Assembly (NCBI RefSeq): GCF_029360775.1
Contig: NZ_JARKMZ010000018.1
Location: 1 to 64,000, forward strand
Direction: 5' to 3'
DNA: 64,000 nucleotides
Source of the DNA: Daejeonella sp. H1SJ63
Lineage (GTDB): Bacteria; Bacteroidota; Bacteroidia; Sphingobacteriales; Sphingobacteriaceae
The notes under the pieces were generated by a model. The model saw only the letters and a program-made list of their open reading frames with translations, was not told where the DNA came from and ran no database searches. The position numbers and the translations under genes were made by a program. Below are positions 1 to 64,000 of this stretch, in pieces; within the stretch, counting starts at the first letter, position 1; each line of letters opens with the position of its first letter.

Positions 1-390
1 TCCATGGTATTTTTTCAGCTAAGATGCGTGTTTATTCTCATTATATTTGTGTATACAGGGTAGCTACCGCAGGCAGGTCGTACGAGCGAACGAAATTCTT
101 ACCCTAAAAATATACTTGACGCAAGGAGAAATCTGCTGATGAATGGGAGTGAGTGCCTTTAAGCAGGAGATCTCTCAGTCTTACATCCTTCGAGATGACG
201 TAAAAAAAGTGCAATTTGTCAATATGATGATTAGTTGACCCGATAGCCTATCGGGTTGCCAATGGAAGGAAATTAGCAAATTCGAGAATTATTGTTGTCC
301 GGTAAAAATAAAATGTTTAAAAATATCCTTTTAAAAAGTATCGTGAACGATTTTATTTCCTGATTTCAAAAAGCAAGCCCCACTATTAGC

Positions 391-640
391 GCACTCGCTC
401 AATAGGCCCCGCTTTTAAGCGGGGGTATACAAGTGGGATATTTCGGGCTTCAGCCCAAAATAATCCGTTTATACCGGAACACCCGCATCGGGCTTCAGCA
501 CGATTAAATGTTGTCGGCGCTGAAGCACCGGTTTACGTTATTTTCTAACCTGCTATATGTGGGGCTGAAGCCCGAATTGAATCACGCCGATTACAACCCG
601 CCTAAAGGCAGGCCCTATTGAGCGATACGTCTATACCCCA
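391..640. repeat. Nested palindromic intergenic element
   Basis: Inverted arms CGCTCAATAGG (396-406) and CCTATTGAGCG (614-624) bracket about 200 bases. Each arm carries its own hairpin next to it: CCCCGCTTTTAAGCGGGG at 407-424, and CCCGCCTAAAGGCAGG at about 598-612. Inside are a second inverted pair, TTCGGGCTTCAGCCC (442-456) against GGGCTGAAGCCCGAA (562-576), and a third, GCTTCAGC (492-499) against GCTGAAGC (519-526). The concentric arrangement suggests a mobile or structured non-coding repeat. No open reading frame of substance lies within it. The family is not recognised. Confidence 0.6.
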
Positions 641-883
641 GATTAAAATAATTCAATCATTAATAAAATACCCTATTTCCTAAATATGGCAAGAGTTTCA
701 ATTCTGCTGCCGGGCTAAACCTTAATAAATACTTTCCCCGGACACTAGTGATTAGAGAATGAGCAAATCATTGATTAAAATTTATTGCTATTTCGGGGAG
801 AAATCTTCCCGGTAATAAACTTCTCCAGAGTAATTCAAGTGTAACATTTAATTTGTCTGAAACATATTCAAAAAATTATCATC

Positions 884-891
884 TATATTTG
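884..891 (+). promoter_or_regulatory. Putative -7 box (TATATTTG) before the DUF4834 gene
   Basis: TATATTTG matches the Bacteroidota -7 consensus TAnnTTTG exactly and lies 19 bases before the start codon. No clear -33 TTG lies at the usual spacing; the nearest TTTG (852-855) is too far. Confidence 0.45.
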
Positions 892-910
892 ACGACCAGA
901 ATTTATTAAA

Positions 911-1165
911 ATGGGTTTATTAAAATTTTTATTCATAACCATCTGCATTTTATGGCTGATCAGAATGATCGTCCGTCTGCTATTGCCTGCACTTTTTCAA
1001 TCTATGATGAATAAGGCTCAGAATCAGGCTAATCAAAGGTATCAGCAACAACAAAGACAATCTGATCCCGATGGGAAAATCAGGGTTGATTATATGCCTC
1101 CAAAGACTAAGAACCGTGGGGATCATGCCGGTGATTTTGTGGAATATGAAGAGATCAAAAACTGA
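911..1165 (+). CDS. DUF4834 family small membrane protein
   Basis: 84-residue protein. An N-terminal hydrophobic segment (about residues 4-30) is followed by a Gln/Asn-rich, hydrophilic tail with the motif IRVDYMPP and an acidic end. This layout (short membrane anchor, coiled polar middle, conserved VDYMPP-like segment) fits the DUF4834 family of Bacteroidota. Its function is unknown. The gene stands alone, upstream of the YfhO-type gene and separated from it by a terminator-like hairpin. The ATG is close to a good -7 box, so the start is credible. The minus-strand frame overlapping it is taken as a shadow. Confidence 0.75.
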   Translation: MGLLKFLFITICILWLIRMIVRLLLPALFQSMMNKAQNQANQRYQQQQRQSDPDGKIRVDYMPPKTKNRGDHAGDFVEYEEIKN

Positions 1166-1210
1166 TCTGTAATCAGGCATTTTATTTAATTCTCTATTTC
1201 TCTTCCTGTA

Positions 1211-1247
1211 AAATCACAGGCAATTTGTTTTTCTGTGTGATTTATTT
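1211..1247 (+). terminator. Possible terminator after the DUF4834 gene
   Basis: Arms AAATCACA (1211-1218) and TGTGATTT (1236-1243) form an 8-bp stem with a 17-base loop, followed by ATTTT. The loop is long, so this is only a fair candidate. Confidence 0.4.
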
Positions 1248-1270
1248 TCATAAAGCTTAATAACAGGCAT

Positions 1271-1298
1271 TGCAGGTTTAAGCTTTTTTCTATTTTTG
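1271..1298 (+). promoter_or_regulatory. Putative promoter of the YfhO-type gene
   Basis: The -7 box TATTTTTG (1291-1298) fits TAnnTTTG, and a TTG at about 1271-1273 is in range for a -33 element. The start codon follows 22 bases after the box. Confidence 0.55.
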
Positions 1299-1320
1299 GC
1301 ATTCAACTAAATTAAACAGA

Positions 1321-3810
1321 ATGAATAACTGGTTTAAGCGCAATGCTATACATCTGGCCATTATAGGAATATTTATCGCCTTATGTTTTGTGTATTTCAG
1401 TCCGGCATTACAGGGTAAAGCCCTCTATCAGAGCGATGTTCTCATGGCTCAGGGAATGCAAAAAGAAATCATGGATTTTAAAGCAAAAGATGGCAAAGGG
1501 CCATTATGGACCAATTCCATGTTTGGGGGAATGCCCGCTTTTCAGATCTGGGTTCAGTATCCAAATAATGTGACCACCTATGTGATCTCTTTCTTTAAGA
1601 CTGTTTTTCCGAATCCTATTGATACTGTTCTTCTTTATCTTTTAGGAGCATACTTTCTGTTCTGTGTATTAAGAATGAACCCATGGCTGGCAGCTGCAGG
1701 TGCTATTGCCTTCGCGTTTTCATCCTATAACTTTCAGATCATTGACGCAGGCCATAGCAATAAGGCCATGGCAATCGCATTTTTCCCGCCTATTCTTGCC
1801 GGAATTATACTTGCATTCAGAAAACAATACCTTACCGGTGCAGCTTTGACCGCTCTGTTCCTTGCTATTGAGATCAGAACAAATCACATACAGATGACCT
1901 ATTATCTGTTCATTGCGATTCTGATTTATCTGGGTATTGAACTCTATCATGCAGTAAAAGATAAAACAACAAAGGATTTTATTAAGTCTGCCGGCTATCT
2001 GGCAGCTGCGGCCTTATTGGCTGTTGCTGTAAATGCCGGTATGCTATGGACTACCTATGAGTACGGCAAAGAAACGATCAGGGGTAAATCAAATTTAACT
2101 ATCGATAAAGCTGAACCTAATAATGGCCTCGACAAAGAATATGCCTATCAATGGAGTCAGGGATTAGGCGAAAGTCTTACCTTCCTTGTTCCGAACCTGT
2201 ATGGAGGTGCTTCAGGTGCTAACCTTGACGAGAATTCTGAGGTTGCCAAAACTCTTGCGGCTAAGGGAATCCCTGCTGAACAGGTAGTACCGGCAATGCA
2301 GCAATTAAGCCAGGTCGGACTAAGCACTTACTGGGGCGATAAACAATTTACCGCCGGTCCATGGTACTTTGGAGCTATTATCTGCTTCCTGTTTGTATTG
2401 AGCCTCTTCATCGTTAAAGGAAGGTTTAAATGGTGGATTGTCAGTGCAAGTGCATTATGTCTTCTGCTTTCATTCGGCAGACATTTACCGTTCCTTTCAG
2501 ATCTGTTCTTTAACTATTTTCCATTATACAACAAATTCAGAGCGGTTGAATCAATTTTGGTTATCACCGCATTCCTGGTTCCGGTACTAGCAATTCTTGC
2601 AGTAAAAGAGGTTGCATTTCATAAAGAAGACCCTAAAAGCTTAAACAAGGGGTTATTATACAGCCTGTGCATTACAGGAGGTTTGCTGCTTGTCCTGATC
2701 GCTGTGCCGACAGCTTTCCTGAGTTTTAAAGCACAAACACATGGACTGCTTATTGATCAGTTAACTCAGATTACAAATGGTGATAAAGCTTTTGCTGAAT
2801 CAATTGCAAATGCACTGGTTGAAGACAGAATAAGTTTAGCGCGTATGGATGCATTGCGTTCATTATTCTTTGTACTGATTGGAGCGGGATTGATCTGGGC
2901 ATTGATCAAACAAAAATTAAACCCCCAGGTTACTTTTATCATTCTGTTTGCAGCTGTGCTGATAGACATGTGGAATATTGACAGACGCTATCTTAACAAC
3001 GAAAAATTCGTAGATAAGAGTGTTCTTGCTCAGCAATTCAAGCCAAGAGATGTTGATCAGCTTATTATGCGCGATCAATCTTATTACAGAGTACTGGATT
3101 TAAGTCAGGGGAATCCCTTTTCCAATTCAACTCCTTCTTTCTTCCATAAAAGCTTAGGTGGTTATCATGCAGCTAAACTGAAAAGATATCAGGAAGTTCT
3201 TGATAAGCAATTTAATGGAGCGATCAATGAGGATGTCCTGGACATGCTTAACACCAAATATGTAATCACCGCAGATCAGAACGGGCAAAAAGAAACCATG
3301 AAAAACCGTTCGACTGCCGCCGGACATGCATGGTTCGTTTCAAATGTTGAGTACGTTAAAAATGCAGATGAGGAGATGCTGGCAATCAACAGCTTTGACC
3401 CTAAAAAGGTTATGGTTGTACATGAAGAATTCAAACCTTTGATTGATGTAAAAAAAGTTGGTTATGATGAAAATGCTTTCATCAGACTCACCAATTACCA
3501 TCCTGACCATATGGTGTACGAATATTCTTCAGGTCGGGATGCACTGGCTGTTTTCTCTGAAATATGGTATGATAAAGGATGGAATGCTTATGTTGACGGA
3601 GAAAAGATCCCTTATTTCAGGGCTGATTATCTGCTTCGTGCCGCTCAGCTACCCGTTGGAAACCATAAGCTTGAATTCAAATTCGAACCTGCTTCATATT
3701 ACACAGGAGAAACTATTTCTTTGATTGCTTCAATTCTTCTGGTACTTGGATTAGCTTATGCGATCTATGCTGAAAGCAAAAAGAATAATCAGGAAGCTGT
3801 AAAAGCCTGA
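1321..3810 (+). CDS. YfhO family multi-pass membrane protein
   Basis: 829-residue inner-membrane protein. A first hydrophobic helix at about residues 11-30 is followed by an extracytoplasmic loop containing the typical early segment (GKALYQSDV, then MFGGMPAFQ) and at least ten further hydrophobic segments. A soluble domain covers about 590-790, with one final helix at about 800-822. The topology and motifs fit the YfhO family (GT-C-like lipid-linked sugar transfer or glycosylation proteins). In Gram-positives YfhO is linked to lipoteichoic acid glycosylation; in Bacteroidota the substrate is not established. A promoter precedes it and a strong hairpin terminator follows, so it is probably monocistronic. 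The neighbouring glycosyltransferases would agree with a role in surface glycans, but that is inference. Confidence 0.85.
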   Translation: MNNWFKRNAIHLAIIGIFIALCFVYFSPALQGKALYQSDVLMAQGMQKEIMDFKAKDGKGPLWTNSMFGGMPAFQIWVQYPNNVTTYVISFFKTVFPNPIDTVLLYLLGAYFLFCVLRMNPWLAAAGAIAFAFSSYNFQIIDAGHSNKAMAIAFFPPILAGIILAFRKQYLTGAALTALFLAIEIRTNHIQMTYYLFIAILIYLGIELYHAVKDKTTKDFIKSAGYLAAAALLAVAVNAGMLWTTYEYGKETIRGKSNLTIDKAEPNNGLDKEYAYQWSQGLGESLTFLVPNLYGGASGANLDENSEVAKTLAAKGIPAEQVVPAMQQLSQVGLSTYWGDKQFTAGPWYFGAIICFLFVLSLFIVKGRFKWWIVSASALCLLLSFGRHLPFLSDLFFNYFPLYNKFRAVESILVITAFLVPVLAILAVKEVAFHKEDPKSLNKGLLYSLCITGGLLLVLIAVPTAFLSFKAQTHGLLIDQLTQITNGDKAFAESIANALVEDRISLARMDALRSLFFVLIGAGLIWALIKQKLNPQVTFIILFAAVLIDMWNIDRRYLNNEKFVDKSVLAQQFKPRDVDQLIMRDQSYYRVLDLSQGNPFSNSTPSFFHKSLGGYHAAKLKRYQEVLDKQFNGAINEDVLDMLNTKYVITADQNGQKETMKNRSTAAGHAWFVSNVEYVKNADEEMLAINSFDPKKVMVVHEEFKPLIDVKKVGYDENAFIRLTNYHPDHMVYEYSSGRDALAVFSEIWYDKGWNAYVDGEKIPYFRADYLLRAAQLPVGNHKLEFKFEPASYYTGETISLIASILLVLGLAYAIYAESKKNNQEAVKA

Positions 3811-3818
3811 TTTATTTT

Positions 3819-3853
3819 ATTGATCGGGTGAATGATTCATCCGATCAATATTT
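3819..3853 (+). terminator. Terminator of the YfhO-type gene
   Basis: A 14-bp stem, including one G-U pair, is formed by 3819-3832 and 3836-3849 with a three-base loop. ATTTT follows. It begins 9 bases after the stop codon. Confidence 0.7.
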
Positions 3854-3952
3854 TCCTTCATTTCTCTTCGTTAAAAGCTCTGCCTGAATCAACAGATTTC
3901 TTTATACCGGGAATTACAATCTTAAGAAGAAAATACTGCCGGCATGCTCGAA

Positions 3953-4042
3953 ACGTACAACTTATTACGTATTACGTAAAACTTATCACGTATTACGTAC
4001 AACTTATTACATAAAACTTATCACGTATTACGTAAAACTCCC
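3953..4042. repeat. 21-bp imperfect tandem repeat array
   Basis: Units of about 21 bases with the core ACGTATTACGTAAAACTTAT are repeated. Full copies lie at 3967-3987 and 3988-4008. A copy shortened by 7 bases lies at 4009-4022, and partial copies at 3953-3966 and 4023-4042. The array ends exactly at the stop codon of the minus-strand glycosyltransferase gene (4043). Each unit also contains the inverted ACGTATTACGT. Confidence 0.8.
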
Positions 4043-4801
4043 CTAATCATTCGTCTTCCTGTGCTTCAGGTAATAAAAGCCAAGTTTACCTGCAATAACA
4101 GCATGGTTAAATAAATTAGGAATCAGGCCATAATGTTTTGAGAAAATATGGAAGCGCTCGATCAAACTTTGGCGATGCCTTTTCTTTGACATGCCGCCAA
4201 CCAGATATTTCGCAACATACATACGCGCGTTGACAATTTTCCGGGCTTTCTTTGCGGCTTTTATTATCCAGTCGATATCTGAGCTCAGTTTATAATTCAG
4301 GTCATAGGATTCAGTAAGGCTCTTCCTGATATAAATTGCCTGATGGCTGATACTCATTCCATATTTAAAGTCCTTCCAGGTAAAATGCTCAGGTACCTGA
4401 TGGCGACGGCGACCCAGACTGTTCCAGTCCTCATCATACATTTCTGTTTCACCGTAATAAATATCCGCATCGGGAGAAAGACTAAAAATCCTCTCAACCG
4501 TATCGGGGGCATAAATCTCATCCCCTGAGTTCATAAACAAAACATAATCACCACTCGCCAGAGCAAGTCCCTTATTCATCGCATCATAAATTCCCTTATC
4601 TTTCTCTGAAATCATTTTACTGAATCTGATTTCATACTTCTTCAGTACATCCAGGGTGCCATCGTTTGAAGCTCCGTCGATAATCAGGTATTCAATATTC
4701 GGATAGGTTTGATTCAGCACAGAAAGTACCGTTCGCTCAATATCACGAACATTATTGTAAACAATTGTGATGACGCTTAATTTAGGCTGGAACATACTCA
4801 T
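4043..4801 (-). CDS. Family 2 glycosyltransferase
   Basis: 252-residue GT-A fold glycosyltransferase, probably acting at the cytoplasmic face of the membrane in surface-polysaccharide synthesis. The N-terminus SVITIVYNN (about 9-17), the nucleotide-binding IIDGASNDGT (about 40-49) and EKDKGIYDAMNKGL (about 65-78) followed by FMNSGDE (about 89-95) are typical of the WcaA/GT2 group with short Bacteroidota relatives. The C-terminus is basic (KKRHRQS) and not clearly transmembrane. The start overlaps the stop of the upstream GT4 gene by 20 bases, so the pair is translationally coupled. A second Met two codons later would reduce the overlap to 14. Donor and acceptor cannot be told from sequence. 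Confidence 0.88.
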   Translation of the reverse strand: MSMFQPKLSVITIVYNNVRDIERTVLSVLNQTYPNIEYLIIDGASNDGTLDVLKKYEIRFSKMISEKDKGIYDAMNKGLALASGDYVLFMNSGDEIYAPDTVERIFSLSPDADIYYGETEMYDEDWNSLGRRRHQVPEHFTWKDFKYGMSISHQAIYIRKSLTESYDLNYKLSSDIDWIIKAAKKARKIVNARMYVAKYLVGGMSKKRHRQSLIERFHIFSKHYGLIPNLFNHAVIAGKLGFYYLKHRKTND

Positions 4802-6077
4802 TTAACAGTGATTCGTACAATTCAATATGCTGTTTGGCAACGATTTGCTCAGAGAATTTTTCTTCAACGATTTTCCGTGAGTTAAGATTCAGTTCCATCC
4901 TGTCGGGATATTCATAAACCCAGACAATGCCGGCCGCAAGATCCTCAGCAGAACGATACGCTGCCAGATAACCATTCTCTTTATGTTTTACCATATCCGG
5001 AATACCTCCGGTAGTGAAAGCAACAACAGGAGTTCCGCAAGCCAGGCTTTCCATTACCGTATTCGGAAGATTATCTTCCAGTGATGGCGCCAGGAAAACA
5101 TCTGCCGCACTATAGCATAAACTTAGTTTTTTATCATCATTGATGGTTCCCAGAAAAGTGGTTGAAACTCCGAAATCAGGAACATTTTTTTCGTCACGGT
5201 TACCAAACACCACCAGCTCAATTTTATCCGGAGATATTTTATGATCTCTCTGCAGGATTTCGAGTGCCTCAATCAGATAAGAAGTTCCCTTATGCATATC
5301 CTTGCGCGAAGGCATAAATCCGCTCATCAGTATGAAACGATCCGGACTTAAACCCAAAGCTAATCTGGCAGCAGTTTTATCTTCCGGACTGAATATCTTC
5401 AAATCCAGCGTGTTCGGAATATTAAGAACTGCATGATTCCCAAGCATATTACTCTTGCGGACTGTTTCTGCCATCCAGCTTCCGGGAGCAATAATGGTAA
5501 ATTTCAGATTCTGATAAGCCTTTGCTTTACGGATCCAGATCCGGTGCGAACTGTCCTCGTCACCTGAATATTTTAAAACAGGGCAATTCCCGCATTCCCT
5601 GAGATAATGATCGCATTCATATTTTACATGACAGCCACCGGTAAATGCATTAATATCATGAAAGGTCCAGACAATCGGCTTATTCAGTTGTTTCAAAGCG
5701 GCTATATCCTCCGGTCTTAGAAAAGCATGATTTATCCAGTGCAGATGAATAATATCAGCAGATTTCAATAAGCTGTTTGTTGAAACATCCCTCCCCCATA
5801 CCGGAAAAGAAAAGGGAATTGGGACAGGTTTGGTAAAAATCTTTGCGAGAATCCTCTCAATGATTATTCCTGCCGCAGTGATCCATTTTGCAAAAAAGCC
5901 TTTAGAGAGATTCTCCACCCCGCGGTCGGGCCTGAAAAGAAAATTAACAGCCAGTACAGAGTCTATACCCTGAGCCTTCAAAGCTTTATTCAACCTCTGA
6001 GATGCCCTCCCGGCGCCACCGTTTCCGGCATAGGTATTCAAATGGATAATTCTCACTATCCCAAAAGTACAATTCAT
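4782..6077 (-). CDS. Family 4 glycosyltransferase
   Basis: 431-residue GT-B fold enzyme. It has an N-terminal Rossmann domain beginning RIIHLNTYAGNGGAGRAS, a WTFHDINAFTGGCH segment (about 117-130) followed by a Cys-rich stretch (CDHYLRECGNC), and the C-terminal GT4 donor-binding signature EDNLPNTVMESLACGTPVVAF (about 334-354) with the conserved Glu. The start is uncertain. The ATG at 6077 adds seven residues, whereas the GTG at 6056 gives VRIIHLNTY, which matches the usual beginning of these proteins (MKIIHLNT). I favour the GTG. It is the first gene of a two-gene unit with the overlapping GT2. Specificity is unknown. Confidence 0.88.
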   Translation of the reverse strand: MNCTFGIVRIIHLNTYAGNGGAGRASQRLNKALKAQGIDSVLAVNFLFRPDRGVENLSKGFFAKWITAAGIIIERILAKIFTKPVPIPFSFPVWGRDVSTNSLLKSADIIHLHWINHAFLRPEDIAALKQLNKPIVWTFHDINAFTGGCHVKYECDHYLRECGNCPVLKYSGDEDSSHRIWIRKAKAYQNLKFTIIAPGSWMAETVRKSNMLGNHAVLNIPNTLDLKIFSPEDKTAARLALGLSPDRFILMSGFMPSRKDMHKGTSYLIEALEILQRDHKISPDKIELVVFGNRDEKNVPDFGVSTTFLGTINDDKKLSLCYSAADVFLAPSLEDNLPNTVMESLACGTPVVAFTTGGIPDMVKHKENGYLAAYRSAEDLAAGIVWVYEYPDRMELNLNSRKIVEEKFSEQIVAKQHIELYESLLNEYVPA

Positions 6078-6551
6078 ATCATTAATTGCAGGGATAGATT
6101 CTAATATGTCTCAGAAAATCTTTCATAACATTTCCTTATGAGGATTTTCAAAAGCAATAAAAAGATCAACGAAATAAAACATACCGTTTACTCATTCCCT
6201 TTCACCTTTTACTCATATAAACTTGCCATGATTGTTTTTTTATTTCCCTTAGTAAGGAGATAAGCATTATCCTGATTCTAACCTCCGGACTATACTTAGA
6301 ATAAAGCTATAAAGGTCGCTTTATTCTAAGTAAAATAGAGTAAAAGCCCGTTCATATAGGGCAATTAACTGTTGGTGTAAGAATTTACAATTGTGATTTT
6401 TTTTTACTCCATTTGAATAGAATTCGTCTGAAAATCAATATCTATCTAAACCAAAAAATTAAGTGGAATCAATCTACGTATATCAGATCATGTGAAGGTA
6501 AGGCTATATTTACAGTTGATGGAACCTCCTTTACAAAGTATTTGGACTAAT
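6078..6551. other. Intergenic region with a perfect inverted repeat
   Basis: A/T-rich gap between the divergent GT4 gene and the barrel-protein gene. The main feature is the 15-bp inverted repeat at 6293-6332. I found no TAnnTTTG box at a convincing position for either gene. Confidence 0.5.
6293..6332. repeat. Perfect 15-bp inverted repeat
   Basis: Arms TACTTAGAATAAAGC (6293-6307) and GCTTTATTCTAAGTA (6318-6332) are exactly complementary, with a 10-base loop. No T-run follows on the plus side, so it is more likely an operator-like or recombination-type palindrome than a simple terminator. Confidence 0.75.
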
Positions 6552-7808
6552 ATGAATTTTAAAGTTCTAAGGCATTGCGGCCTGATGGCCACAATGCTCC
6601 TTCTTTTAATATCAGAGACAGGAAAAGCCCAGAATACAATAGGTTTGCGATTCACTCCTAACATGATTTCGAACCCTAAAGTTGATAATCCCTCTCCAGC
6701 CAGGATATACGGAGAAAGAACGCTTTCCTTCGACTCCGGAATTGATTATTCTCACCAACTGAAGAAAAACTGGGCTATAAGTACCGGTATCGATTTGGGA
6801 GTTGTGGCATGTAATCAGTCTATTGAAGCACCATTAAATGCCTTTGGAACCAGGCAGGGATCAGGCAATATTTCCATAAATTCAATGGGTGAAAATTACT
6901 TTTATTATGGACTTTCATTTCAGCCGGTATATCGTTTTAAGCGGAACCAAAATATGTTCCGTTTATCAGCGGGACCAAATATCCGGTTTTACCATCGGGG
7001 CAGGGAAAGTGATATAACCTACTACACCGCTAATAGAGCTATACCCTGGAATCTCAATGATCCAAATGCCGGTCCGCCGGACATTGAGATCAACTTACCT
7101 CCCATCAGTCCTCAGTTGCATACAGATGTCAGCATTTCTCTTGGTATAGAACGGAGAGTATCCGACCAGGTCGATCTCGTTTTTGGTATCCGGAAAAGCT
7201 GGGGAATAAAACCAATTGCGGATGGTACCCTATTTGTCCAAATGTATGATCAAACTTATCATGGCGGCTATGCTACAAGATCAAACTATATTGGATTAGA
7301 CCTTCAATTGAGGTATGCAACAAAAAAGCCGGAAGTTAAATATAGTCGTGCAGAACCAATCCCCTCAGACAGACAGGGTTTCAGAAGAGCAGTGTTCGCT
7401 GAGGCGCTTGGAAATGGCCCCTTACTGTCCTTAAACTACGATATGCGGATACAACGATTCAAAAACGATGGATTTGGCTTTAGAGCAGGGCTTGGGTTAG
7501 GCCAATTGTTTGATAACAGTTTCGCTGAATTTGACCGTTATATCTCAATTCCTTTAACAATAAATTACATCCTGGGCAAACAAAGACATGGCTTTGAAAC
7601 GGGTCTTGGGATAACTCCTCAAATCGCCCTTGTAGATATCGGAGATTCACCTCAGGTCAGGCCTTTAAGTTTTCTTAATATGGGTTACAGGTATCAACCT
7701 CTGAAAGATGGTCTGCTATTCAGAGCAACCTGGACTCCTTATATCAGCAGCCTTAAATCACACCAATATGTCTGGTTTGGAGCCTCTGTTGGTTATAGTT
7801 TCAGATAA
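6552..7808 (+). CDS. Outer-membrane beta-barrel protein, hypothetical
   Basis: 418 residues from the ATG at 6552. An upstream in-frame ATG (6492) adds 20 residues that do not look like a leader, while the protein from 6552 starts with a good signal peptide (MNFKVLRHCGLMATMLLLL ending in GKAQN). The mature part alternates polar and aromatic residues (YYGLSFQPVYRF, FRLSAGPNIRFYHRG) and ends in VWFGASVGYSFR, a terminal aromatic typical of outer-membrane barrels. Two similar halves seem present: residues about 30-270, then a second set of strands from about 285. No family is recognised. It lies alone between polysaccharide genes. Confidence 0.7.
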   Translation: MNFKVLRHCGLMATMLLLLISETGKAQNTIGLRFTPNMISNPKVDNPSPARIYGERTLSFDSGIDYSHQLKKNWAISTGIDLGVVACNQSIEAPLNAFGTRQGSGNISINSMGENYFYYGLSFQPVYRFKRNQNMFRLSAGPNIRFYHRGRESDITYYTANRAIPWNLNDPNAGPPDIEINLPPISPQLHTDVSISLGIERRVSDQVDLVFGIRKSWGIKPIADGTLFVQMYDQTYHGGYATRSNYIGLDLQLRYATKKPEVKYSRAEPIPSDRQGFRRAVFAEALGNGPLLSLNYDMRIQRFKNDGFGFRAGLGLGQLFDNSFAEFDRYISIPLTINYILGKQRHGFETGLGITPQIALVDIGDSPQVRPLSFLNMGYRYQPLKDGLLFRATWTPYISSLKSHQYVWFGASVGYSFR

Positions 7809-7871
7809 CCAATACAGGCATTACATATAATAGCACCAGCATATCTAAAATTTTGTTTTCTTTGCTTCTGA

Positions 7872-8624
7872 ATGGAGAATCAACTAACTGACCGGAAATT
7901 CTGGACCAATTACTGGGAGTCAAAACCCGATCTGGCCATCAGCATAGATAAAAACTATCTGTTCCATCAGCAGCTTGAAGAGATCGTTAAAAAACAGCAG
8001 ATTAAAACTGCCATTGAACTGGGTGGTTTTCCGGGCTATTATTCCATATTTCTGACCAAATATCTGGGTGTCAAAACAACTCTTTTTGATTACTTTATCC
8101 ATCCGGGTATCTTAAAAAAGGTGCTGAACAAAAACGGCCTTCAGGAAAGCGATATCACCGTGATAGAAAATGATATATTTCAATACAAACCGGAGCAGAA
8201 GTATGACCTTGTACTTTCCTGCGGACTGATTGAGCATTTTAAGGATACAAAAGATATTATTGAACGGCATCTTGAGTTTTTAAATCCGGGGGGCACCCTG
8301 TTTATTACCCTTCCTAATTTCAGAAGTGTAAATGGCTGGGTTCAAAAGACATTTGATAAGGATAACTACCTGAAACATTATATCGACTGTATGGATACCG
8401 TTTATCTGGAAGGCATATTAAAAGATCTGAATCTGGAGGTATCTCAGGCAGGTTACTGGGGCCGGTATAGTGTATGGCTGGAAAACAAGGATCAGAAATC
8501 TGCTCTGACTAAAGCTTTCATCAAAAGTATCTGGATCATTGGTAAGGTTATCACCAAATTAATTCCCGTTGAGTCAAGAACATTATCACCTTATATTGTT
8601 TTAGAAGCGAGAAAAAAGCAATAG
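7872..8624 (+). CDS. Class I SAM-dependent methyltransferase
   Basis: 250-residue protein. A Rossmann motif I-like region AIELGGFPGYYSIFL (about 43-57) is followed by YDLVLSCGLIEHFKD (about 113-127) and LNPGGTLFITLPNFRS (about 140-155), the usual post-motif strands of the Methyltransf_11/23 group. The glycine loop is atypical (GGFPG instead of GxGxG), but the fold is clear. Substrate unknown. The surrounding genes suggest modification of a surface sugar or lipid. The gene is monocistronic, with a structured repeat directly after it. Confidence 0.8.
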   Translation: MENQLTDRKFWTNYWESKPDLAISIDKNYLFHQQLEEIVKKQQIKTAIELGGFPGYYSIFLTKYLGVKTTLFDYFIHPGILKKVLNKNGLQESDITVIENDIFQYKPEQKYDLVLSCGLIEHFKDTKDIIERHLEFLNPGGTLFITLPNFRSVNGWVQKTFDKDNYLKHYIDCMDTVYLEGILKDLNLEVSQAGYWGRYSVWLENKDQKSALTKAFIKSIWIIGKVITKLIPVESRTLSPYIVLEARKKQ

Positions 8625-8985
8625 TTTACTGCTTTTGTTTGAGCTTCACCATATCGTCCCATAATCGTCGTCCTCGTTTGAAACCTACTGTGTACCCACA
8701 AATAATCAGGATAAATTTGATGGCCCGACACCGAAGGTTGTCGAAAATTTATAGAAATGTGATGACAACCAGGCTCCGACGCCGAAGGCGATCGTATGTG
8801 AAAGAGCTTATACACATGCGATCGCCTTCGGGATCGGGATTGTATGTCAACTATTGCTATATACATCTGACCCTTTCAGTGTCAATAAAAATCCTCAAAT
8901 ATTTGAACTGAGAAGATGTGGGTACACGGTAGTTTGCAAACGCGGATGAGAGAAAGTTGCAAACGCGGACGAGAGAAAAAATAGT
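8625..8985. repeat. Structured repeat element with 30-bp imperfect inverted ends
   Basis: Ends 8671-8700 and 8917-8946 are inverted copies with 26 of 30 matches; the shared core is GTGTACCCACA / TGTGGGTACAC. Inside are a 19-bp hairpin with one G-U pair (8782-8800 with 8813-8831, core CCGAAGGCGATCG) and a second pair, GGTTGTC (8738-8744) / GACAACC (8764-8770). Beyond the right end are two near-identical direct repeats containing TTGCAAACGCGGA (8932-8955 and 8956-8978). The open frames in it are on both strands and follow the palindrome, so I treat the region as non-coding. It could be a MITE-like or REP-like element; no family is identified. Confidence 0.65.
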
Positions 8986-9894
8986 TTAGCGATTTAATTT
9001 AAGCTTCTCTTTCAGGAAGCGCAGTCCTCTTTGCCACAAATTGCCCTTTCTCTTTTTAAGAAATTGCTTTATTGCGAGATAGGCCTCATGATTTTCTTCA
9101 AGCTTATCCGGGAAATAAGTAACAGGCAAAGGATTGATGATCACATTATAGATATCGTTTATTCCAGAATGAATTCCTGTTCCATCATGCCCTATATTAT
9201 TGATCAGTGACTGTGAAGGATTAAGTGTTAAACCATCCTTAAGAAAAATTGAAGCATACCAGCGAATCGCCCAGGAATTATTCTTTCCGTTCTTAAATTC
9301 AACAATCTGCTTCCAGAAATTCATGCTTCCTTCAATCGAAAACTGATGTATTTTTTGAGTGTCGAATTGTGAGATAAGTTTATCTATATCCGGTTCGAAA
9401 TTCTTCCAGGCCCTGTCCCAGGTAGCCCATCCCCAGCTGGTTGCTGCCCTGTAGAAAAAAGTTTGAGGCAGGTTTTCATTCTTCAAAGGATACATATAAG
9501 CTCCGATATGCATCACTTTTTCCTCCTTCTCATAGCGTTTCAGGGCATCATTAAAATATTTCAGGGTATGTTCAGAACTGATCAGGTCATCTTCAAATAC
9601 AATTACATTCCCAAATTCCTCCGTCAGTCGTGTAACTCCGTCAATAATGGAGTTTGCTAATCCTAAGTTTTTCCTTCTTTTTACAATTTCAACATGCTTA
9701 AAGCCATCCACACTGCTGATTATATCCCTTACCTCCTCAACCATCTCCTTCTGGCTCTCATCTTTTGCCGCATCAGAAAAAATGAATAAAAGTGATTGTT
9801 TAGCCAATCTGTTCTGTTTCAGATACTGAAGTGTTCGTCTGGTATGATCCGGACGGTTATAAACGAACAAGGCTATGGGAGCAAGGTTTTGCAT
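8986..9894 (-). CDS. Glycosyltransferase, GT-A fold
   Basis: 302-residue protein. It starts LAPIALFVYNRPDHTRRTL, followed by the nucleotide-binding strand LLFIFSDAAKDE (about 35-46), the metal-site region NVIVFEDDLISS (about 96-107) containing EDD, and SWGWATWDRAWKNF (about 152-165). This pattern belongs to Bacteroidota sugar transferases related to GT2/GnT-I-like enzymes. It probably adds a residue to a surface polysaccharide or glycan; the specificity is unknown. It ends right next to the palindromic element and starts 62 bases from the cytochrome gene stop, so it may be downstream in that transcript. Confidence 0.82.
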   Translation of the reverse strand: MQNLAPIALFVYNRPDHTRRTLQYLKQNRLAKQSLLFIFSDAAKDESQKEMVEEVRDIISSVDGFKHVEIVKRRKNLGLANSIIDGVTRLTEEFGNVIVFEDDLISSEHTLKYFNDALKRYEKEEKVMHIGAYMYPLKNENLPQTFFYRAATSWGWATWDRAWKNFEPDIDKLISQFDTQKIHQFSIEGSMNFWKQIVEFKNGKNNSWAIRWYASIFLKDGLTLNPSQSLINNIGHDGTGIHSGINDIYNVIINPLPVTYFPDKLEENHEAYLAIKQFLKKRKGNLWQRGLRFLKEKLKLNR

Positions 9895-9956
9895 TAGCAG
9901 TGGTTAGTAATTAGCGTACGGAACGATTGTTGTTAATGTTATTATGAAACGGTCAA

Positions 9957-12236
9957 TCATTTAAGTTCTTCTTCGGTAAAGGCCTGCTGTCTTCCCTTGT
10001 ATTTCAAGCGAATACCGGCAAGTTCCTCTTTAGTTATTTTATCAGCCTTATTAGTCCAGGCATTACGGATATAGTTTAAAACCTGAGTGATTTCTTCATC
10101 AGAGAAATTGGAGTTGGCTGCAATTCCCGGCATTTCACCACTAATTTCCGGAGCTTTATACAATTTGGATGATACCGTAATTGGTCCGCTTAAGCCATAC
10201 AACACAACTTTAGCAAGTCTGCTTTTATCTCCCTTTACCCAGTCAGAACCATTCAGTGGCGGGGCAAGCCCTGTGATCCCGTTTCCCTCAGGCCCGTGGC
10301 AGGTCTGGCAAACTGACCGGTATAAAGCCAGTCCTTTAGGGTATTCTTTTGACAGATCGGGAGAACCGGCACTCTTCTTTTTCAGATCATCCATTACTTT
10401 TTTCAGCTGCCTGCTGATTGCATGTGAGGTATCAGCCTTCAGCTCATCATAAAAACCGGCCTCCTGATTTTTCAGATTACTGATTACAGCATCTGCAATA
10501 AAAATATTATCCGGATATTTTTTTGAAACTGAGATCAGTAAACTTCTGGCAGCAGCTGGATTAAACGTATGGATTTTACCGGCAAGAAAAGCGAGATAAG
10601 GTGCTGACAATGTATCATTGGAAGAAAGCATTCTGTTGAACTTACCTAAGAACTCCCTGTAGTTTTCTTTATTGATTACTGAAGGGCTGACACTCAAGGC
10701 CTGCGCTCTTAAAGTCCAGTTTTTTTCATTCAAAAGCGGCAAAACATCTGTCTTTCTTAAGACGCCCAGACCCTCCATCGTCCATAAGGCATGAATAGCA
10801 GACTGGGTTTTAACTCTATTATGAAGCATGGTCCTCAATGTACTTTCCAGGCTCTTATTCTTGCTGTCGACCAATATCTGCTGAACCTGATTACGTACCC
10901 ATCCATTTGAATGATTTAATAAAGGCAGCAGTTGAGCCCTTGCCGAAGGAAGAGTCTGTGACCTGACTTTTTTCCCCGCAGGAACTATTTTATAAATCCT
11001 GCCAAAGGATAAGGGTTCAGTCAGGTTTCTGGCTTTTATCTGATTCTTCAGATATGGGGTTAAGTAAGTCTTGTGCTGAATAATCCCCCGATACATATCT
11101 ACGATGTACAAAGCCCCATCCGGACCAACATTCAGATTTACAGGCCGGAAACGCTCATCTGTACTTGCCAGAAATTCACGTTCTGTGTAGGCCTGTCGAC
11201 CGGCAACCTGATAACCTTTTTCGCTAATAATATTTCTTTTGATCAGATTTGCAGAAGGCTCTGCAACAAATGCATTTCCATAATATTCCTTCCCAAAGAG
11301 TATGCTGTTGAAAATAACCGGACCACAGGCTGCCGTGAAATTCACCAGTCTCAGACTATCATCCAGAATATCCTTCATGTAACCTCTGTTCACTCCGGGG
11401 GTTGGCCTGATTGGATATACACGATTATTCTTAATGATGTTCTCTGAAAAACCTCTCAGCCTTTGCTGATTATCATTTGATGCTCCCAAACCCGGACTAA
11501 AGAAGTCGCCCTGAAGATTCTCAGAATTATTATTATAAAACAATCGTCCCTGATCATCCTGACTGATCCCCCACTGTCCACGGAAATGAGTTCTTTCGAT
11601 CAGCCATTTATCACCCACTTTTCTATATCGCTTTGATGATTTTGCATTATATATCCAGTTATCTATCGCCCTGAATAAGCCATTTGGCTGATGCTCAACA
11701 TTACCACCCTCTGCATATTCCGGGTCAACCAGCGTTCTTTTAACCGGCTTATCATTCTGAATTTCGTAATACCAAAGCTTCGGAGATTCAGCAAGCAGCA
11801 GCCCGTTTTCAATCAGACAAATTGCCCTTGGTAATACCAGTGAATCTAAAAATACCTGCCGGTGATCCATCCTGCCATCCCCGTTCCTGTCGCTTAAAAT
11901 TACTACTTTACCTGTAGGCTGATCTTCACCGGTACCAACCGTATCCGGCATATAATTCTCCATTTCAACTACCCAGATACGTCCCTTTTTATCAAATAAT
12001 ACAGAAACCGGTGAATTAACCAGCGGCTCTTCAGCGACGATCTGTATGCTGAAGCCGGGTTCAATTTTCATGGCTTTCAGCGACTCTCCGGCCGAAAGCA
12101 CCGGCGATTCGGTAAAGGGCTTTTCGAGCTTGATCGTGTCTAAAGCAAACTGATAATGATCAGAGTTTCTTTCACCAAGGAAAAAACCGGCAAACATGAT
12201 CAGAAGAAGGGGAATCGAAAGATATAAAGTTTTCAT
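9957..12236 (-). CDS. Secreted dehydrogenase-like protein with cytochrome c domain (PVC-type/DUF7133)
   Basis: 759 residues. An N-terminal signal peptide or anchor (residues 3-20) precedes a six-bladed-propeller-like domain starting FSIQIVAEEPLVNSPVSVLF, as in the putative membrane-bound dehydrogenase (PVC-type/DUF7133) group. A HEAT-like helical region follows (about 420-610), then a C-terminal class I cytochrome c with heme motif CQTCH (643-647) and a GEMPG methionine ligand region. It probably oxidises a sugar or alcohol in the periplasm and passes electrons to its own heme; the substrate is unknown. It is an odd insert among polysaccharide genes. Its start codon shares a 26-bp identical leader with the DUF4159 gene at 29740. 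Confidence 0.82.
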   Translation of the reverse strand: MKTLYLSIPLLLIMFAGFFLGERNSDHYQFALDTIKLEKPFTESPVLSAGESLKAMKIEPGFSIQIVAEEPLVNSPVSVLFDKKGRIWVVEMENYMPDTVGTGEDQPTGKVVILSDRNGDGRMDHRQVFLDSLVLPRAICLIENGLLLAESPKLWYYEIQNDKPVKRTLVDPEYAEGGNVEHQPNGLFRAIDNWIYNAKSSKRYRKVGDKWLIERTHFRGQWGISQDDQGRLFYNNNSENLQGDFFSPGLGASNDNQQRLRGFSENIIKNNRVYPIRPTPGVNRGYMKDILDDSLRLVNFTAACGPVIFNSILFGKEYYGNAFVAEPSANLIKRNIISEKGYQVAGRQAYTEREFLASTDERFRPVNLNVGPDGALYIVDMYRGIIQHKTYLTPYLKNQIKARNLTEPLSFGRIYKIVPAGKKVRSQTLPSARAQLLPLLNHSNGWVRNQVQQILVDSKNKSLESTLRTMLHNRVKTQSAIHALWTMEGLGVLRKTDVLPLLNEKNWTLRAQALSVSPSVINKENYREFLGKFNRMLSSNDTLSAPYLAFLAGKIHTFNPAAARSLLISVSKKYPDNIFIADAVISNLKNQEAGFYDELKADTSHAISRQLKKVMDDLKKKSAGSPDLSKEYPKGLALYRSVCQTCHGPEGNGITGLAPPLNGSDWVKGDKSRLAKVVLYGLSGPITVSSKLYKAPEISGEMPGIAANSNFSDEEITQVLNYIRNAWTNKADKITKEELAGIRLKYKGRQQAFTEEELK

Positions 12237-12255
12237 CCGTTTATTTTTTGTTTTT
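12230..12255 (-). promoter_or_regulatory. Shared A-rich leader/translation start region (copy 1)
   Basis: On the minus strand this reads AAAAACAAAAAATAAACGG followed by ATGAAAA. The 26 bases are identical to 29734-29759. The A-rich stretch and lack of a purine Shine-Dalgarno sequence agree with translation initiation in Bacteroidota. An 18-base perfect palindrome (12258-12275, core CCCGCACGTGCGGG) lies just upstream. Confidence 0.6.
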
Positions 12256-12257
12256 TA

Positions 12258-12275
12258 ATCCCGCACGTGCGGGAT
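12258..12275. repeat. Perfect 18-base palindrome
   Basis: ATCCCGCACGTGCGGGAT is self-complementary. It lies in the short gap between the methyltransferase stop (12370) and the cytochrome start (12236). It could serve as a terminator-like hairpin or a dispersed repeat; no T-run on the minus strand makes it a clear terminator. Confidence 0.6.
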
Positions 12276-12369
12276 GGAGCCTTTGATGATTAAATAATCA
12301 TTGCCCAGTATGCTTAATGATTATTTTAATCTCGTTGGGTTCATTGCTGTTCAGCCAAGAGTATTAAGT

Positions 12370-13140
12370 TCAAAAAATATCAAGATCACCCTTTTTCCGA
12401 AGCAGAATAGTATAAGCATTGGCAAAAGATTCCAGTCGTTTTCGGCCACTGAAGATAATAATCAACTGCTTAATGAAATATTCCGCATCAATCCTGAATT
12501 GGCGAAAAAAGCTTTTGCTCTTCTTCTGATTAACAAAGGCATTGAATTTGCTTACTTCAGGTTCAATCATAGATACCTTATCGTTCAATATCTCAAAGCC
12601 CTCAGATTGGACCAAAAAACGTAATGACGTTGGGGTATACATGTTAATATGACCGTAATCCAGAAAATGTTTCATCCTCAGATCAACTCCATAACGGTAG
12701 TCGCAGGGGACTTCGATTATTAGATACTTGGATACCCTTCTGATCTCGCGCAGTAACATACGCTCGAACTCTACATGTTCAAGTACATGAGCAAGAATAA
12801 CCAGATCAAATTCATTGTCATCAAAAGGAATGTGGTAACCATTAAAAACGCCGGCAGATTTTACATTTTTAAGTGCCCGTTTATTGATTTGCTCAAGTCC
12901 GCTTTGCGATATTTCCAGTGCATGCATTTCAGGAAATGTATTCCATTCTGAAAGGTAGTGCAGAATACTCCCATCTCCGGCACCCACTTCCAGCACTTTA
13001 GTAAACGTCTGCCCGAAACAAACATCAACTATATTTTTTGCCTTATATTTCGCACCCAGCATTCTCCACTGCTCATCCCGCCCTGCATAAAATTCATCAT
13101 AGGCCTGCTTAACATCTGCACTGATAATTTCTTCGCTCAT
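12370..13140 (-). CDS. Class I SAM-dependent methyltransferase
   Basis: 256 residues from the ATG at 13140, which gives MSEEIISADVKQAYDEFY. A longer frame up to 13302 only overlaps the upstream gene. Motif I is VLEVGAGDGSIL (about 43-54), followed by the acidic HALEIS strand and DLVILAHVLEHVEFERML (about 107-124) typical of Methyltransf_11. A C-terminal segment has a basic, hydrophobic tail. It starts one base after the stop of the preceding methyltransferase, in an operon headed by the flippase. Modification of a polysaccharide building block is a fair inference. Confidence 0.82.
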   Translation of the reverse strand: MSEEIISADVKQAYDEFYAGRDEQWRMLGAKYKAKNIVDVCFGQTFTKVLEVGAGDGSILHYLSEWNTFPEMHALEISQSGLEQINKRALKNVKSAGVFNGYHIPFDDNEFDLVILAHVLEHVEFERMLLREIRRVSKYLIIEVPCDYRYGVDLRMKHFLDYGHINMYTPTSLRFLVQSEGFEILNDKVSMIEPEVSKFNAFVNQKKSKSFFRQFRIDAEYFIKQLIIIFSGRKRLESFANAYTILLRKKGDLDIF

Positions 13141-13141
13141 C

Positions 13142-13786
13142 TTAAATTCCCAGACAATTATTTGCTTTATAAAATACAGAAGTAGATTTACGGTAAAATA
13201 AGCCCGGCGAAATCCCGCTGAACGAAAGCTCCTTAAACCCTTCATTTTTAAAGAAAGTAATCGCGTCAGCATAATTCTCACGTTCAGAATCATCCAGAAC
13301 AACTACACCATTTTCACTTAGAGCAGCCAGCGACTGATAGCAGCAATTCACACGGTCTCTGCCATCAACAATAATTATATCAAATTTTTGTCCCATGCTT
13401 GCAGGCATCCTGCTGTAATCTCCCGCTGTCTGTAATTCGCAGAATATCATTTCTGAGTTTGAAGGTTTACCCGAGGAGATTTTATCGAACCATGCCTTAT
13501 CATGCTCAACTGAAACTACTTTTAATGCTCGCTTAGCATAATAAAATGTAGAATTACCTGAACCAAATTCGAAAACCCTGTGTTCCTTCTTTATCCGGTC
13601 AGAAATAAAATCAATAAAAGAGTAAGTTACCCATGGAATAGGCTCTGAATGACCATCAACAGGAGATTTACTATCGAATGATCTGAACCATCCTATTTCT
13701 GCTAAATATCCTTTAATGCCGAAAGACAATAAGGTTCTGATTCTCGCCGGACTTAACAGGCTTGTATATGATTCCGTCTTTTTCAA
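13142..13786 (-). CDS. SAM-dependent methyltransferase (FkbM/Methyltransf_24-like)
   Basis: 214 residues. The AdoMet-binding motif is VFEFGSGNSTFYYA (about 72-85), followed by VVSVEHDKAWF (acidic loop) and FDIIIVDGRDRVNCCYQSL (about 135-153), then GVVVLDDSER. This is a compact O-methyltransferase-like layout. The start overlaps the flippase stop by four bases (ATGA type), and its stop is one base before the next methyltransferase. It is therefore the middle gene of a tight three-gene unit. Substrate unknown. Confidence 0.8.
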   Translation of the reverse strand: MKKTESYTSLLSPARIRTLLSFGIKGYLAEIGWFRSFDSKSPVDGHSEPIPWVTYSFIDFISDRIKKEHRVFEFGSGNSTFYYAKRALKVVSVEHDKAWFDKISSGKPSNSEMIFCELQTAGDYSRMPASMGQKFDIIIVDGRDRVNCCYQSLAALSENGVVVLDDSERENYADAITFFKNEGFKELSFSGISPGLFYRKSTSVFYKANNCLGI

Positions 13787-15108
13787 CGTTTTGCGATTTT
13801 TTGAATAATAGAAATTAAAAATAAGGATTTAAGCATATTAAGTCCCTGTTTCCGGGTCTCCGGGAAAACAAGAATAAAAAAAGTTGCCGAGAAATACGCG
13901 ATCAATGTAGCAAAAGCTGCACCCTGAAGTCCATATACCGGAATCCAGAAATATCCCAGTATAACATTAATTACAGCACCGGCACCTGTACGATATAAAG
14001 AATACCTCGTATGCCCTTCAGCAATCAGATATTGTCCGCTTGCGCTGCCCAGAAACACAAAAACCCCTGCCCAGATATGAATAGACAGGATAGAAGCACC
14101 ATCAGCAAATTCAGCAGAATAAAAATACCTGTAGATATAGTTTGAAGCAAAAGTCATGAATACCGCAATACTCAGACTGATGATCACCATCAGATCGTAC
14201 ATATCCACCAATCTTTTCTGATATCTGGCCGGATCATCTCTTCGGGCATTCATAATTGCCGGAAAAACAGAGGTTACAATAGCCACGGGTATGAAATACC
14301 AGCTCTCACTCCAGTTAACTACCGTAGAGTAAATGCCCAAAGCACCTGCACCAAGGAAGCTCTCAACCATTAACTGTCCGATCTTCATATAAACCGTAAC
14401 CAGGATAGCTGAAAAAGCAAGAGGCCAGGAATGCTTCAGCAGATTCCGGGCCAGACCTGATTCGTAAGACCATTCTGTAATCCGGTTGCCTCTGTGTGTG
14501 TAAGTAATAAGGTATCCTGCCGCAAGTAAAACTGCATCGGCCAGTATTGTCCAGACAAACCAGTACAAGGGGGCAGAAATATAAATCAGGATAAGCTTAA
14601 CCCCGGCAGAAATCAGGTTAGCTGCAACCTGAACCATCATCACATATTTACCCTGTACCTTCGACTGAAAATAACTGTCAATAATATTCAGGGATTGTGC
14701 AATTCCCACCCCGGAGGCAATGAGAATGTAAGAAAGCGGAATATCTCCCTGATTACCTTTCAGCAGAATATAGCTTAGTCCGGCAAGAGGAATAATCAGA
14801 ATTCCGGCGAAAAAACGCATAAAAAAGGCTGTCCCCAGTAATTTATTCTTCTTTTCCGGCCCGGCAAGCAGTTCGCGGGTGATAAAACCATCGAGCCCAA
14901 GTGCAGCCGCTGCAATAAAAAAAGTGACGAAAACCAGCGGATAGTTCAGGAGGCCATTGGCGGTTTTTCCGAGATAATTCGCAACGGCAATTCCGGCAAG
15001 TATCTTAATACCCAAACTTCCCACCCTGGCAAGGAACAGCCAGCCGGTGTTCTTCAGGTATTTATCAAAAGCTTGCTGGTCGAAACCGGGTACCGCTGGA
15101 AACTTCAT
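13783..15108 (-). CDS. Polysaccharide flippase (Wzx/MATE-like)
   Basis: 441-residue membrane protein with about 12-14 hydrophobic segments. It begins with NTGWLFLARVGSLGIKILAGIAVANYLG, typical of the polysaccharide-biosynthesis (PST/Wzx) family. Such proteins move undecaprenyl-linked oligosaccharide units across the inner membrane. Other helices such as SWPLAFSAILVTVYMKIGQLMVESFLGAGALGIYS are cited by region only (about 227-262). First gene of a unit with two methyltransferases. No polymerase (Wzy) or initiating phosphoglycosyltransferase is seen nearby, so the cluster is incomplete here. Confidence 0.85.
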   Translation of the reverse strand: MKFPAVPGFDQQAFDKYLKNTGWLFLARVGSLGIKILAGIAVANYLGKTANGLLNYPLVFVTFFIAAAALGLDGFITRELLAGPEKKNKLLGTAFFMRFFAGILIIPLAGLSYILLKGNQGDIPLSYILIASGVGIAQSLNIIDSYFQSKVQGKYVMMVQVAANLISAGVKLILIYISAPLYWFVWTILADAVLLAAGYLITYTHRGNRITEWSYESGLARNLLKHSWPLAFSAILVTVYMKIGQLMVESFLGAGALGIYSTVVNWSESWYFIPVAIVTSVFPAIMNARRDDPARYQKRLVDMYDLMVIISLSIAVFMTFASNYIYRYFYSAEFADGASILSIHIWAGVFVFLGSASGQYLIAEGHTRYSLYRTGAGAVINVILGYFWIPVYGLQGAAFATLIAYFSATFFILVFPETRKQGLNMLKSLFLISIIQKIAKR

Positions 15109-15129
15109 TAAAACAAATATAAAAGAAAA

Positions 15130-15150
15130 GCCCCGGATTAAATCCGGGGC
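15130..15150 (-). terminator. Terminator after typA
   Basis: Arms GCCCCGGATT and AATCCGGGGC (15130-15139, 15141-15150). On the minus strand the hairpin is followed by TTTTCTTTT. It separates typA from the flippase operon. Confidence 0.7.
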
Positions 15151-15184
15151 CGTTCACCTATTATTTTAAAATACGTTCGTGCTC

Positions 15185-16996
15185 TTATTGATTCACAAAC
15201 TTCTTTGCATTGATCTTACGTTCATTCTCTGTAAGATAAATCTTACGTAAACGCATACTCTTAGGAGTAATTTCAATGTATTCATCTGCCTGTATATATT
15301 CCATTGCTTCTTCCAGCGAGAATTTCACTGCAGTTGCAATACGAACGTTATCATCAGTACCGGAAGCACGCATATTGGTTAATGCTTTTCCTTTAACCAC
15401 GTTTACAACCAGGTCATTATCACGAATGTGCTCACCCATGATCTGTCCTTCATAAACGTCAACACCAGGCTCAATAAAGAAACGTCCGCGATCCTGAAGC
15501 TTATCAATTGAATATGCAGTGGTAGTACCTTTTTCCATCGATACAAGAACACCGTTCAAACGACCGGGAATGGTTCCCTTCCATGGCTCATATGCCTTAA
15601 AGCGATGTGCCATGATAGCTTCACCTGCAGTTGCAGTAAGTACGTTATTTCTTAATCCGATAATACCACGGGCAGGGATTTCGAATTCAAGATGCTGAAG
15701 ATCACCTTTAGGCTCCATAATCAGCAATTCACCTTTACGCTGGGTTACAAGTTCAATAACCTTTCCGGATACTTCTGCAGGAACATCAACGATCAGTGTC
15801 TCAACCGGCTCACACTTCATACCATCAATTTCTTTGATAATTACCTGAGGCTGACCTACCTGTAACTCATAACCTTCGCGGCGCATGGTCTCGATAAGTA
15901 CAGACAAATGGAGAATTCCACGACCGTAAACAAGGTAAGAATCCGGTGATTCAGTCTCAACAACTTTCAAAGCAAGATTCTTTTCCATCTCTTTGTAAAG
16001 ACGCTCACGTAAACGCTGTGAGGTTACGAACTTACCTTCCTTACCAAACATCGGTGAGTTGTTAATCGTGAACAACATATTCATTGTTGGCTCATCGATC
16101 TTAATAACTTCCAGTTGCTCAGGCTTTTCAAAATCAGCAATGGTATCACCGATATCAAAACCTTCAATACCTACTACAGCACAAATATCTCCTGAAGAGA
16201 CCTCGGTTACTTTAATCTTTCCAAGGCCTTCAAAAGTGTATAATTCCTTAATTCTTGATTTCTGAATCGTTCCGTCGCGCTTCACCAGGGAAACCGGCTG
16301 ATTTTCTTTGATCACACCACGCGCCACACGGCCAATGGCAATACGACCAACGAAAGATGAATAATCAAGTGAAGTGATCTGCATCTGCAAAGTTCCATCA
16401 GCACTTGGCGCAGCAGGAATATGCTCGAGAATGGTATCCAGCAATGGAGTAATATCTTCAGTTTGCACTTTCCAGTCGGTATTCATCCAGCCTTGTTTTG
16501 AAGATCCGTACAATACTGGGAAATCCAACTGATCTTCTGTTGCTTCAAGGTTAAAGAAGAGTTCAAAGATCGACTCATAAACTTCTTCCGGGCGACAGTT
16601 CTCCTTATCAACTTTATTGACTACAACTACCGGTTTCAATCCGAGTGAAAGAGCTTTCTGTGTTACGAAACGAGTCTGAGGCATTGCACCTTCAAATGCA
16701 TCCACAAGCAGGATTACCCCATCAGCCATTTTCAAAACACGCTCTACCTCACCACCAAAATCGGCGTGCCCGGGAGTATCAATAATATTGATCTTAATAC
16801 CTTTGTAGTTTACTGAAACGTTCTTGGAAACGATGGTTATACCACGTTCACGTTCAAGATCATTATTATCCAGTATTAAATCACCGGTTTCCTGATTGTC
16901 GCGGAACAGATTAGTCTGGTGTAAAATTTTATCAACCAGTGTAGTCTTACCGTGGTCAACGTGAGCGATGATCGCTATATTCCTTATTTTTTGCAT
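15185..16996 (-). CDS. typA: Ribosome-associated GTPase TypA/BipA
   Basis: 603-residue translational GTPase. G1 is AHVDHGKTT (11-19), the switch region RERGITI (49-55), G3 DTPGH (73-77) and G4 NKVD (127-130), followed by elongation-factor-like domains and the BipA-specific C-terminus with [15 protein letters not shown]. The length matches the family (about 600-615). BipA binds the ribosome and assists assembly and stress adaptation, including growth in the cold. Monocistronic, with its own promoter and terminator. Confidence 0.97.
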
Positions 16997-17021
16997 TAAA
17001 AAATTATTCTTAAATTTTTTG

Positions 17022-17029
17022 CAAAGGTA
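17022..17029 (-). promoter_or_regulatory. -7 promoter box of typA (TACCTTTG)
   Basis: The minus-strand TACCTTTG matches TAnnTTTG and lies 25 bases before the typA ATG. A TTTTGC further up (about 17051-17056) may act as the -33 element, although the spacing is slightly long. Confidence 0.6.
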
Positions 17030-17201
17030 CGATTTAATAAGGAGAATAATGCAAAATCATTAATCGGAGACGATTAAGCTGCAGCAGTTTGATGAAATCC
17101 GGCCTCTGAGATACTTCAGCGAATATTATTGAATAGATTTAATTCATATTAATTTACAGGAAACTGACCTTCAGGCAATTAAATTTTGATAATTTTACGT
17201 C

Positions 17202-17363
17202 ATGGATATCCAGCTTATATTGGTATTAATTGTATTCCTTCTGGCTGTATTATATCTCGGACGTATGTTTTACAGAAGTCTGAACAGCAAAAAAGGATGT
17301 GCAAGTAATTGCGGGAAATGCACTGCAGATTTCAGCGATATTAAACCGTCGGATACAAAATAA
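17202..17363 (+). CDS. FeoB-associated Cys-rich membrane protein
   Basis: A 53-residue protein that is easy to miss. One transmembrane helix (about residues 4-22, IQLILVLIVFLLAVLYLG region) is followed by a basic stretch and a Cys cluster KGCASNCGKC (31-40), ending in ADFSDI. This layout fits the FeoB-associated Cys-rich membrane proteins, small anchors proposed to help ferrous iron transport. No feoA or feoB gene is visible in the window, so the link to iron rests on family resemblance only. It ends 8 bases before the convergent ispF stop. Confidence 0.7.
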   Translation: MDIQLILVLIVFLLAVLYLGRMFYRSLNSKKGCASNCGKCTADFSDIKPSDTK

Positions 17364-17371
17364 GGATCAGC

Positions 17372-17854
17372 TCAGGCAGACTTCTCAATCAGGCATACTG
17401 CATAGGCAACCAGGCCTTCCTGGCGGCCTATAAAACCCATCGTTTCATTAGTTGTTGCCTTTATCGAAATATCATCTTCTGAAATCCCTGCGGCCTCTGC
17501 AATATTCAATTTCATCCGGGGGACATGCGGATTGACCCTGGGAGCCTCAAGACATAACATTGCATCAATATTGCCCACATTCCATCCCTTTTGATTGAGG
17601 AGTTTAACACATTCCCTCAAAAGTATCAAACTACTGATTCCCCGCCAGCGCTCATCTGTATTCGAAAAGTGAAAACCAATATCACGTAAATTAGCGGCCC
17701 CTAATAATGCATCGCAGATAGCATGTACAAGCACGTCCGCATCCGAATGACCATAGGCCCCTGAATGATGTTCAAGTTTTACTCCGCCCAGAATAAATGG
17801 ATGATTTTCGACTAACTGGTGAACATCAAACCCAAAACCAACTCTGATTTTCAT
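17372..17854 (-). CDS. ispF: 2-C-methyl-D-erythritol 2,4-cyclodiphosphate synthase
   Basis: 160 residues from the ATG at 17854 (MKIRVGFGFDVHQL). The longer frame to 17947 only overlaps porV. Metal ligands D10 and H12 of the DVH motif, the GHSDADVLVHAICDALLGAA segment and the FSNTD and KATTNETMGFIGRQEG motifs are present. IspF closes the cyclodiphosphate ring in the non-mevalonate isoprenoid pathway. Usual family length is about 158. It follows porV by four bases and is probably co-transcribed with it. Confidence 0.96.
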   Translation of the reverse strand: MKIRVGFGFDVHQLVENHPFILGGVKLEHHSGAYGHSDADVLVHAICDALLGAANLRDIGFHFSNTDERWRGISSLILLRECVKLLNQKGWNVGNIDAMLCLEAPRVNPHVPRMKLNIAEAAGISEDDISIKATTNETMGFIGRQEGLVAYAVCLIEKSA

Positions 17855-17858
17855 TAAA

Positions 17859-19013
17859 TTATTTCTCGAAATTAAATACCAGTGAAAAGCGCAGGGTTTG
17901 AGCCAGCGGACTGGTTTGCTGATTCGCAAGGAGATATGCAAAGTCAAGATTAAACACGCTGTATTTTACCCCGGCGCCAACCGTAAAATACCTTCTGTCG
18001 CCCTTAGTTGGAGCCTCATAAAAATATCCTGAACGCACAGCGAACTGCTTGTTATACCAGTATTCAGCACCAACAGAATAACTGATTTCATTAAACTCTT
18101 CAGAAAAACCTCCGGGTGCATCAATAAATGAACCAAAAATTGCTGCCGGTACAGAACGGTCAGGATCTTTTCCATCAATAATTTCTCCGTTTGCATCGCG
18201 TACCGGACTGGTTGGAACCATCAGCTTATTCAAATCAAGCGCTACGGTAAAAGTATTCAGATCATCCAGTATAAAGGTACTTGCGGTTCCCAGCTTCAGG
18301 TTTGTCGGTAAAAATGATTTAGACCCACCTTCTGAATAACTCATCTTTGTTCCGATATTGGAAATATTAACCCCAAAAGCCAGCTCGGCATCTTTACCCA
18401 GTAAAATAGTTCCCTGTTTAAAATAAGCAGAAACGTCTGCTGCCAATGCCGTTGCAGGCTGAATATCCTGTCCGTTAAACTGCCCGTTACTTAAACTCGA
18501 CCGGATATATCTGATTGCTGAGCCCAGTGAGAATCCATCTCCGAGCTTTCTGGAAAAAGTTCCCTCCAGCGAAAACTCATTCGGACTATAGACTCCAATA
18601 TCATTCTGGCTGTTATCAGTTAACTGAATGGATCCATAAGAAAAATAACGAAGCGCGGCTCCTATAGTATTTCTTTCATCCAAACGATGGTAAAAAGTTA
18701 AATAGCCAAGATCAACATCGGGAACAAGGTTTCTTAACCATGGAGTATATGAAGCCGAAAGCCCGGTTGGTTTATCAAGAAATGCAAGCTTAGCCGGATT
18801 CCAGTGCAATGAGTTTGCATCAGGCGAAATTGCGACCCCCACATCTCCCATTGCCCCTGAACGGGCATCGGGAGTAATCAATAAAAACGGTGCGGCAGTT
18901 TGTATAGTATTGCTACGCTTTCCGTCGCTTTGCGTAGCCTGCGCCATAGTCAGGACAGGTATCCCGACAAAAAGAAAAGCTAAATAATTGCAAAACGATA
19001 GTTTGTTAATCAT
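17859..19013 (-). CDS. porV: Type IX secretion outer-membrane protein PorV (LptO)
   Basis: 384 residues. A signal peptide ends near LTMAQA (about residue 25). The mature part carries ITPDARSGAMGDVGVAISPDANSLHWNPAKLAF (residues about 48-80), the hallmark of the FadL-like PorV/PorQ group, and ends with a barrel-like C-terminus (LRFSLVFNFEK). PorV binds cargo C-terminal domains at the T9SS translocon and delivers them to the attachment complex with PorU. A gldJ-like gene lies divergently upstream, but no porU is adjacent. Followed closely by ispF. Confidence 0.92.
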   Translation of the reverse strand: MINKLSFCNYLAFLFVGIPVLTMAQATQSDGKRSNTIQTAAPFLLITPDARSGAMGDVGVAISPDANSLHWNPAKLAFLDKPTGLSASYTPWLRNLVPDVDLGYLTFYHRLDERNTIGAALRYFSYGSIQLTDNSQNDIGVYSPNEFSLEGTFSRKLGDGFSLGSAIRYIRSSLSNGQFNGQDIQPATALAADVSAYFKQGTILLGKDAELAFGVNISNIGTKMSYSEGGSKSFLPTNLKLGTASTFILDDLNTFTVALDLNKLMVPTSPVRDANGEIIDGKDPDRSVPAAIFGSFIDAPGGFSEEFNEISYSVGAEYWYNKQFAVRSGYFYEAPTKGDRRYFTVGAGVKYSVFNLDFAYLLANQQTSPLAQTLRFSLVFNFEK

Positions 19014-19422
19014 TAATCAAATAAATCAACCCAAATCTATACTTTCCTATAACTAAATATAAGTAATTATAAGGATATATTTTAAATACTCAGAATACCA
19101 ACGGCTTTCTTCCACAAGAAAAAACCGATATTGATAAAATTATAAATTAAATCTGATTGTAAGTAAAGATAAACAACTGAAATAATACCGCTTAGGATCA
19201 CTTCAAAATTATCCGGCAATCCCTGATGATAACAATCATTGTAATATTTAAACTTAAATAACGTCTCAAATTCAATTTCACGTATATTCTTTGAAACCTT
19301 ATTTTATCTTTTCCGTTTGAATAAAAAGCTTGTTCAGAACGCTGCATGGTTAAAAAAAGCATTGGCGTTATTAAGCAATTTTGTATTTTTAAAAAATTAA
19401 TGCTCCAATTACACCGAAAGTA
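19014..19422. other. porV-gldJ divergent intergenic region
   Basis: About 410 A/T-rich bases. A minus-strand -7 box TAGATTTG (19032-19039), 19 bases before porV, is the only exact promoter match I found. No clear box is visible for the plus-strand gene. A possible minus-strand frame here has no recognisable features. Confidence 0.5.
19032..19039 (-). promoter_or_regulatory. -7 promoter box of porV (TAGATTTG)
   Basis: Exact TAnnTTTG match on the minus strand, 19 bases before the porV start. No -33 TTG is obvious. Confidence 0.5.
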
Positions 19423-21021
19423 ATGAAACGAATTTCTATATATTTTACCACAAGCCTTTTGTTGTTGGGTATTTTCACCTCCTGCAACAAGCAAACAGGC
19501 AAATCTTCAAAAACCGGGATGGCTTATAACGATAAGTATAATGGTGGTTTTGAAGTGAACTCTAAAGTAAAACCGGGACCTGGTCCGGGGCTTATTGCAA
19601 TTGAAGGTGGTACATTCGTAATGGGAGGAAGCTTGAACCAGGACTTAGGTTATGAATTTGATAATGTAAGACGCAGAGTAACTGTTGCATCTTTTTATAT
19701 GGATGAAACCGAAGTTGCGAATGTTGACTGGCTGGAATACCTGCACTGGATTAAACGAAATTTCCCGAATGATGCTGAATATTATTATAATGCTCTTCCT
19801 GACACTCTGGTATGGAGACAGCCTCTTTCTTACAATGAGCCTTATGTAAATAACTATCTGCGTCATCCGGCATTTCAGGATTATCCTGTTGTAGGAGTAA
19901 CCTGGGAGCAGGCCAATGCTTATTGTGAATGGCGTACTGATCGGGTAAACGAAGAAATTCTAAGAAGCAGAGGTTTTTTACTCGATTATAAAACTTTAAC
20001 TGCAGGTACGGGCAAATCAGGCGGAGCAACAAGTGTTTCAAGCTCTTCAGACCCTTTCAATACAGATATCTATCTGAACGGACAATACCGCGGAGAGGGA
20101 ATTGACGGTAAAAAGATGAAGAAAGACCTTAATCCTAATGCTGCAGCTGCCGGAACAAATTCAGGATCAAAAGGAGCTGTAAGACCGGTAAGACTTGAAG
20201 ACGGCGTATTGAAACAGCCTTACCGCTTACCAACCGAAGCCGAGTGGGAATATGCAGCACTGGCATTAGCCGGAAATACTGAATATGAAAATATCGCCGA
20301 CGGCAGAATATATCCATGGAACGGCCTTGGTGTTCGTTCTCCGAAGAAACGTACCCAGGGTATGATCCTTGCTAACTTTAAACGTGGCGAAGGTGATAAT
20401 ATGGGTACAGGTGGATACCTTAATGATAAGGCTGATATCACTGCTCCTGTAAGAAGCTATACTCCAAACGACTTTGGATTATTTAATATGGCAGGAAACG
20501 TAAACGAATGGACTGCTGATGTTTACAGAAAGTTAAGCTTTGAAGATTTTTCAGACTTCAATCCATTTCGTGGAAATGAATTTGTCAATAAGCGTCTTTC
20601 TGACCGTGATAAAGGAGTTTATGCTAAGGATAAATATGGCCGTCCGATCAAAGATTCTGCAAAAACCGGGAAAAAACAAAAATGGTCTGAGTTACAGGGC
20701 AATGCCGCAGCTGCCGACTCATCAATTGCCGGTAAACCATACAACCCTGATTTCAGAGGGCACCTTGATACTGTAAGGGCAAATCTTTACGGTACTACGA
20801 CTCTGGTTAATGACCGCTCACGCGTTTATAAGGGAGGTTCATGGAACGACAGGGCTTACTGGTTAAACCCTGCTACAAGAAGACATATGCAACAGGACGA
20901 AACCAGTGCCGAAATGGGTTTCCGTGCTGCCATGACACTTGTTGGTTCTCCTGAGATCATCTCAAAAGGAAAGCCACAGTTTACACAGCCAAAATCAAAA
21001 GCAACAGGAAAAACGAAATAA
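19423..21021 (+). CDS. gldJ: Gliding/T9SS lipoprotein with FGE-sulfatase domain, GldJ-like
   Basis: 532 residues. A lipoprotein signal peptide has the lipobox GIFTSC (Cys about 21). A formylglycine-generating-enzyme (SUMF1) fold follows: IEGGTFVMGG (about 59-68), MDETEVANVDWLEYL (about 86-100), QPYRLPTEAEWEYAA (about 265-279), NEWTADVYRKL (about 360-370), and GGSWNDRAYWL and ETSAEMGFRAAM near the end. GldJ and GldK share this fold. I prefer GldJ because the gene is near porV and no gldLMN genes follow it, but GldK-type assignment is not excluded. GldJ stabilises other gliding/T9SS proteins in flavobacteria. A strong terminator follows. Confidence 0.8.
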   Translation: MKRISIYFTTSLLLLGIFTSCNKQTGKSSKTGMAYNDKYNGGFEVNSKVKPGPGPGLIAIEGGTFVMGGSLNQDLGYEFDNVRRRVTVASFYMDETEVANVDWLEYLHWIKRNFPNDAEYYYNALPDTLVWRQPLSYNEPYVNNYLRHPAFQDYPVVGVTWEQANAYCEWRTDRVNEEILRSRGFLLDYKTLTAGTGKSGGATSVSSSSDPFNTDIYLNGQYRGEGIDGKKMKKDLNPNAAAAGTNSGSKGAVRPVRLEDGVLKQPYRLPTEAEWEYAALALAGNTEYENIADGRIYPWNGLGVRSPKKRTQGMILANFKRGEGDNMGTGGYLNDKADITAPVRSYTPNDFGLFNMAGNVNEWTADVYRKLSFEDFSDFNPFRGNEFVNKRLSDRDKGVYAKDKYGRPIKDSAKTGKKQKWSELQGNAAAADSSIAGKPYNPDFRGHLDTVRANLYGTTTLVNDRSRVYKGGSWNDRAYWLNPATRRHMQQDETSAEMGFRAAMTLVGSPEIISKGKPQFTQPKSKATGKTK

Positions 21022-21040
21022 GAAATTCTTAATTCCATAA

Positions 21041-21083
21041 ACAGAGAAGGCCTTTATATCAGTGATATAAAGGCCTTCTCTGT
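21041..21083. terminator. Bidirectional terminator
   Basis: A perfect 20-bp stem (21041-21060 with 21064-21083, core GAGAAGGCCTTTATATC) with a three-base loop lies between the convergent gldJ-like and TonB-receptor genes. Strong T-runs are absent, but stem strength and position support termination from both sides. Confidence 0.75.
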
Positions 21084-21111
21084 TTATGCCCCCTAACGAG
21101 AAACAGGAATG

Positions 21112-23352
21112 TTATAGATTATAATGAAGACTCATCCACAAACTTCTTCCAACCGCATTAATTCCGCTTCCATGTGTTCTGTAATCTTCATTAAATAAAT
21201 TCTGAGCACTAATACGTAACTGAACAGATCCAAGAGAATAACCCGTATAAATATTCAACACTTTCCATCCGGGAGTACCGTTTAAAGGTATCCTGTTATC
21301 ATCCTTGTCGCCCTGAGCCAAACGACTTTGTTTATCAGCCCAGGAAAGCTCACTCTTTACATAAAACTTATTCAGCTTATATTTAAGTGAGAAATTACCA
21401 TTAAAAGGAGGCACTCTTCTCAATGGCTCTGCCTTTGAAATATTCTGCCCGTGATTGAATGAAGCAAACATATCAAAGAAGAAGTTTTCTGAGGCTTGCC
21501 ACTCAACAAATCCTTCCACTCCTTTAATAACAGCCTCCTCCGTATTTTCTTTCCTGTAAACTTTATACCCGCTGATCATCTGACCGGTCTGAACTCTGTT
21601 GATCAGATCATTCATCCTGTTTTGATATACTGCAGTACCAAAGCTCCATCTGTGTGAAGCAAACTTATAGCCAAGTTCAGAATTATTACTTTTCTCAGGT
21701 CTGAGGTCATAGGATGGCAGTTCATACCGGAAATCAACTATTCCAAGTGTTCCCATATCATCAATATTAGGAGCACGGTACCCGCTGTTGAATGAGGTAT
21801 AAAAATGATGCTGATCAATAGAATAGTTTATCCCCGCATTCCATACAAAAGCATTAGGCGATATTTTAAGCTGTCCCAGATTCGTATCTTTTATGGATGC
21901 CTGCAGCCAGTTGTATCTTAAACCAGCCTCTGCATTAAATGAACCAAAACGAATATGCTGAAGCGAATAAACCGAAGTATTCAAATAGCTCGACTTGTCA
22001 GGATACAATCCCCGAAGTACTGTTACAGATCCATCCTGAATATTGATATTATTCCGGATACTGCTTACCTCATCTTTATAATACTCAATACCACTGTTCG
22101 CAGTCCAGAAGCGGCTCAGATCAGAGAACACTTCTACTGCTAAATTTGAGGTTTGTATCTTGTCCCGCTCAAGTCCGCGAACCTGACTGCTGTTCTTCTG
22201 ACTATTTCTCTCTTCAATAGTAGAATTCAATGAGCCTGTAAATTGAATCCTGTTTAAAACAGCAGAATTTTGATCAATACTATACTTCAGATAACTGAGA
22301 TTTCTGCCCTGAACCCCCATCTTATTGACTTTAAAATTCTCAAGCCTTACTTTATGAAAAACATCTACATCCTTTTGCTGAACAAACTGGTTTGCAATAA
22401 TCAATTCCGATTTACCGGAGATCTTCAATTTTAATTTTAAGCTGGCATCTGATTCAGTATATCCGGAAGGCGATTGCCTTCCGGTAGTATCTCCACCTAT
22501 CAGATCACCGAAATCCTTCATTCCCAAAATTCCTGAAAAAGCCATTTTTGAGGTTGAATATTCAAATTCAGTACTTCCTGAGCGTTCCATATTACCGCTA
22601 CCATATCTTCCGCTTAAACTCCCTTTAAAAGTCTTGGCAGATGAATAAGAAGGCTCTTTAGTAAATACCTGTATCACACCTCCCATGGCATCAGAACCAT
22701 ACTGGACTGAACCGCTTCCTCTCAAGACCTCGATTTTACTGACTGAAAAGGGGTCTACGGTGTTCATATACTGATTGGGCCCATACCTGAAAGTAGAGTT
22801 GTTCAATCTGATCCCATCAATCAGGATCAGCGTCTGATTACCGGTCAGGCCCCTGATAAATGGCGATCCTCCGCCATGATTGGTTTTTTGAACAAAAACT
22901 CCGGGAATGATGCTTAAAGATTCTGGTGTTGTACGGGGAATATTCTCTGACTGTGCAGGCAAATTCAAAACGCCCGAAGCAAAGGGTAAATTAAGTGATG
23001 GGCTGTTTCTGCGGGAAGCTGAAATCACCTCTACCTCAGGAAGTGAGCCTGCCTGAGGTACTAAAAATATCTCCAGATCAAGATCCTTCTGCCCCAGCTC
23101 AACAGTGGTTTGATAGGATTCAAAACTAAGGTGGCTAACTTTTAACTGATAGACTCCGGGCTGAATATTCTTAAAACTAAAATCTCCATTAATCCCGGTA
23201 CCCGAACTTGCCGATACAGGGCCCTCCAGACTGATACTCACTCCCCTGATTACATTCCTGTTCAGCTGATTATAAACAGTTCCTTTTATAGTCTGAGCGG
23301 ACAGAGTTACAGAAAGTAAAATAGCAGAGAGTAGAATAAAATACCTTTTCAT
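21112..23352 (-). CDS. TonB-dependent receptor with carboxypeptidase-regulatory N-domain
   Basis: 746 residues from the ATG at 23352 (MKRYFILLSAILLSV), which begins a clean signal peptide ending TLSAQ. An ATG six codons further up is in frame but less likely. A CarboxypepD-regulatory-like domain (IKGTVYNQLNRNVIRGVSISLEG region) is followed by the plug (PESLSIIPGVFVQKT, SPFIRGLTGNQTLILIDG, VLRGSGSVQYGSDAMGGVI) and the 22-strand barrel ending LWMSLHYNL. The length and plug resemble small-molecule receptors (siderophore, cobalamin or metal), not SusC types, which are about 1000 residues. Substrate unknown. It lies 32 bases downstream of the YncE/phosphoesterase gene, so the two may be one transcript. 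Confidence 0.88.
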   Translation of the reverse strand: MKRYFILLSAILLSVTLSAQTIKGTVYNQLNRNVIRGVSISLEGPVSASSGTGINGDFSFKNIQPGVYQLKVSHLSFESYQTTVELGQKDLDLEIFLVPQAGSLPEVEVISASRRNSPSLNLPFASGVLNLPAQSENIPRTTPESLSIIPGVFVQKTNHGGGSPFIRGLTGNQTLILIDGIRLNNSTFRYGPNQYMNTVDPFSVSKIEVLRGSGSVQYGSDAMGGVIQVFTKEPSYSSAKTFKGSLSGRYGSGNMERSGSTEFEYSTSKMAFSGILGMKDFGDLIGGDTTGRQSPSGYTESDASLKLKLKISGKSELIIANQFVQQKDVDVFHKVRLENFKVNKMGVQGRNLSYLKYSIDQNSAVLNRIQFTGSLNSTIEERNSQKNSSQVRGLERDKIQTSNLAVEVFSDLSRFWTANSGIEYYKDEVSSIRNNINIQDGSVTVLRGLYPDKSSYLNTSVYSLQHIRFGSFNAEAGLRYNWLQASIKDTNLGQLKISPNAFVWNAGINYSIDQHHFYTSFNSGYRAPNIDDMGTLGIVDFRYELPSYDLRPEKSNNSELGYKFASHRWSFGTAVYQNRMNDLINRVQTGQMISGYKVYRKENTEEAVIKGVEGFVEWQASENFFFDMFASFNHGQNISKAEPLRRVPPFNGNFSLKYKLNKFYVKSELSWADKQSRLAQGDKDDNRIPLNGTPGWKVLNIYTGYSLGSVQLRISAQNLFNEDYRTHGSGINAVGRSLWMSLHYNL

Positions 23353-23384
23353 ATTAATATTAAAAATCAAAAACCGGAACGAAT

Positions 23385-25850
23385 TTAATCGTCATCGTCT
23401 TTCCTCTTTTGTTCAAGCTTCAAAAATGCGCTTCTGCGCGGAGCAGGCATAACAGAACCTTCACCCCTGACAGATTTCCAGACCACTTCATTCAGATCAA
23501 GGTCGGGTGCTGCGTCCTCTCTTGCAAAATTCCATTCCTGTGAACGTTCAGCACTCTTATTCCATGCAGTGTTACGCTGTTCAAGATCAATGTTTGCAGG
23601 TTTAACTTTATACGGTTTGAAATCAGGGTTTGAGGTGAAACAATCAGACATCGGAATAGCTGCAGCATCATACTGACTCATTGGAGGTAATCCAAGTATC
23701 AGTTCAATGGTTCTGAGCATCCCTGAGGTTGAATACATATTACTGTTCACTGAATTCCTTTTTACATAAGGACTAATTACAAAGGCCGGCGAACGGTGGG
23801 CATCAATATGATCCGGACCGTTCTGAGCATCATCCTCAAGTACAAAAATTGCAGATTCCTTCCAGATACTGCTATTGGAAATTATTTCTACCAACTGCCC
23901 GAGAGCCAGATCATTATCAGCAACTGCAGCGGTTGGTGTTATTTTACCAATCCTTTGTCCGCTGGTATGGTCATTCCCAATCCTGATCGTATTAAAGCGC
24001 GGAACCGCATTTTTAGAAAGTAATGAGTCAAAATCTTCCTTAAATGCCGCTATTCTGTCTATGTCCTTAATATCCAGATTATAACTCGGGAACTTCGGAG
24101 CAATATGCCCGACGAGTGATTTCAATGTTGCTCCGTCTTTGGTTGTAAATTCACCATAGCTGCGATAGCTTATACCAGCACGTTTGCAATAATCCCAGAT
24201 AAACCCATCGCGCGGATAAGCAATCTTTCTGCTTCCTTCATAATCATAAGTACCACCACGGCTCCCATAACTGGTAGGCCATGACTTTTCTACATAATCA
24301 TTGGCATATGCAGCCATACTCCAGTTATGCCCATCAGCACTTACCTCAGCATCTACATAAAAATTATCAAGCAGAACAAACTCTCTTGCCAGAGCATGAT
24401 GGTTCGGTGTTACCTTTTCAGGGAAAATACATAAATTCGGATCACCATTGCCTTCTTTAATATCTCCAAAGACCTGATCATAAGTACGGTTTTCCTTGAT
24501 CACATAGAACACATATTTAATTGGTGATTTCCCTCCCTGGATATTGGGGACGGGATTATTAACTGCGCCTTTGGATTTGGTCTCTTTTTCCTTATTGTAG
24601 GGAGTGTTGGCATAAACCTGCTTTGAGAAAACCTCAAGCTGCGCATCGCCGGGCTGATCAATGATAGATAATGAGCCCTTAAATAATCCTCCGATATACT
24701 GAACTTCTTTCTGCTCAGTGATTCCCTGATGCACCCCACTGTTATCTGTCTTCTTAACCGGCTGCGGTCCATTGGGATTAGCCAGAGAAGTAAAGCCCTT
24801 TCCGTTAGAAACAAATATCTTTTTACCTGCTACACGTACATTGGTAGGATACCATCCGGTAGGGATAAAACCCTTTGAACTGCTCTTTCCCGGAGTTAAA
24901 ACATTGAAAACAGCCAGACAATTATTATCTGCATTTGCCACAAAAAGTGTCTTTTCATCTTCAGACAATGCCAATCCGTTAGTGGTTGAACCGGTTAATC
25001 TGGTCGGGTAGAGAGAGGTAGAAATAACTTCAATTACTTTATGAGACTTTGTATCAATGACAGATACTGAATTATCATTGGCATTTGCTACAAACAGATA
25101 TTTTCCACTTTTATTCTGAATAAGCTCATTCGGATGACTTTCAGTGGCTATCTCTGATGTGATACGATTTGCCTTTATATCATAAACAGCAACCTTATCT
25201 GCTCCCCATAAAGAGATATATAGTTTACTTTTATCTGCTGAGAGAAGGCAGTCATAAGCCTCAGCACTCAGATCAACTTTATTCAGAATTTTCTTACTGA
25301 GCAGATCAAAAACATACAGGGAATTATTCTCCTTTGTTACAGTATATAAACGGTTTGCTGCATCGTCGAGCTCAATACCCGTCGGACCGATCTTTTCTGT
25401 TGGCCAGGCTTTTCCAAGAACCAGGGTATCAGCCTTCCCAAGCTTTTTATTGACTATAGGATAAGCCAGAATAATATTATCATTCGCACCTGAAGCATAT
25501 AACTTCTTCTCATCAGCACTAAATTTTAAACCATACCATGCCTTTGCGATGGGCTGCTCATGCAATACCTTTTCAGACTGAGGGTCTATCAGCTGAATGC
25601 TATGCTTGCTCTGCCCGTTATTTGTAACGGCCAATAGCTTTTGCGATCCGGAGATCTGAATATTCAAAGGCAAATCTCCCAGTGGCAATGAGCGGCCGGC
25701 CGGATTTAATGACCAGCCATTGGGCAGCGTTAATCTGGCAGGTTTAGTATTATTAGAAATATTCTGAGCTGATGTACTTATCGTTGCCAGTACAAATGCA
25801 ATTAGCGGAACAATGGATCCGGCAATCCTTAAGCTTTTAAAAAAATTCAT
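23385..25850 (-). CDS. YncE-like propeller fused to phosphoesterase/alkaline-phosphatase domain
   Basis: 821 residues with a signal peptide (to about residue 28, TISTSAQN). An N-terminal beta-propeller of YVTN/NHL-type repeats (LFVANANDNSVSVIDT, TLFVANADNNCLAVFN) covers about 40-400. A C-terminal phosphoesterase domain contains YVFYVIKENRTYDQVFGD (about 456-473), NFYVDAEVSADGHNWSMAAY and FVLEDDAQNGPDHIDAHRSPAF, as in the acid/alkaline phosphatase-like PF04185 proteins. It is likely periplasmic or surface-exposed and hydrolyses a phosphoester; the substrate is unknown. It precedes the TonB receptor, which suggests release of a phosphorylated nutrient followed by import. That link is inference. 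Confidence 0.85.
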   Translation of the reverse strand: MNFFKSLRIAGSIVPLIAFVLATISTSAQNISNNTKPARLTLPNGWSLNPAGRSLPLGDLPLNIQISGSQKLLAVTNNGQSKHSIQLIDPQSEKVLHEQPIAKAWYGLKFSADEKKLYASGANDNIILAYPIVNKKLGKADTLVLGKAWPTEKIGPTGIELDDAANRLYTVTKENNSLYVFDLLSKKILNKVDLSAEAYDCLLSADKSKLYISLWGADKVAVYDIKANRITSEIATESHPNELIQNKSGKYLFVANANDNSVSVIDTKSHKVIEVISTSLYPTRLTGSTTNGLALSEDEKTLFVANADNNCLAVFNVLTPGKSSSKGFIPTGWYPTNVRVAGKKIFVSNGKGFTSLANPNGPQPVKKTDNSGVHQGITEQKEVQYIGGLFKGSLSIIDQPGDAQLEVFSKQVYANTPYNKEKETKSKGAVNNPVPNIQGGKSPIKYVFYVIKENRTYDQVFGDIKEGNGDPNLCIFPEKVTPNHHALAREFVLLDNFYVDAEVSADGHNWSMAAYANDYVEKSWPTSYGSRGGTYDYEGSRKIAYPRDGFIWDYCKRAGISYRSYGEFTTKDGATLKSLVGHIAPKFPSYNLDIKDIDRIAAFKEDFDSLLSKNAVPRFNTIRIGNDHTSGQRIGKITPTAAVADNDLALGQLVEIISNSSIWKESAIFVLEDDAQNGPDHIDAHRSPAFVISPYVKRNSVNSNMYSTSGMLRTIELILGLPPMSQYDAAAIPMSDCFTSNPDFKPYKVKPANIDLEQRNTAWNKSAERSQEWNFAREDAAPDLDLNEVVWKSVRGEGSVMPAPRRSAFLKLEQKRKDDDD

Positions 25851-25888
25851 TGAAGAAAATTAATTAAGATTATAAATACTAAAAGCAA

Positions 25889-25921
25889 GAAAGGCTCTGC
25901 TTTATACAAAAGAGGCCTTTC
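25889..25921 (-). terminator. Terminator-like hairpin after the subunit 3 gene
   Basis: Arms GAAAGGCTCT (25889-25898) and AGAGGCCTTTC (25911-25921) pair with one bulge. On the minus strand TTGCTTTTA follows. It sits between the oxidoreductase pair and the YncE-type gene. Confidence 0.5.
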
Positions 25922-26022
25922 CATATTAATTCTTCATTAATAAAATATCAATAAACAGAATATACTATTTGTACCTATCTATTCAATATGGTACAAATTC
26001 AGATCTGTGTTTACGGCAAGAC

Positions 26023-26706
26023 TCAGCTTTCCCAGGTCATCATCTTTCCTCTGTCTTCCTTTTTCAAACACTGATCAAGGGTTTTCTGATCATATTCAAG
26101 TCCGTACTGCTTCAGTACATCATCCGGCACCCCATCCCACTCATTTGGCTGATTTCCCTTATATCCCATATCTTCAATTCCTATTTTACTGGTAAAAAAT
26201 CCAGTTGCTGTCAGGTTACGCATAGTATTGAAAAAGCTTACACCAGCGGCATTCTCCGGAGCAGCCTTTTGGGGATATGCGATCAGATCTACAAGCTCGA
26301 TTTGCTGCGCTTTGGATGCCTCAGCAAAAGATTTTTTAAACAGTTTTAAAGATTTTACATCCAGCCATTTCAGGCCACCCCTAAGGGGTAATTGATATCT
26401 GGGCTGATCTTTTGCTATAAATTCAATAAACTCAGGAACTTTAGCATCGCTGGCACTTCCTGAATGGTCATCCTTCGGAATAATGATATCTGCAAGGATT
26501 GTAATGGTTCCCATCTCGGCTGCCGTAAAAAAAGTTTCCGACATCAGTTTTTCATCGATCAGCTTTTCTTCAGGAGTACGGCCATAGACCCCGGCCTTCC
26601 CGCTTCCGGCAGATTTGCTTCCATCTTTTTTATCACATGAAGTTAATATAGTTCCGACGCTTACAGTTCCTACTGCCAGTGCCTTTAGTGAATCTCTTCT
26701 ATTCAT
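26023..26706 (-). CDS. Gluconate 2-dehydrogenase subunit 3-like protein
   Basis: 227 residues. The N-terminus MNRRDSLKALAVG has a twin-arginine-like motif and is followed by a lipobox-like ILTSC, suggesting Tat export and lipid attachment. The body contains FFTAAEMGTITILADIIIPKDD (about 58-79) and GVSFFNTMRNLTATGFFTSKIG, typical of Gluconate_2-dh3. Such small subunits accompany GMC oxidoreductases for folding and export by the Tat path (the partner has no signal of its own). It begins three bases after the GMC gene stop, so the two are one unit. Confidence 0.87.
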   Translation of the reverse strand: MNRRDSLKALAVGTVSVGTILTSCDKKDGSKSAGSGKAGVYGRTPEEKLIDEKLMSETFFTAAEMGTITILADIIIPKDDHSGSASDAKVPEFIEFIAKDQPRYQLPLRGGLKWLDVKSLKLFKKSFAEASKAQQIELVDLIAYPQKAAPENAAGVSFFNTMRNLTATGFFTSKIGIEDMGYKGNQPNEWDGVPDDVLKQYGLEYDQKTLDQCLKKEDRGKMMTWES

Positions 26707-26709
26707 CTG

Positions 26710-28449
26710 TTAAATATTACGCTTTTTTAACTGATCTACAATATACTCTGATGCTCTCAATGACAGGGCAAGAATAGTCCAGGTAGGATTTTTATCTGCC
26801 TGAGATACAAATGATCCGCCATCAACCACAAAAAGATTTTTAACATCATGTGCCTGATTGTATTTATTTAAAACCGATTTGTTACGGTCATTCCCCATAC
26901 GGGTAGTTCCAACCTCATGAATAATCCTTCCCGGCGCTTCCAATCCATATTTCCTGTCTTCACCCGGTTTTTCGCCATTTGCAATTCCACCCATTGAATG
27001 AATAATCTCTTCAAAGGTATCCTGCATATGTTTGGCCTGTTTGATCTCCTGATCTGTCCAGTTATAATTAAATCTTAAAACAGGAATTCCATATTTATCA
27101 ACAACACCGGGATCTATTTCGCAGTAATTATCAATACGTGGAATACTCTCACCGCGACCGGCAAAACCTACCGTAGAGCCATAGTATCTCCGGTAATCGT
27201 CTTTCAGTGAAGCGCCATAGCCGCCTGCTGCTTTCATCTTGCCATCTTTCCCCGGGAATTTTCCATTGTTATTTTCCATACCGAAACCGAATCCATATGC
27301 CGGCATTCCCAGTCCACCCCAGAATTCAATATGATAACCACGGGCAAAATCAAGTTTTTTATTATCAAGCCACCAGGGAATATACAGGTGTAGTCCTCCA
27401 ACACCATCTTCATTATAGCGCTTTCTGTCCATCAACTGTGGAATAAATGCACCGCGTGAAGAGCCAGTTGAGTCATGAAGATATTTGCCAACCATTCCGC
27501 TTGAATTAGCGAGACCGTTTGGATGAGCTGAAGACCTGGAGTTTAGCAATAAACGGGCAGACTCACAAGCACTTGCTGCCAGAACAACCACTTTTGCATT
27601 TACCTGATATTCCTGCATATCTGTCTTATCAACATAAGAAACACCGGTAGCAAGGCCTTCACTATTGGTCAGCACCTCTCTTGCCATTGCATTTACATAT
27701 ACATCAGCATTCCCCGTTTTTCTTGCAGGTTTTACAAGACAGGTCGATGAAGAAAAATCGGCATGTACAGAACACCCACGATTACACTGATTACAGAAAA
27801 AACAGGATCCGCGATCTTTATTAACCGGTCTGGTTAAAATGGAAAGCCTTGAAGGTATAACCGGGATTCCAATTTTGTTTGCTGCCTGCTTGACCATCAG
27901 CTCATGCAATCTGGGCTTTGGAGGAGGAAGAAAATGTCCATCCGGTTCATTATAGATGCCCTCTTTGGTTCCAAAAATCCCTATCATTTTATCGATCCGG
28001 TCGTAATATGGCTTTACATCATCATAGCCAATTGGCCAGTTATCGCCTAAACCATCAAAATCCCTGCGCTTAAAATCATTTGGGCCAAATCTTAACGATA
28101 TCCTGCCCCAATGATTAGTACGGCCACCAAGCATACGCGAACGGAACCAGTCGAATTCTGTACCATTCTTCCTCGTATAAGGTTCACCATCAATCTCCCA
28201 ACCGCCATAAGCGGCATCAAAGTCGCCAAATGCACGGTTTGTTGAAGCACCTCTTCGCGGCGATTCATAAGACCATTTAAGTTGCGTTTGTTGCTCCGGA
28301 TTTGCTGGATCATAATCAGGACCTGCCTCAAGCAGAGCCACCTTAAGACCTGCCTCTGTAAGTACTTTCGCAGCCATACCCCCACCTGCACCTGACCCAA
28401 CAATACATACATCGTATAACTCGCCCTTAGTTTTAATTTCTATTGCCAT
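26710..28449 (-). CDS. GMC family oxidoreductase, gluconate/glucose dehydrogenase-like large subunit
   Basis: 579 residues. An FAD Rossmann motif CIVGSGAGGGMAAKVL (15-30) is followed by the GMC signature region GGRTNHWGR (108-116), a Cys loop C216-x2-C219-x2-C222-x3-C226 (GSCFFCNQCNRGC), and the C-terminal GMC segment HEVGTTRMG with the terminal NPTWTILALSLRASEYI. The Cys loop recalls the iron-sulfur site of bacterial FAD-dependent glucose dehydrogenases. No signal peptide is present; export would depend on its partner subunit. No multiheme cytochrome subunit is adjacent, so the electron acceptor is unclear. Related Bacteroidota enzymes act on sugars or glycosides; the substrate here is unknown. 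Confidence 0.88.
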   Translation of the reverse strand: MAIEIKTKGELYDVCIVGSGAGGGMAAKVLTEAGLKVALLEAGPDYDPANPEQQTQLKWSYESPRRGASTNRAFGDFDAAYGGWEIDGEPYTRKNGTEFDWFRSRMLGGRTNHWGRISLRFGPNDFKRRDFDGLGDNWPIGYDDVKPYYDRIDKMIGIFGTKEGIYNEPDGHFLPPPKPRLHELMVKQAANKIGIPVIPSRLSILTRPVNKDRGSCFFCNQCNRGCSVHADFSSSTCLVKPARKTGNADVYVNAMAREVLTNSEGLATGVSYVDKTDMQEYQVNAKVVVLAASACESARLLLNSRSSAHPNGLANSSGMVGKYLHDSTGSSRGAFIPQLMDRKRYNEDGVGGLHLYIPWWLDNKKLDFARGYHIEFWGGLGMPAYGFGFGMENNNGKFPGKDGKMKAAGGYGASLKDDYRRYYGSTVGFAGRGESIPRIDNYCEIDPGVVDKYGIPVLRFNYNWTDQEIKQAKHMQDTFEEIIHSMGGIANGEKPGEDRKYGLEAPGRIIHEVGTTRMGNDRNKSVLNKYNQAHDVKNLFVVDGGSFVSQADKNPTWTILALSLRASEYIVDQLKKRNI

Positions 28450-28564
28450 CAGATAAATATTGCGTTACTTTCCAACAAATTTTCTTGAAAATAAACAATA
28501 TTTAATTGCCTGAAGAAATATAATTTAATGAAAAAACTGCAGCTTGAATTCTAACTGCAAAAAC

Positions 28565-29065
28565 TCAGGAAAAGATCATCATCACCTGATTCTTTTCAAC
28601 CTTATCACCTGCTTTAACCTTTATCATTTTAACCACAACATCTGCCGGTGCCTTAATGATATTTTCCATTTTCATGGCTTCCAGAACCAGAAGATTTCCT
28701 CCTTTAGGTACAGATTCTCCATCAGTAGTCAGAACCCTTAGAACAAGCCCGGGCATAGGCGCCCTGAGCTCAGATACCTTAGCCGAACTCAGATTATCCA
28801 TCCCCAACTGATGTAAAAGTTCATCGTGACTGTCAGTAAGTTTCATTGTGTAAACAGATGAACCTACTTTTATCGAACAGGTCTTTTCAGATCTGTCGAT
28901 TTCAATAAGTTCGGCATTATACGACTTATTGTTATGAAGTATATGAAAGGTTCCTGAATTCACTTTCAAGAAATCTGCTTCAACAGAAATACCATTAATA
29001 TAATGATGCTCCTTCTCAGAAGTAATCTCAAAGTTGTATTTATCGTTAACCTTTACCTTATACAT
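28565..29065 (-). CDS. Biotinyl/lipoyl carrier protein, acyl-CoA carboxylase BCCP-like
   Basis: 166 residues. The last 70 form a biotinyl domain with the attachment motif EAMKMEN (Lys 132) and a following hairpin with KAPADVVVKMIKVKAGDKV. The N-terminal part (YKVKVNDKYNFEITSEKEHHY) resembles the carrier part of propionyl-/methylcrotonyl-CoA carboxylase alpha subunits. No carboxylase gene is adjacent, so its enzyme partner must lie elsewhere. It starts three bases after the DUF4159 gene stop and is probably co-transcribed with it. Confidence 0.85.
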   Translation of the reverse strand: MYKVKVNDKYNFEITSEKEHHYINGISVEADFLKVNSGTFHILHNNKSYNAELIEIDRSEKTCSIKVGSSVYTMKLTDSHDELLHQLGMDNLSSAKVSELRAPMPGLVLRVLTTDGESVPKGGNLLVLEAMKMENIIKAPADVVVKMIKVKAGDKVEKNQVMMIFS

Positions 29066-29068
29066 AAT

Positions 29069-29740
29069 TTACTGTGTTAATGCATACTGAATTAAATTTG
29101 CACCCATTCTAAGTGCTTTTTGCCTTGTCTCAGCCGAATCACCGGGATAAGTACCGGCATCCTCCCAGCCATTTCCAAGATCCGATTCAAATGTATAATA
29201 ACAAACAATCCGGCCTTGATATATTAAAGCAAAACCTTGCGGCCTCCTGGCATCATGCTCATGAATTTTGGGAAGGCCGTTCGGAAATTTGAATTTTTGA
29301 TTGTAGAGGAGGTGATTTACCGGAAGTTCAACAAAGTCAAGCTCCGGAAAAACGCGTTTCATCTGAGGACGGATAAATTTATCCAGCCCATAGTTATCAT
29401 CAATATGCAAAAATCCACCCCCGATCAGGTATTTCCTCAAATTCTGTGCTTCTGCATCAGAAAAAACAATATTCCCATGCCCCGTAAGATAAATAAAAGG
29501 ATAATTGAATAGTTCTGCACTTCCTGCCTCAACAACTGCTTCCTCCTTATCAAAATTAGTCCCGAGATTTGAATTGCAAAAGCTTATCAGATTTGGCAAT
29601 GCCGTCCTGTTTGCATACCAGTCGCCACCTCCATTGTATTTTAACTTGGCAATCTTATAAGATGGGGCATAAAATGAAAGGAATATCCCTGAGAGAACAA
29701 ACACAGAAAGAAAAAAGTAACTACTCTTCAGACTTTTCAT
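29069..29740 (-). CDS. DUF4159 domain protein, exported
   Basis: 223 residues. A signal anchor (about residues 9-27) is followed by the DUF4159 domain: LKYNGGGDWYANRTALPNL, a YLTGHGNIVFSDAEAQNLRKYL segment (about 85-106) and GGGFLHIDDNYG (about 108-119). The fold resembles glutamine-amidotransferase-like domains without evident catalytic residues. Function unknown; homologues often occur near MoxR/VWA clusters, but none are here. The 26-base leader identical to the cytochrome gene at 12236 lies across its start codon. Confidence 0.78.
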   Translation of the reverse strand: MKSLKSSYFFLSVFVLSGIFLSFYAPSYKIAKLKYNGGGDWYANRTALPNLISFCNSNLGTNFDKEEAVVEAGSAELFNYPFIYLTGHGNIVFSDAEAQNLRKYLIGGGFLHIDDNYGLDKFIRPQMKRVFPELDFVELPVNHLLYNQKFKFPNGLPKIHEHDARRPQGFALIYQGRIVCYYTFESDLGNGWEDAGTYPGDSAETRQKALRMGANLIQYALTQ

Positions 29741-29759
29741 CCGTTTATTTTTTGTTTTT
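29734..29759 (-). promoter_or_regulatory. Shared A-rich leader/translation start region (copy 2)
   Basis: Identical over 26 bases to 12230-12255, covering the same leader plus the first codon and a half. Upstream, both copies have a GC-rich palindrome followed by an A/T element close to TGATTATTTAATCAT. Confidence 0.6.
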
Positions 29760-29775
29760 AAAAGGTGATGAACCT

Positions 29776-29807
29776 ACCTGCCGGTATGCAGGCCTGCCTA
29801 CCGGCAG
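29776..29807. repeat. GC-rich palindrome CCTGCCGGTA / TACCGGCAGG
   Basis: Ten-base arms (29776-29785 and 29798-29807) surround the near-palindromic TGCAGGCCTGCC. It lies between rsmE and the DUF4159 gene. It resembles a dispersed intergenic hairpin and may stop rsmE transcription from continuing. Confidence 0.6.
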
Positions 29808-29868
29808 GCATGGCGATCATGATTTAATAATCATACCCTCTGCGGGTTTTGGCAAAATCATGATAGTT

Positions 29869-30570
29869 TCATCGGTTTAAAAAATTGATCTCAAAACAAG
29901 CTTCAAGGGCTGCGGTTTCAGTTCGAAGCCTTGAATCTCCAAGGCTGACCGGAATAAAATTATTCTTTAATGCCAGATTAATTTCTTCCTGACTAAAATC
30001 ACCTTCCGGCCCGATCAATACAAGATAATCAGAATTTAAGCTGATCTCCTCTTTCAATGAGTTTTTCTTAGCAGGGATACAATGTGCAATGAACTTCTGT
30101 GATGAGGGGTTCTTCGAAACTAATTCTGAAAAACGAACAGGCTCATTTAATTTAGGACAATAGGCTTTAATAGATTGTTTAACTGCCGAAACAATTACCT
30201 TATTCAAACGTTCAGTTTTAACATCCCGGCGTTCAGAACGATCGCAAATGACCAGGGTGATTTCATCAATCCCAATCTCAGTTGCTTTTTCAAGAAACCA
30301 CTCAATCCGTTCAATATTTTTAGTGGGGGCAACTGCGATATGCAGATAATGATTTCGCTTCCCATAATTTTTCAAATGAGAAATTACTTTCAGACCTGTT
30401 CTTTTGGGATGAGGATCCACAATTACAGCTTCATAGAAACCCCCTTTACCGTCTACCAGATTCAACTTTGATCCGGTATCAAGTCTGAGTACTTTGATGC
30501 AATGCTTGCTTTCTTCTTCGCTCAGAGTATATTTTTCCGACTGAATATCTGGCGTATAGAAAATATGCAT
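29869..30570 (-). CDS. rsmE: 16S rRNA m3U1498 methyltransferase RsmE
   Basis: 233 residues with a PUA-like N-terminal part (HCIKVLRLDTGSKLNLVDG, about 23-41) and a SPOUT knot. SPOUT motifs YLVLIGPEGDFSQEEI (about 182-197) and LGDSRLRTETAALEA (about 212-226) form the AdoMet site. RsmE methylates U1498 in the decoding region of the small ribosomal subunit. Fifteen bases separate it from the transporter gene stop (30586), so they may be co-transcribed. Confidence 0.94.
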   Translation of the reverse strand: MHIFYTPDIQSEKYTLSEEESKHCIKVLRLDTGSKLNLVDGKGGFYEAVIVDPHPKRTGLKVISHLKNYGKRNHYLHIAVAPTKNIERIEWFLEKATEIGIDEITLVICDRSERRDVKTERLNKVIVSAVKQSIKAYCPKLNEPVRFSELVSKNPSSQKFIAHCIPAKKNSLKEEISLNSDYLVLIGPEGDFSQEEINLALKNNFIPVSLGDSRLRTETAALEACFEINFLNR

Positions 30571-30585
30571 AAGCCGGGGTCAGTG

Positions 30586-31905
30586 TTAATGAATATCTAC
30601 AGCGTCTGAACTATTAATGACCATCTCAAGCTTAACAGATTCAACATTCTGATCTGCTTTCTTAAGAATAGTAATGATATACCCGTTAAAATCGCTCGCT
30701 TCACCAACCTCAGGAATCTTTCCGAAAATTTCACTTACCAAACCTGCTACTGTATCATAATCACCATCTTCCGGAAGATCATGAGGCAGGTATTCATTTA
30801 CATCGTAAATTGAGGCAGTAGCATCAATAATAAATTCAGTATCTGAAACTTTCTCTACGATAGGTTTTTCTTCGTCATATTCATCCTGAATTTCACCTAC
30901 CAGCTCTTCAACAATATCCTCAAGAGTAACCATACCTGCCGTTCCTCCAAATTCATCAAGAACAATAGCAATTTGAATGCGCTTCAGCTGAAGCTCACTT
31001 AACAGATCATTAATCTTTTTGGTTTCAGGAATAAAATATGGCTTACGGATAATATCCTTAAGAATACATTCCTTATTTTCTGCCAGCAATGGAAGAATAT
31101 CCTTTGCATGAACAATACCTACAATTTTGTCTATTGTTTCATCATAGACAGGGATTCTGGAATAACCTTCGCGAATAATGACATCCAATAATTCTTTATG
31201 TGGTGTCCCAATTTCAATTCCTGAAATTTTGGTTCGGGGAACCATGATATTCTTAACCACTCGCTCATTAAAGTCAAATACATTTTTAATCAGTTCATGC
31301 TCATTAGTTTCAAGAGCGCCGCTTTCTTTACCCTGATCCAACAGGTATTGCAATTCTTCGGAACTATGATGCGCTTCATGCCCACCGATTGTGCTGATAC
31401 CCAATAAGCGAAGGATAAAATTGGCAAATCCGTTAAGCAACCAGATGAATGGTCTGAATATCAAATAGAAAAAATGAAGTGGCAGGGCAATACTCATTGT
31501 TGTTCCTATCGGTCTCTGAATGGCAAGTGATTTTGGTGCAAGTTCTCCAAATACAATATGCATCACTGTTATTGTGGCAAATGCAAGTACATGACCTATA
31601 TTAGTGGCTACCCCTGTCGACATATCTACATTCAGCAGATGAAAGAAACGTGTAACAATGTCTGTCATTACGGCTTCACCTACCCAACCTAAGCCAAGAG
31701 ATGCCAAGGTAATTCCCAGCTGAGTGGCGGCCAGATACCCATCAAGATGCTGGGTCATGTGTTTAGCAATTTTAGCTACACGACTACCTGATTTTGCCTT
31801 AATCTCAATCTGTGAGGCACGAACCTTCACCAAAGCAAATTCTGCAGCAACAAAAAAACCGTTTAAAAAAACAAGGAAAAATGTAAAAAACAGTGCGAGG
31901 CCCAT
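30586..31905 (-). CDS. CNNM/CorC-family hemolysin-like transporter
   Basis: 439 residues. An N-terminal DUF21/CNNM membrane domain (about 1-190, with helices FFTFFLVFLNGFFVAAEFAL and VFGELAPKSLAIQRP) is followed by a paired CBS module (MVPRTKISGIEIGTP, then YSRIPVYDETIDKIVGIVHAKD, and LDEFGGTAGMVTLEDIVEELVGEI) and a C-terminal CorC_HlyC domain (about 345-430). Members export Mg2+ or Co2+. A promoter box lies inside the end of ppa. Confidence 0.9.
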   Translation of the reverse strand: MGLALFFTFFLVFLNGFFVAAEFALVKVRASQIEIKAKSGSRVAKIAKHMTQHLDGYLAATQLGITLASLGLGWVGEAVMTDIVTRFFHLLNVDMSTGVATNIGHVLAFATITVMHIVFGELAPKSLAIQRPIGTTMSIALPLHFFYLIFRPFIWLLNGFANFILRLLGISTIGGHEAHHSSEELQYLLDQGKESGALETNEHELIKNVFDFNERVVKNIMVPRTKISGIEIGTPHKELLDVIIREGYSRIPVYDETIDKIVGIVHAKDILPLLAENKECILKDIIRKPYFIPETKKINDLLSELQLKRIQIAIVLDEFGGTAGMVTLEDIVEELVGEIQDEYDEEKPIVEKVSDTEFIIDATASIYDVNEYLPHDLPEDGDYDTVAGLVSEIFGKIPEVGEASDFNGYIITILKKADQNVESVKLEMVINSSDAVDIH

Positions 31906-31910
31906 AGTGA

Positions 31911-32453
31911 TTATAAATTTACAAAAGTAGACTTATACAATTCAAGACTTTCTTTGATAACCTTATATGCATAGTTCTTACCCAGCAAATGCTCAATACT
32001 GACGTTCTTGTGTTCAAGTGCTTTATAGTCCTGAAAAAATCTGACGATTTCCGTCATGGTATGCGGAGGTAGTTCCTTCAGATCTTCAATATAATTCACA
32101 GACATATCATTTTTGGCAACAGCAATGATCTTATCATCCTGCTCACCATTATCTACCATGTGCATTACACCTACAACTTTTGCCTCAACAATTGCCATCG
32201 GATACACATCAACTGAACATAAAACTAATATATCCAATGGATCTTTATCATCACAATAAGTTTGTGGTATAAACCCATAATTTGCAGGATACATTACAGA
32301 AGAGAACAACACACGGTCAAGACGAATAAGTCCTGAATCTTTATCTATCTCATACTTTGCTTTAGAACCTTTAGGGATTTCTATAATCGCATTAACGATG
32401 GAGGGGATATTATCTCCGGGAGAAACACTATGCCAGGGGTGATCTTTATTCAT
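31911..32453 (-). CDS. ppa: Inorganic pyrophosphatase (family I)
   Basis: 180 residues, the usual bacterial length. The metal-binding [11 protein letters not shown] (about 67-77) has three Asp residues, and [14 protein letters not shown] (about 23-36) and GIARVL-like segments (here [20 protein letters not shown], about 95-114) are in place. It hydrolyses PPi to drive biosynthesis in the cytoplasm. It lies four bases from the DedA gene, in a three-gene cluster on the minus strand. Confidence 0.96.
31922..31929 (-). promoter_or_regulatory. Putative -7 box (TACTTTTG) before the CNNM/CorC gene
   Basis: Exact TAnnTTTG on the minus strand inside the last codons of ppa, 16 bases before the transporter start. 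The match may be chance, as it overlaps codons of ppa. Confidence 0.4.
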
Positions 32454-32457
32454 TTTA

Positions 32458-33117
32458 TTAAGGATTTAACTCTTCTTCTTCACCTGAATCTTTTCCTATC
32501 TTTCGCTTTAAATAGGTTACAATAAGCGGGATTGCAGTAATCAATATAAAACCTACGATAATGTAAAGCAGATAATCATTGATCTCCTTTTCAAAACTTC
32601 TGCCAAGAAAGAACCCAAGCAAAGTTAAGGATGTAACCCACAGAAAAGCACCTGTTACATTATAAAATGCAAATTTATTAAAATCAAGCCTAACGATTCC
32701 TGCAATAATTGGCGCAAAAGTTCTGACAATAGGTATAAATCTACCCATGATTAATGCAAAAGCTCCCTGCTTTTTATAATAGATTTCGGCTGACCTTAGA
32801 TATTTTTTTTTGAAAAACAAGGTATCCTTCCTCTGATAAAGTACCGGACCAGTCTTCTTTCCAAACCAATATCCGACAAAATTACCACATATTGCAGCAG
32901 TCATCAAACCGGCTAACAGCACATAGATAGAAACATCCAGCTTATCTGTAGCTACGAACATCCCCGCCAGAAACAGCAAATAATCTCCGGGAAGAAAAAA
33001 GCCGAAAAACAACCCCGTCTCAGCAAAAACAACAAAAAGGAGAAGGTAAAATCCTCCTTCCCGCAGTAGTTTTACCGGATCAATAAGATGTTGAAGGTAA
33101 TCCCAGATCTCGTGCAT
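32458..33117 (-). CDS. DedA family membrane protein
   Basis: 219 residues. A VTT (SNARE-associated) domain has [17 protein letters not shown] (about 39-55) and the conserved [16 protein letters not shown] (about 123-138) with essential Arg residues, followed by two C-terminal helices. DedA proteins are implicated in undecaprenyl-phosphate or phospholipid flipping and membrane homeostasis. Four bases before ppa. Confidence 0.93.
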
Positions 33118-33161
33118 AATTTATATATGCGTAAAGCTACAATATTTTAAGCTGAAATAAC

Positions 33162-34541
33162 TTAGAAAAGGTTGGATATCAGAGCAGGATATACTCCTGC
33201 AAGAATTGTAAGCACTGCCGACAAACCAAGTACAAAGTTGAAATAAGAGGATGATTGAACCTCGTTACGCTCAGCAGATTTAAAATACATCGCTACAATT
33301 ACTCTCAGATAATAGAAAATACCAATTACGGCATTAACAACTGCTAGAACAACCAAAACGATATGATATTCAGTAAGTGCTGTAGAGAACATCATGAATT
33401 TTCCGATAAATCCGGCAGTTAAAGGAATACCAGCCAGTGAAAGCATCGAAACGGTAAGAGTAAATGCAATAAATGGATTTTTCCGTGCCAAACCATTAAA
33501 ACTGTCAAATGTATCAGATCCGGTCTGACGTTTAACAAGGATAAGCACTGCAAAAGCAATAATTGAAGCTATGGAATATGCACTGGCATAAACAAAGACG
33601 GCATTGCCTGAAAGAGGGCCTAAAGCCACCAATGCAAAAAGCATATAGCCTGCATGTGAGATACTGCTGAATGCAAGCATTCTCTTAAAGCTTTGCTGAT
33701 ATAACGCAGTTACGTTTCCGATGAAAAGCGTAAGAACTGAAATCACTAAAAGCACTGGCATCCAGTAATCATGCAATGGCGCAAAACACATCATGAACAG
33801 TCTGAGAAATGCAGCAAAACCTGCAGTTTTGACAACAGTGCTCATAAAAGCAGTAATAAGTGTTGGCGAGCCTTCATACACATCGGGAGTCCAGAAATGA
33901 AAAGGAGCTGCACCAATCTTGAAGCTGAGTCCGATAATCATCAGTACCAGTCCGCTATAAAACAAAGGAGAAATACCCGATGGATTGGCTACTACGTATT
34001 CTTTAATTGCTGCAAGGTCAAAGCTGGCTGTTGCACCATACAGGAAGGCAATGCCCAGCAATAAAAAACCTGTTGAGAAAGCACCCATCAGAAAATATTT
34101 AAGGGCGGCTTCATTCGACTTAAAATCATTTTTACGGATGCCCGCAAGAATATATAAACTCACAGACATAATCTCTATACCGATGAACAGCATTGAAAGA
34201 TTATGGAACGAAACCATAACCAGTATACCAATCAGGGCAAACAATATAATTGTATAATATTCAGCTACATGCTCTGAAATATGTTCAAAGTAATCTTTAG
34301 AGATAAGAAGGATCAACATTGTTGAAATAATGCAAATCGAAGTAAATGCGACAGCAAAATTATCAAACAACATCATTCCACTAAAAATTGGGGCAGATCC
34401 TGAATTCCATTCAATGACACTGAATGCCAGTGCAGCTGCCAGTCCGAGCAAAGTAACCGGTAACAAAGCATTTTTTGCCTTATACAAGCCTAAGTAAAGA
34501 ACCAGAATGGCTAAAACAGATAGGGTTATTAATGCGTTCAT
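33162..34541 (-). CDS. nuoN: NADH-quinone oxidoreductase subunit N
   Basis: 459 residues, about 14 membrane helices, of the antiporter-like type. Conserved segments include ALKYFLMGAFSTGFLLLG (about 144-161), KIGAAPFHFWTPDVYEGSP (about 208-226) with a functional Lys, and FKRMLAFSSISHAGYMLF (about 284-301). Last gene of the operon. It starts four bases after nuoM. Confidence 0.97.
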   Translation of the reverse strand: MNALITLSVLAILVLYLGLYKAKNALLPVTLLGLAAALAFSVIEWNSGSAPIFSGMMLFDNFAVAFTSICIISTMLILLISKDYFEHISEHVAEYYTIILFALIGILVMVSFHNLSMLFIGIEIMSVSLYILAGIRKNDFKSNEAALKYFLMGAFSTGFLLLGIAFLYGATASFDLAAIKEYVVANPSGISPLFYSGLVLMIIGLSFKIGAAPFHFWTPDVYEGSPTLITAFMSTVVKTAGFAAFLRLFMMCFAPLHDYWMPVLLVISVLTLFIGNVTALYQQSFKRMLAFSSISHAGYMLFALVALGPLSGNAVFVYASAYSIASIIAFAVLILVKRQTGSDTFDSFNGLARKNPFIAFTLTVSMLSLAGIPLTAGFIGKFMMFSTALTEYHIVLVVLAVVNAVIGIFYYLRVIVAMYFKSAERNEVQSSSYFNFVLGLSAVLTILAGVYPALISNLF

Positions 34542-34545
34542 GCTT

Positions 34546-36009
34546 TTATTTAACTAAAATCTTTTGGTTGACCTGATCTAACAGGTTAATAACAGCTGAT
34601 TCTGAAATATTCAGAACCGGCTGGGGGTAAACCCCGATGAATAGGATAAGAATTGAAATGATGATCAGCACTGACTTTTCAGTCGTGTCGAGATCGCTGA
34701 AGGCAGAAGTTCTGATGTTTACCCCGCCAAGCATTACTTTTTGATACATTCTGAGCATATATACCGCACCAAGTATAATGGTTAAACCGGCTATGGCAGA
34801 GTATCCGATATTATAATTAAATATCCCCATCAGCAGGAGAAACTCGCCAACAAAACCATTGGTTAATGGCAATGCTACTGTTCCCAGAAGTACAATCAGA
34901 AATGTAATCGCTAGTACAGGTGCGGGTTTGGCAATACCACCCATATCACTGAGTTCTCTGGTGTTCATTCTGCGTATAATAATATCAGCGATGAAAAACA
35001 TACCAACTACGTTGATCCCGTGATTGAGCATCTGTATCATTGCTCCCTGAACACCCTGAACATTCCAGGCAAAAATACCCGCTGAAATGAGTCCAACGTG
35101 CGCTATTGAGGAATAAGCTATTAAACGCTTAATATCATTCTGGGTAAAGGCAATTATTGAAGCATAAACAACACCGATAATGGAAAGAATTAATGCTGTT
35201 TCGCCCCAGGCATTGAAACCAAGCGGTGCAACCGGAATTAACCAGCGGATTACTCCGTAAATACCCATTTTAAGCATGATACCTGAAAGCAGCATCGTAC
35301 CGGCGGTAGGTGCTTCAGTATACGTATCAGGCTGCCAGGTATGGAAAGGAAAGACAGGCATCTTTATTGCAAAGGCAATAAAGAAAGCCCAGAATATCCA
35401 TGACTGCGTAGCAGCATCAAGCTCCAGTTTGTAGAATTCAGCTATATCGTAGCTGTTACCCGGAGTCTGTAAATGCAGATAGATAATTGCAAGCAGCATC
35501 AAAAGACTACCTGCTATAGTATAGACAAAGAACTTAAGGTTTACACGTATACGATTTTCTCCACCCCATAATGCGCAAATAAAGTAAACCGGGATCAGGG
35601 CAATTTCCCATCCAACATAGAAAAGAAATGCATCCAGAGCGGTAAATACAAGCAATAAGCCACTTTGCATGAATAATATCAATGCATAAAATGCACTCTG
35701 ATCTTTGATATCCTGTTTATAGCTCGATAAAATTATCAGCGGAATAAGAATATTAGTTAACAGCAGCAGCACCATACTGATACCATCAACTCCGGCTTTA
35801 AAGTGTATGCCGAACTGAGGTATCCATGCCATATTTACAAGAAACTGAGTACTTGCATCGGGAATAAAATTCAGATAAAGATAAACCGTGATAAGCAGTG
35901 ATACTAAAGAGAAGGCACCAGCAAGACCTCTTGCTGCGGATTTACCCGCCACAAGTATGATTAGTGCAGCAATCAGCGGAATAAAAAGCTGTAATAGTAA
36001 AATTTCCAT
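34546..36009 (-). CDS. nuoM: NADH-quinone oxidoreductase subunit M
   Basis: 487-residue antiporter-like membrane subunit. The segments FYVGWEIALIPVYFICALWG (about 130-149) with the conserved Glu of helix 5, IKMPVFPFHTWQPDTYTEAP (about 216-235) and DIKRLIAYSSIAHVGLISAG (about 294-313) are diagnostic. It contributes one proton path in the arm of complex I. Lies between nuoL and nuoN. Confidence 0.97.
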   Translation of the reverse strand: MEILLLQLFIPLIAALIILVAGKSAARGLAGAFSLVSLLITVYLYLNFIPDASTQFLVNMAWIPQFGIHFKAGVDGISMVLLLLTNILIPLIILSSYKQDIKDQSAFYALILFMQSGLLLVFTALDAFLFYVGWEIALIPVYFICALWGGENRIRVNLKFFVYTIAGSLLMLLAIIYLHLQTPGNSYDIAEFYKLELDAATQSWIFWAFFIAFAIKMPVFPFHTWQPDTYTEAPTAGTMLLSGIMLKMGIYGVIRWLIPVAPLGFNAWGETALILSIIGVVYASIIAFTQNDIKRLIAYSSIAHVGLISAGIFAWNVQGVQGAMIQMLNHGINVVGMFFIADIIIRRMNTRELSDMGGIAKPAPVLAITFLIVLLGTVALPLTNGFVGEFLLLMGIFNYNIGYSAIAGLTIILGAVYMLRMYQKVMLGGVNIRTSAFSDLDTTEKSVLIIISILILFIGVYPQPVLNISESAVINLLDQVNQKILVK

Positions 36010-36032
36010 TTAATTCGTTCTACTCCTTAATA

Positions 36033-37940
36033 TTAAAGTTTGTACATACTATAAACCAGTAATGCTATAATTCCGGCAACCATCATCAAAATATAGAAGC
36101 CTACCATACCCGATTGAAGCAGTCTGAAACCCTTACTAGCCTCAACCGCACCCTTACCAAAGCCGTTTACTATTCCATCGATACCCAGCTTATCCACTGT
36201 TCTGTAGAAGAAGGCAGATAATGAATCCAAAGGGCGGCTGATTAATGAATCATAAATCTCATCGATATAAAATTTATGGTATGATAAACGGGAAAGCGTA
36301 CCACGTTCTGTTCTGTCATCAGCAGGAACATGCCCCTGCTTTACGTAACGGCTGTAAGCATAAAGCATAGAAATAAGTGCGGCAGTAACTGAAACAGCCA
36401 TCAGGATATATTCAGTTGTATGATCTAAAGTAAGGTGACCGGCTTTGGCATTCGAAGCTTCAAATACCGGAGCCAGAAATGAAGCCAGCCAGTGACCACC
36501 ACCTAAAACGGCAGGAATACCAATTAAACCTCCTGCTGCAGATAAAACTGCCAGAACAATCAGAGGGATAGTCATTGAGGAAGGTGATTCATGTAAATGG
36601 TGTTCCTGATCTGAGGTACCACGGAAACTGCCGTTAAAAGTCAGATACATCATTCTGAACATATAGAACGAGGTGAACATGGCACCAACAACCGCTATTA
36701 CCCAGAATACTTTGTTATGCTCGTAAACATGCGCAAGAATCTCATCTTTTGAAAAGAAGCCTGAGAAAGGCGGCAAACCTGCAATAGCGATCGTGCCGAT
36801 CATCATAGTCAGGAAAGTGACCGGAAGTTTCTTTTTTAGTCCGCCCATATTTCTCATATCCTGCTCATTGCTCATTGCATGAATAACAGAACCTGCTCCA
36901 AGGAACAATAATGCTTTAAAAAATGCATGAGTAATTACATGGAAGAAAGCTCCTGTATAAGCGCCTACACCCAAACCTAAAAACATATACCCCAGCTGAG
37001 ACACTGTTGAATAAGCCAGAACCTTTTTAATATCAGTTTGAGAAAGCGCAATTGAAGCTGCAAGGAATAAAGTAGCCAAACCAATAACTGAGATTAACCC
37101 CAATGTTGAAGGTGCAAGAGTAAACAGAATGTTTGAACGGGCGATCATATAAATACCCGCAGTTACCATGGTTGCAGCGTGAATAAGAGCTGAAACAGGA
37201 GTTGGTCCTGCCATTGCATCAGGCAACCAGGTGAATAATGGAATTTGTGCAGATTTACCTACTGCTCCAACAAAGAGCAGGGTGGTAATCAGAATCAACA
37301 TTGAATCGCCGGAAGCCATGGCAGCTGCCTGCGGAAATACATTAGCGAATTCTACACTGTTAAACGTTGTAAAAATCAGGAATACTGCAATAAGGAATCC
37401 AAGATCTCCGATACGGTTCATCACAAATGCCTTTTTTGCAGCACTTGCATAAGATGAATTGGTAAACCAAAATCCAATAAGAAGATAAGAGCATAGTCCT
37501 ACGCCTTCCCAGCCTATGAACATAACAACGTAGTTAGATCCAAGTACCAGAAGAAGCATAAAGAATATAAACAGATTCAGGTATGAGAAAAACTTCCCGA
37601 AACCTGCGTCATGATGCATATACCCGGTTGAATAAACATGGATCAAAAAGCCTATACCTGTTACAATAAGCAACATTAATGCGCTCAGAGGGTCTACCAG
37701 AAATGAAAACGGTACTTTTACATTACCCGCACTGATCCAGTCAAATACCGGGATCAGAAAAGATTTTGCCTCTGAAGAGTTCAGTTCAAAGAATATCCCC
37801 AGACTCACAGCAAATGAAGCAAGTACTGCAAGACATCCCGTAAAACCAATAATGGTTTTCGAAAGCGTATTACGCCCTAAACCGTTAATAAGGAATCCTA
37901 AAAGTGGAAATAATGGAACTAACCAGACTAAATTTATCAT
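36033..37940 (-). CDS. nuoL: NADH-quinone oxidoreductase subunit L
   Basis: 635 residues. The antiporter core has MFIGWEGVGLCSYLLIGFWF (about 140-159), QIPLFTWLPDAMAGPTPVSA (about 232-251) and DIKKVLAYSTVSQLGYMFLG (about 305-324). A C-terminal extension has a long amphipathic stretch and a final helix (about 612-633), which fits the HL helix that braces the membrane arm. Separated from nuoK by 67 bases. Confidence 0.97.
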   Translation of the reverse strand: MINLVWLVPLFPLLGFLINGLGRNTLSKTIIGFTGCLAVLASFAVSLGIFFELNSSEAKSFLIPVFDWISAGNVKVPFSFLVDPLSALMLLIVTGIGFLIHVYSTGYMHHDAGFGKFFSYLNLFIFFMLLLVLGSNYVVMFIGWEGVGLCSYLLIGFWFTNSSYASAAKKAFVMNRIGDLGFLIAVFLIFTTFNSVEFANVFPQAAAMASGDSMLILITTLLFVGAVGKSAQIPLFTWLPDAMAGPTPVSALIHAATMVTAGIYMIARSNILFTLAPSTLGLISVIGLATLFLAASIALSQTDIKKVLAYSTVSQLGYMFLGLGVGAYTGAFFHVITHAFFKALLFLGAGSVIHAMSNEQDMRNMGGLKKKLPVTFLTMMIGTIAIAGLPPFSGFFSKDEILAHVYEHNKVFWVIAVVGAMFTSFYMFRMMYLTFNGSFRGTSDQEHHLHESPSSMTIPLIVLAVLSAAGGLIGIPAVLGGGHWLASFLAPVFEASNAKAGHLTLDHTTEYILMAVSVTAALISMLYAYSRYVKQGHVPADDRTERGTLSRLSYHKFYIDEIYDSLISRPLDSLSAFFYRTVDKLGIDGIVNGFGKGAVEASKGFRLLQSGMVGFYILMMVAGIIALLVYSMYKL

Positions 37941-38007
37941 TCTTATATTCTATTTGTCCTGATCAGATTTAGATTCAAAAAATCTTCGCCTGACTCAGAA
38001 TTCGCTA

Positions 38008-38337
38008 TTACCACTTAAGTTTATTCAAAATATTTACATCAGTAGAATTAGTATTTCTGTAGATCATCACAATGATCGCCAAACCTACCGCCACCTCTGC
38101 TGCGGCCAATGCCATAATAAAAAATACAAATACCTGTCCTGAAGGATCATTATGATGAACTGAAAATGCTGTAAGCAATAAATTAACTGCATTAAGCATC
38201 AGCTCAACTGACATGAAAATTACGATCGCATTACGACGGATCAAAACACCAATAACCCCTATGGTAAAGATGATTGAACTAAGCAGGATATAATGATTTA
38301 AAGGAACGCCCTGAAGTGTCTGAGTTAAATTTTCCAT
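38008..38337 (-). CDS. nuoK: NADH-quinone oxidoreductase subunit K
   Basis: 109 residues with three helices. Conserved acidic residues are in IFMSVELMLNAVNLLL (about 41-56) and ALAAAEVAVGLAIIVMIYR (about 75-93), which take part in the central proton path. Two bases follow nuoJ. Length usual (about 100-110). Confidence 0.96.
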   Translation of the reverse strand: MENLTQTLQGVPLNHYILLSSIIFTIGVIGVLIRRNAIVIFMSVELMLNAVNLLLTAFSVHHNDPSGQVFVFFIMALAAAEVAVGLAIIVMIYRNTNSTDVNILNKLKW

Positions 38338-38339
38338 TA

Positions 38340-38843
38340 TTATACCTGTTTAATATCCTTTTTAGCTAATAAAACCGCTCCAACCATTGCTGAAAGCAGG
38401 AGTATAGATGAAATTTCAAATGGCAATAAGAATTTGCTGAACAAAACTTTACCAAGATTTTTAACCAATCCGAGATCCTGAGTCTGAAGCACCAATGGAT
38501 CAGAAGCATTTAATGCCTTAACAGATCCAACCAGTGTAATCACCAGACACATCCCGGCTATTAATCCAACCATTTTCATGATGTTGGATCTGTATTCAGT
38601 AGAAGATTCATTGAGATTAAGCAACATGAGCACAAACAGGAAAAGAACCATGATCGCACCCATATAAACTATGAAGTTAACTATTGCCAGAAACTGTGCA
38701 TTCAATAAAATATAATGAATGGTAAAGGTGAAGAATGTGACAATAAGATAAAGCACGCTATGTACCGGATTCTTCGAAAAAATCACCATAAGGGCGAAGA
38801 ATATGGATAATAAAGCAACTAAATAAAAAAGAGATATACTCAT
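38340..38843 (-). CDS. nuoJ: NADH-quinone oxidoreductase subunit J
   Basis: 167 residues, five hydrophobic segments. The N-terminal part contains the SKNPVHSVLYLIVTFFTF segment (about 24-41) and YMGAIMVLFLFVLMLLNL (about 60-77), the pi-bulge helix region of NuoJ. A 110-base gap with a promoter-like box separates it from nuoI. Confidence 0.95.
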   Translation of the reverse strand: MSISLFYLVALLSIFFALMVIFSKNPVHSVLYLIVTFFTFTIHYILLNAQFLAIVNFIVYMGAIMVLFLFVLMLLNLNESSTEYRSNIMKMVGLIAGMCLVITLVGSVKALNASDPLVLQTQDLGLVKNLGKVLFSKFLLPFEISSILLLSAMVGAVLLAKKDIKQV

Positions 38844-38878
38844 TTATACTATATTTTAATCTTCACTCCGAATCGGGG

Positions 38879-38886
38879 CAAAGGTA
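38879..38886 (-). promoter_or_regulatory. Internal promoter-like box before nuoJ (TACCTTTG)
   Basis: Exact minus-strand TACCTTTG, 35 bases before the nuoJ start, in the largest gene-free gap of the operon. No clear -33 TTG is present, so activity is uncertain. It could raise nuoJ-N expression relative to nuoA-I. Confidence 0.45.
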
Positions 38887-38953
38887 TAATTTCTGCCGAA
38901 ATTTTAACAGGATCCGGCTTTCCCAAATATTATTTTATCAGGTCAGAAAATGC

Positions 38954-39454
38954 TTATGATAACTTCATTGGTTCTTCAACCAATTTATCCTTACCGTAAA
39001 TAAAGTCTTTTCTTAAGTAATCAGCAGGAACAATAGGTCCATCCAGATAAATAGCCTCCTTAGGACATGCCTCCTCACAAAGTCCGCAGAAAATACACCT
39101 CAGCATGTTGATCTCATATACTGCTGCATATTTCTCTTCGCGGTACAGCTGTTCTTCACCTTTTTGCCTTTCAGCGGCTATCATGGTAATAGCTTCAGCC
39201 GGACATGAAAGTGCACATAATCCGCAGGCAGTACAACGCTCGCGACCCTGCTCATCCCTTTTCAGCGAATGCATGCCTCTCCAATTCTCGGAAAACTCAC
39301 GCTGAACTTCAGGATAAAAAACAGTTTCTTTTTTCTTGAACATATGCCTGAAAGTAATTCCCATACCCTGAAAAATTGCAGGGAGATATAAACGCTCCCA
39401 GAAATTCATCGGTTTCTGTTCTAAAACTTTTTTCCTGTTACTTAATGGTTCCAT
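38954..39454 (-). CDS. nuoI: NADH-quinone oxidoreductase subunit I
   Basis: 166 residues with two [4Fe-4S] motifs: CTACGLCALSCPAEAI (about 75-90) and CIFCGLCEEACPKEAI (about 120-135). These clusters (N6a and N6b) pass electrons from the peripheral arm to NuoB. A short acidic C-terminus is unremarkable. About 67 bases separate it from nuoH. Confidence 0.96.
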   Translation of the reverse strand: MEPLSNRKKVLEQKPMNFWERLYLPAIFQGMGITFRHMFKKKETVFYPEVQREFSENWRGMHSLKRDEQGRERCTACGLCALSCPAEAITMIAAERQKGEEQLYREEKYAAVYEINMLRCIFCGLCEEACPKEAIYLDGPIVPADYLRKDFIYGKDKLVEEPMKLS

Positions 39455-39521
39455 AGACCCTAAATCCTCCTAAAAGGGGTTTTTATTTATAATTTTTTTC
39501 TTTCCTCTTCAGGACAAGCTT

Positions 39522-40559
39522 TTATAGTTTATCAATAATCGTGATCACAATACCGGTAATTACAATATTAGCAATTGCCAGAGGGATCAGTACTTTCCAT
39601 CCAAGATTCATCAACTGATCATATCTGAAACGCGGAACAGTCCACCTCACCCACATAAAGAAGAATATAAATGCAAATATTTTCAGAATCAGTACAGCCA
39701 TTCCAACAAGCGGGCCGAACAATGGACCAGCCATACTGTTTACCCAATCCATTCCGGGATAATTATAACCGCCGAAATAAAGAGTAGACATTACCGCTGA
39801 TGAAACAAACATATTGATGTATTCTGAAAACATGAATGCTCCCATTTTGAATCCGGAATATTCGGTATGATACCCTCCAACCAGCTCAGTTTCACATTCC
39901 GGAAGGTCAAACGGAGTACGGTTAGTTTCTGCAAATGAACAAACCAGGAAAATCAGAAATCCAAGCGGCTGATAGAAAATATTCCAGTTGATGCCATGCT
40001 GCTGCTCAGCAATTTCCTTCATACTTAAGGTATTTGTGGTCATCAGCAATGCAATTATAGATAAGCCCATCGGAATCTCATAACTGATACTCTGAGATGC
40101 TGCACGTATTGCACCCATCAAAGAGAATTTATTATTAGATGCCCATCCACCAATCATAATACCGTAAACACCAAGGGATACAACACCAAAAATATAAAGA
40201 ATCCCCACATTGATATCCGTTACCTGCAAACTAACCAGAGTACCGGCAATCTGAACACTTTCTCCCCATGGAATAACCGCACTACCAATTAATGCCGTTA
40301 ACAAAGCAAGAGAAGGTCCGAGAATAAACAGAGTAGTACTTGACTCTGCCGGAATAATTTCTTCCTTAAAAAACATCTTTAAACCATCGGCAAGCGGCTG
40401 AAACATCCCCCCCGGTCCAGCTCTGTTAGGTCCAACCCTGTCCTGAAGGAACCCTGCAATTTTCCTCTCAGCAAGTGTTGAATAGGCTGCAATAGTCAGG
40501 GTGATCAAAAATATGACCGTAATTAAAATAAATTTTTCTATTATAAATGCTAGTTCCAT
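39522..40559 (-). CDS. nuoH: NADH-quinone oxidoreductase subunit H
   Basis: 345 residues with eight or so helices, forming the quinone chamber entrance. Family motifs TLAERKIAGFLQDRVGPNRAG (about 27-47, cited in part) and SFAETNRTPFDLPECETELV (about 208-227, with conserved acidic residues) are clear. The start ATG overlaps the nuoG stop by one base. Confidence 0.97.
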   Translation of the reverse strand: MELAFIIEKFILITVIFLITLTIAAYSTLAERKIAGFLQDRVGPNRAGPGGMFQPLADGLKMFFKEEIIPAESSTTLFILGPSLALLTALIGSAVIPWGESVQIAGTLVSLQVTDINVGILYIFGVVSLGVYGIMIGGWASNNKFSLMGAIRAASQSISYEIPMGLSIIALLMTTNTLSMKEIAEQQHGINWNIFYQPLGFLIFLVCSFAETNRTPFDLPECETELVGGYHTEYSGFKMGAFMFSEYINMFVSSAVMSTLYFGGYNYPGMDWVNSMAGPLFGPLVGMAVLILKIFAFIFFFMWVRWTVPRFRYDQLMNLGWKVLIPLAIANIVITGIVITIIDKL

Positions 40560-41560
40560 CAGACCTTAGTTGCTCTGTCAAATTCTATTTTATTGGCTTC
40601 GATCAATACCTGATTCTTTTTGATCACAGGAGTCGGAGCTATTTCATAATGATTAGCGGAAATTACAGAAGTATGCGCAATATGACGCGGCCCCTCAATT
40701 ACCCAATCACTTGTATTTTTTGTTTCAAAACGGCAGGTATTGCAGATAAAATCTTCAACCTCGCCAAACTGATCCTTACGGCCGGTAACACGCAAAACCT
40801 CTTCTCCTTTATACCATAAGGTTACTTTTCCTTTACATTTCGGACAATCTCTGTGTGCATCTACCGGCTTTGTAAACCAAACACGGTTCTTAAAGCGGAA
40901 AGTTTTATCTGTTAAAGCTCCCACCGGACAAACATCAATTACGTTTCCGGAGAAGTCATTATCAATTGCCTTTTCGATATAGGTTGAAATTTCAGAAGCG
41001 TCACCACGGCCTAAAACTCCATGCACGCGTCCTTCCGTGATCTGATCTGCAGTGTAAACACATCTGTAACATAAAATACAGCGGTTCATGTGAAGCTGGA
41101 TCTTGTCGCCAATATCAATTCTTTCAAAAGTACGGCGTTCAAACTCATAACGGGTATCAGCAACACCATGTTCAAAGGAAAGATCCTGTAAATGACATTC
41201 ACCGGCCTGATCGCAAACAGGGCAATCCAGGGGATGATTGATCAAAAGAATCTCGACAACACCCTTTCTTGCCTCAATCACTTCAGGCGAAGTAATATTT
41301 TGCACCTCCATGCCGTCCATTACACCTGTACGGCAGGATGCAACCAATTTTGGCATGGGACGCGGGTCTTTTTCAGACCCCTTACTCACTTTCACCAGAC
41401 AGGTACGGCACTTACCACCGCTTCCTTCAAGTTTAGAATAATAGCACATAGCTGGAGGAACAATATCTCCTCCAATCTGACGTGCAGCATTGAGAATACT
41501 TGTTCCCGGTTCTACTTCGACCGTTATTCCATCTATTGTAACTTTAACTTTTTCGCTCAT
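40559..41560 (-). CDS. nuoG: NADH-quinone oxidoreductase subunit G, short form
   Basis: 333 residues. A [2Fe-2S] ferredoxin domain uses C39, C51, C54 and C76. A His/Cys segment HPLDCPVCDQAGECHLQD follows, then a [4Fe-4S] motif CILCYRC with IDVCPVGAL, and a last C-terminal pair CPKC...CNTC (about 239-273). The large molybdopterin-oxidoreductase-like domain of typical NuoG (E. coli NuoG is about 900 residues) is absent; the frame ends cleanly and nuoH follows. Short forms seem usual in this lineage, so it is probably intact. The frameshifted four-helix gene lies directly upstream. Confidence 0.93.
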   Translation of the reverse strand: MSEKVKVTIDGITVEVEPGTSILNAARQIGGDIVPPAMCYYSKLEGSGGKCRTCLVKVSKGSEKDPRPMPKLVASCRTGVMDGMEVQNITSPEVIEARKGVVEILLINHPLDCPVCDQAGECHLQDLSFEHGVADTRYEFERRTFERIDIGDKIQLHMNRCILCYRCVYTADQITEGRVHGVLGRGDASEISTYIEKAIDNDFSGNVIDVCPVGALTDKTFRFKNRVWFTKPVDAHRDCPKCKGKVTLWYKGEEVLRVTGRKDQFGEVEDFICNTCRFETKNTSDWVIEGPRHIAHTSVISANHYEIAPTPVIKKNQVLIEANKIEFDRATKV

Positions 41561-41565
41561 TGTTT

Positions 41566-41600
41566 AAAATTCAAAAGTCAAAATTCAAAAAGTCAAAACT
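41566..41600. repeat. A/T-rich repeat at the right end of the four-helix insert
   Basis: GTCAAAATTCAAAAAGTCAAAA (cited in parts: GTCAAAATTC, AAAAAGTCAAAA) lies just downstream of the four-helix stop. The opposite end of the insert (41963-41995) carries the inverted form: TTTTTGACTTTTTAATT and AATTTTGAC. The pair brackets the insert between nuoG and nuoF. Confidence 0.6.
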
Positions 41601-41963
41601 ACTTATTAAGATTAATAATAATTGCAGCTATAATTTTTGAAATCTCGTCAGCTTCTTTTAATAAACTATCTAATTCTTCTTTATCAACCTTTGATAATCC
41701 TATATCTCTAATAAGACAAATCCAATATTTTGTTTCATTTGCAGATTTTAAGGCTATTGTATAAAAATTCTTAAAATCCTTTCTTGAACTACCGGACTTT
41801 CCTTCAACAACATCGGCTCCAATTGATGTAGCACTCCTCTCCTTAAAAGCTGGTCAAATATTGAAAAATGTATTTTTTCTATTTGTGCCTCAGATATAAT
41901 TGAAATGATATCTTTTGAAAAATGATAACACCTGTGCTTAATATCAAAGGGCTTTCCGTCCAA
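41599..41963 (-). pseudogene. Four-helix bundle protein gene, frameshifted (23S IVS-type family)
   Basis: The N-terminal 40 residues (MDGKPFDIKHRCYHFSKDI, then KIHFSIFDQLLRR) match the four-helix bundle family known from 23S rRNA intervening sequences. At 41834-41843 the coding strand has AGGAG twice in tandem. Removing one copy restores LLRSATSIGADVVEGKSGSS and a full C-terminus down to a TAG at 41599-41601 (ending IAAIIINLNK), giving about 119 residues, the family's usual size. The frame is therefore broken by a 5-bp duplication. It lies inside the nuo operon, same strand, between nuoF and nuoG. Alternatives are phase variation at the repeat or a sequencing error. Confidence 0.85.
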
Positions 41964-41982
41964 ATTTTTGACTTTTTAATTT

Positions 41983-43353
41983 TTAATTTTGACTTGCAAC
42001 CTCTTCCAGTTTTGGCAATGGATCTGCATACTTTGCCAATCCATAATTCCGCTCCATCGCTTCCTTTGGATTGTTTACATGCCATTCAAATTCATCCCTG
42101 AAATGACGGATTGCACTGGCAACAGGCCAGGCAGCTGCGTCACCCAAAGGGCAAATTGTATTTCCTTCAATCTTTTTCGATACATCAACCAGCAGGTCGA
42201 TATCGCTCATTTTGCCATGACCATATTCCAGGCGGTGAAGCACTTTCTCCATCCATCCGGTACCCTCACGACATGGAGAACACTGACCACAGCTCTCATG
42301 GTGATAAAATCTTGAGAAGTTCCAGGTATTTCTTACAATACACTGATCTTCATCAAAAGCAATAAAACCACCTGAACCAAGCATAGTTCCGGTTTGGAAT
42401 CCGCCATCGGATAGTGATTCATACGTCATTAAACGCGGCTGGCCATTAATGGTATTGAGGATCAGATTAGCCGGAAGAATTGGTACAGAAGATCCCCCCG
42501 CAACAACCGCCTTTAATCTTTTGCCATTTGCAATACCACCACAATATTCTTCTGAGTAAATAAATTCTTCAACAGGAAGTCCGAGTTCAATCTCATATAC
42601 TCCGGGCTTCTTCAGATTACCTGAAGCAGAAATCAGTTTAGTACCTGTACTTCTTCCAACACCAAACTTGGCGTATTCTTCACCACCGTCATTAATGATC
42701 GGAACAACTGCTGCGATGGTTTCCACGTTATTTACTACTGTAGGACATGCATATAAACCTGAAATAGCAGGAAATGGTGGTTTAATCCTTGGATTACCAC
42801 GCTTACCTTCCAGAGATTCAATTAATGCAGTTTCCTCACCGCAGATATAAGCTCCACCACCCGGCTGTACATATAACTCAAGGTCGTAACCCGATCCCAG
42901 TATATTTTTTCCTAATAATCCTGCATTCTTTGCTTCAGCAATTGCTCTTTCAAGAATACGGATCTGTGGCATCATCTCGCCCCGCACATAGATATAAGAT
43001 GTTTTAGCCCCAAGTGCATAGCTGGCAACAATCATTCCCTCAATCAGTAAGTGAGGAATATGGGTCATCAGATAACGATCTTTAAACGTTCCCGGTTCAG
43101 ACTCATCACCATTACATACCAGGTAACGCTCTTTCCCTTCAGGCTTTGCCAGAAAGCTCCACTTCATGCCGGTAGGAAAACCCGCACCTCCGCGACCGCG
43201 TAAGCCCGAGGTCTTAACCTCCTCAACCACAGCCTCGGGGGTCATGGTCTTTAAAGCCTTCTCTACCGACCGGTATCCGCCATGCTGACGATAAACCTCC
43301 AGAGTATGGATACCCGGTACATTAATATTCTCAAATAATAACTTGCGCGCCAT
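41983..43353 (-). CDS. nuoF: NADH-quinone oxidoreductase subunit F
   Basis: 456 residues. An FMN-binding Gly-rich motif RGRGGAGFPTGMKWSF (about 52-67), the NADH-binding CNGDESEPGTFKDR (about 80-93), GAYICGEETALIESLEG (about 166-182) and the [4Fe-4S] motif ESCGQCSPCREGT (about 349-361) with a later Cys (TICPLGDA) are present. It takes electrons from NADH. The gene keeps a normal end (EVASQN), so the adjoining insert did not truncate it. Confidence 0.97.
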   Translation of the reverse strand: MARKLLFENINVPGIHTLEVYRQHGGYRSVEKALKTMTPEAVVEEVKTSGLRGRGGAGFPTGMKWSFLAKPEGKERYLVCNGDESEPGTFKDRYLMTHIPHLLIEGMIVASYALGAKTSYIYVRGEMMPQIRILERAIAEAKNAGLLGKNILGSGYDLELYVQPGGGAYICGEETALIESLEGKRGNPRIKPPFPAISGLYACPTVVNNVETIAAVVPIINDGGEEYAKFGVGRSTGTKLISASGNLKKPGVYEIELGLPVEEFIYSEEYCGGIANGKRLKAVVAGGSSVPILPANLILNTINGQPRLMTYESLSDGGFQTGTMLGSGGFIAFDEDQCIVRNTWNFSRFYHHESCGQCSPCREGTGWMEKVLHRLEYGHGKMSDIDLLVDVSKKIEGNTICPLGDAAAWPVASAIRHFRDEFEWHVNNPKEAMERNYGLAKYADPLPKLEEVASQN

Positions 43354-43370
43354 GCTTATTTAGATATGAA

Positions 43371-43436
43371 ACTGAGATTTAAGATTGGGGAACAGATTTG
43401 ATATAAAATCATTTCCCTCATCTGATATCTCATATC
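43371..43436. repeat. Short inverted repeat between nuoE and nuoF
   Basis: AGATATGA (43371-43378) and TCATATCT (43429-43436) are inverted copies with a few more pairing bases between. It fills the 76-base nuoE-nuoF gap. Role unknown; it could be an mRNA hairpin. Confidence 0.4.
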
Positions 43437-43945
43437 TTATTTTTTAAATTTTCTATCAGTTTATCAACGCTCTCTTCGGTAAGATTCTCATAAAAAGTGT
43501 ATTCCGGACCGATTTGCAATACAGGAGCCATTCCACAGGCAGCAAGACATTCAACACCTCTCCAGCTAAATTTACCATCAGGAGTAACCTCTCCCTCTTT
43601 TACACCCAGAGTTTTTTCAATATGGTTCATGATCTTTTCTGCACCTACCAGACAACACGGGCCTGTACGGCAGACTTCGAGTACATATTTACCCTGCGGA
43701 CGAAGAAAGAACATGGTATAAAAAGTAGCCACCTCATAAACTTCGATCGGGTTGATCTGAAGGTAAGCAGCAACTTTATCCATGGCCTCGGGACTAACCC
43801 AGCCGTATTCAGCCTGCACCAAATGAAGTACCGGCAGTAATGCTGATTTTTGTTTTCCCTGAGGATAACGACTTACAATCTCATCAAACTGTTTAATCAG
43901 GTCTGATGAAAATTCAATTTCCTTATGTTCAGTTACACTAAGCAT
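43430..43945 (-). CDS. nuoE: NADH-quinone oxidoreductase subunit E
   Basis: 171 residues. [2Fe-2S] ligands C92 and C97 (CRTGPC), C133 and C137 (CLAAC) match the thioredoxin-like NuoE. The motif EVATFYTMFF (about 71-80) precedes them. Its start overlaps the nuoD stop by eight bases, so it is translationally coupled. Confidence 0.96.
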   Translation of the reverse strand: MLSVTEHKEIEFSSDLIKQFDEIVSRYPQGKQKSALLPVLHLVQAEYGWVSPEAMDKVAAYLQINPIEVYEVATFYTMFFLRPQGKYVLEVCRTGPCCLVGAEKIMNHIEKTLGVKEGEVTPDGKFSWRGVECLAACGMAPVLQIGPEYTFYENLTEESVDKLIENLKNKI

Positions 43946-45149
43946 CTAATTCTCCTGCAATTACGTTCAAGCTACTCATATTGATGATGGCATCAGATAA
44001 TAACATACCTGCGCTCATCGGGGCATACATCTGGTAGTTGATGAAACTTGGTCTTCTGAAATGCAAACGATACGGCGATCTGCCCCCGTCATTTACAAGG
44101 TAAAAACCTAATTCACCGTTACCACCCTCCACTGCATGATAAACTTCAGTTTTGGGAGTATCGATCTCGCCCATTACAATTTTAAAATGGTAGATCAGGG
44201 CTTCCATATTATTATATACCTGTTCTTTCGGAGGCAGGTAAAACTCAGGAACATCCGCATGAAAAACACCCTTAGGCTCGTTCTGAAGTTTTTGCATAGC
44301 CTGTCTGATAATACTCAGACTCTGCCACATTTCCTCGTTTCTAACAATAAAACGATCATAAACATCACCGCTGGTGCCTACCGGAATTTCAAAATCAAAA
44401 TCCTGATAGGAAGAATAAGGTTCATTGACCCTGACATCATAATCAACACCGGTTGCGCGCAGAATCGGTCCGCTCCAGCTGTAATTCAAAGCGGTTTCAG
44501 GATCTACAGTAGCTACACCTGAGGTACGTTCAATGAAGATTCTGTTTCGGTTAAACAATGTTTCAAACTCCTTCAGAATCGGAGGGAATTTTTCCAGAAA
44601 TCTGTTGATCTTGGCAAAGGCAATGTCGTTGAAATCACGTTCAAATCCGCCAATACGTCCGATATTTGTTGTCAGACGTGCACCACAGATTTCTTCATAA
44701 ATCTCATAGATATGTTCTCTTTCTTCCATCAGATAAAGGAAGCCAGAGTATGCACCGGTATCTACACCCAAAATACCATTACAGATCAGATGATCAGAAA
44801 TACGGGCAAGTTCCATTACTATCACCCTCAGGTAATCTACACGCTTTGGTGTTTCAATGCCCAATAGCTTTTCAACCGTCATATGCCATCCCATATTGTT
44901 GATAGGAGACGAACAATAATTCAGACGATCAGTAAGAGGAGTAATCTGGTAAAAAGGACGGTGCTCTGCAATTTTTTCAAATGCACGGTGAATATAACCG
45001 ATAGTAGAAACACCACTTACAATCCGCTCGCCATCCATTTCCAGTACGTTCTGGAATACACCATGAGTTGCAGGGTGAGTAGGACCAAGATTCAGAGTGA
45101 TTGTTTCCTTCTGAGGGTCGTTATCTGTGAATATAGGGTGATTCGTCAT
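43938..45149 (-). CDS. nuoD: NADH-quinone oxidoreductase subunit D
   Basis: 403 residues. The typical NuoD opening GPTHPATHGVF (about 22-32), then IGYIHRAFEKIAEHR and RFYQITPLTDRLNY near it, and the quinone-site region with RLTTNIGRIGG and RSPYRLHFRRPSF near the C-terminus are diagnostic. NuoC and NuoD are separate genes here, unlike in E. coli. Overlaps nuoC by four bases. Confidence 0.97.
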   Translation of the reverse strand: MTNHPIFTDNDPQKETITLNLGPTHPATHGVFQNVLEMDGERIVSGVSTIGYIHRAFEKIAEHRPFYQITPLTDRLNYCSSPINNMGWHMTVEKLLGIETPKRVDYLRVIVMELARISDHLICNGILGVDTGAYSGFLYLMEEREHIYEIYEEICGARLTTNIGRIGGFERDFNDIAFAKINRFLEKFPPILKEFETLFNRNRIFIERTSGVATVDPETALNYSWSGPILRATGVDYDVRVNEPYSSYQDFDFEIPVGTSGDVYDRFIVRNEEMWQSLSIIRQAMQKLQNEPKGVFHADVPEFYLPPKEQVYNNMEALIYHFKIVMGEIDTPKTEVYHAVEGGNGELGFYLVNDGGRSPYRLHFRRPSFINYQMYAPMSAGMLLSDAIINMSSLNVIAGELDA

Positions 45150-45649
45150 CTTCCGAAGAAATAATCCTTTTTATCAACACGATTCGGGTCTTCAAGCGGA
45201 TGCTCTCTGCGCATTGGAAAAACCTCCATCTCATCTACATTTAATATTCTTTTCAAATCCGGATGTCCGTCAAACATAATTCCGAAGAAATCATAGGTCT
45301 CACGTTCCATCCAGTTAGCGCCATTCCATAAAGGGGTGGCACTTGGTATATGCGGGTTCTTACCGTCAATAAACACTTTAACTCTGACACGAACATTATT
45401 ATAAAGGCTGTGAAGGTGATAAATTACACCAATTGACAGTTCCTGCTCAGGAAAATGAATTCCTGTAATATCGGTCAGATAATTAAACTTCAGGTCCTTA
45501 TCCTCTTTGAGGAAACGGAGCACTTCGCTGATATTCTCAGCACTTGTTTCAAATGTAAGTAAGCCAAAAGGTTCAGCAGGAACAGAAATTCTGTCTCCAA
45601 ATGCTGAAGTTATACTTTGTATGACCTGTTGATTGCTGAGCTTGCCCAT
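45146..45649 (-). CDS. nuoC: NADH-quinone oxidoreductase subunit C
   Basis: 167 residues. The family signature YDFFGIMFDGHPDLKRIL (about 119-136) with ERETYDFFG and the DPNRVDKKDYFFGR end are clear. The ATG shares bases with the nuoB TAA (TAATG). Forms the peripheral arm with NuoD. Confidence 0.95.
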   Translation of the reverse strand: MGKLSNQQVIQSITSAFGDRISVPAEPFGLLTFETSAENISEVLRFLKEDKDLKFNYLTDITGIHFPEQELSIGVIYHLHSLYNNVRVRVKVFIDGKNPHIPSATPLWNGANWMERETYDFFGIMFDGHPDLKRILNVDEMEVFPMRREHPLEDPNRVDKKDYFFGR

Positions 45650-46191
45650 TACTGGATTCCGTATCTACTTAGTAATTCTTTATATTCAGGAGAATCCCTT
45701 CTGCGAAGTGATTCATTCTTTACGAGTTCCTGTATTTTATTGAAGCCATCAATAATTGCTTCAGGACGTGGAGGGCAACCCGGCACATAAACATCAACAG
45801 GAATAATTTCGTCTATCCCCTGCATTACTGAATATGTATCAAATATACCACCGCTGCTTGCACAGGCACCAACAGCTATAACCCAACGGGGTTCGGCCAT
45901 TTGAAGATAAACCTGCTTCAATACTGGTCCCATTTTCTTGGCAATGGTTCCCATAACCATCAAAAGATCTGCCTGACGGGGCGAGAAGCTTGGTCTTTCA
46001 GAACCAAAACGAGCAAAATCATAGTGCGATCCCATGGTTGCCATGAATTCAATTCCACAGCAGGAAGTTGCAAAAGGCAAAGGCCACATGGAATGTGATC
46101 TTGCCAGCCCCACTACCTTATCCAAAGATGTTGCAAAGAAACCCGATCCTTCAATACCCGGAGGCGCTTCTACTAATTTTACTTCACTCAT
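45649..46191 (-). CDS. nuoB: NADH-quinone oxidoreductase subunit B
   Basis: 180 residues from the ATG at 46191 ([12 protein letters not shown]), which fits relatives better than the upstream ATG at 46215 that adds eight residues (MGFFFRET). It holds the N2 cluster: adjacent Cys pair in [19 protein letters not shown], and [11 protein letters not shown]2 is the last cluster before quinone. The stop overlaps the nuoC start by one base. Confidence 0.96.
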
Positions 46192-46299
46192 AGTCTCTCT
46201 AAAGAAAAAGCCCAATTCAAACTAGTCTGAAATGAGCCCAAATTTATGAATTTAAATGCTTTCAATTCCTTAAACCATTATTTAGAAACAGTCTAAATG

Positions 46300-46671
46300 C
46301 TATTCCCAGTCCAGTGCTTTCTTCTTAATGATGTAAATAAAGCCCAGGAGAAGCGTTCCCATAAATACAAACATCTCAATCAACCCATTTACACCAAATT
46401 CCCTGAAATTGACGGCCCATGGATACATGAAAATTACCTCAATATCAAAAAGGACAAATAAAATGGCTACTAAGAAATACTTAATAGAAAATGGCTGACG
46501 TGCATTACCAACTGACTTAATTCCTGATTCAAAAGCAACAAGTTTATCAGAAGTCTTACGTTTAGGCCCGATTAAGTGCGTAATAGACATCGTCATAACA
46601 ACAAAACCTAATGCCACGAGAATCTGAAAAATTATAGGCAAATAATTAAGGGAGGTACTTTGTGCTTCCAT
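46300..46671 (-). CDS. nuoA: NADH-quinone oxidoreductase subunit A
   Basis: 123 residues with three helices. The family features are KRKTSDKLVAFESGIKSVGNARQPFSIKYFLVAILF (about 32-68, conserved acidic residues and the loop near quinone) and FDIEVIFMYPWA (about 73-84). First gene of the operon, with a promoter 18 bases before the ATG. Confidence 0.96.
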   Translation of the reverse strand: MEAQSTSLNYLPIIFQILVALGFVVMTMSITHLIGPKRKTSDKLVAFESGIKSVGNARQPFSIKYFLVAILFVLFDIEVIFMYPWAVNFREFGVNGLIEMFVFMGTLLLGFIYIIKKKALDWE

Positions 46672-46688
46672 TTTTAAGTTTTACGACG

Positions 46689-46718
46689 CAAATATAAAAA
46701 AAAGAAGCCCCTAAACAA
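46689..46718 (-). promoter_or_regulatory. Promoter of the nuo operon
   Basis: On the minus strand, TTG (46716-46718), a 19-base spacer and TATATTTG (46689-46696) form a full Bacteroidota-type promoter. The transcript would begin about a dozen bases before nuoA. The promoter overlaps the terminator of the TPR operon upstream. Confidence 0.7.
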
Positions 46719-46733
46719 TGTTCAGAGGCTTCT
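46703..46733 (-). terminator. Terminator of the exb/TPR operon
   Basis: Arms AGAAGCCCCT (46703-46712) and AGAGGCTTCT (46724-46733) pair 9 of 10. On the minus strand TTTTTTTATA follows, a good intrinsic terminator. It overlaps the nuo promoter. Confidence 0.75.
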
Positions 46734-46753
46734 CTTATTTATATTTTTTAATT

Positions 46754-48442
46754 TTATTTACTTCCGTCAATCGCCTTTACAGCCTGTGTAGCAGTAACGT
46801 TGGCAGGATCTAATGCAAGAACTTTATCAAAGTATTCTTTAGCCTTAACATTATTGCCATCCTTTCTTGCGGCAACAGAGCCCAAATAATTATATGCTTC
46901 AATCAGACCAACCGAACTCTTAGCTGCAAGTTCAGGTTTTTCAACAGTAACAAGATTTACATATCTTTCATAGAATGGCACTGCCAAACCCTGACTATCG
47001 TTCTCATCGTCCATTAAGCGATTAATGCGGCCACGATACTGCCAGCCAGCCTGAGTTGTTGGAGAACGCTGAACAAGATAACTGAAAGCTGTATCTGCCT
47101 TTACAAGAAGATCTTTAGGAGGATTAAGGTTAGCTGCTTTCTGAGCACCGTAGGTAAAGTAGTATGACATACCTAACCAATAGTAGTCAAGAAGCGCTCT
47201 TTCAGGATTCTTAATAGCTATTTCGTAAGCCTTAGCAGCTTCAACATATTTTTTGGCTTTATATAAGCTCTGACCAATCTCACTCATTACAACTGCATTA
47301 CTTGAATCAAGTTCAACCGCCTTAGTAATATTAGCCATACCTTCTGTAAACATGGTAGTATCTTTCATCTGGGCTCTTCCCAGGTAAAGATAATCCTGAG
47401 GAATTATACGTGAAGGCTCTACTTTAGAAATGAATTCTTTCAGGGCCTGTGCAGTTGAAGCAAAATTTCCATTTTCAAAAGCAGAATAAGCCAGATAACG
47501 TAATACTCTTGGATTTACTTTATCAAGTTTTGCCATTTCATTAGCTTCTCTTTCCAGAGATTTAAAATCCTTCGCTAAGAAAAGGAAGTCTGCATGACGT
47601 AAGCGGGAATCTAATGAACGGTCAGTAAGATCCATATACTTCTCATAAAACTGTAATGCTTTCTGCATACGATCAGCATATTCCTTTTTAGACTCCCATG
47701 CCCATAAATAATAAGTCTCAGCCAATTCGCGATATGCCGGAGCATAATTAGCATCAAGTGCTATTACACTGTTAAACTCCTCATTTGCTTCAGGGAATGC
47801 TTTAGACATTTTATTAATCTTTCCTAACTCTACCTTAGATCTCAGGAAAGTCTTATCCAGATCAAATGCACTTCTGTATGCACTGAATGCTTCACCATTT
47901 TTTTGCAGCGTGCGGTATGCATCACCAAGCACTAAATATAGCTGAGCGTCTTTGTCATTTAAAGCTTTGGCTTTTTCAAGATGCACCAAACCCTCTGAAA
48001 TCATAGGAGTTGGGGCATTAACATAAGCTCTTCCAATGTAAAGGTCAGTCATGTGATCCTTTTTCTTTGTCAGAGAAATAGCCTTATCAAAGTTTGCCTT
48101 TGGGCTTCCTTTTTTAGCAAGCTCAACTGCACCCAATCCAACATAGTTTAATGCATATTCTGCATTAGCTGTAATCCCTTTGCTGAATGCGGTTTTAGCT
48201 GAATCAATATAATCAGGTCTGATATATATTGATGATGTAGTGAGGTAAAGGTTACCTAAATAGAAAAAGTTTTCAGCATTTGTTGGCTGAGAACTGGTTA
48301 ATGAATTTAAAATAGCCTTACCTTTTTGATACTGTTCTGCATCAATAGCCTTCCTGGCATCAGTTAAACTCTGAGCAAAAACTGCTGAACCAACTAATAT
48401 CAAACCCAGGGTTATCTTAACTGCCTTGTTCATCTTATTCAA
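46754..48442 (-). CDS. Tetratricopeptide-repeat protein, exported
   Basis: 562 residues. A signal peptide (to about residue 23, VFAQS) precedes about ten TPR-type helical pairs (for example NAEYALNYVGLGAVELA, YRELAETYYLWAWES, NVKAKEYFDKVLALDPANV at the end). Probably periplasmic. It is the last gene of the exbB-exbD-exbD-tonB operon, in a conserved Bacteroidota arrangement; its role there is not established, but it may be a scaffold for the PstS-like protein before it. Confidence 0.85.
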   Translation of the reverse strand: MNKMNKAVKITLGLILVGSAVFAQSLTDARKAIDAEQYQKGKAILNSLTSSQPTNAENFFYLGNLYLTTSSIYIRPDYIDSAKTAFSKGITANAEYALNYVGLGAVELAKKGSPKANFDKAISLTKKKDHMTDLYIGRAYVNAPTPMISEGLVHLEKAKALNDKDAQLYLVLGDAYRTLQKNGEAFSAYRSAFDLDKTFLRSKVELGKINKMSKAFPEANEEFNSVIALDANYAPAYRELAETYYLWAWESKKEYADRMQKALQFYEKYMDLTDRSLDSRLRHADFLFLAKDFKSLEREANEMAKLDKVNPRVLRYLAYSAFENGNFASTAQALKEFISKVEPSRIIPQDYLYLGRAQMKDTTMFTEGMANITKAVELDSSNAVVMSEIGQSLYKAKKYVEAAKAYEIAIKNPERALLDYYWLGMSYYFTYGAQKAANLNPPKDLLVKADTAFSYLVQRSPTTQAGWQYRGRINRLMDDENDSQGLAVPFYERYVNLVTVEKPELAAKSSVGLIEAYNYLGSVAARKDGNNVKAKEYFDKVLALDPANVTATQAVKAIDGSK

Positions 48443-48450
48443 TTTTTAGT

Positions 48451-49353
48451 TTAATTTACAATATTTATTTCACGGGAAGGAATACTATCAGGCAACAATC
48501 CTGATTTAAGTACAATTCTCTGTCCGCGATCTCCTGCAAGAAACGAAGCAAAACCTGTGCCTAAACCAGCTCCTCCCTCGCAATTAATAATATATAATGA
48601 CCGTGTCAATGGATAAAGTCCCAAAGCAATGTCATTTTGATTAGGTTTATAATAAGCATCCGATCCCGGTTTACCCTTTACATTCCTAACACTTAATATT
48701 TTTAAATTCTCAACTATACCTTCAAGTTCAACCGGTGGCTGTACTATCCAGTTGACACCAACCACTCCAATAGCCCCCGGGTTATCATTGATATACTTAA
48801 GTACATCACTATTGGATTTAAGAGCATAAATACCTGTTGAAGGTATTTCCTTAACTCCTGCCAGATCTTTAAAATATCTGATTGTACTTGAATTCGCATT
48901 ATCAAAAACCAGACTTTTAATTGCTGAGTTTTGTCCCTTCAGTCTACTGATAATATCAGCTACATCAACAGTAGAATCAATGGATGACTTATGCGAAATA
49001 AGTGCTATTCCGTCGATCGCAAAACGATTAATCCGGATTTTAATGTTCTTAGACTCAAAATATTTACTTTCTTCCTTTGTAAGCAGCCTTGACAACACCG
49101 CAACCTGAGCACTATCGCTTAAAAACAAATTTAATAATTCATTTTCAGATTTCATGATCAGATCAAGACTGGCATCGGGATAAGCACTTTCAAATATATA
49201 TTCTTCATCTTCGAGTATAGGAGCAAAAGATTCATCAACAAGAATGCTTTCCTTACCGCTGGTATAAGATTGCTCTTTTACTTCTTTTTCATTTCTGCAC
49301 GAAAGAAGTATAAGGGTTAATACCGTAAAAAATATTGGCTTTAAATTTTTCAT
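48451..49353 (-). CDS. PstS-like phosphate-binding lipoprotein
   Basis: 300 residues. A lipoprotein signal with lipobox ILLSC (Cys about 19) precedes a periplasmic-binding-protein-like domain (about 35-300), with a PstS-type pattern: YPDASLDLIMKSENELLNLFLSDSAQVAVLSRLL (about 59-92) and YPLTRSLYIINCEGGAGLGTGFASFLAGDRGQ (about 245-276). No PstABC transporter genes follow, so it is not a usual Pst system. In a TonB/Exb operon it may sense or capture an anion. Two bases after the small membrane gene. Confidence 0.78.
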   Translation of the reverse strand: MKNLKPIFFTVLTLILLSCRNEKEVKEQSYTSGKESILVDESFAPILEDEEYIFESAYPDASLDLIMKSENELLNLFLSDSAQVAVLSRLLTKEESKYFESKNIKIRINRFAIDGIALISHKSSIDSTVDVADIISRLKGQNSAIKSLVFDNANSSTIRYFKDLAGVKEIPSTGIYALKSNSDVLKYINDNPGAIGVVGVNWIVQPPVELEGIVENLKILSVRNVKGKPGSDAYYKPNQNDIALGLYPLTRSLYIINCEGGAGLGTGFASFLAGDRGQRIVLKSGLLPDSIPSREINIVN

Positions 49354-49354
49354 A

Positions 49355-49582
49355 TCAGGTATTAGAACGAAGTAATCTTACAAATCTGATAAAAGAATAA
49401 ACTACCAGAAGAACTGCAAAAGCAATTCTGTACTTAAATTCAAGATTTAATGGAAAATCTTTCCAAAAAATAATCGCAATCCCTAATGCAAAGTAAAGGG
49501 AGAACATCCCCAGCCCTAAAATAAACAGAAATCGCTTTGCGGGCGATTTCTGTTTTTTCTGCTCTTTATTAAAAGATGACAT
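49355..49582 (-). CDS. Small two-helix membrane protein
   Basis: 75 residues from the ATG at 49582 (MSSFNKEQKKQKSPAKRFLF). A longer frame only overlaps tonB. Two hydrophobic segments (about 18-38 and 48-66) follow a basic N-terminus. No family is recognised. It sits between tonB (gap five bases) and the PstS-like gene, so it is probably part of the operon. Confidence 0.7.
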   Translation of the reverse strand: MSSFNKEQKKQKSPAKRFLFILGLGMFSLYFALGIAIIFWKDFPLNLEFKYRIAFAVLLVVYSFIRFVRLLRSNT

Positions 49583-49587
49583 CAATA

Positions 49588-50412
49588 CTATTGTCCTGCC
49601 AACTGGAAGAATATAGGCATTGTATAGGCAACCCTTACCGGGCGACCATTTTGTATACCTGGTTTCCATGCTGGTGCATTTTTCAATACACGGATAGCTT
49701 CTTCGTCGCAACCACCACCGATACCTCTTAGAACTTTGATATCAGTTAACTGGCCATTTTTCTCTACAACGAAACTCATAATAACACGACCTGTGATATT
49801 ATTTTCACGAGCCATTGGAGGATATTTCAGGTTTTTCTGAAGATACTTACCCCATCCTGCCATTCCACCCTGGAATTCAGGAAGAACCTCAACACTCGCA
49901 AAATCGCGGATATTGTTATCCTCAACAACTTCAGCTTCTTTCGGAGCTTCACCAACAGGCTCATCAATTACGATATCAGCGTTTGGATCACCTTCAATAG
50001 TTTTCTGACCAGGGTCAGCAACTTTCAGCTCTTCAACTGTAGGAGGCTCTTCATCCCTAACTTCAGCTGCCGGAACAACTACAGGAGGAGGGAACTTAAT
50101 CTGATCAATTTTAGGCTTTGGTGGCTCCGGTGGAGGCGGAGGCAACTCTTCTTTGTTAATTGGAGGTGGAGGTTGAAGAACCACTTCGGTGATTTTCACC
50201 TTTTCTTCTTCTGGCATGATTCCGGAGATATATCTTATAATCAGCGGTAATGAAACCACTAAAATAAAGAGTATAGAACCAATAATCACTGCGCGGCTTG
50301 TAGTTTTGGAATTTGATTTCCTCAACTCATACGCCCCATAGCTTTTATTTCTCCCTGCGAATACAACATCCAGCCATTGCGGGTTGAATAAATCTATTTT
50401 AGACCCTAACAT
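49588..50412 (-). CDS. tonB: TonB energy-transducing protein
   Basis: 274 residues. A cytoplasmic N-terminus and one membrane helix (about 39-62) precede a Pro-rich periplasmic linker (PPPPINKEELPPPPPEPPKP, about 84-103) and a C-terminal TonB domain (about 180-272) with YPPMARENNITGRVIMSFVV and AWKPGIQNGRPVRVAYTMPI. It couples the proton-motive force to outer-membrane receptors. The N-terminus (SYGAYELRKSN) matches Bacteroidota TonB proteins. Confidence 0.93.
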   Translation of the reverse strand: MLGSKIDLFNPQWLDVVFAGRNKSYGAYELRKSNSKTTSRAVIIGSILFILVVSLPLIIRYISGIMPEEEKVKITEVVLQPPPPINKEELPPPPPEPPKPKIDQIKFPPPVVVPAAEVRDEEPPTVEELKVADPGQKTIEGDPNADIVIDEPVGEAPKEAEVVEDNNIRDFASVEVLPEFQGGMAGWGKYLQKNLKYPPMARENNITGRVIMSFVVEKNGQLTDIKVLRGIGGGCDEEAIRVLKNAPAWKPGIQNGRPVRVAYTMPIFFQLAGQ

Positions 50413-50451
50413 ACTATACTTTTTTAAAGGGTTAATACTTGTTTTAAACTA

Positions 50452-51003
50452 TTACTTGTAGATTCCATCACGCTTCAACAAAGCAATATCCGGATCAGAG
50501 ATCTCAACGATCGCATATCTGTCAATATTGGTAACCTTCATTTCATCAAGGATATCCACAAAATTTCTGTAATTTGACTGATCACTCGGTTTGATCAAAA
50601 CGATTAATCCTTTACTTGGATCACCAGTAGTAGCTATAACTTTCTTAGCATTTTCAATTAAAGCCTTTCTGATTCCATTCCTTCCATAATTATCAACCTG
50701 GGGAGGAGTTAGGGGTTTATCAACAAGTCCCATATACCACTCAATACGATTATTCGCACCGAGTAAAATGGTCATTGTTCTGTTATCAGCAATCGTCAAT
50801 TCCTGCTGATCTTGTTTTTCCTTATCAGGCATGGCCAAATCCATTGCCTGAGGTTTAGCCAGTGTAGTGGTAAGCATGAAGAAGGTAATCAAAAGGAAAG
50901 CCAAATCCACCATTGCGGTTAAATCCACACGTGTTGATTGCTTCTTACTTCTAACTTTCCCGCCTTTACCCTTACCCCCGCCGGAGGTGTCTAATTCTGC
51001 CAT
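50452..51003 (-). CDS. exbD: ExbD/TolR family protein, second copy
   Basis: 183 residues. One membrane helix (about 29-49) with the proton-path Asp in LTAMVDLAFLLITFFMLTTTL (Asp about 33), and an extended periplasmic domain. The region GGGKGKGGKVRSKKQSTRVDL before it is basic. It forms the motor with ExbB and energises TonB. It follows the other exbD by 24 bases; a paired exbD is common in Bacteroidota. Confidence 0.9.
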   Translation of the reverse strand: MAELDTSGGGKGKGGKVRSKKQSTRVDLTAMVDLAFLLITFFMLTTTLAKPQAMDLAMPDKEKQDQQELTIADNRTMTILLGANNRIEWYMGLVDKPLTPPQVDNYGRNGIRKALIENAKKVIATTGDPSKGLIVLIKPSDQSNYRNFVDILDEMKVTNIDRYAIVEISDPDIALLKRDGIYK

Positions 51004-51027
51004 CGTGTTTTATATTAATTATACGAT

Positions 51028-51651
51028 TTATTCTTCGCCTGCCCTCAGAGAGGTAATCAGACTAAATTTGTTAATATTCTGATCCTGAAGGATTCCCAAT
51101 ATTTTCTTGATTGAAGGGTATTCTTCCCTTGCATCACCCTTAATACTGACACGCATATCAACATTGTTAAGCTCTTTAGTGGCATAACGGGCTGATAACA
51201 ACCAATCGTGCAATTCAGATGGACGCTGGCCTACAGAATCAGTAGGAATACCTGGCTGTAATCCGGCTTTATTACGCTCATCACCTTTCATCATGATGAT
51301 CTGCTTCAGATTACCAATTGGTACTCCGAAACTCTCAATTAGTGAGAAACGCTTTTTCTCTTCGTCAGAGAACTGAATCTGGTATTTTTCGCCCATCAAT
51401 TCCAGGGTGCGGATACGGATCGGTTGACCCGGTACTCCAAAAAACACCTTTTTCTGACCAACAGTCAGTGTTGCTATATCCAAATCAGGCAGCTTGAACT
51501 TTACTGTTGATGCCGGAGTATCAACAGGGAGTGCTTCTGGCTGACGAGCTGTTGCTGTCAGGATAAAGAAGGTAAGCAACAAAAACGCCACATCACACAT
51601 AGCTGTCATGTCGATAGCTGTACTTTTTCTGGCAACTTTAATTCTAGGCAT
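51028..51651 (-). CDS. exbD: ExbD/TolR family protein, first copy
   Basis: 207 residues. The N-terminus MPRIKVARKSTAIDMTAMCDVAFLLLTFFILTATARQPE (cited region 1-40) has the same Asp-helix arrangement (Asp about 19). The periplasmic domain is longer than in the second copy and ends in INKFSLITSLRAGEE. It lies 88 bases downstream of exbB, separated by a terminator-like hairpin. Confidence 0.9.
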   Translation of the reverse strand: MPRIKVARKSTAIDMTAMCDVAFLLLTFFILTATARQPEALPVDTPASTVKFKLPDLDIATLTVGQKKVFFGVPGQPIRIRTLELMGEKYQIQFSDEEKKRFSLIESFGVPIGNLKQIIMMKGDERNKAGLQPGIPTDSVGQRPSELHDWLLSARYATKELNNVDMRVSIKGDAREEYPSIKKILGILQDQNINKFSLITSLRAGEE

Positions 51652-51690
51652 TGCTTCTTTTTAAATTATAAACTATTTACTATAGAGATG

Positions 51691-51720
51691 AAAAAAAACC
51701 GGGTTTTCCATAAACCCGGA
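51691..51720 (-). terminator. Intra-operon hairpin terminator after exbB
   Basis: Arms CCGGGTTT (51699-51706) and AAACCCGG (51712-51719) form a stem followed on the minus strand by TTTTTTTT. This is a fairly strong terminator located inside the operon, expected to reduce transcription of the downstream exbD-tonB genes relative to exbB. Confidence 0.75.
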
Positions 51721-51739
51721 ATATATTTTTCAAAACCTA

Positions 51740-52567
51740 TTATTTATGAGTACTTGCGTATGTTTGAACGATTGAGAAACCTGCCTCATCGATAGCATAC
51801 GTCAATTTATCAATTTTAGAAGTAAATACGTTATACATAACGATTGCAATAGCTGAAGTAGCAATACCTGTTGCAGTATTGATCAGCGCTTCAGAGATAC
51901 CGTTTGCAAGAGCTGCCTGGTCAGGAGAACCTGCACTTGACAATGCCGCGAATGCCTTGATCATACCTGTTACTGTACCTAACAGACCCATCAATGTACC
52001 AATTGATACCAAAGTTGCAATTACTGTTAAGTTTTGCTCTAACATCGGCATTTCCAAAGCAGTTGCTTCTTCGATGTCTTTCTGAATAGCCAAACATTTT
52101 TGCTCAGTATCCATTTTAGCCTCAACTTCCATTTCCTTGTATTTCTTAAGGCCAGACTTGATTACGTTAGCAACTGAACCTTCCTGCTTATCGCATTCTG
52201 CAATTGCTGAATCAACATTACCAGCTCCGATAAGAGACTGAATCTTCTTAACAAAAGTGTCTACGTTTCCTTTTCCGGTAGCTTTTCCAATAACAAAGAA
52301 ACGCTCGAAAGAAAACACAACAACCATTAATAATAATCCCATCAGAAGAGGAACGATATATCCTCCTTTGTAAACCATTCCGAAATAGTTACCAGGTAGC
52401 GGGTGACCATTCTCAGGATCTCCACCTTCAAAGTTTGCAGGATCTCCCATTACGAATTTCCATAATAGTATTCCAACAAGAATACACATCACGATAGACA
52501 TACTTGCAAAAATGCTTGAACCAGAGCTTTCCTTTTTAGCTGTTGTTGGTTTTGGTGCGTTCGCCAT
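51740..52567 (-). CDS. exbB: ExbB/TolQ/MotA-family proton channel
   Basis: 275 residues. Three membrane helices: about 20-40 (SIFASMSIVMCILVGILLW), 68-88 (GYIVPLLMGLLLMVVVFSFERF), and C-terminal segments with LLGTVTGMIKAFAAL (about 204-218) and ALINTATGIATSAIAIVMYNVF (about 233-254), typical of ExbB. It forms the pentameric channel with ExbD. First gene of the operon. The N-terminus is a long extension (about 16 residues) before the first helix. Confidence 0.92.
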   Translation of the reverse strand: MANAPKPTTAKKESSGSSIFASMSIVMCILVGILLWKFVMGDPANFEGGDPENGHPLPGNYFGMVYKGGYIVPLLMGLLLMVVVFSFERFFVIGKATGKGNVDTFVKKIQSLIGAGNVDSAIAECDKQEGSVANVIKSGLKKYKEMEVEAKMDTEQKCLAIQKDIEEATALEMPMLEQNLTVIATLVSIGTLMGLLGTVTGMIKAFAALSSAGSPDQAALANGISEALINTATGIATSAIAIVMYNVFTSKIDKLTYAIDEAGFSIVQTYASTHK

Positions 52568-52693
52568 TTTTTTAAATTTTAGTTTTTAGTTGTTGAAAAA
52601 TATAAGTTAATTGATTTTGTTTGGTATTGTTAGTAAATATTACTCTAAATTAATTTAAATACAATTTTGTGTCTCCCGATTTAATCGGGATAA

Positions 52694-52701
52694 CAAAAAT
52701 A
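52694..52701 (-). promoter_or_regulatory. Putative -7 box of exbB (TATTTTTG)
   Basis: Exact TAnnTTTG on the minus strand, 126 bases before the exbB ATG. A hairpin (52674-52690) follows in the leader. No -33 match is clear. Confidence 0.4.
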
Positions 52702-53085
52702 AAATTTTCGACTTAATAAAAAATTATTTGTGAATTTATTAATTCTATTAATTCAATCCTGTCAAAGCCATCCCTAGAATTAAGCAAGAAACATGCTGTT
52801 CTAAAAGAAGATTGCTCTCAAACCAGGCAATCATTTTACAATGAAAACTATTTTTTATTGCAATTGCAAATTTCCAATGTTATTTTAATGTTTAATCAGC
52901 CGAAGCATTGTCAATTTTATTCATAACTAATTAATTATCAGTACTTTTTACATAATGTTTAAAATTTGATACAATTGCAATGCCAGAGATCAGGTATCAG
53001 AATTTTTCCTGATTTTAATTGATTGCTTAAAATTTCAGAATCAGAATTTCTAACATAAGTCAAAGAAAAAGGCTTAATAACTAAC

Positions 53086-53121
53086 AGGTAAAAAGACTAC
53101 ATTTTTGATAGAAAATGTAGT
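53086..53121 (-). terminator. Terminator of the SUI1/lipid-kinase unit
   Basis: Perfect 10-bp stem ACTACATTTT (53096-53105) / AAAATGTAGT (53112-53121) with a six-base loop. On the minus strand CTTTTTACC follows. Confidence 0.75.
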
Positions 53122-53163
53122 TTAAGCCATATTATAGGGGTATAATGATAAATTGTTAAATAT

Positions 53164-53508
53164 TCAGGAACCAATTTTTTTTACTTTGTACCCGTCTGCG
53201 ATGAGTATATTCATAACCTTCTCACGAAAGTCCCCCTGTATAATAATCTCAGCATCTTTTGCCGATCCACCTACACCACATTTTTGTTTCAATTTTTTTC
53301 CCAGAATTTCAAGGTCATCTGAAGTACCTATAAATCCGGTAACCAGAGTCACAGCTTTACCGCCCCGTTGTTTTCTGTCAAGCTGCACCCTCAAATCCTG
53401 AAAACGGGGCTCCAAAGTTTCCATTGTTGCGGAATCATCAGAGATATATTCAAAATCAGGATCTGTAGAATATACAACTCCCTGAAGGCCCTTGTTTTTT
53501 TTAGACAT
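53164..53508 (-). CDS. SUI1/eIF1-like translation factor (YciH family)
   Basis: 114 residues. The C-terminal half holds the SUI1 domain: [18 protein letters not shown] (about 45-62), [30 protein letters not shown] (about 70-99) and [12 protein letters not shown]. It is the bacterial homologue of eIF1, thought to affect start-site fidelity. It begins four bases after the lipid kinase stop. Confidence 0.92.
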
Positions 53509-53512
53509 AGAA

Positions 53513-54385
53513 TTAATTAAGTATAGTTAATGAATTAGGGTTGATTCCAATACTCAACTCGGTTCCCATATTAAAGGGATCACCATCAAGGTGAACTGCT
53601 GCAGCAATCTCTCTGATAATAGTAATTTTACTGCCCTGAATGATCTCCAGATAGTTTGATCTATGTGTATTCTTTCTGAACATTCTAAGCGCTAATGCAG
53701 GAAATTTATACAGAGGGAATGGTTTTAAGATGCAAATATCCAGCATTCCATCATTCAGGGAGGCGAAAGGAGAAATATGTGCATTATTACCGTATTGCGA
53801 TGAGTTGGCAACACTAATCATAAAGGCCTGATGCTTATATTCTTTCCCGTCTATCAAAAGACGATAATGCTGGGAACGATAATTGGAAACTTCTGAGAAA
53901 GCTATTTTAACGTAGCTACTGAGACCGCGCTTAACATTTTCAGCAAAACGTGCACTGATCTGTGCATCAAATCCGATACCAGCCATATTAAAGAATTTCC
54001 TGCCGTTAAATGTGCCTGAATCAATTTTACTGGTATGAAGCTCATTTATTCTTTTTATAGCCTGCACATCGCCAAGCGGGATCCCTAAAGATCTGGCCAG
54101 CCCATTCCCTGATCCAAATGGTATTATCCCCATTATTTTATCGGTTCCTTCCACTACAGATGCCACTTCATTTATTGTTCCATCGCCTCCTACTGCAACA
54201 AGAATATCGACCCCATTTCTGAGCGCCTCATTTGCAATAACAGATCCGTGACCATGATATTCTGTAAAGACACATTCAGAGTCAAATTTGCTGTTATCCA
54301 GATATTTATTAACCTTTTCCGGGAAATTATATTTGGTCTTCCCGCCTGAAATTGGATTGATAACGAATAAAATTTTTCTTTTCAA
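53513..54385 (-). CDS. Diacylglycerol kinase family lipid kinase (YegS-like)
   Basis: 290 residues. The glycine-rich [13 protein letters not shown] (about 10-22), the active-site region [16 protein letters not shown] (about 65-80), [19 protein letters not shown] (about 88-106) and a C-terminal domain with [10 protein letters not shown] are typical of the DAGK/YegS catalytic fold. It phosphorylates diacylglycerol or a related lipid. First gene of a two-gene unit with the SUI1 homologue; a -7 box (TATTTTTG, 54406-54413) lies 20 bases before the ATG. Confidence 0.92.
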
Positions 54386-54405
54386 CTAAATTTAGATTTT
54401 GGCTC

Positions 54406-54413
54406 CAAAAATA
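54406..54413 (-). promoter_or_regulatory. Putative -7 box of the lipid kinase gene (TATTTTTG)
   Basis: Exact TAnnTTTG on the minus strand, 20 bases before the start codon, divergent from the metK promoter. Confidence 0.55.
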
Positions 54414-54446
54414 CTCTTATTTTTTTTTAGAACTTAAAATTTATCC

Positions 54447-54454
54447 TACTTTTG
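54447..54454 (+). promoter_or_regulatory. -7 promoter box of metK (TACTTTTG)
   Basis: Exact TAnnTTTG on the plus strand. The transcript start would be about 54460, only a few bases before the first stem of the candidate riboswitch. A T-run replaces a clear -33 TTG. Confidence 0.6.
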
Positions 54455-54465
54455 CCATGCAAAAA

Positions 54466-54517
54466 AGTGGATCGATTTGCGTTGATTGCAACCACGTAAA
54501 AAAAAGTGCTAAAACAA
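54466..54517 (+). promoter_or_regulatory. Candidate SAM-II class riboswitch in the metK leader
   Basis: Stem GTGG (54467-54470) / CCAC (54492-54495) encloses a loop with GATTT and TTGCAA in the positions seen in SAM-II (metA motif) RNAs. A 12-base A-rich segment with the same length as in that family follows the stem, then GCTAAAAC. A pseudoknot between GCGTT (54479-54483) and AGTGC (54505-54509) is possible, with two G-U pairs. It sits right after the metK promoter, upstream of a SAM synthetase gene. SAM-II is best known from Alphaproteobacteria; the pairing here is short (four bases), so this is a good candidate, not a proven case. Confidence 0.6.
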
Positions 54518-54609
54518 TTTGCCGATTTTTACTCCGATCAATCTTCTTTCCACTTCATTCTGCTTTAAATTACTGGTCATTACTTTTTTAAATAATTAAT
54601 TAAATCACT

Positions 54610-55866
54610 ATGCCATATTTATTCACATCAGAATCAGTATCAGAAGGACACCCGGATAAGGTGGCTGATCAAATTTCGGACGCATTAATTGATAATTTCT
54701 TAGCCTGGGATCCCGATTCCAAAGTTGCCTGCGAAACTTTAGTAACAACAGGACTTGCAGTTTTAGCTGGTGAGGTAAAGTCGCAGACTTATCTTGATGT
54801 TCAGAGAATTGCCCGTGATGTAATCCGTAAAATTGGTTACACCAAGTCTGAATATATGTTTGAAGCCGATTCATGCGGTGTTATCTCAGCAATTCACGAG
54901 CAGTCTGCAGATATTAATCAGGGTGTTGACCGTGTTAAGAAGCAGGATCAGGGTGCAGGTGACCAGGGTATGATGTTTGGTTATGCAACAAACGAAACTG
55001 AGAATTATATGCCGCTGGCTCTTGATCTTGCCCATAAGATCTTAGTTGAGCTTGCTGCACTTCGCAGAGAAAACTCATCAATCAAATATCTTCGTCCGGA
55101 TGCTAAATCACAGGTAACTATTGAATACAGTGATGACCATAAGCCGGTTCGTATTGATGCAATTGTAGTATCGACCCAGCACGACGACTTCGATACTGAA
55201 GCAAACATGCAAAAGAAGATTCAGGATGATATCATCTCAATTCTGATTCCAAGAGTTAAGGCTCAGTTAAAACCTGAACTTCAGGCATTATTTACAGATG
55301 CTATCAAATATCATATCAATCCAACCGGTAAATTCGTTATTGGCGGACCGCATGGCGACACAGGATTAACCGGCCGTAAGATCATAGTTGATACTTATGG
55401 GGGTAAAGGTGCGCATGGAGGTGGAGCATTTTCAGGTAAAGATCCTTCCAAAGTGGATCGTTCAGCTGCTTATGCAACCCGTCACATTGCCAAAAACCTT
55501 GTTGCTGCCGGAGTATGCGATGAAATTCTTGTACAGGTTTCATATGCTATTGGTGTAAAAGATCCGATGGGAATTTTTGTAGATACTTACGGAACTGCTA
55601 AAGTTGGTTTAAATGACGGAGAGATTGCTCAAAAGATCTCTGCAATTTTTGACATGACTCCTTACGGAATTGAGACCCGCTTAAAACTGCGTAATCCGAT
55701 TTATTCTGAAACTGCTGCTTATGGACACATGGGCCGTCAGAGTGAAGTGGTAAGCAAAACTTTCGCAGGAACAAACGGCGAAAGCAAAACTGTTGAAGTT
55801 GAATTGTTTACCTGGGAAAAATTAGATTATACAGATCAGGTGAAAAAAGCGTTCAATCTGGCTTAA
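54610..55866 (+). CDS. metK: S-adenosylmethionine synthetase
   Basis: 418 residues, the length found in Bacteroidota (E. coli about 384). The N-terminus [20 protein letters not shown] (about 3-22) holds the methionine/ATP site, [15 protein letters not shown] (about 116-130) the ATP-binding hexapeptide, and [20 protein letters not shown] (about 271-290) the P-loop-like second signature. It makes SAM from Met and ATP in the cytoplasm. A SAM-responsive leader would be product feedback control. Confidence 0.98.
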
Positions 55867-55882
55867 TCTGCCAAAAAATATC

Positions 55883-55924
55883 AAAAGAGCCTTGTTTCCT
55901 TTACCGGAGAGAAGGCTTTTTTAT
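55883..55924 (+). terminator. Terminator of metK
   Basis: AAAAGAGCCTT and GAAGGCTTTT pair around a loop, core AGCCTT (55888-55893) / AAGGCT (55912-55917), followed by a T-run of TTTTTTA. It lies between metK and the NUDIX gene. Confidence 0.65.
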
Positions 55925-55938
55925 TTAACATTGTATTG

Positions 55939-56493
55939 ATGAATGAATTCGATATTAATCCATGGCAAATACTTTCAAGTGAAAAAATCTATGAAAATCC
56001 ATGGATCAGTCTCACTGAACATCAGGTAATCAATCCCGGGGGAGGCAAAGGTATTTACGGAGAAGTGCATTTTAAAAACCTTGCGATAGGCATCATTGCG
56101 CTCGATGAGAATAACAATACCTGGCTTGTTGGGCAATACAGGTTTCCTCTTAAAAAATATAGCTGGGAAATACCGGAAGGAGGCTGTCCGGAAGGAACCG
56201 ATCCGCTTGAATCAGCAAGGAGAGAACTACTTGAAGAAACAGGAATTACTGCAAATTCCTGGACTGAAATTCAAAGAATCCATCTCTCCAATTCAGTAAG
56301 TGATGAACTGGGGATTATCTATCTCGCCCGGGAGCTCAGCTTCGGCGAATCAAGCCCTGAAGAAAGTGAGGAACTTTCAGTTAGAAAAATGCCTTTCGAA
56401 ACAGCGTTTCAAATGGTCATGAATGGTGAAATTACAGACTCAATAAGTGTTGCTGCAATTTTGAAACTTAAGCTGATGCTAATTAAAGGTTAA
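55939..56493 (+). CDS. NUDIX hydrolase, ADP-ribose pyrophosphatase-like
   Basis: 184 residues from the ATG at 55939 (MNEFDINPWQ); the frame also has an in-frame TTG one codon earlier. The Nudix box reads EGGCPEGTDPLESARRELLEETGI: REL-x-EE-x-G is intact, but the Glu usual at the first G-x5-E position is Thr. WEIPEGG and the loop LAREL match ADP-sugar-type NUDIX enzymes. It hydrolyses a nucleoside diphosphate derivative; the exact substrate is unknown. It follows the metK terminator and has no obvious promoter of its own; the acyltransferase is next. Confidence 0.85.
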   Translation: MNEFDINPWQILSSEKIYENPWISLTEHQVINPGGGKGIYGEVHFKNLAIGIIALDENNNTWLVGQYRFPLKKYSWEIPEGGCPEGTDPLESARRELLEETGITANSWTEIQRIHLSNSVSDELGIIYLARELSFGESSPEESEELSVRKMPFETAFQMVMNGEITDSISVAAILKLKLMLIKG

Positions 56494-56526
56494 ACTTTAA
56501 TTTTGAACCTATTCAACAAAGAATCA

Positions 56527-57258
56527 ATGAATAAAATTTTAGGCTATATTTTCAGTCCGCTACACTACTTATTATTTGGTTTGATATTATGTGTTTTCCA
56601 TCCGGTTCAATGGCTCTCTTTAAAACTTGGCGGATATAAAGCACATAAGAAGTCTGTTGATTTAATGAATTTACTTCTCCTGAGTACTTATTACGCTATG
56701 GGTAGCAGGATCAGTTTCAAAAACCCTTTTCAGTTGCCCGAGAACCGGCCGATAATTTTCATATCCAATCATCAGAGTATGTACGATATACCTCCGCTGA
56801 TCTGGTTTTTGAGAAGGAATCATGCAAAGTTTATCTCAAAAATAGAGCTTACAAAAGGAATACCAAGCGTATCATTCAATTTGAAATATGGCGGCGGAGC
56901 TAATATTGACAGGAAGGACAGTAAGCAGGCAGTTGCAGAAATATTAAGACTGTCCGAGCGGATGAAGGTCAACAATTGGTCGGCAGTAATTTTTCCGGAA
57001 GGAACACGCTCCAGAAACGGAAAGCTTAAGCCATTTGCAATAGGTGGAATTGCGACCATCCTTAAAAAAGTACCGCACGCATTAATTGTACCGATTGCCA
57101 TCAAAGGCTCCTGGAAATTTGTACAATACGGCTCTTTCCCCCTAAGTTTTGGCGAAAAAATGAGCTGGGAAGTGCTGGAACCCATTGAACCCCCGGGAAA
57201 GTCTATTGAAGATTTGGTTTCAATTGCTGAGCAGGCTATTAAAAAAGCTATTGATTGA
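56527..57258 (+). CDS. plsC: 1-acyl-sn-glycerol-3-phosphate acyltransferase (PlsC-like)
   Basis: 243 residues from the ATG at 56527 (MNKILGYIFSPLHYL); a TTG at 56503 would add eight residues. Two hydrophobic segments at the N-terminus, the catalytic HX4D motif NHQSMYD (about 83-89) and FPEGTRSRNGKLKPF (about 158-172) identify the PlsC fold. It transfers an acyl chain to lysophosphatidate in phospholipid synthesis. The 3' end is three bases from the convergent LytTR gene. Confidence 0.9.
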   Translation: MNKILGYIFSPLHYLLFGLILCVFHPVQWLSLKLGGYKAHKKSVDLMNLLLLSTYYAMGSRISFKNPFQLPENRPIIFISNHQSMYDIPPLIWFLRRNHAKFISKIELTKGIPSVSFNLKYGGGANIDRKDSKQAVAEILRLSERMKVNNWSAVIFPEGTRSRNGKLKPFAIGGIATILKKVPHALIVPIAIKGSWKFVQYGSFPLSFGEKMSWEVLEPIEPPGKSIEDLVSIAEQAIKKAID

Positions 57259-57261
57259 GGC

Positions 57262-57981
57262 TTAACCTATATTTTTATCCTCAATCTGCTTGAAGAAATA
57301 CTCGCGGTAAGTATCACCGATTGGAATGATTTTATCACCAATCTGAATTCGGCTTCTTTCGATACTTTCAATTTTACCCAAAGCTATAATATAAGATTTA
57401 TGAACCCGGATGAAGGACTTTGAAGGCAAAGACTCCTCCATCTTTTTCATATTCTGAAGGGTGATAATCCGTTCGGTTCTGGTGAAAATTGAAATATAAT
57501 CCTTTAGCCCCTCAATGTATAAAATATCATTAAGGTATATCTTCTGAATCTTATGTTCGGTCTTTACAAAGATAAAGTCATGGCTGTTTTGAACCTGGGC
57601 AGGTTCAGGAGCTGTCAGCTGATTATTCCCCGAATTCTGCAGTACTTTCTGGGCAGCCTTGTAGAAACGATCGAAAGCAATAGGTTTAAGCAGGTAATCA
57701 ACCACATCCAATTCATATCCATCAAGAGCATATTGTGAGTAGGCTGTAGTAAGAATAACATCACATTTACCATTGATAATTTTCAGAAACTGAATTCCTG
57801 TAAGTTCGGGCATCTGAACATCAAGAAAAACAAGGTCAATAGCATCACTTTGTACCAGAGATAAGCCTTCAATTGCACTGGTTGTAGTTTTCACCAAAGT
57901 CAGAAAAGGGACCTTGCTGATATAATCTTCCAATATATCCAGAGCCAATGGCTCATCATCTACCACAAGACAACGTATCAT
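57262..57981 (-). CDS. LytTR-type response regulator
   Basis: 239 residues. The receiver domain has acidic residues DDE (8-10), the phosphoacceptor Asp in FLDVQMPE (Asp 54) and a later Lys (LLKPI). A LytTR DNA-binding domain follows, from about residue 138 (FVKTEHKIQKIYLNDILYIEGLKDYISIFT) to about 235. Paired with the histidine kinase one base away, as in LytSR/YehUT-like systems. Targets cannot be told from this window. Confidence 0.93.
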   Translation of the reverse strand: MIRCLVVDDEPLALDILEDYISKVPFLTLVKTTTSAIEGLSLVQSDAIDLVFLDVQMPELTGIQFLKIINGKCDVILTTAYSQYALDGYELDVVDYLLKPIAFDRFYKAAQKVLQNSGNNQLTAPEPAQVQNSHDFIFVKTEHKIQKIYLNDILYIEGLKDYISIFTRTERIITLQNMKKMEESLPSKSFIRVHKSYIIALGKIESIERSRIQIGDKIIPIGDTYREYFFKQIEDKNIG

Positions 57982-57982
57982 T

Positions 57983-58993
57983 TTATAAATTTAGATATAA
58001 TTCACAATTATAAATATCATTAGTATCGTCAATGTTTAAACGATAGTGGTTCTTATAAATCAGATCCAATCGTCTTTGCACATTTTTCAATCCGATACCA
58101 CCAGTGTCATCTTTATTCAGATTGCTTTTTTTATTAACTACCTGAAAGAATAATTTGTCAGATGTAATATTGAGGATAATCGTTATAGGATTATCGGTAT
58201 CAGTAGCCAATCCGTGTTTGAATGCATTCTCAACGAAAGAGATTAATACCAATGGAGTAACTTTCTGACCTTCGGGATCGCCATTGATCTCAAATTTAAC
58301 ACATGGCTTATCTTTAAAACGTAGTTTCTGAAGTTCGATATAATTTTCAAGATACCTGATCTCATCAGAAAGCGGAACCTTATCGACATTACTTTCATAA
58401 AGCATATACCGCATTATTTCTGAGAGCTTTAGGATTGCCTCCGGAGTTTTCTCAGCTTTCTGATATGCCAGAGAATAAATATTATTCAGGGAATTGAATA
58501 AAAAATGAGGGTTGATCTGAGATTTCAGAAAGGCCAGTTCAGCAATAAGCTTTTCATTTTCAAGCTGACTTTTAATTTTTTCATTATTAAACCAGTCCTG
58601 CATAAATTTCAAAGCCGTACTCAGAAAAATAAAGAAACAACTTACAAATGCTGCACTGAAACAATAGTCCCAAAAGTCCATAATATGCTTGCCTCCCTCT
58701 CTCCTGATTACAATATCATAGAAATAGTAGGCAAGTCCGCATTTAATAAATGCAGAAATAATGACCAGAATAAGCATGGCAGTTGCACACCATAAATATT
58801 TCTTTTTATCCAGAAATGCCGGCAGTATAAGCAGATAATTGATGTAGAAAAGGACGATATTAATCAGTCCGAAATAAACAAAAACAACAATGGTTCTATA
58901 CACAATTTTGCCATTGGTTCCCATGTACATAAAAAGAAACAAAATGATAGCCCAGATAAAAGTATGAAGAGCTATCTGTCTTAATTTATTCAT
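57983..58993 (-). CDS. LytS/YehU-type sensor histidine kinase
   Basis: 336 residues. Four hydrophobic helices (about 9-27, 32-60, 67-92, 108-129) precede a short coiled segment and the His_kinase region SQINPHFLFNSLNNIYSLAY (phospho-His 163), typical of the LytS group. The ATPase half has PLVLISFVENAFKHGLATDT (N-box) and GGIGLKNVQRRLDLIY (G-box). It lacks a large sensor domain. Partner of the LytTR regulator one base downstream. Confidence 0.92.
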   Translation of the reverse strand: MNKLRQIALHTFIWAIILFLFMYMGTNGKIVYRTIVVFVYFGLINIVLFYINYLLILPAFLDKKKYLWCATAMLILVIISAFIKCGLAYYFYDIVIRREGGKHIMDFWDYCFSAAFVSCFFIFLSTALKFMQDWFNNEKIKSQLENEKLIAELAFLKSQINPHFLFNSLNNIYSLAYQKAEKTPEAILKLSEIMRYMLYESNVDKVPLSDEIRYLENYIELQKLRFKDKPCVKFEINGDPEGQKVTPLVLISFVENAFKHGLATDTDNPITIILNITSDKLFFQVVNKKSNLNKDDTGGIGLKNVQRRLDLIYKNHYRLNIDDTNDIYNCELYLNL

Positions 58994-59194
58994 CCTTTAA
59001 AAGTAATGTTTGTGATAATCTGAGCACATCGGTTTCGACGAACAGGCGAAAGCAATCTGCCAACAAGCCAATATAAGCTATTAATCGTCAGACCCGGAAA
59101 AAATACCGTTTGTCTTCAAAAAAAGGGGCTTGGTCTAATAGATTTCAGGGAGATTTCAATAAAATATTTCTTTGTTCTATCAAAACTCAGAATT

Positions 59195-59371
59195 ATGAAA
59201 AAGCTTAGCAACTGTATATCTCCGTTCATCATGCTGCTTGTGCCTCTTTTCCTTTTAATCGGAATATTGGCCACAAATATGAACAAAGAACTTCCGGCAG
59301 ACAGGCTGAATGCAGGATTAAGATTACAAATTCCGTCTATAAAAATGATTATCCTTGCTGCTATCAAATAG
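59195..59371 (+). CDS. Possible small membrane protein
   Basis: 58 residues with a basic N-terminus (MKKLSNCI) and a hydrophobic helix (about 11-27, FIMLLVPLFLLIGILA). The rest is basic/polar (NKELPADRLNAGLRLQIPSIK) with a short hydrophobic end. No known family is recognised, and a larger minus-strand frame overlaps it, so it is only a candidate. Confidence 0.3.
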   Translation: MKKLSNCISPFIMLLVPLFLLIGILATNMNKELPADRLNAGLRLQIPSIKMIILAAIK

Positions 59372-59394
59372 TTGATAGAATCTGATAGCAGCAA
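59355..59394. repeat. Perfect 12-bp inverted repeat
   Basis: TTGCTGCTATCA and its complement with a 16-base loop. It may end transcription of the peptidase gene on the minus strand, but no clear T-run follows on either side. Confidence 0.5.
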
Positions 59395-59458
59395 TTAGTC
59401 CCGATCATCATAAATCAGCCTTAATCAGCTTTTTCTTATGATGAATTCTTTGTTTATG

Positions 59459-60808
59459 TTAACGAACAGATGCCGGTATAACTACCAGACTTTCATGTCC
59501 GTCTGCATCGACAGATTGAACACCGAAGTAATAATTATCCTTAGAGTAATTTAAAATTGCTTTGGTATCCATTACAAAAAACTTCTTTTCCCAAACCGGA
59601 CTGCTGGTTTCTCTCATTACAACATAATATCCTGAAGGTTTTTCGCCCTGCGGAGCCTGCCATTTCAATTCAGTCCTGTTGGTCAGTCCGCTGGTTATTA
59701 TTCCAACATTTACAGGTTCGCGGGGGGCAAGGGCAAGATTTGCCAAAGCTGCAAGATTCATTCGGGTTACCTTCTGAGCATATTCATAATCAACAAAATC
59801 AGGTAAATCGCCAAAGCTTATTCCATTTTCGTTACGGACAGTCTGGTGTTGCCTTTCAAAGTTTTCATTCATCTCGGTAATTCGTATGCCGGCAAAGCCC
59901 TGCTGCGAGAATGGAGTATGATCACCGCCACGAAGATATCTGTCGCGACGATAGATCAATTTCACATCTAGCTGATCAACATATCTTTCAGCAACTTCCT
60001 TCACATAGCGTGCAAACTGCCTGGCCTTCCCATCATTTTCTGCACCTGTACTTGCTCGACGGGCAGCTTCTTCTGAAGTTTCAGCAGCCGAAACTCCCTC
60101 ACTGAACACCCTTACCGACCTGTTATCCTTTATACCGGTCTCCATGGCGTAGGTATTTCCAATAATATCATTGGTGATCATTCCTGCAACATTCCATTTT
60201 TCAGCTTTCGCTCTTTTAGCAAGATTCGCTGCGCCATATAATCCCTGCTCTTCGGCTACCATAGCCACAAAAATGATTGTAGCATTGAACTTATGCTTAC
60301 TCATTACTCTGGCAAGCTCCATGGCCGCTGCGGTACCCGAAGCATCATCATTAGCACCGGGAGCAAATATCTTTGAATCATTTACATCAGTTGCCCGCGA
60401 ATCATAATGGCCTGAAACAATAAAAATACGATCATCCGCCGGATCAGTTCCCGGCAATATGCCCAATACATTCTTCATGACTGTCGGAACTGCCACTCTT
60501 CTGCCATCAGCAGGCTGGGTAAAGGTATCAAACTCCACTTTGAGACGACCACCGGAAGACTTAGAATAAGATTCGAGCTCAGATCTTATCCAGTTACGGG
60601 CTGCACCAATACCGGTCTTAGAACTAAGGGTATCGCTCATACTATGCCGCGTTTCAAAAGAAACCAGTTTTCTGACTATGGATTCAATATTCTTTGAGGA
60701 AACCTCATCGACCATACTTTTGATCTGCTGATCCTGACGAACAATGCTTGTCTGCGATTGACTATTGATTGAAACTGCCAAAAGCAGCATTATTAATATA
60801 TTTCTCAT
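59459..60808 (-). CDS. M28 family zinc peptidase, exported
   Basis: 449 residues. A signal peptide (to about 18, INSQSQ) precedes the peptidase: SGHYDSRATD (H134, D136), GANDDASGTAAAMEL (metal Asp 154), VAMVAEEQGLYGAANL (catalytic Glu 186, metal Glu 187) and GGDHTPFSQQGFAG (metal His, about 314). The metal set is complete. A C-terminal domain of about 90 residues has a fibronectin-like pattern (VNVGIITSGLTNRTELKWQAP). It probably trims peptides in the periplasm. Confidence 0.92.
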   Translation of the reverse strand: MRNILIMLLLAVSINSQSQTSIVRQDQQIKSMVDEVSSKNIESIVRKLVSFETRHSMSDTLSSKTGIGAARNWIRSELESYSKSSGGRLKVEFDTFTQPADGRRVAVPTVMKNVLGILPGTDPADDRIFIVSGHYDSRATDVNDSKIFAPGANDDASGTAAAMELARVMSKHKFNATIIFVAMVAEEQGLYGAANLAKRAKAEKWNVAGMITNDIIGNTYAMETGIKDNRSVRVFSEGVSAAETSEEAARRASTGAENDGKARQFARYVKEVAERYVDQLDVKLIYRRDRYLRGGDHTPFSQQGFAGIRITEMNENFERQHQTVRNENGISFGDLPDFVDYEYAQKVTRMNLAALANLALAPREPVNVGIITSGLTNRTELKWQAPQGEKPSGYYVVMRETSSPVWEKKFFVMDTKAILNYSKDNYYFGVQSVDADGHESLVVIPASVR

Positions 60809-60849
60809 TTATAAAAGATTATCATTTGAATTTGCTTAGCCCCTAAGTT

Positions 60850-62253
60850 TTAATCAAGAATATATTCCTGATGCACTTCAGGAATCTCAACACTGGCGTA
60901 CCCTTTGGCAATTATTTTCTCTTTAAAATTTTGCTGAACATCATATTCACCATGAATTATAAAAAGCTTTTTAACCTTCGAAGGATCCTGACAAGATATA
61001 AACTGCAGCAGATCGTCATAGTCGCCATGGGCACTCATTGAACGAATGGACCTCACTTCTGCCTTCACATTGTACTCCTCTCCGTAAATACTTACAGTAG
61101 TATATCCGGCCATCAAACGGCCACCCAGTGAATTTGGTTCACAATAGCCCACCATCAGAATAGTGTTCTTCTCATCGCCAATATTGTTCCTGATATGATG
61201 CTTTACCCGTCCCGCCTCTGCCATTCCGGAAGCAGAAATGATTACACAGGGATCATGCTGAGTATTGAGAGCTTTTGATTCACTGACATCCTGAATAAAA
61301 GTCAGGTTCTTAAAACTAAACGGATCATCATCGTGCAGCATCACATCCTGTACATGTTTATTGAAATTTTCAGGGTGACTTCTCACTACATCGGTAGCCT
61401 TAATTGAAAGAGGGCTGTCTACATAATATCTTACATCAGGAAGCACTCCCCTTTCTTCCAGATGATTCAGTGAATAAAGTATCTCCTGCGTACGGCCTAC
61501 ACTAAATGCCGGAATAATAACCTTACCCCCACGCAAAATACAGGTCTGATGAATAATTTCTTTCAAAAGCTCTTCGGCCGGTTCTGCATCATCGTGCAAA
61601 CTGTCGCCATAAGTTGATTCGAGGAAAATATAATCTGACTGAGGAAAGTTCTCAGGTGACTTAAGGATAAGATCACCATAACGTCCAACATCACCACTAT
61701 AGGTTATGCGGGTTGTCTTTCCATTCTCTGTGATACTGAGATGAACTGCAGAACTGCCAATAATATGGCCTACGTCAGTGAGCAAAAATTGAATGTCATC
61801 TGAGATTTGATGAACTGTATTGTACTTCACAATTCTAAACTGACGCAAACATTCTATTGCATCATCTTCGGTATATAAAGGCTTGAGTAATGGCATCCCC
61901 TTACGTTCCCTTCGCTTATTGCTGAATTCGCAATCCTTTTGCTGGATATTGGCTGAATCCATAAGCAATATTCTGGCAAGATCCATTGTTGCTGCCGTAC
62001 AGAATACTTCACCCTTAAAGCCTTGCGCAACCAGGCGGGGTATCAGACCACTATGATCGATATGTGCATGACTTAATATAAGGTAATTTACTTCTGCCGG
62101 ATTAAATCCGAAATGCTCGTTAAGTTTATCTGTATCCTCTCCCATGCCCTGATACATTCCGCAGTCGAGTAGTATTTGAGTACCATTTTCTAATGTTATT
62201 AAATGCTTGCTCCCGGTTACATTTCTGGCAGCTCCATGAAAATTAATGCGCAT
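60850..62253 (-). CDS. Metallo-beta-lactamase/beta-CASP ribonuclease-like protein
   Basis: 467 residues. The MBL motif HAHIDH (62-67), later metal-ligand His residues (VGHIIGSSAV and the end HGDYDD), a beta-CASP insert (GGKVIIPAFSVGRTQEILYSL, about 239-259; ISASGMAEAGRVKHHI) and the terminal RNA-metabolising segment YDDLLQFISCQDPSKVKKLFIIHGEYDVQQNF are present. This is the Ysh1/RNase J-like subgroup with a C-terminal domain seen in bacterial mRNA 3'-end type nucleases. Probably a cytoplasmic RNase. Confidence 0.9.
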   Translation of the reverse strand: MRINFHGAARNVTGSKHLITLENGTQILLDCGMYQGMGEDTDKLNEHFGFNPAEVNYLILSHAHIDHSGLIPRLVAQGFKGEVFCTAATMDLARILLMDSANIQQKDCEFSNKRRERKGMPLLKPLYTEDDAIECLRQFRIVKYNTVHQISDDIQFLLTDVGHIIGSSAVHLSITENGKTTRITYSGDVGRYGDLILKSPENFPQSDYIFLESTYGDSLHDDAEPAEELLKEIIHQTCILRGGKVIIPAFSVGRTQEILYSLNHLEERGVLPDVRYYVDSPLSIKATDVVRSHPENFNKHVQDVMLHDDDPFSFKNLTFIQDVSESKALNTQHDPCVIISASGMAEAGRVKHHIRNNIGDEKNTILMVGYCEPNSLGGRLMAGYTTVSIYGEEYNVKAEVRSIRSMSAHGDYDDLLQFISCQDPSKVKKLFIIHGEYDVQQNFKEKIIAKGYASVEIPEVHQEYILD

Positions 62254-62405
62254 GATATTCTGGTTTTGAGATATGGTAAAATTACGCGAATAAACGGAAT
62301 TGTGCTAAGAAGAACCGAAAGAATACGTGAACAGCTTACCCGGTGGTTTCCTCTAATAAGAATTGCGTGAGGAAAATAAACAAACCGAAAAACTTTAGTG
62401 AAAAC

Positions 62406-62442
62406 AAAAAACTCAGACATGTTTTATACGTCTGAGTTTTTT
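62406..62442. terminator. Bidirectional terminator before sdhB/MBL intergenic region
   Basis: Perfect 13-bp stem (62406-62418 with 62430-62442, core ACTCAGAC / GTCTGAGT) with an 11-base loop, flanked by A- and T-runs. It should end sdhB transcription (minus strand), which stops at 62466. Confidence 0.75.
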
Positions 62443-62465
62443 ATCCCTGCAGGAAATACAGAAAA

Positions 62466-63230
62466 TTATTCTTCGTTCTTAATCAATGTTGCATTGAAAT
62501 AATCGCGGTTCATTCTTGCAATATTGGTGATTGATATTTCTTTAGGACATTCAGCTTCGCAGGCTCCAGTATTTGTACAACTACCGAAACCTTCTGCGTC
62601 CATCTGCGCAACCATAGCCTGAACACGACGATAACGCTCAGGTTGTCCCTGAGGTAATAAAGCCATCTGTGATACTTTAGCCGAAACGAACAGCATTGCA
62701 GAAGCATTTTTACATGCTGCGACACAGGCTCCGCAACCAATACAGGTTGCTGAGTTAAATGCCTCATCGGCTACAACTTTCGGAATCGGAATCGAGTTGG
62801 CATCAGGAACACCACCAGTATTTACTGAAATGAATCCTCCTGCAGCCTGAATACGATCAAATGAAGTACGGTCAACGGCAAGATCCCTGATAACCGGGAA
62901 GGCAGAAGCACGCCAAGGCTCAATAACAACGATCTCATTGTCATTAAAGCTTCTCATATGTAACTGACAGGTTGTGATACCATGTTTCGGACCATGAGGC
63001 CGGCCATTAATGTGAAGCGAGCAGGCTCCGCAGATACCTTCACGGCAATCATGGTCAAAGTGAATAGGATCTTCTCCCTTTTTGATCAGGCCCTCGTTTA
63101 CCACATCAAGCATCTCCAGAAATGACATATCCGGAGAAACCTGCTCAGCTTTATAAGTAACGAATTTACCTTGTGATTCAGCATTTTTCTGGCGCCAAAC
63201 CTTTAATGTCAAATTCATATTTCCACTCAT
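62466..63230 (-). CDS. sdhB: Succinate dehydrogenase/fumarate reductase iron-sulfur subunit
   Basis: 254 residues. The [2Fe-2S] ligands are C62, C67, C70 and C88 (CREGICGAC ... TTC). A [4Fe-4S] motif [11 protein letters not shown] (about 160-170) and a [3Fe-4S]/[4Fe-4S] site with [17 protein letters not shown] (about 217-233) follow. It links the flavoprotein SdhA to the membrane quinone site. It lies directly downstream of sdhA. Confidence 0.95.
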
Positions 63231-63336
63231 TATTATAAGTATTTAGTATTTAGCAATAAGTACTCAGTATTTAACTCTTTGGGCTTAGCAGATAATATTC
63301 ATATTATTAAATATTATTTACTCCCATACTTCCGTA

Positions 63337-64000
63337 CTATTTATAACTTCTCTGTGTTAGTTTAACATTCTCAAACACCAACTCTTCCTTGTGAAGTACT
63401 TCCGGCTCATTATCTCCTTTATACTCCCAGGCAGCTGCATATGCAAACTGATCGTCGTCGCGTAAAGCTTCTCCCTCTTCTGTCTGGCTTTCCAAACGGA
63501 AATGACCACCACATGATTCTTTTCTGTTCAACGCATCATCTACCATTAATTCTCCAAGCTCAAGGAAATCAGCCACACGGCCTGCATTTTCAAGATTCTG
63601 ATTAAATTCTTCGTTGGTTCCTGTTACCTGTGCATTCTTCCAGAAATCTTCACGAAGCTGGCGGATAAGTCCTTTAGCTTTAGTAAGTCCTTCTTCAGTT
63701 CTTGCCATTCCGCAATATTCCCACATAATATGACCCAATTCACGATGATATTCATTAACAGTCTTAGTGCCTGTTAAGGATAATAGTTTGTTGATCCTTT
63801 CCTGAACACTTTTCTTAGTTTCTTCAAATGCAGGATGCGAATTGTCAACTGCTTTTGGTCCGATCGTAGCCAGATAATCGCCCAAAGTGTAAGGAACCAC
63901 GAAATATCCATCAGCAAGTCCCTGCATCAATGCAGAAGCCCCTAAACGGTTAGCACCGTGATCCGAGAAGTTTGCCTCTCCTAAACAATATAGTCCCGGA
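63337..64000 (-). CDS. sdhA: Succinate dehydrogenase/fumarate reductase flavoprotein subunit, 3' part
   Basis: The gene runs off the right edge of the window on the minus strand. The visible 3' part encodes about 220 residues and includes [20 protein letters not shown] (upstream of 63930), the active-site loop of fumarate reductase/SdhA proteins, then the C-terminal domain [34 protein letters not shown]. The [10 protein letters not shown] segment is the usual conserved Arg/His site. 106 bases separate it from sdhB. Confidence 0.95.

Follow-up and report, generated by a model that had tools for sequence, protein, structure and literature searches.

A long-loop SAM-II riboswitch before metK in Daejeonella sp. 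H1SJ63 and a likely anti-aptamer hairpin shared by its relatives in the Bacteroidota

SAM-II riboswitches have been reported from the Bacteroides group since the original 2005 paper, which contains a few occurrences (PMC1273637), and table 1 of a 2010 survey lists "SAM-II long loops" with the taxa "Bacteroidetes, marine" (PMC2864571). A 2007 survey found SAM-I and SAM-II together in no species (PMC2258182). The SAM-II element before metA of Sinorhizobium meliloti acts on a start 74 nucleotides downstream (PMC9373788). For Flavobacterium psychrophilum, five expressed Rfam cis-regulators are reported and itemised in a supplement (PMC9723704). The name "metK" is absent from the main texts of the RNA-seq papers on Bacteroides thetaiotaomicron and F. 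psychrophilum (PMC7366714, PMC9723704), and the term "SAM-II" does not occur in the accessible text of PMC12121620.

The locus described here lies in a 64-kb stretch of DNA from Daejeonella sp. H1SJ63 (the window; 64,000 nucleotides). The gene metK (54610-55866, plus strand) encodes a methionine adenosyltransferase (SAM synthetase) of 418 amino acids, and the open reading frame matches TIGR01034 with 517.3 bits at a cut-off of 309.4, which confirms the gene assignment of the original prediction. Upstream, at positions 54461-54522 of the plus strand, cmscan with Rfam 15 places an aptamer of the family RF01726, SAM-II (long loop), with 59.4 bits at a cut-off of 44, an E value of 7.1e-9 over the window and coverage of model positions 1-60 of 60. 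This is the sole Rfam match at curated thresholds in the whole window, SAM-I (RF00162) being absent from the metK leader in that scan, and the only RF01726 match in the genome. The gene start lies 87 bases past the aptamer end, and position 54609, at which the predicted leader region had been closed, is the base before the metK ATG. The feature "precedes methionine or SAM gene" of RF01726 members is thus found here, the gene being metK. The element is very probably a long-loop SAM-II riboswitch through which SAM synthesis is under feedback control; this degree of probability applies to the switch on metK and excludes the Rho step discussed below. It adds one member to a catalogued family, and its novelty is low.

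The original prediction had called for a SAM-II class riboswitch at this place, which the RF01726 match bears out, and had gone on to propose a distinct Bacteroidota variant. The short P1 stem of four pairs and the failure of the alphaproteobacterial SAM-II model RF00521 (SAM_alpha), which it had named as a check and which reaches 16.7 bits against a cut-off of 36 in a permissive-threshold scan, speak for such a variant; membership in RF00521 is rejected. That model fails because the Bacteroidota form has an Rfam family of its own, and the other named check, a search with the remaining SAM families, returns exactly this family. Given that RF01726 fits over its full length, has been in print since 2010 (PMC2864571) and is matched in 189 of 201 genomes of the Sphingobacteriaceae, an undescribed variant is refuted and retains scarcely any probability.

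RF01726 is common in this bacterial group. At an E value of 0.001 it is matched in 25 of the 41 genomes of the relatives set, in the 189 family-set genomes already given (152 over the cut-off) and in 63 of the 395 genomes of the phylum set (57 over the cut-off). Twelve of the 201 family genomes show no match under stricter filters, through loss, divergence or an effect of the filter (G017, G022, G042, G051, G054, G066, G078, G089, G101, G119, G126 and G158). Comparative analyses are based on 153 loci, some of them copies of genomes already in the set, of which a sequence filter parsed 146, leaving out L062, L067, L100, L102, L107, L109 and L115. The parsed loci comprise 125 distinct leaders, which form 77 clusters and yield 32 strict leaders chosen to differ in both the aptamer and the downstream part. 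Letters fixed by the collecting filter are those of the two inner P1 pairs, TTGC, GCTAA, most of GATTTG and, in part, the third P1 pair, so their constancy is no evidence. A metK homologue lies downstream in all 146 parsed loci. This gene context, along with the good score against the model of a SAM riboswitch family, argues against an aptamer that senses a related compound such as SAH; SAM is the predicted ligand, and such an alternative is very improbable. The core letters look invariant, but most are fixed by the filter, and their constancy is no test of the ligand.

The aptamer shows the architecture expected of its family. P1 is formed by GTGG at 54467-54470 and CCAC at 54492-54495, with GATTTG (54474-54479) and TTGCAA (54486-54491) between the two strands. 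The 5' strand of the pseudoknot P2, GTTG-A-TTGC (54481-54489, alignment columns 17-25), is composed of P2a at 54481-54484 and P2b at 54486-54489. Its 3' strand (54508-54518, columns 44-54) contains P2b at 54508-54509 and 54511-54512 (GC-T-AA), followed by P2a at 54515-54518 (CAAT). The A-rich linker L3, GTAAAAAAAAGT, occupies 54496-54507, and the GTAAAAA within it is also half of the predicted anti-aptamer pairing. GCTAAAA begins at 54508, 12 bases past the P1 stem, so that the P1 strands, loop letters and spacing of the original prediction hold, GATTT having been named there as the loop motif.

Covariation was assessed on a MAFFT alignment of 36 distinct short-loop aptamers, a subset of the 125 leaders. 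Pairing in P1 and P2 together reaches 88.4% of cells compared to 82.2% after shuffling, with 29 two-sided changes compared to 10.6 and a covariation score of 0.153 compared to 0.054 (0 of 500 shuffles as good for each of the three). Sliding the partner by one to three columns lowers the score to at most 0.099, and two of the five measures do not go beyond the shuffles (211 and 81 of 500). The four P1 pairs are present in 36 of 36 sequences; since the inner two, both G-C, were imposed by the filter and the outer one was imposed in part, the free test is the only exchanging pair, the second (U-A in 24 and A-U in 12 sequences). At the two positions outside this stem, standard pairing is seen in only 51 and 64 of the 125 leaders, and a four-pair P1 is therefore usual among them. 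P2 as a whole is paired in 82.6% of cells, with two-sided changes in three of its eight pairs, which is consistent with the pseudoknot put forward in the original prediction. P2b is without variation, but its letters are those fixed by the filter. P2a does vary, covaries in part, and does not pair in some of the sequences: in a sample of 90 distinct strand pairs, pairing reaches 2.17 of 3 positions compared to 1.94 (standard deviation, 0.06) after shuffling (1 of 2,000), and in many leaders the helix is weak, with the outermost pair missing in 20 of 36 sequences and each other pair in 5 to 14. Judged by this alignment, the aptamer helices covary, and the conserved pairs in related metK leaders that had been named as a check are present.

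Some variation in the loops accompanies this core. GATTTG reads AATTTG, together with a P1 of GAGG/CCTC, in L043 to L048, L050, L051, L055, L061, L064, L066 and L068. Extra stretches occur in the L1 loop of many leaders of the window's own family (L121, L113 and L106) and in the L3 linker of leaders of family f20 (L056, L058, L063, L064, L066, L068 and L070). Several of these appear hairpin-like by eye, and L1 and L3 represent two alternative insertion places in one aptamer.

The leader is preceded by a promoter of the Bacteroidota type. The -7 box TACTTTTG at 54447-54454 (plus strand) conforms to TAnnTTTG, the sigma-A consensus of a flavobacterium (PMC9723704), and stands where the original prediction had put it. 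The box TANNTTTG by itself is not significant in the window, with 68 found and 67.85 expected; its position is what is conserved. Of 125 distinct leaders, 116 have a TAnnTTTG box 30 bases or fewer ahead of the parsed start of the aptamer, as do 70 of 77 clusters, whereas mononucleotide-shuffled sequences give a mean of 2.2 of 77. Since the box is kept just before the aptamer, the known place of TAnnTTTG boxes suggests that the metK mRNA starts a few bases ahead of it. A search for an E. coli-type sigma-70 promoter found none. The promoter region (54386-54456, about 70 bases) is common to metK and a divergent gene for a YegS-like lipid kinase (TIGR00147; 53513-54385, minus strand).

Directly behind the box, an open frame of 44 codons begins at an ATG at 54457 and might be read as a leader peptide that serves as an attenuator. 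Of the 20 leaders that share their P1 and loop letters with the window, only 7 have such an ATG; five of the seven frames stop after 24 to 44 codons, two run without a stop before the metK ATG, and the ATG itself probably coincides with the transcription start. The leader peptide is rejected, with a negligible probability.

At minimum energy the leader is predicted to fold not into the aptamer but into a long hairpin that dismantles it. In this fold the predicted anti-aptamer strand (54526-54555, plus strand) pairs through 54526-54532 with 54496-54502, through 54535-54542 with 54481-54488 and through 54549-54555 with 54465-54471. The window leader reaches -20.1 kcal/mol with the anti-aptamer, compared to -8.0 and -1.6 kcal/mol for the aptamer and the downstream part apart, the pseudoknot being uncounted. 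The stability of this single case is unexceptional: the fold of 54457-54640 has a z score of -1.24, which 23 of 200 shuffles match, and the duplex in the window itself is moderate, with a z score of -1.43 (4 of 60 shuffles as good) or -1.48 without the P2 strand.

Comparison across leaders points to complementarity between each aptamer and its own downstream sequence. With the P2 strand included (60 bases), the 77 clusters bind their own downstream stretch with -20.25 kcal/mol compared to -17.03 (standard deviation, 0.33) for foreign ones, and the 32 strict leaders show -20.9 compared to -17.29 (0.53), with 0 of 5,000 permutations as good in both samples. No own-binding effect is present in the 77 clusters for the first 60 coding bases (283 of 2,000) or the upstream bases (371 of 2,000), and coding, upstream and reversed downstream sequences of the 32 strict leaders are likewise null (1,210, 758 and 985 of 5,000). 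Dinucleotide shuffles of the downstream part give a mean z score of -1.53 over the 125 leaders, with 43 below -2 and 2 above 1. In these first runs the downstream stretch began inside the aptamer with the 3' strand of P2a, a possible confound. With that strand left out, the next 45 bases still show -17.79 compared to -14.95 kcal/mol (0.31) in the 77 clusters and -18.7 compared to -15.18 kcal/mol (0.49) in the 32 strict leaders, again with 0 of 5,000 permutations. The nine P2-strand bases alone have no effect (3,828 and 3,563 of 5,000 for the clusters and the strict leaders), and the reversed controls without the strand give 341 of 5,000 for the clusters, which is not far from the edge, and 2,465 of 5,000 for the strict leaders. 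The own stretch is bound better than the mean foreign one in 61 of 77 clusters and 26 of 32 strict leaders, and the dinucleotide z score without the P2 strand averages -1.37, with 24 of 77 below -2 and none above 2. The complementarity becomes weaker when split into halves of 35 and 40 bases (38 and 191 of 3,000), and the gain falls mostly in the P1 3' strand (paired fraction, 0.37 compared to 0.25) and the A-rich linker (0.45 compared to 0.35). Since leaders from across the phylum show complementarity between the aptamer and the sequence behind it, a conserved anti-aptamer hairpin is likely. The SAM-bound fold uses L3 and both P1 strands, so that it and the anti-aptamer state should exclude each other.

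Between aptamer and gene, the leader (54517-54609, plus strand) contains 19 C and 6 G and is without a terminator-like site, which makes it a candidate Rho loading region. Terminator-like hairpins are found neither in the window leader nor in any of the 77 cluster leaders, so a riboswitch ending in an intrinsic terminator, a G+C-rich hairpin and a U run before the gene, does not describe this locus. The stretch from aptamer to ATG averages 21% C and 9% G, with C exceeding G in 77 of 77 leaders; without the P2 strand the values are 20% and 9%, and C exceeds G in 76 of 77. The skew peaks at downstream bases 20-40 (C, 0.30; G, 0.10), which in the window correspond to 54534-54553, inside the anti-aptamer strand. 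Control skews amount to a mean of -0.01 for 88 upstream regions of other genes, 0.08 for 44 leaders defined by a TAnnTTTG box, and 0.02 and 0.06 for the two SAM-I leaders of the same genome. A skew equal to or above the metK mean occurs in 11% of the 88 and 23% of the 44 controls, which are not independent, as they were drawn from the window and from loci that in related genomes mostly surround metK, and include many of the same neighbour genes.

Translation initiation in Bacteroidota proceeds largely without Shine-Dalgarno sequences, and the leaders compared here carry no terminator-like hairpin. In the proposed mechanism, the RNA would form P1 and the P2 pseudoknot when SAM is bound. Without SAM, 54526-54555 is predicted to pair with the P1 5' strand, the loop and the A-rich linker, by which the aptamer would be unmade. 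Since the refolding strand would unmake the aptamer in the absence of SAM, SAM is expected to free this C-rich, G-poor strand and to lower metK expression. The last step would be premature Rho-dependent termination, blocked at low SAM by the anti-aptamer hairpin. The composition fits a Rho-dependent riboswitch, the exposure of the strand in the OFF state is predicted from the fold, and a C-rich, G-poor leader without a terminator-like hairpin is compatible with this ending. The Rho gene is present in the genome, which says little, as the same search is positive in 12 of 14 control genomes. Rho-dependent termination is tentatively the likeliest output step, at rather less than even probability.

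Translational control, in which the SAM-bound form would leave transcription running and make the metK start, 87 bases further on, less accessible to ribosomes, follows close behind, though it is itself unlikely. The distance over which the S. meliloti metA element acts (PMC9373788) offers a precedent, and the lack of a terminator-like site in the window leader and the 77 others agrees with it. The S. meliloti element relies on a Shine-Dalgarno sequence that lies within the riboswitch (PMC9373788), and none is seen by eye in the window leader; in the 77 leaders, A makes up on average 45% and G 6% of the last 20 bases ahead of the start. The strand that SAM would free shows no greater complementarity to its own start region than to foreign ones (1,119 of 3,000 permutations as good), and neither does the aptamer (2,896 of 3,000); direct pairing of either with the metK start is rejected.

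The same genome holds two matches to the SAM-I family RF00162, at 969-1070 of locus L159 and 970-1075 of locus L160. One lies 141 bases before metH (TIGR02082). The other lies 238 bases before a metY-metX-like operon that encodes an O-acetylhomoserine sulfhydrylase (TIGR01326), an acyltransferase resembling MetX (TIGR01392 being its best family, though below the cut-off) and a homoserine dehydrogenase, whose gene is truncated at the end of the sequence examined there. Both classes occur in 24 of the 25 SAM-II carriers of the relatives set, the exception being G024. With SAM-I and SAM-II side by side, a possible division of labour between two SAM sensors is testable in one cell.

These observations may add up to a shared, undescribed platform of Bacteroidota SAM-II, although this is less likely than not. 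The anti-aptamer strand would double as a Rho loading site, SAM would free it, and Rho would end transcription before metK in a leader with neither an intrinsic terminator nor a Shine-Dalgarno sequence; SAM-I would handle methionine synthesis and SAM-II the synthesis of SAM. In the open-access literature searched, an anti-aptamer/Rho platform of Bacteroidota SAM-II was not found in print. The output step is the part that could matter, and mutations can be aimed at exact positions of the conserved anti-aptamer, which together with the skewed, terminator-free leader forms the part worth testing.

Among described systems, the RF01726 family is the closest. The window aptamer shares with it the full-length match over the cut-off, the occurrence in Bacteroidota, P1, P2 and the core letters, and shows no essential difference, the window member having a short L1 loop and a four-pair P1. 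The core letters GATTTG, TTGCA, CCAC and GCTAAA of RF00521 (SAM_alpha) also line up with the window aptamer. Many members of that family carry putative intrinsic terminators before the gene (PMC1273637), whereas none is seen at the window metK. The metA element of S. meliloti resembles the locus as a SAM-II riboswitch used far upstream of the start, and differs from it in depending on a Shine-Dalgarno sequence inside the riboswitch (PMC9373788). SAM-I (the S box, RF00162) has the same ligand by family and stands in the same genome before other methionine genes, but adopts an unrelated, larger fold of 108 model positions.
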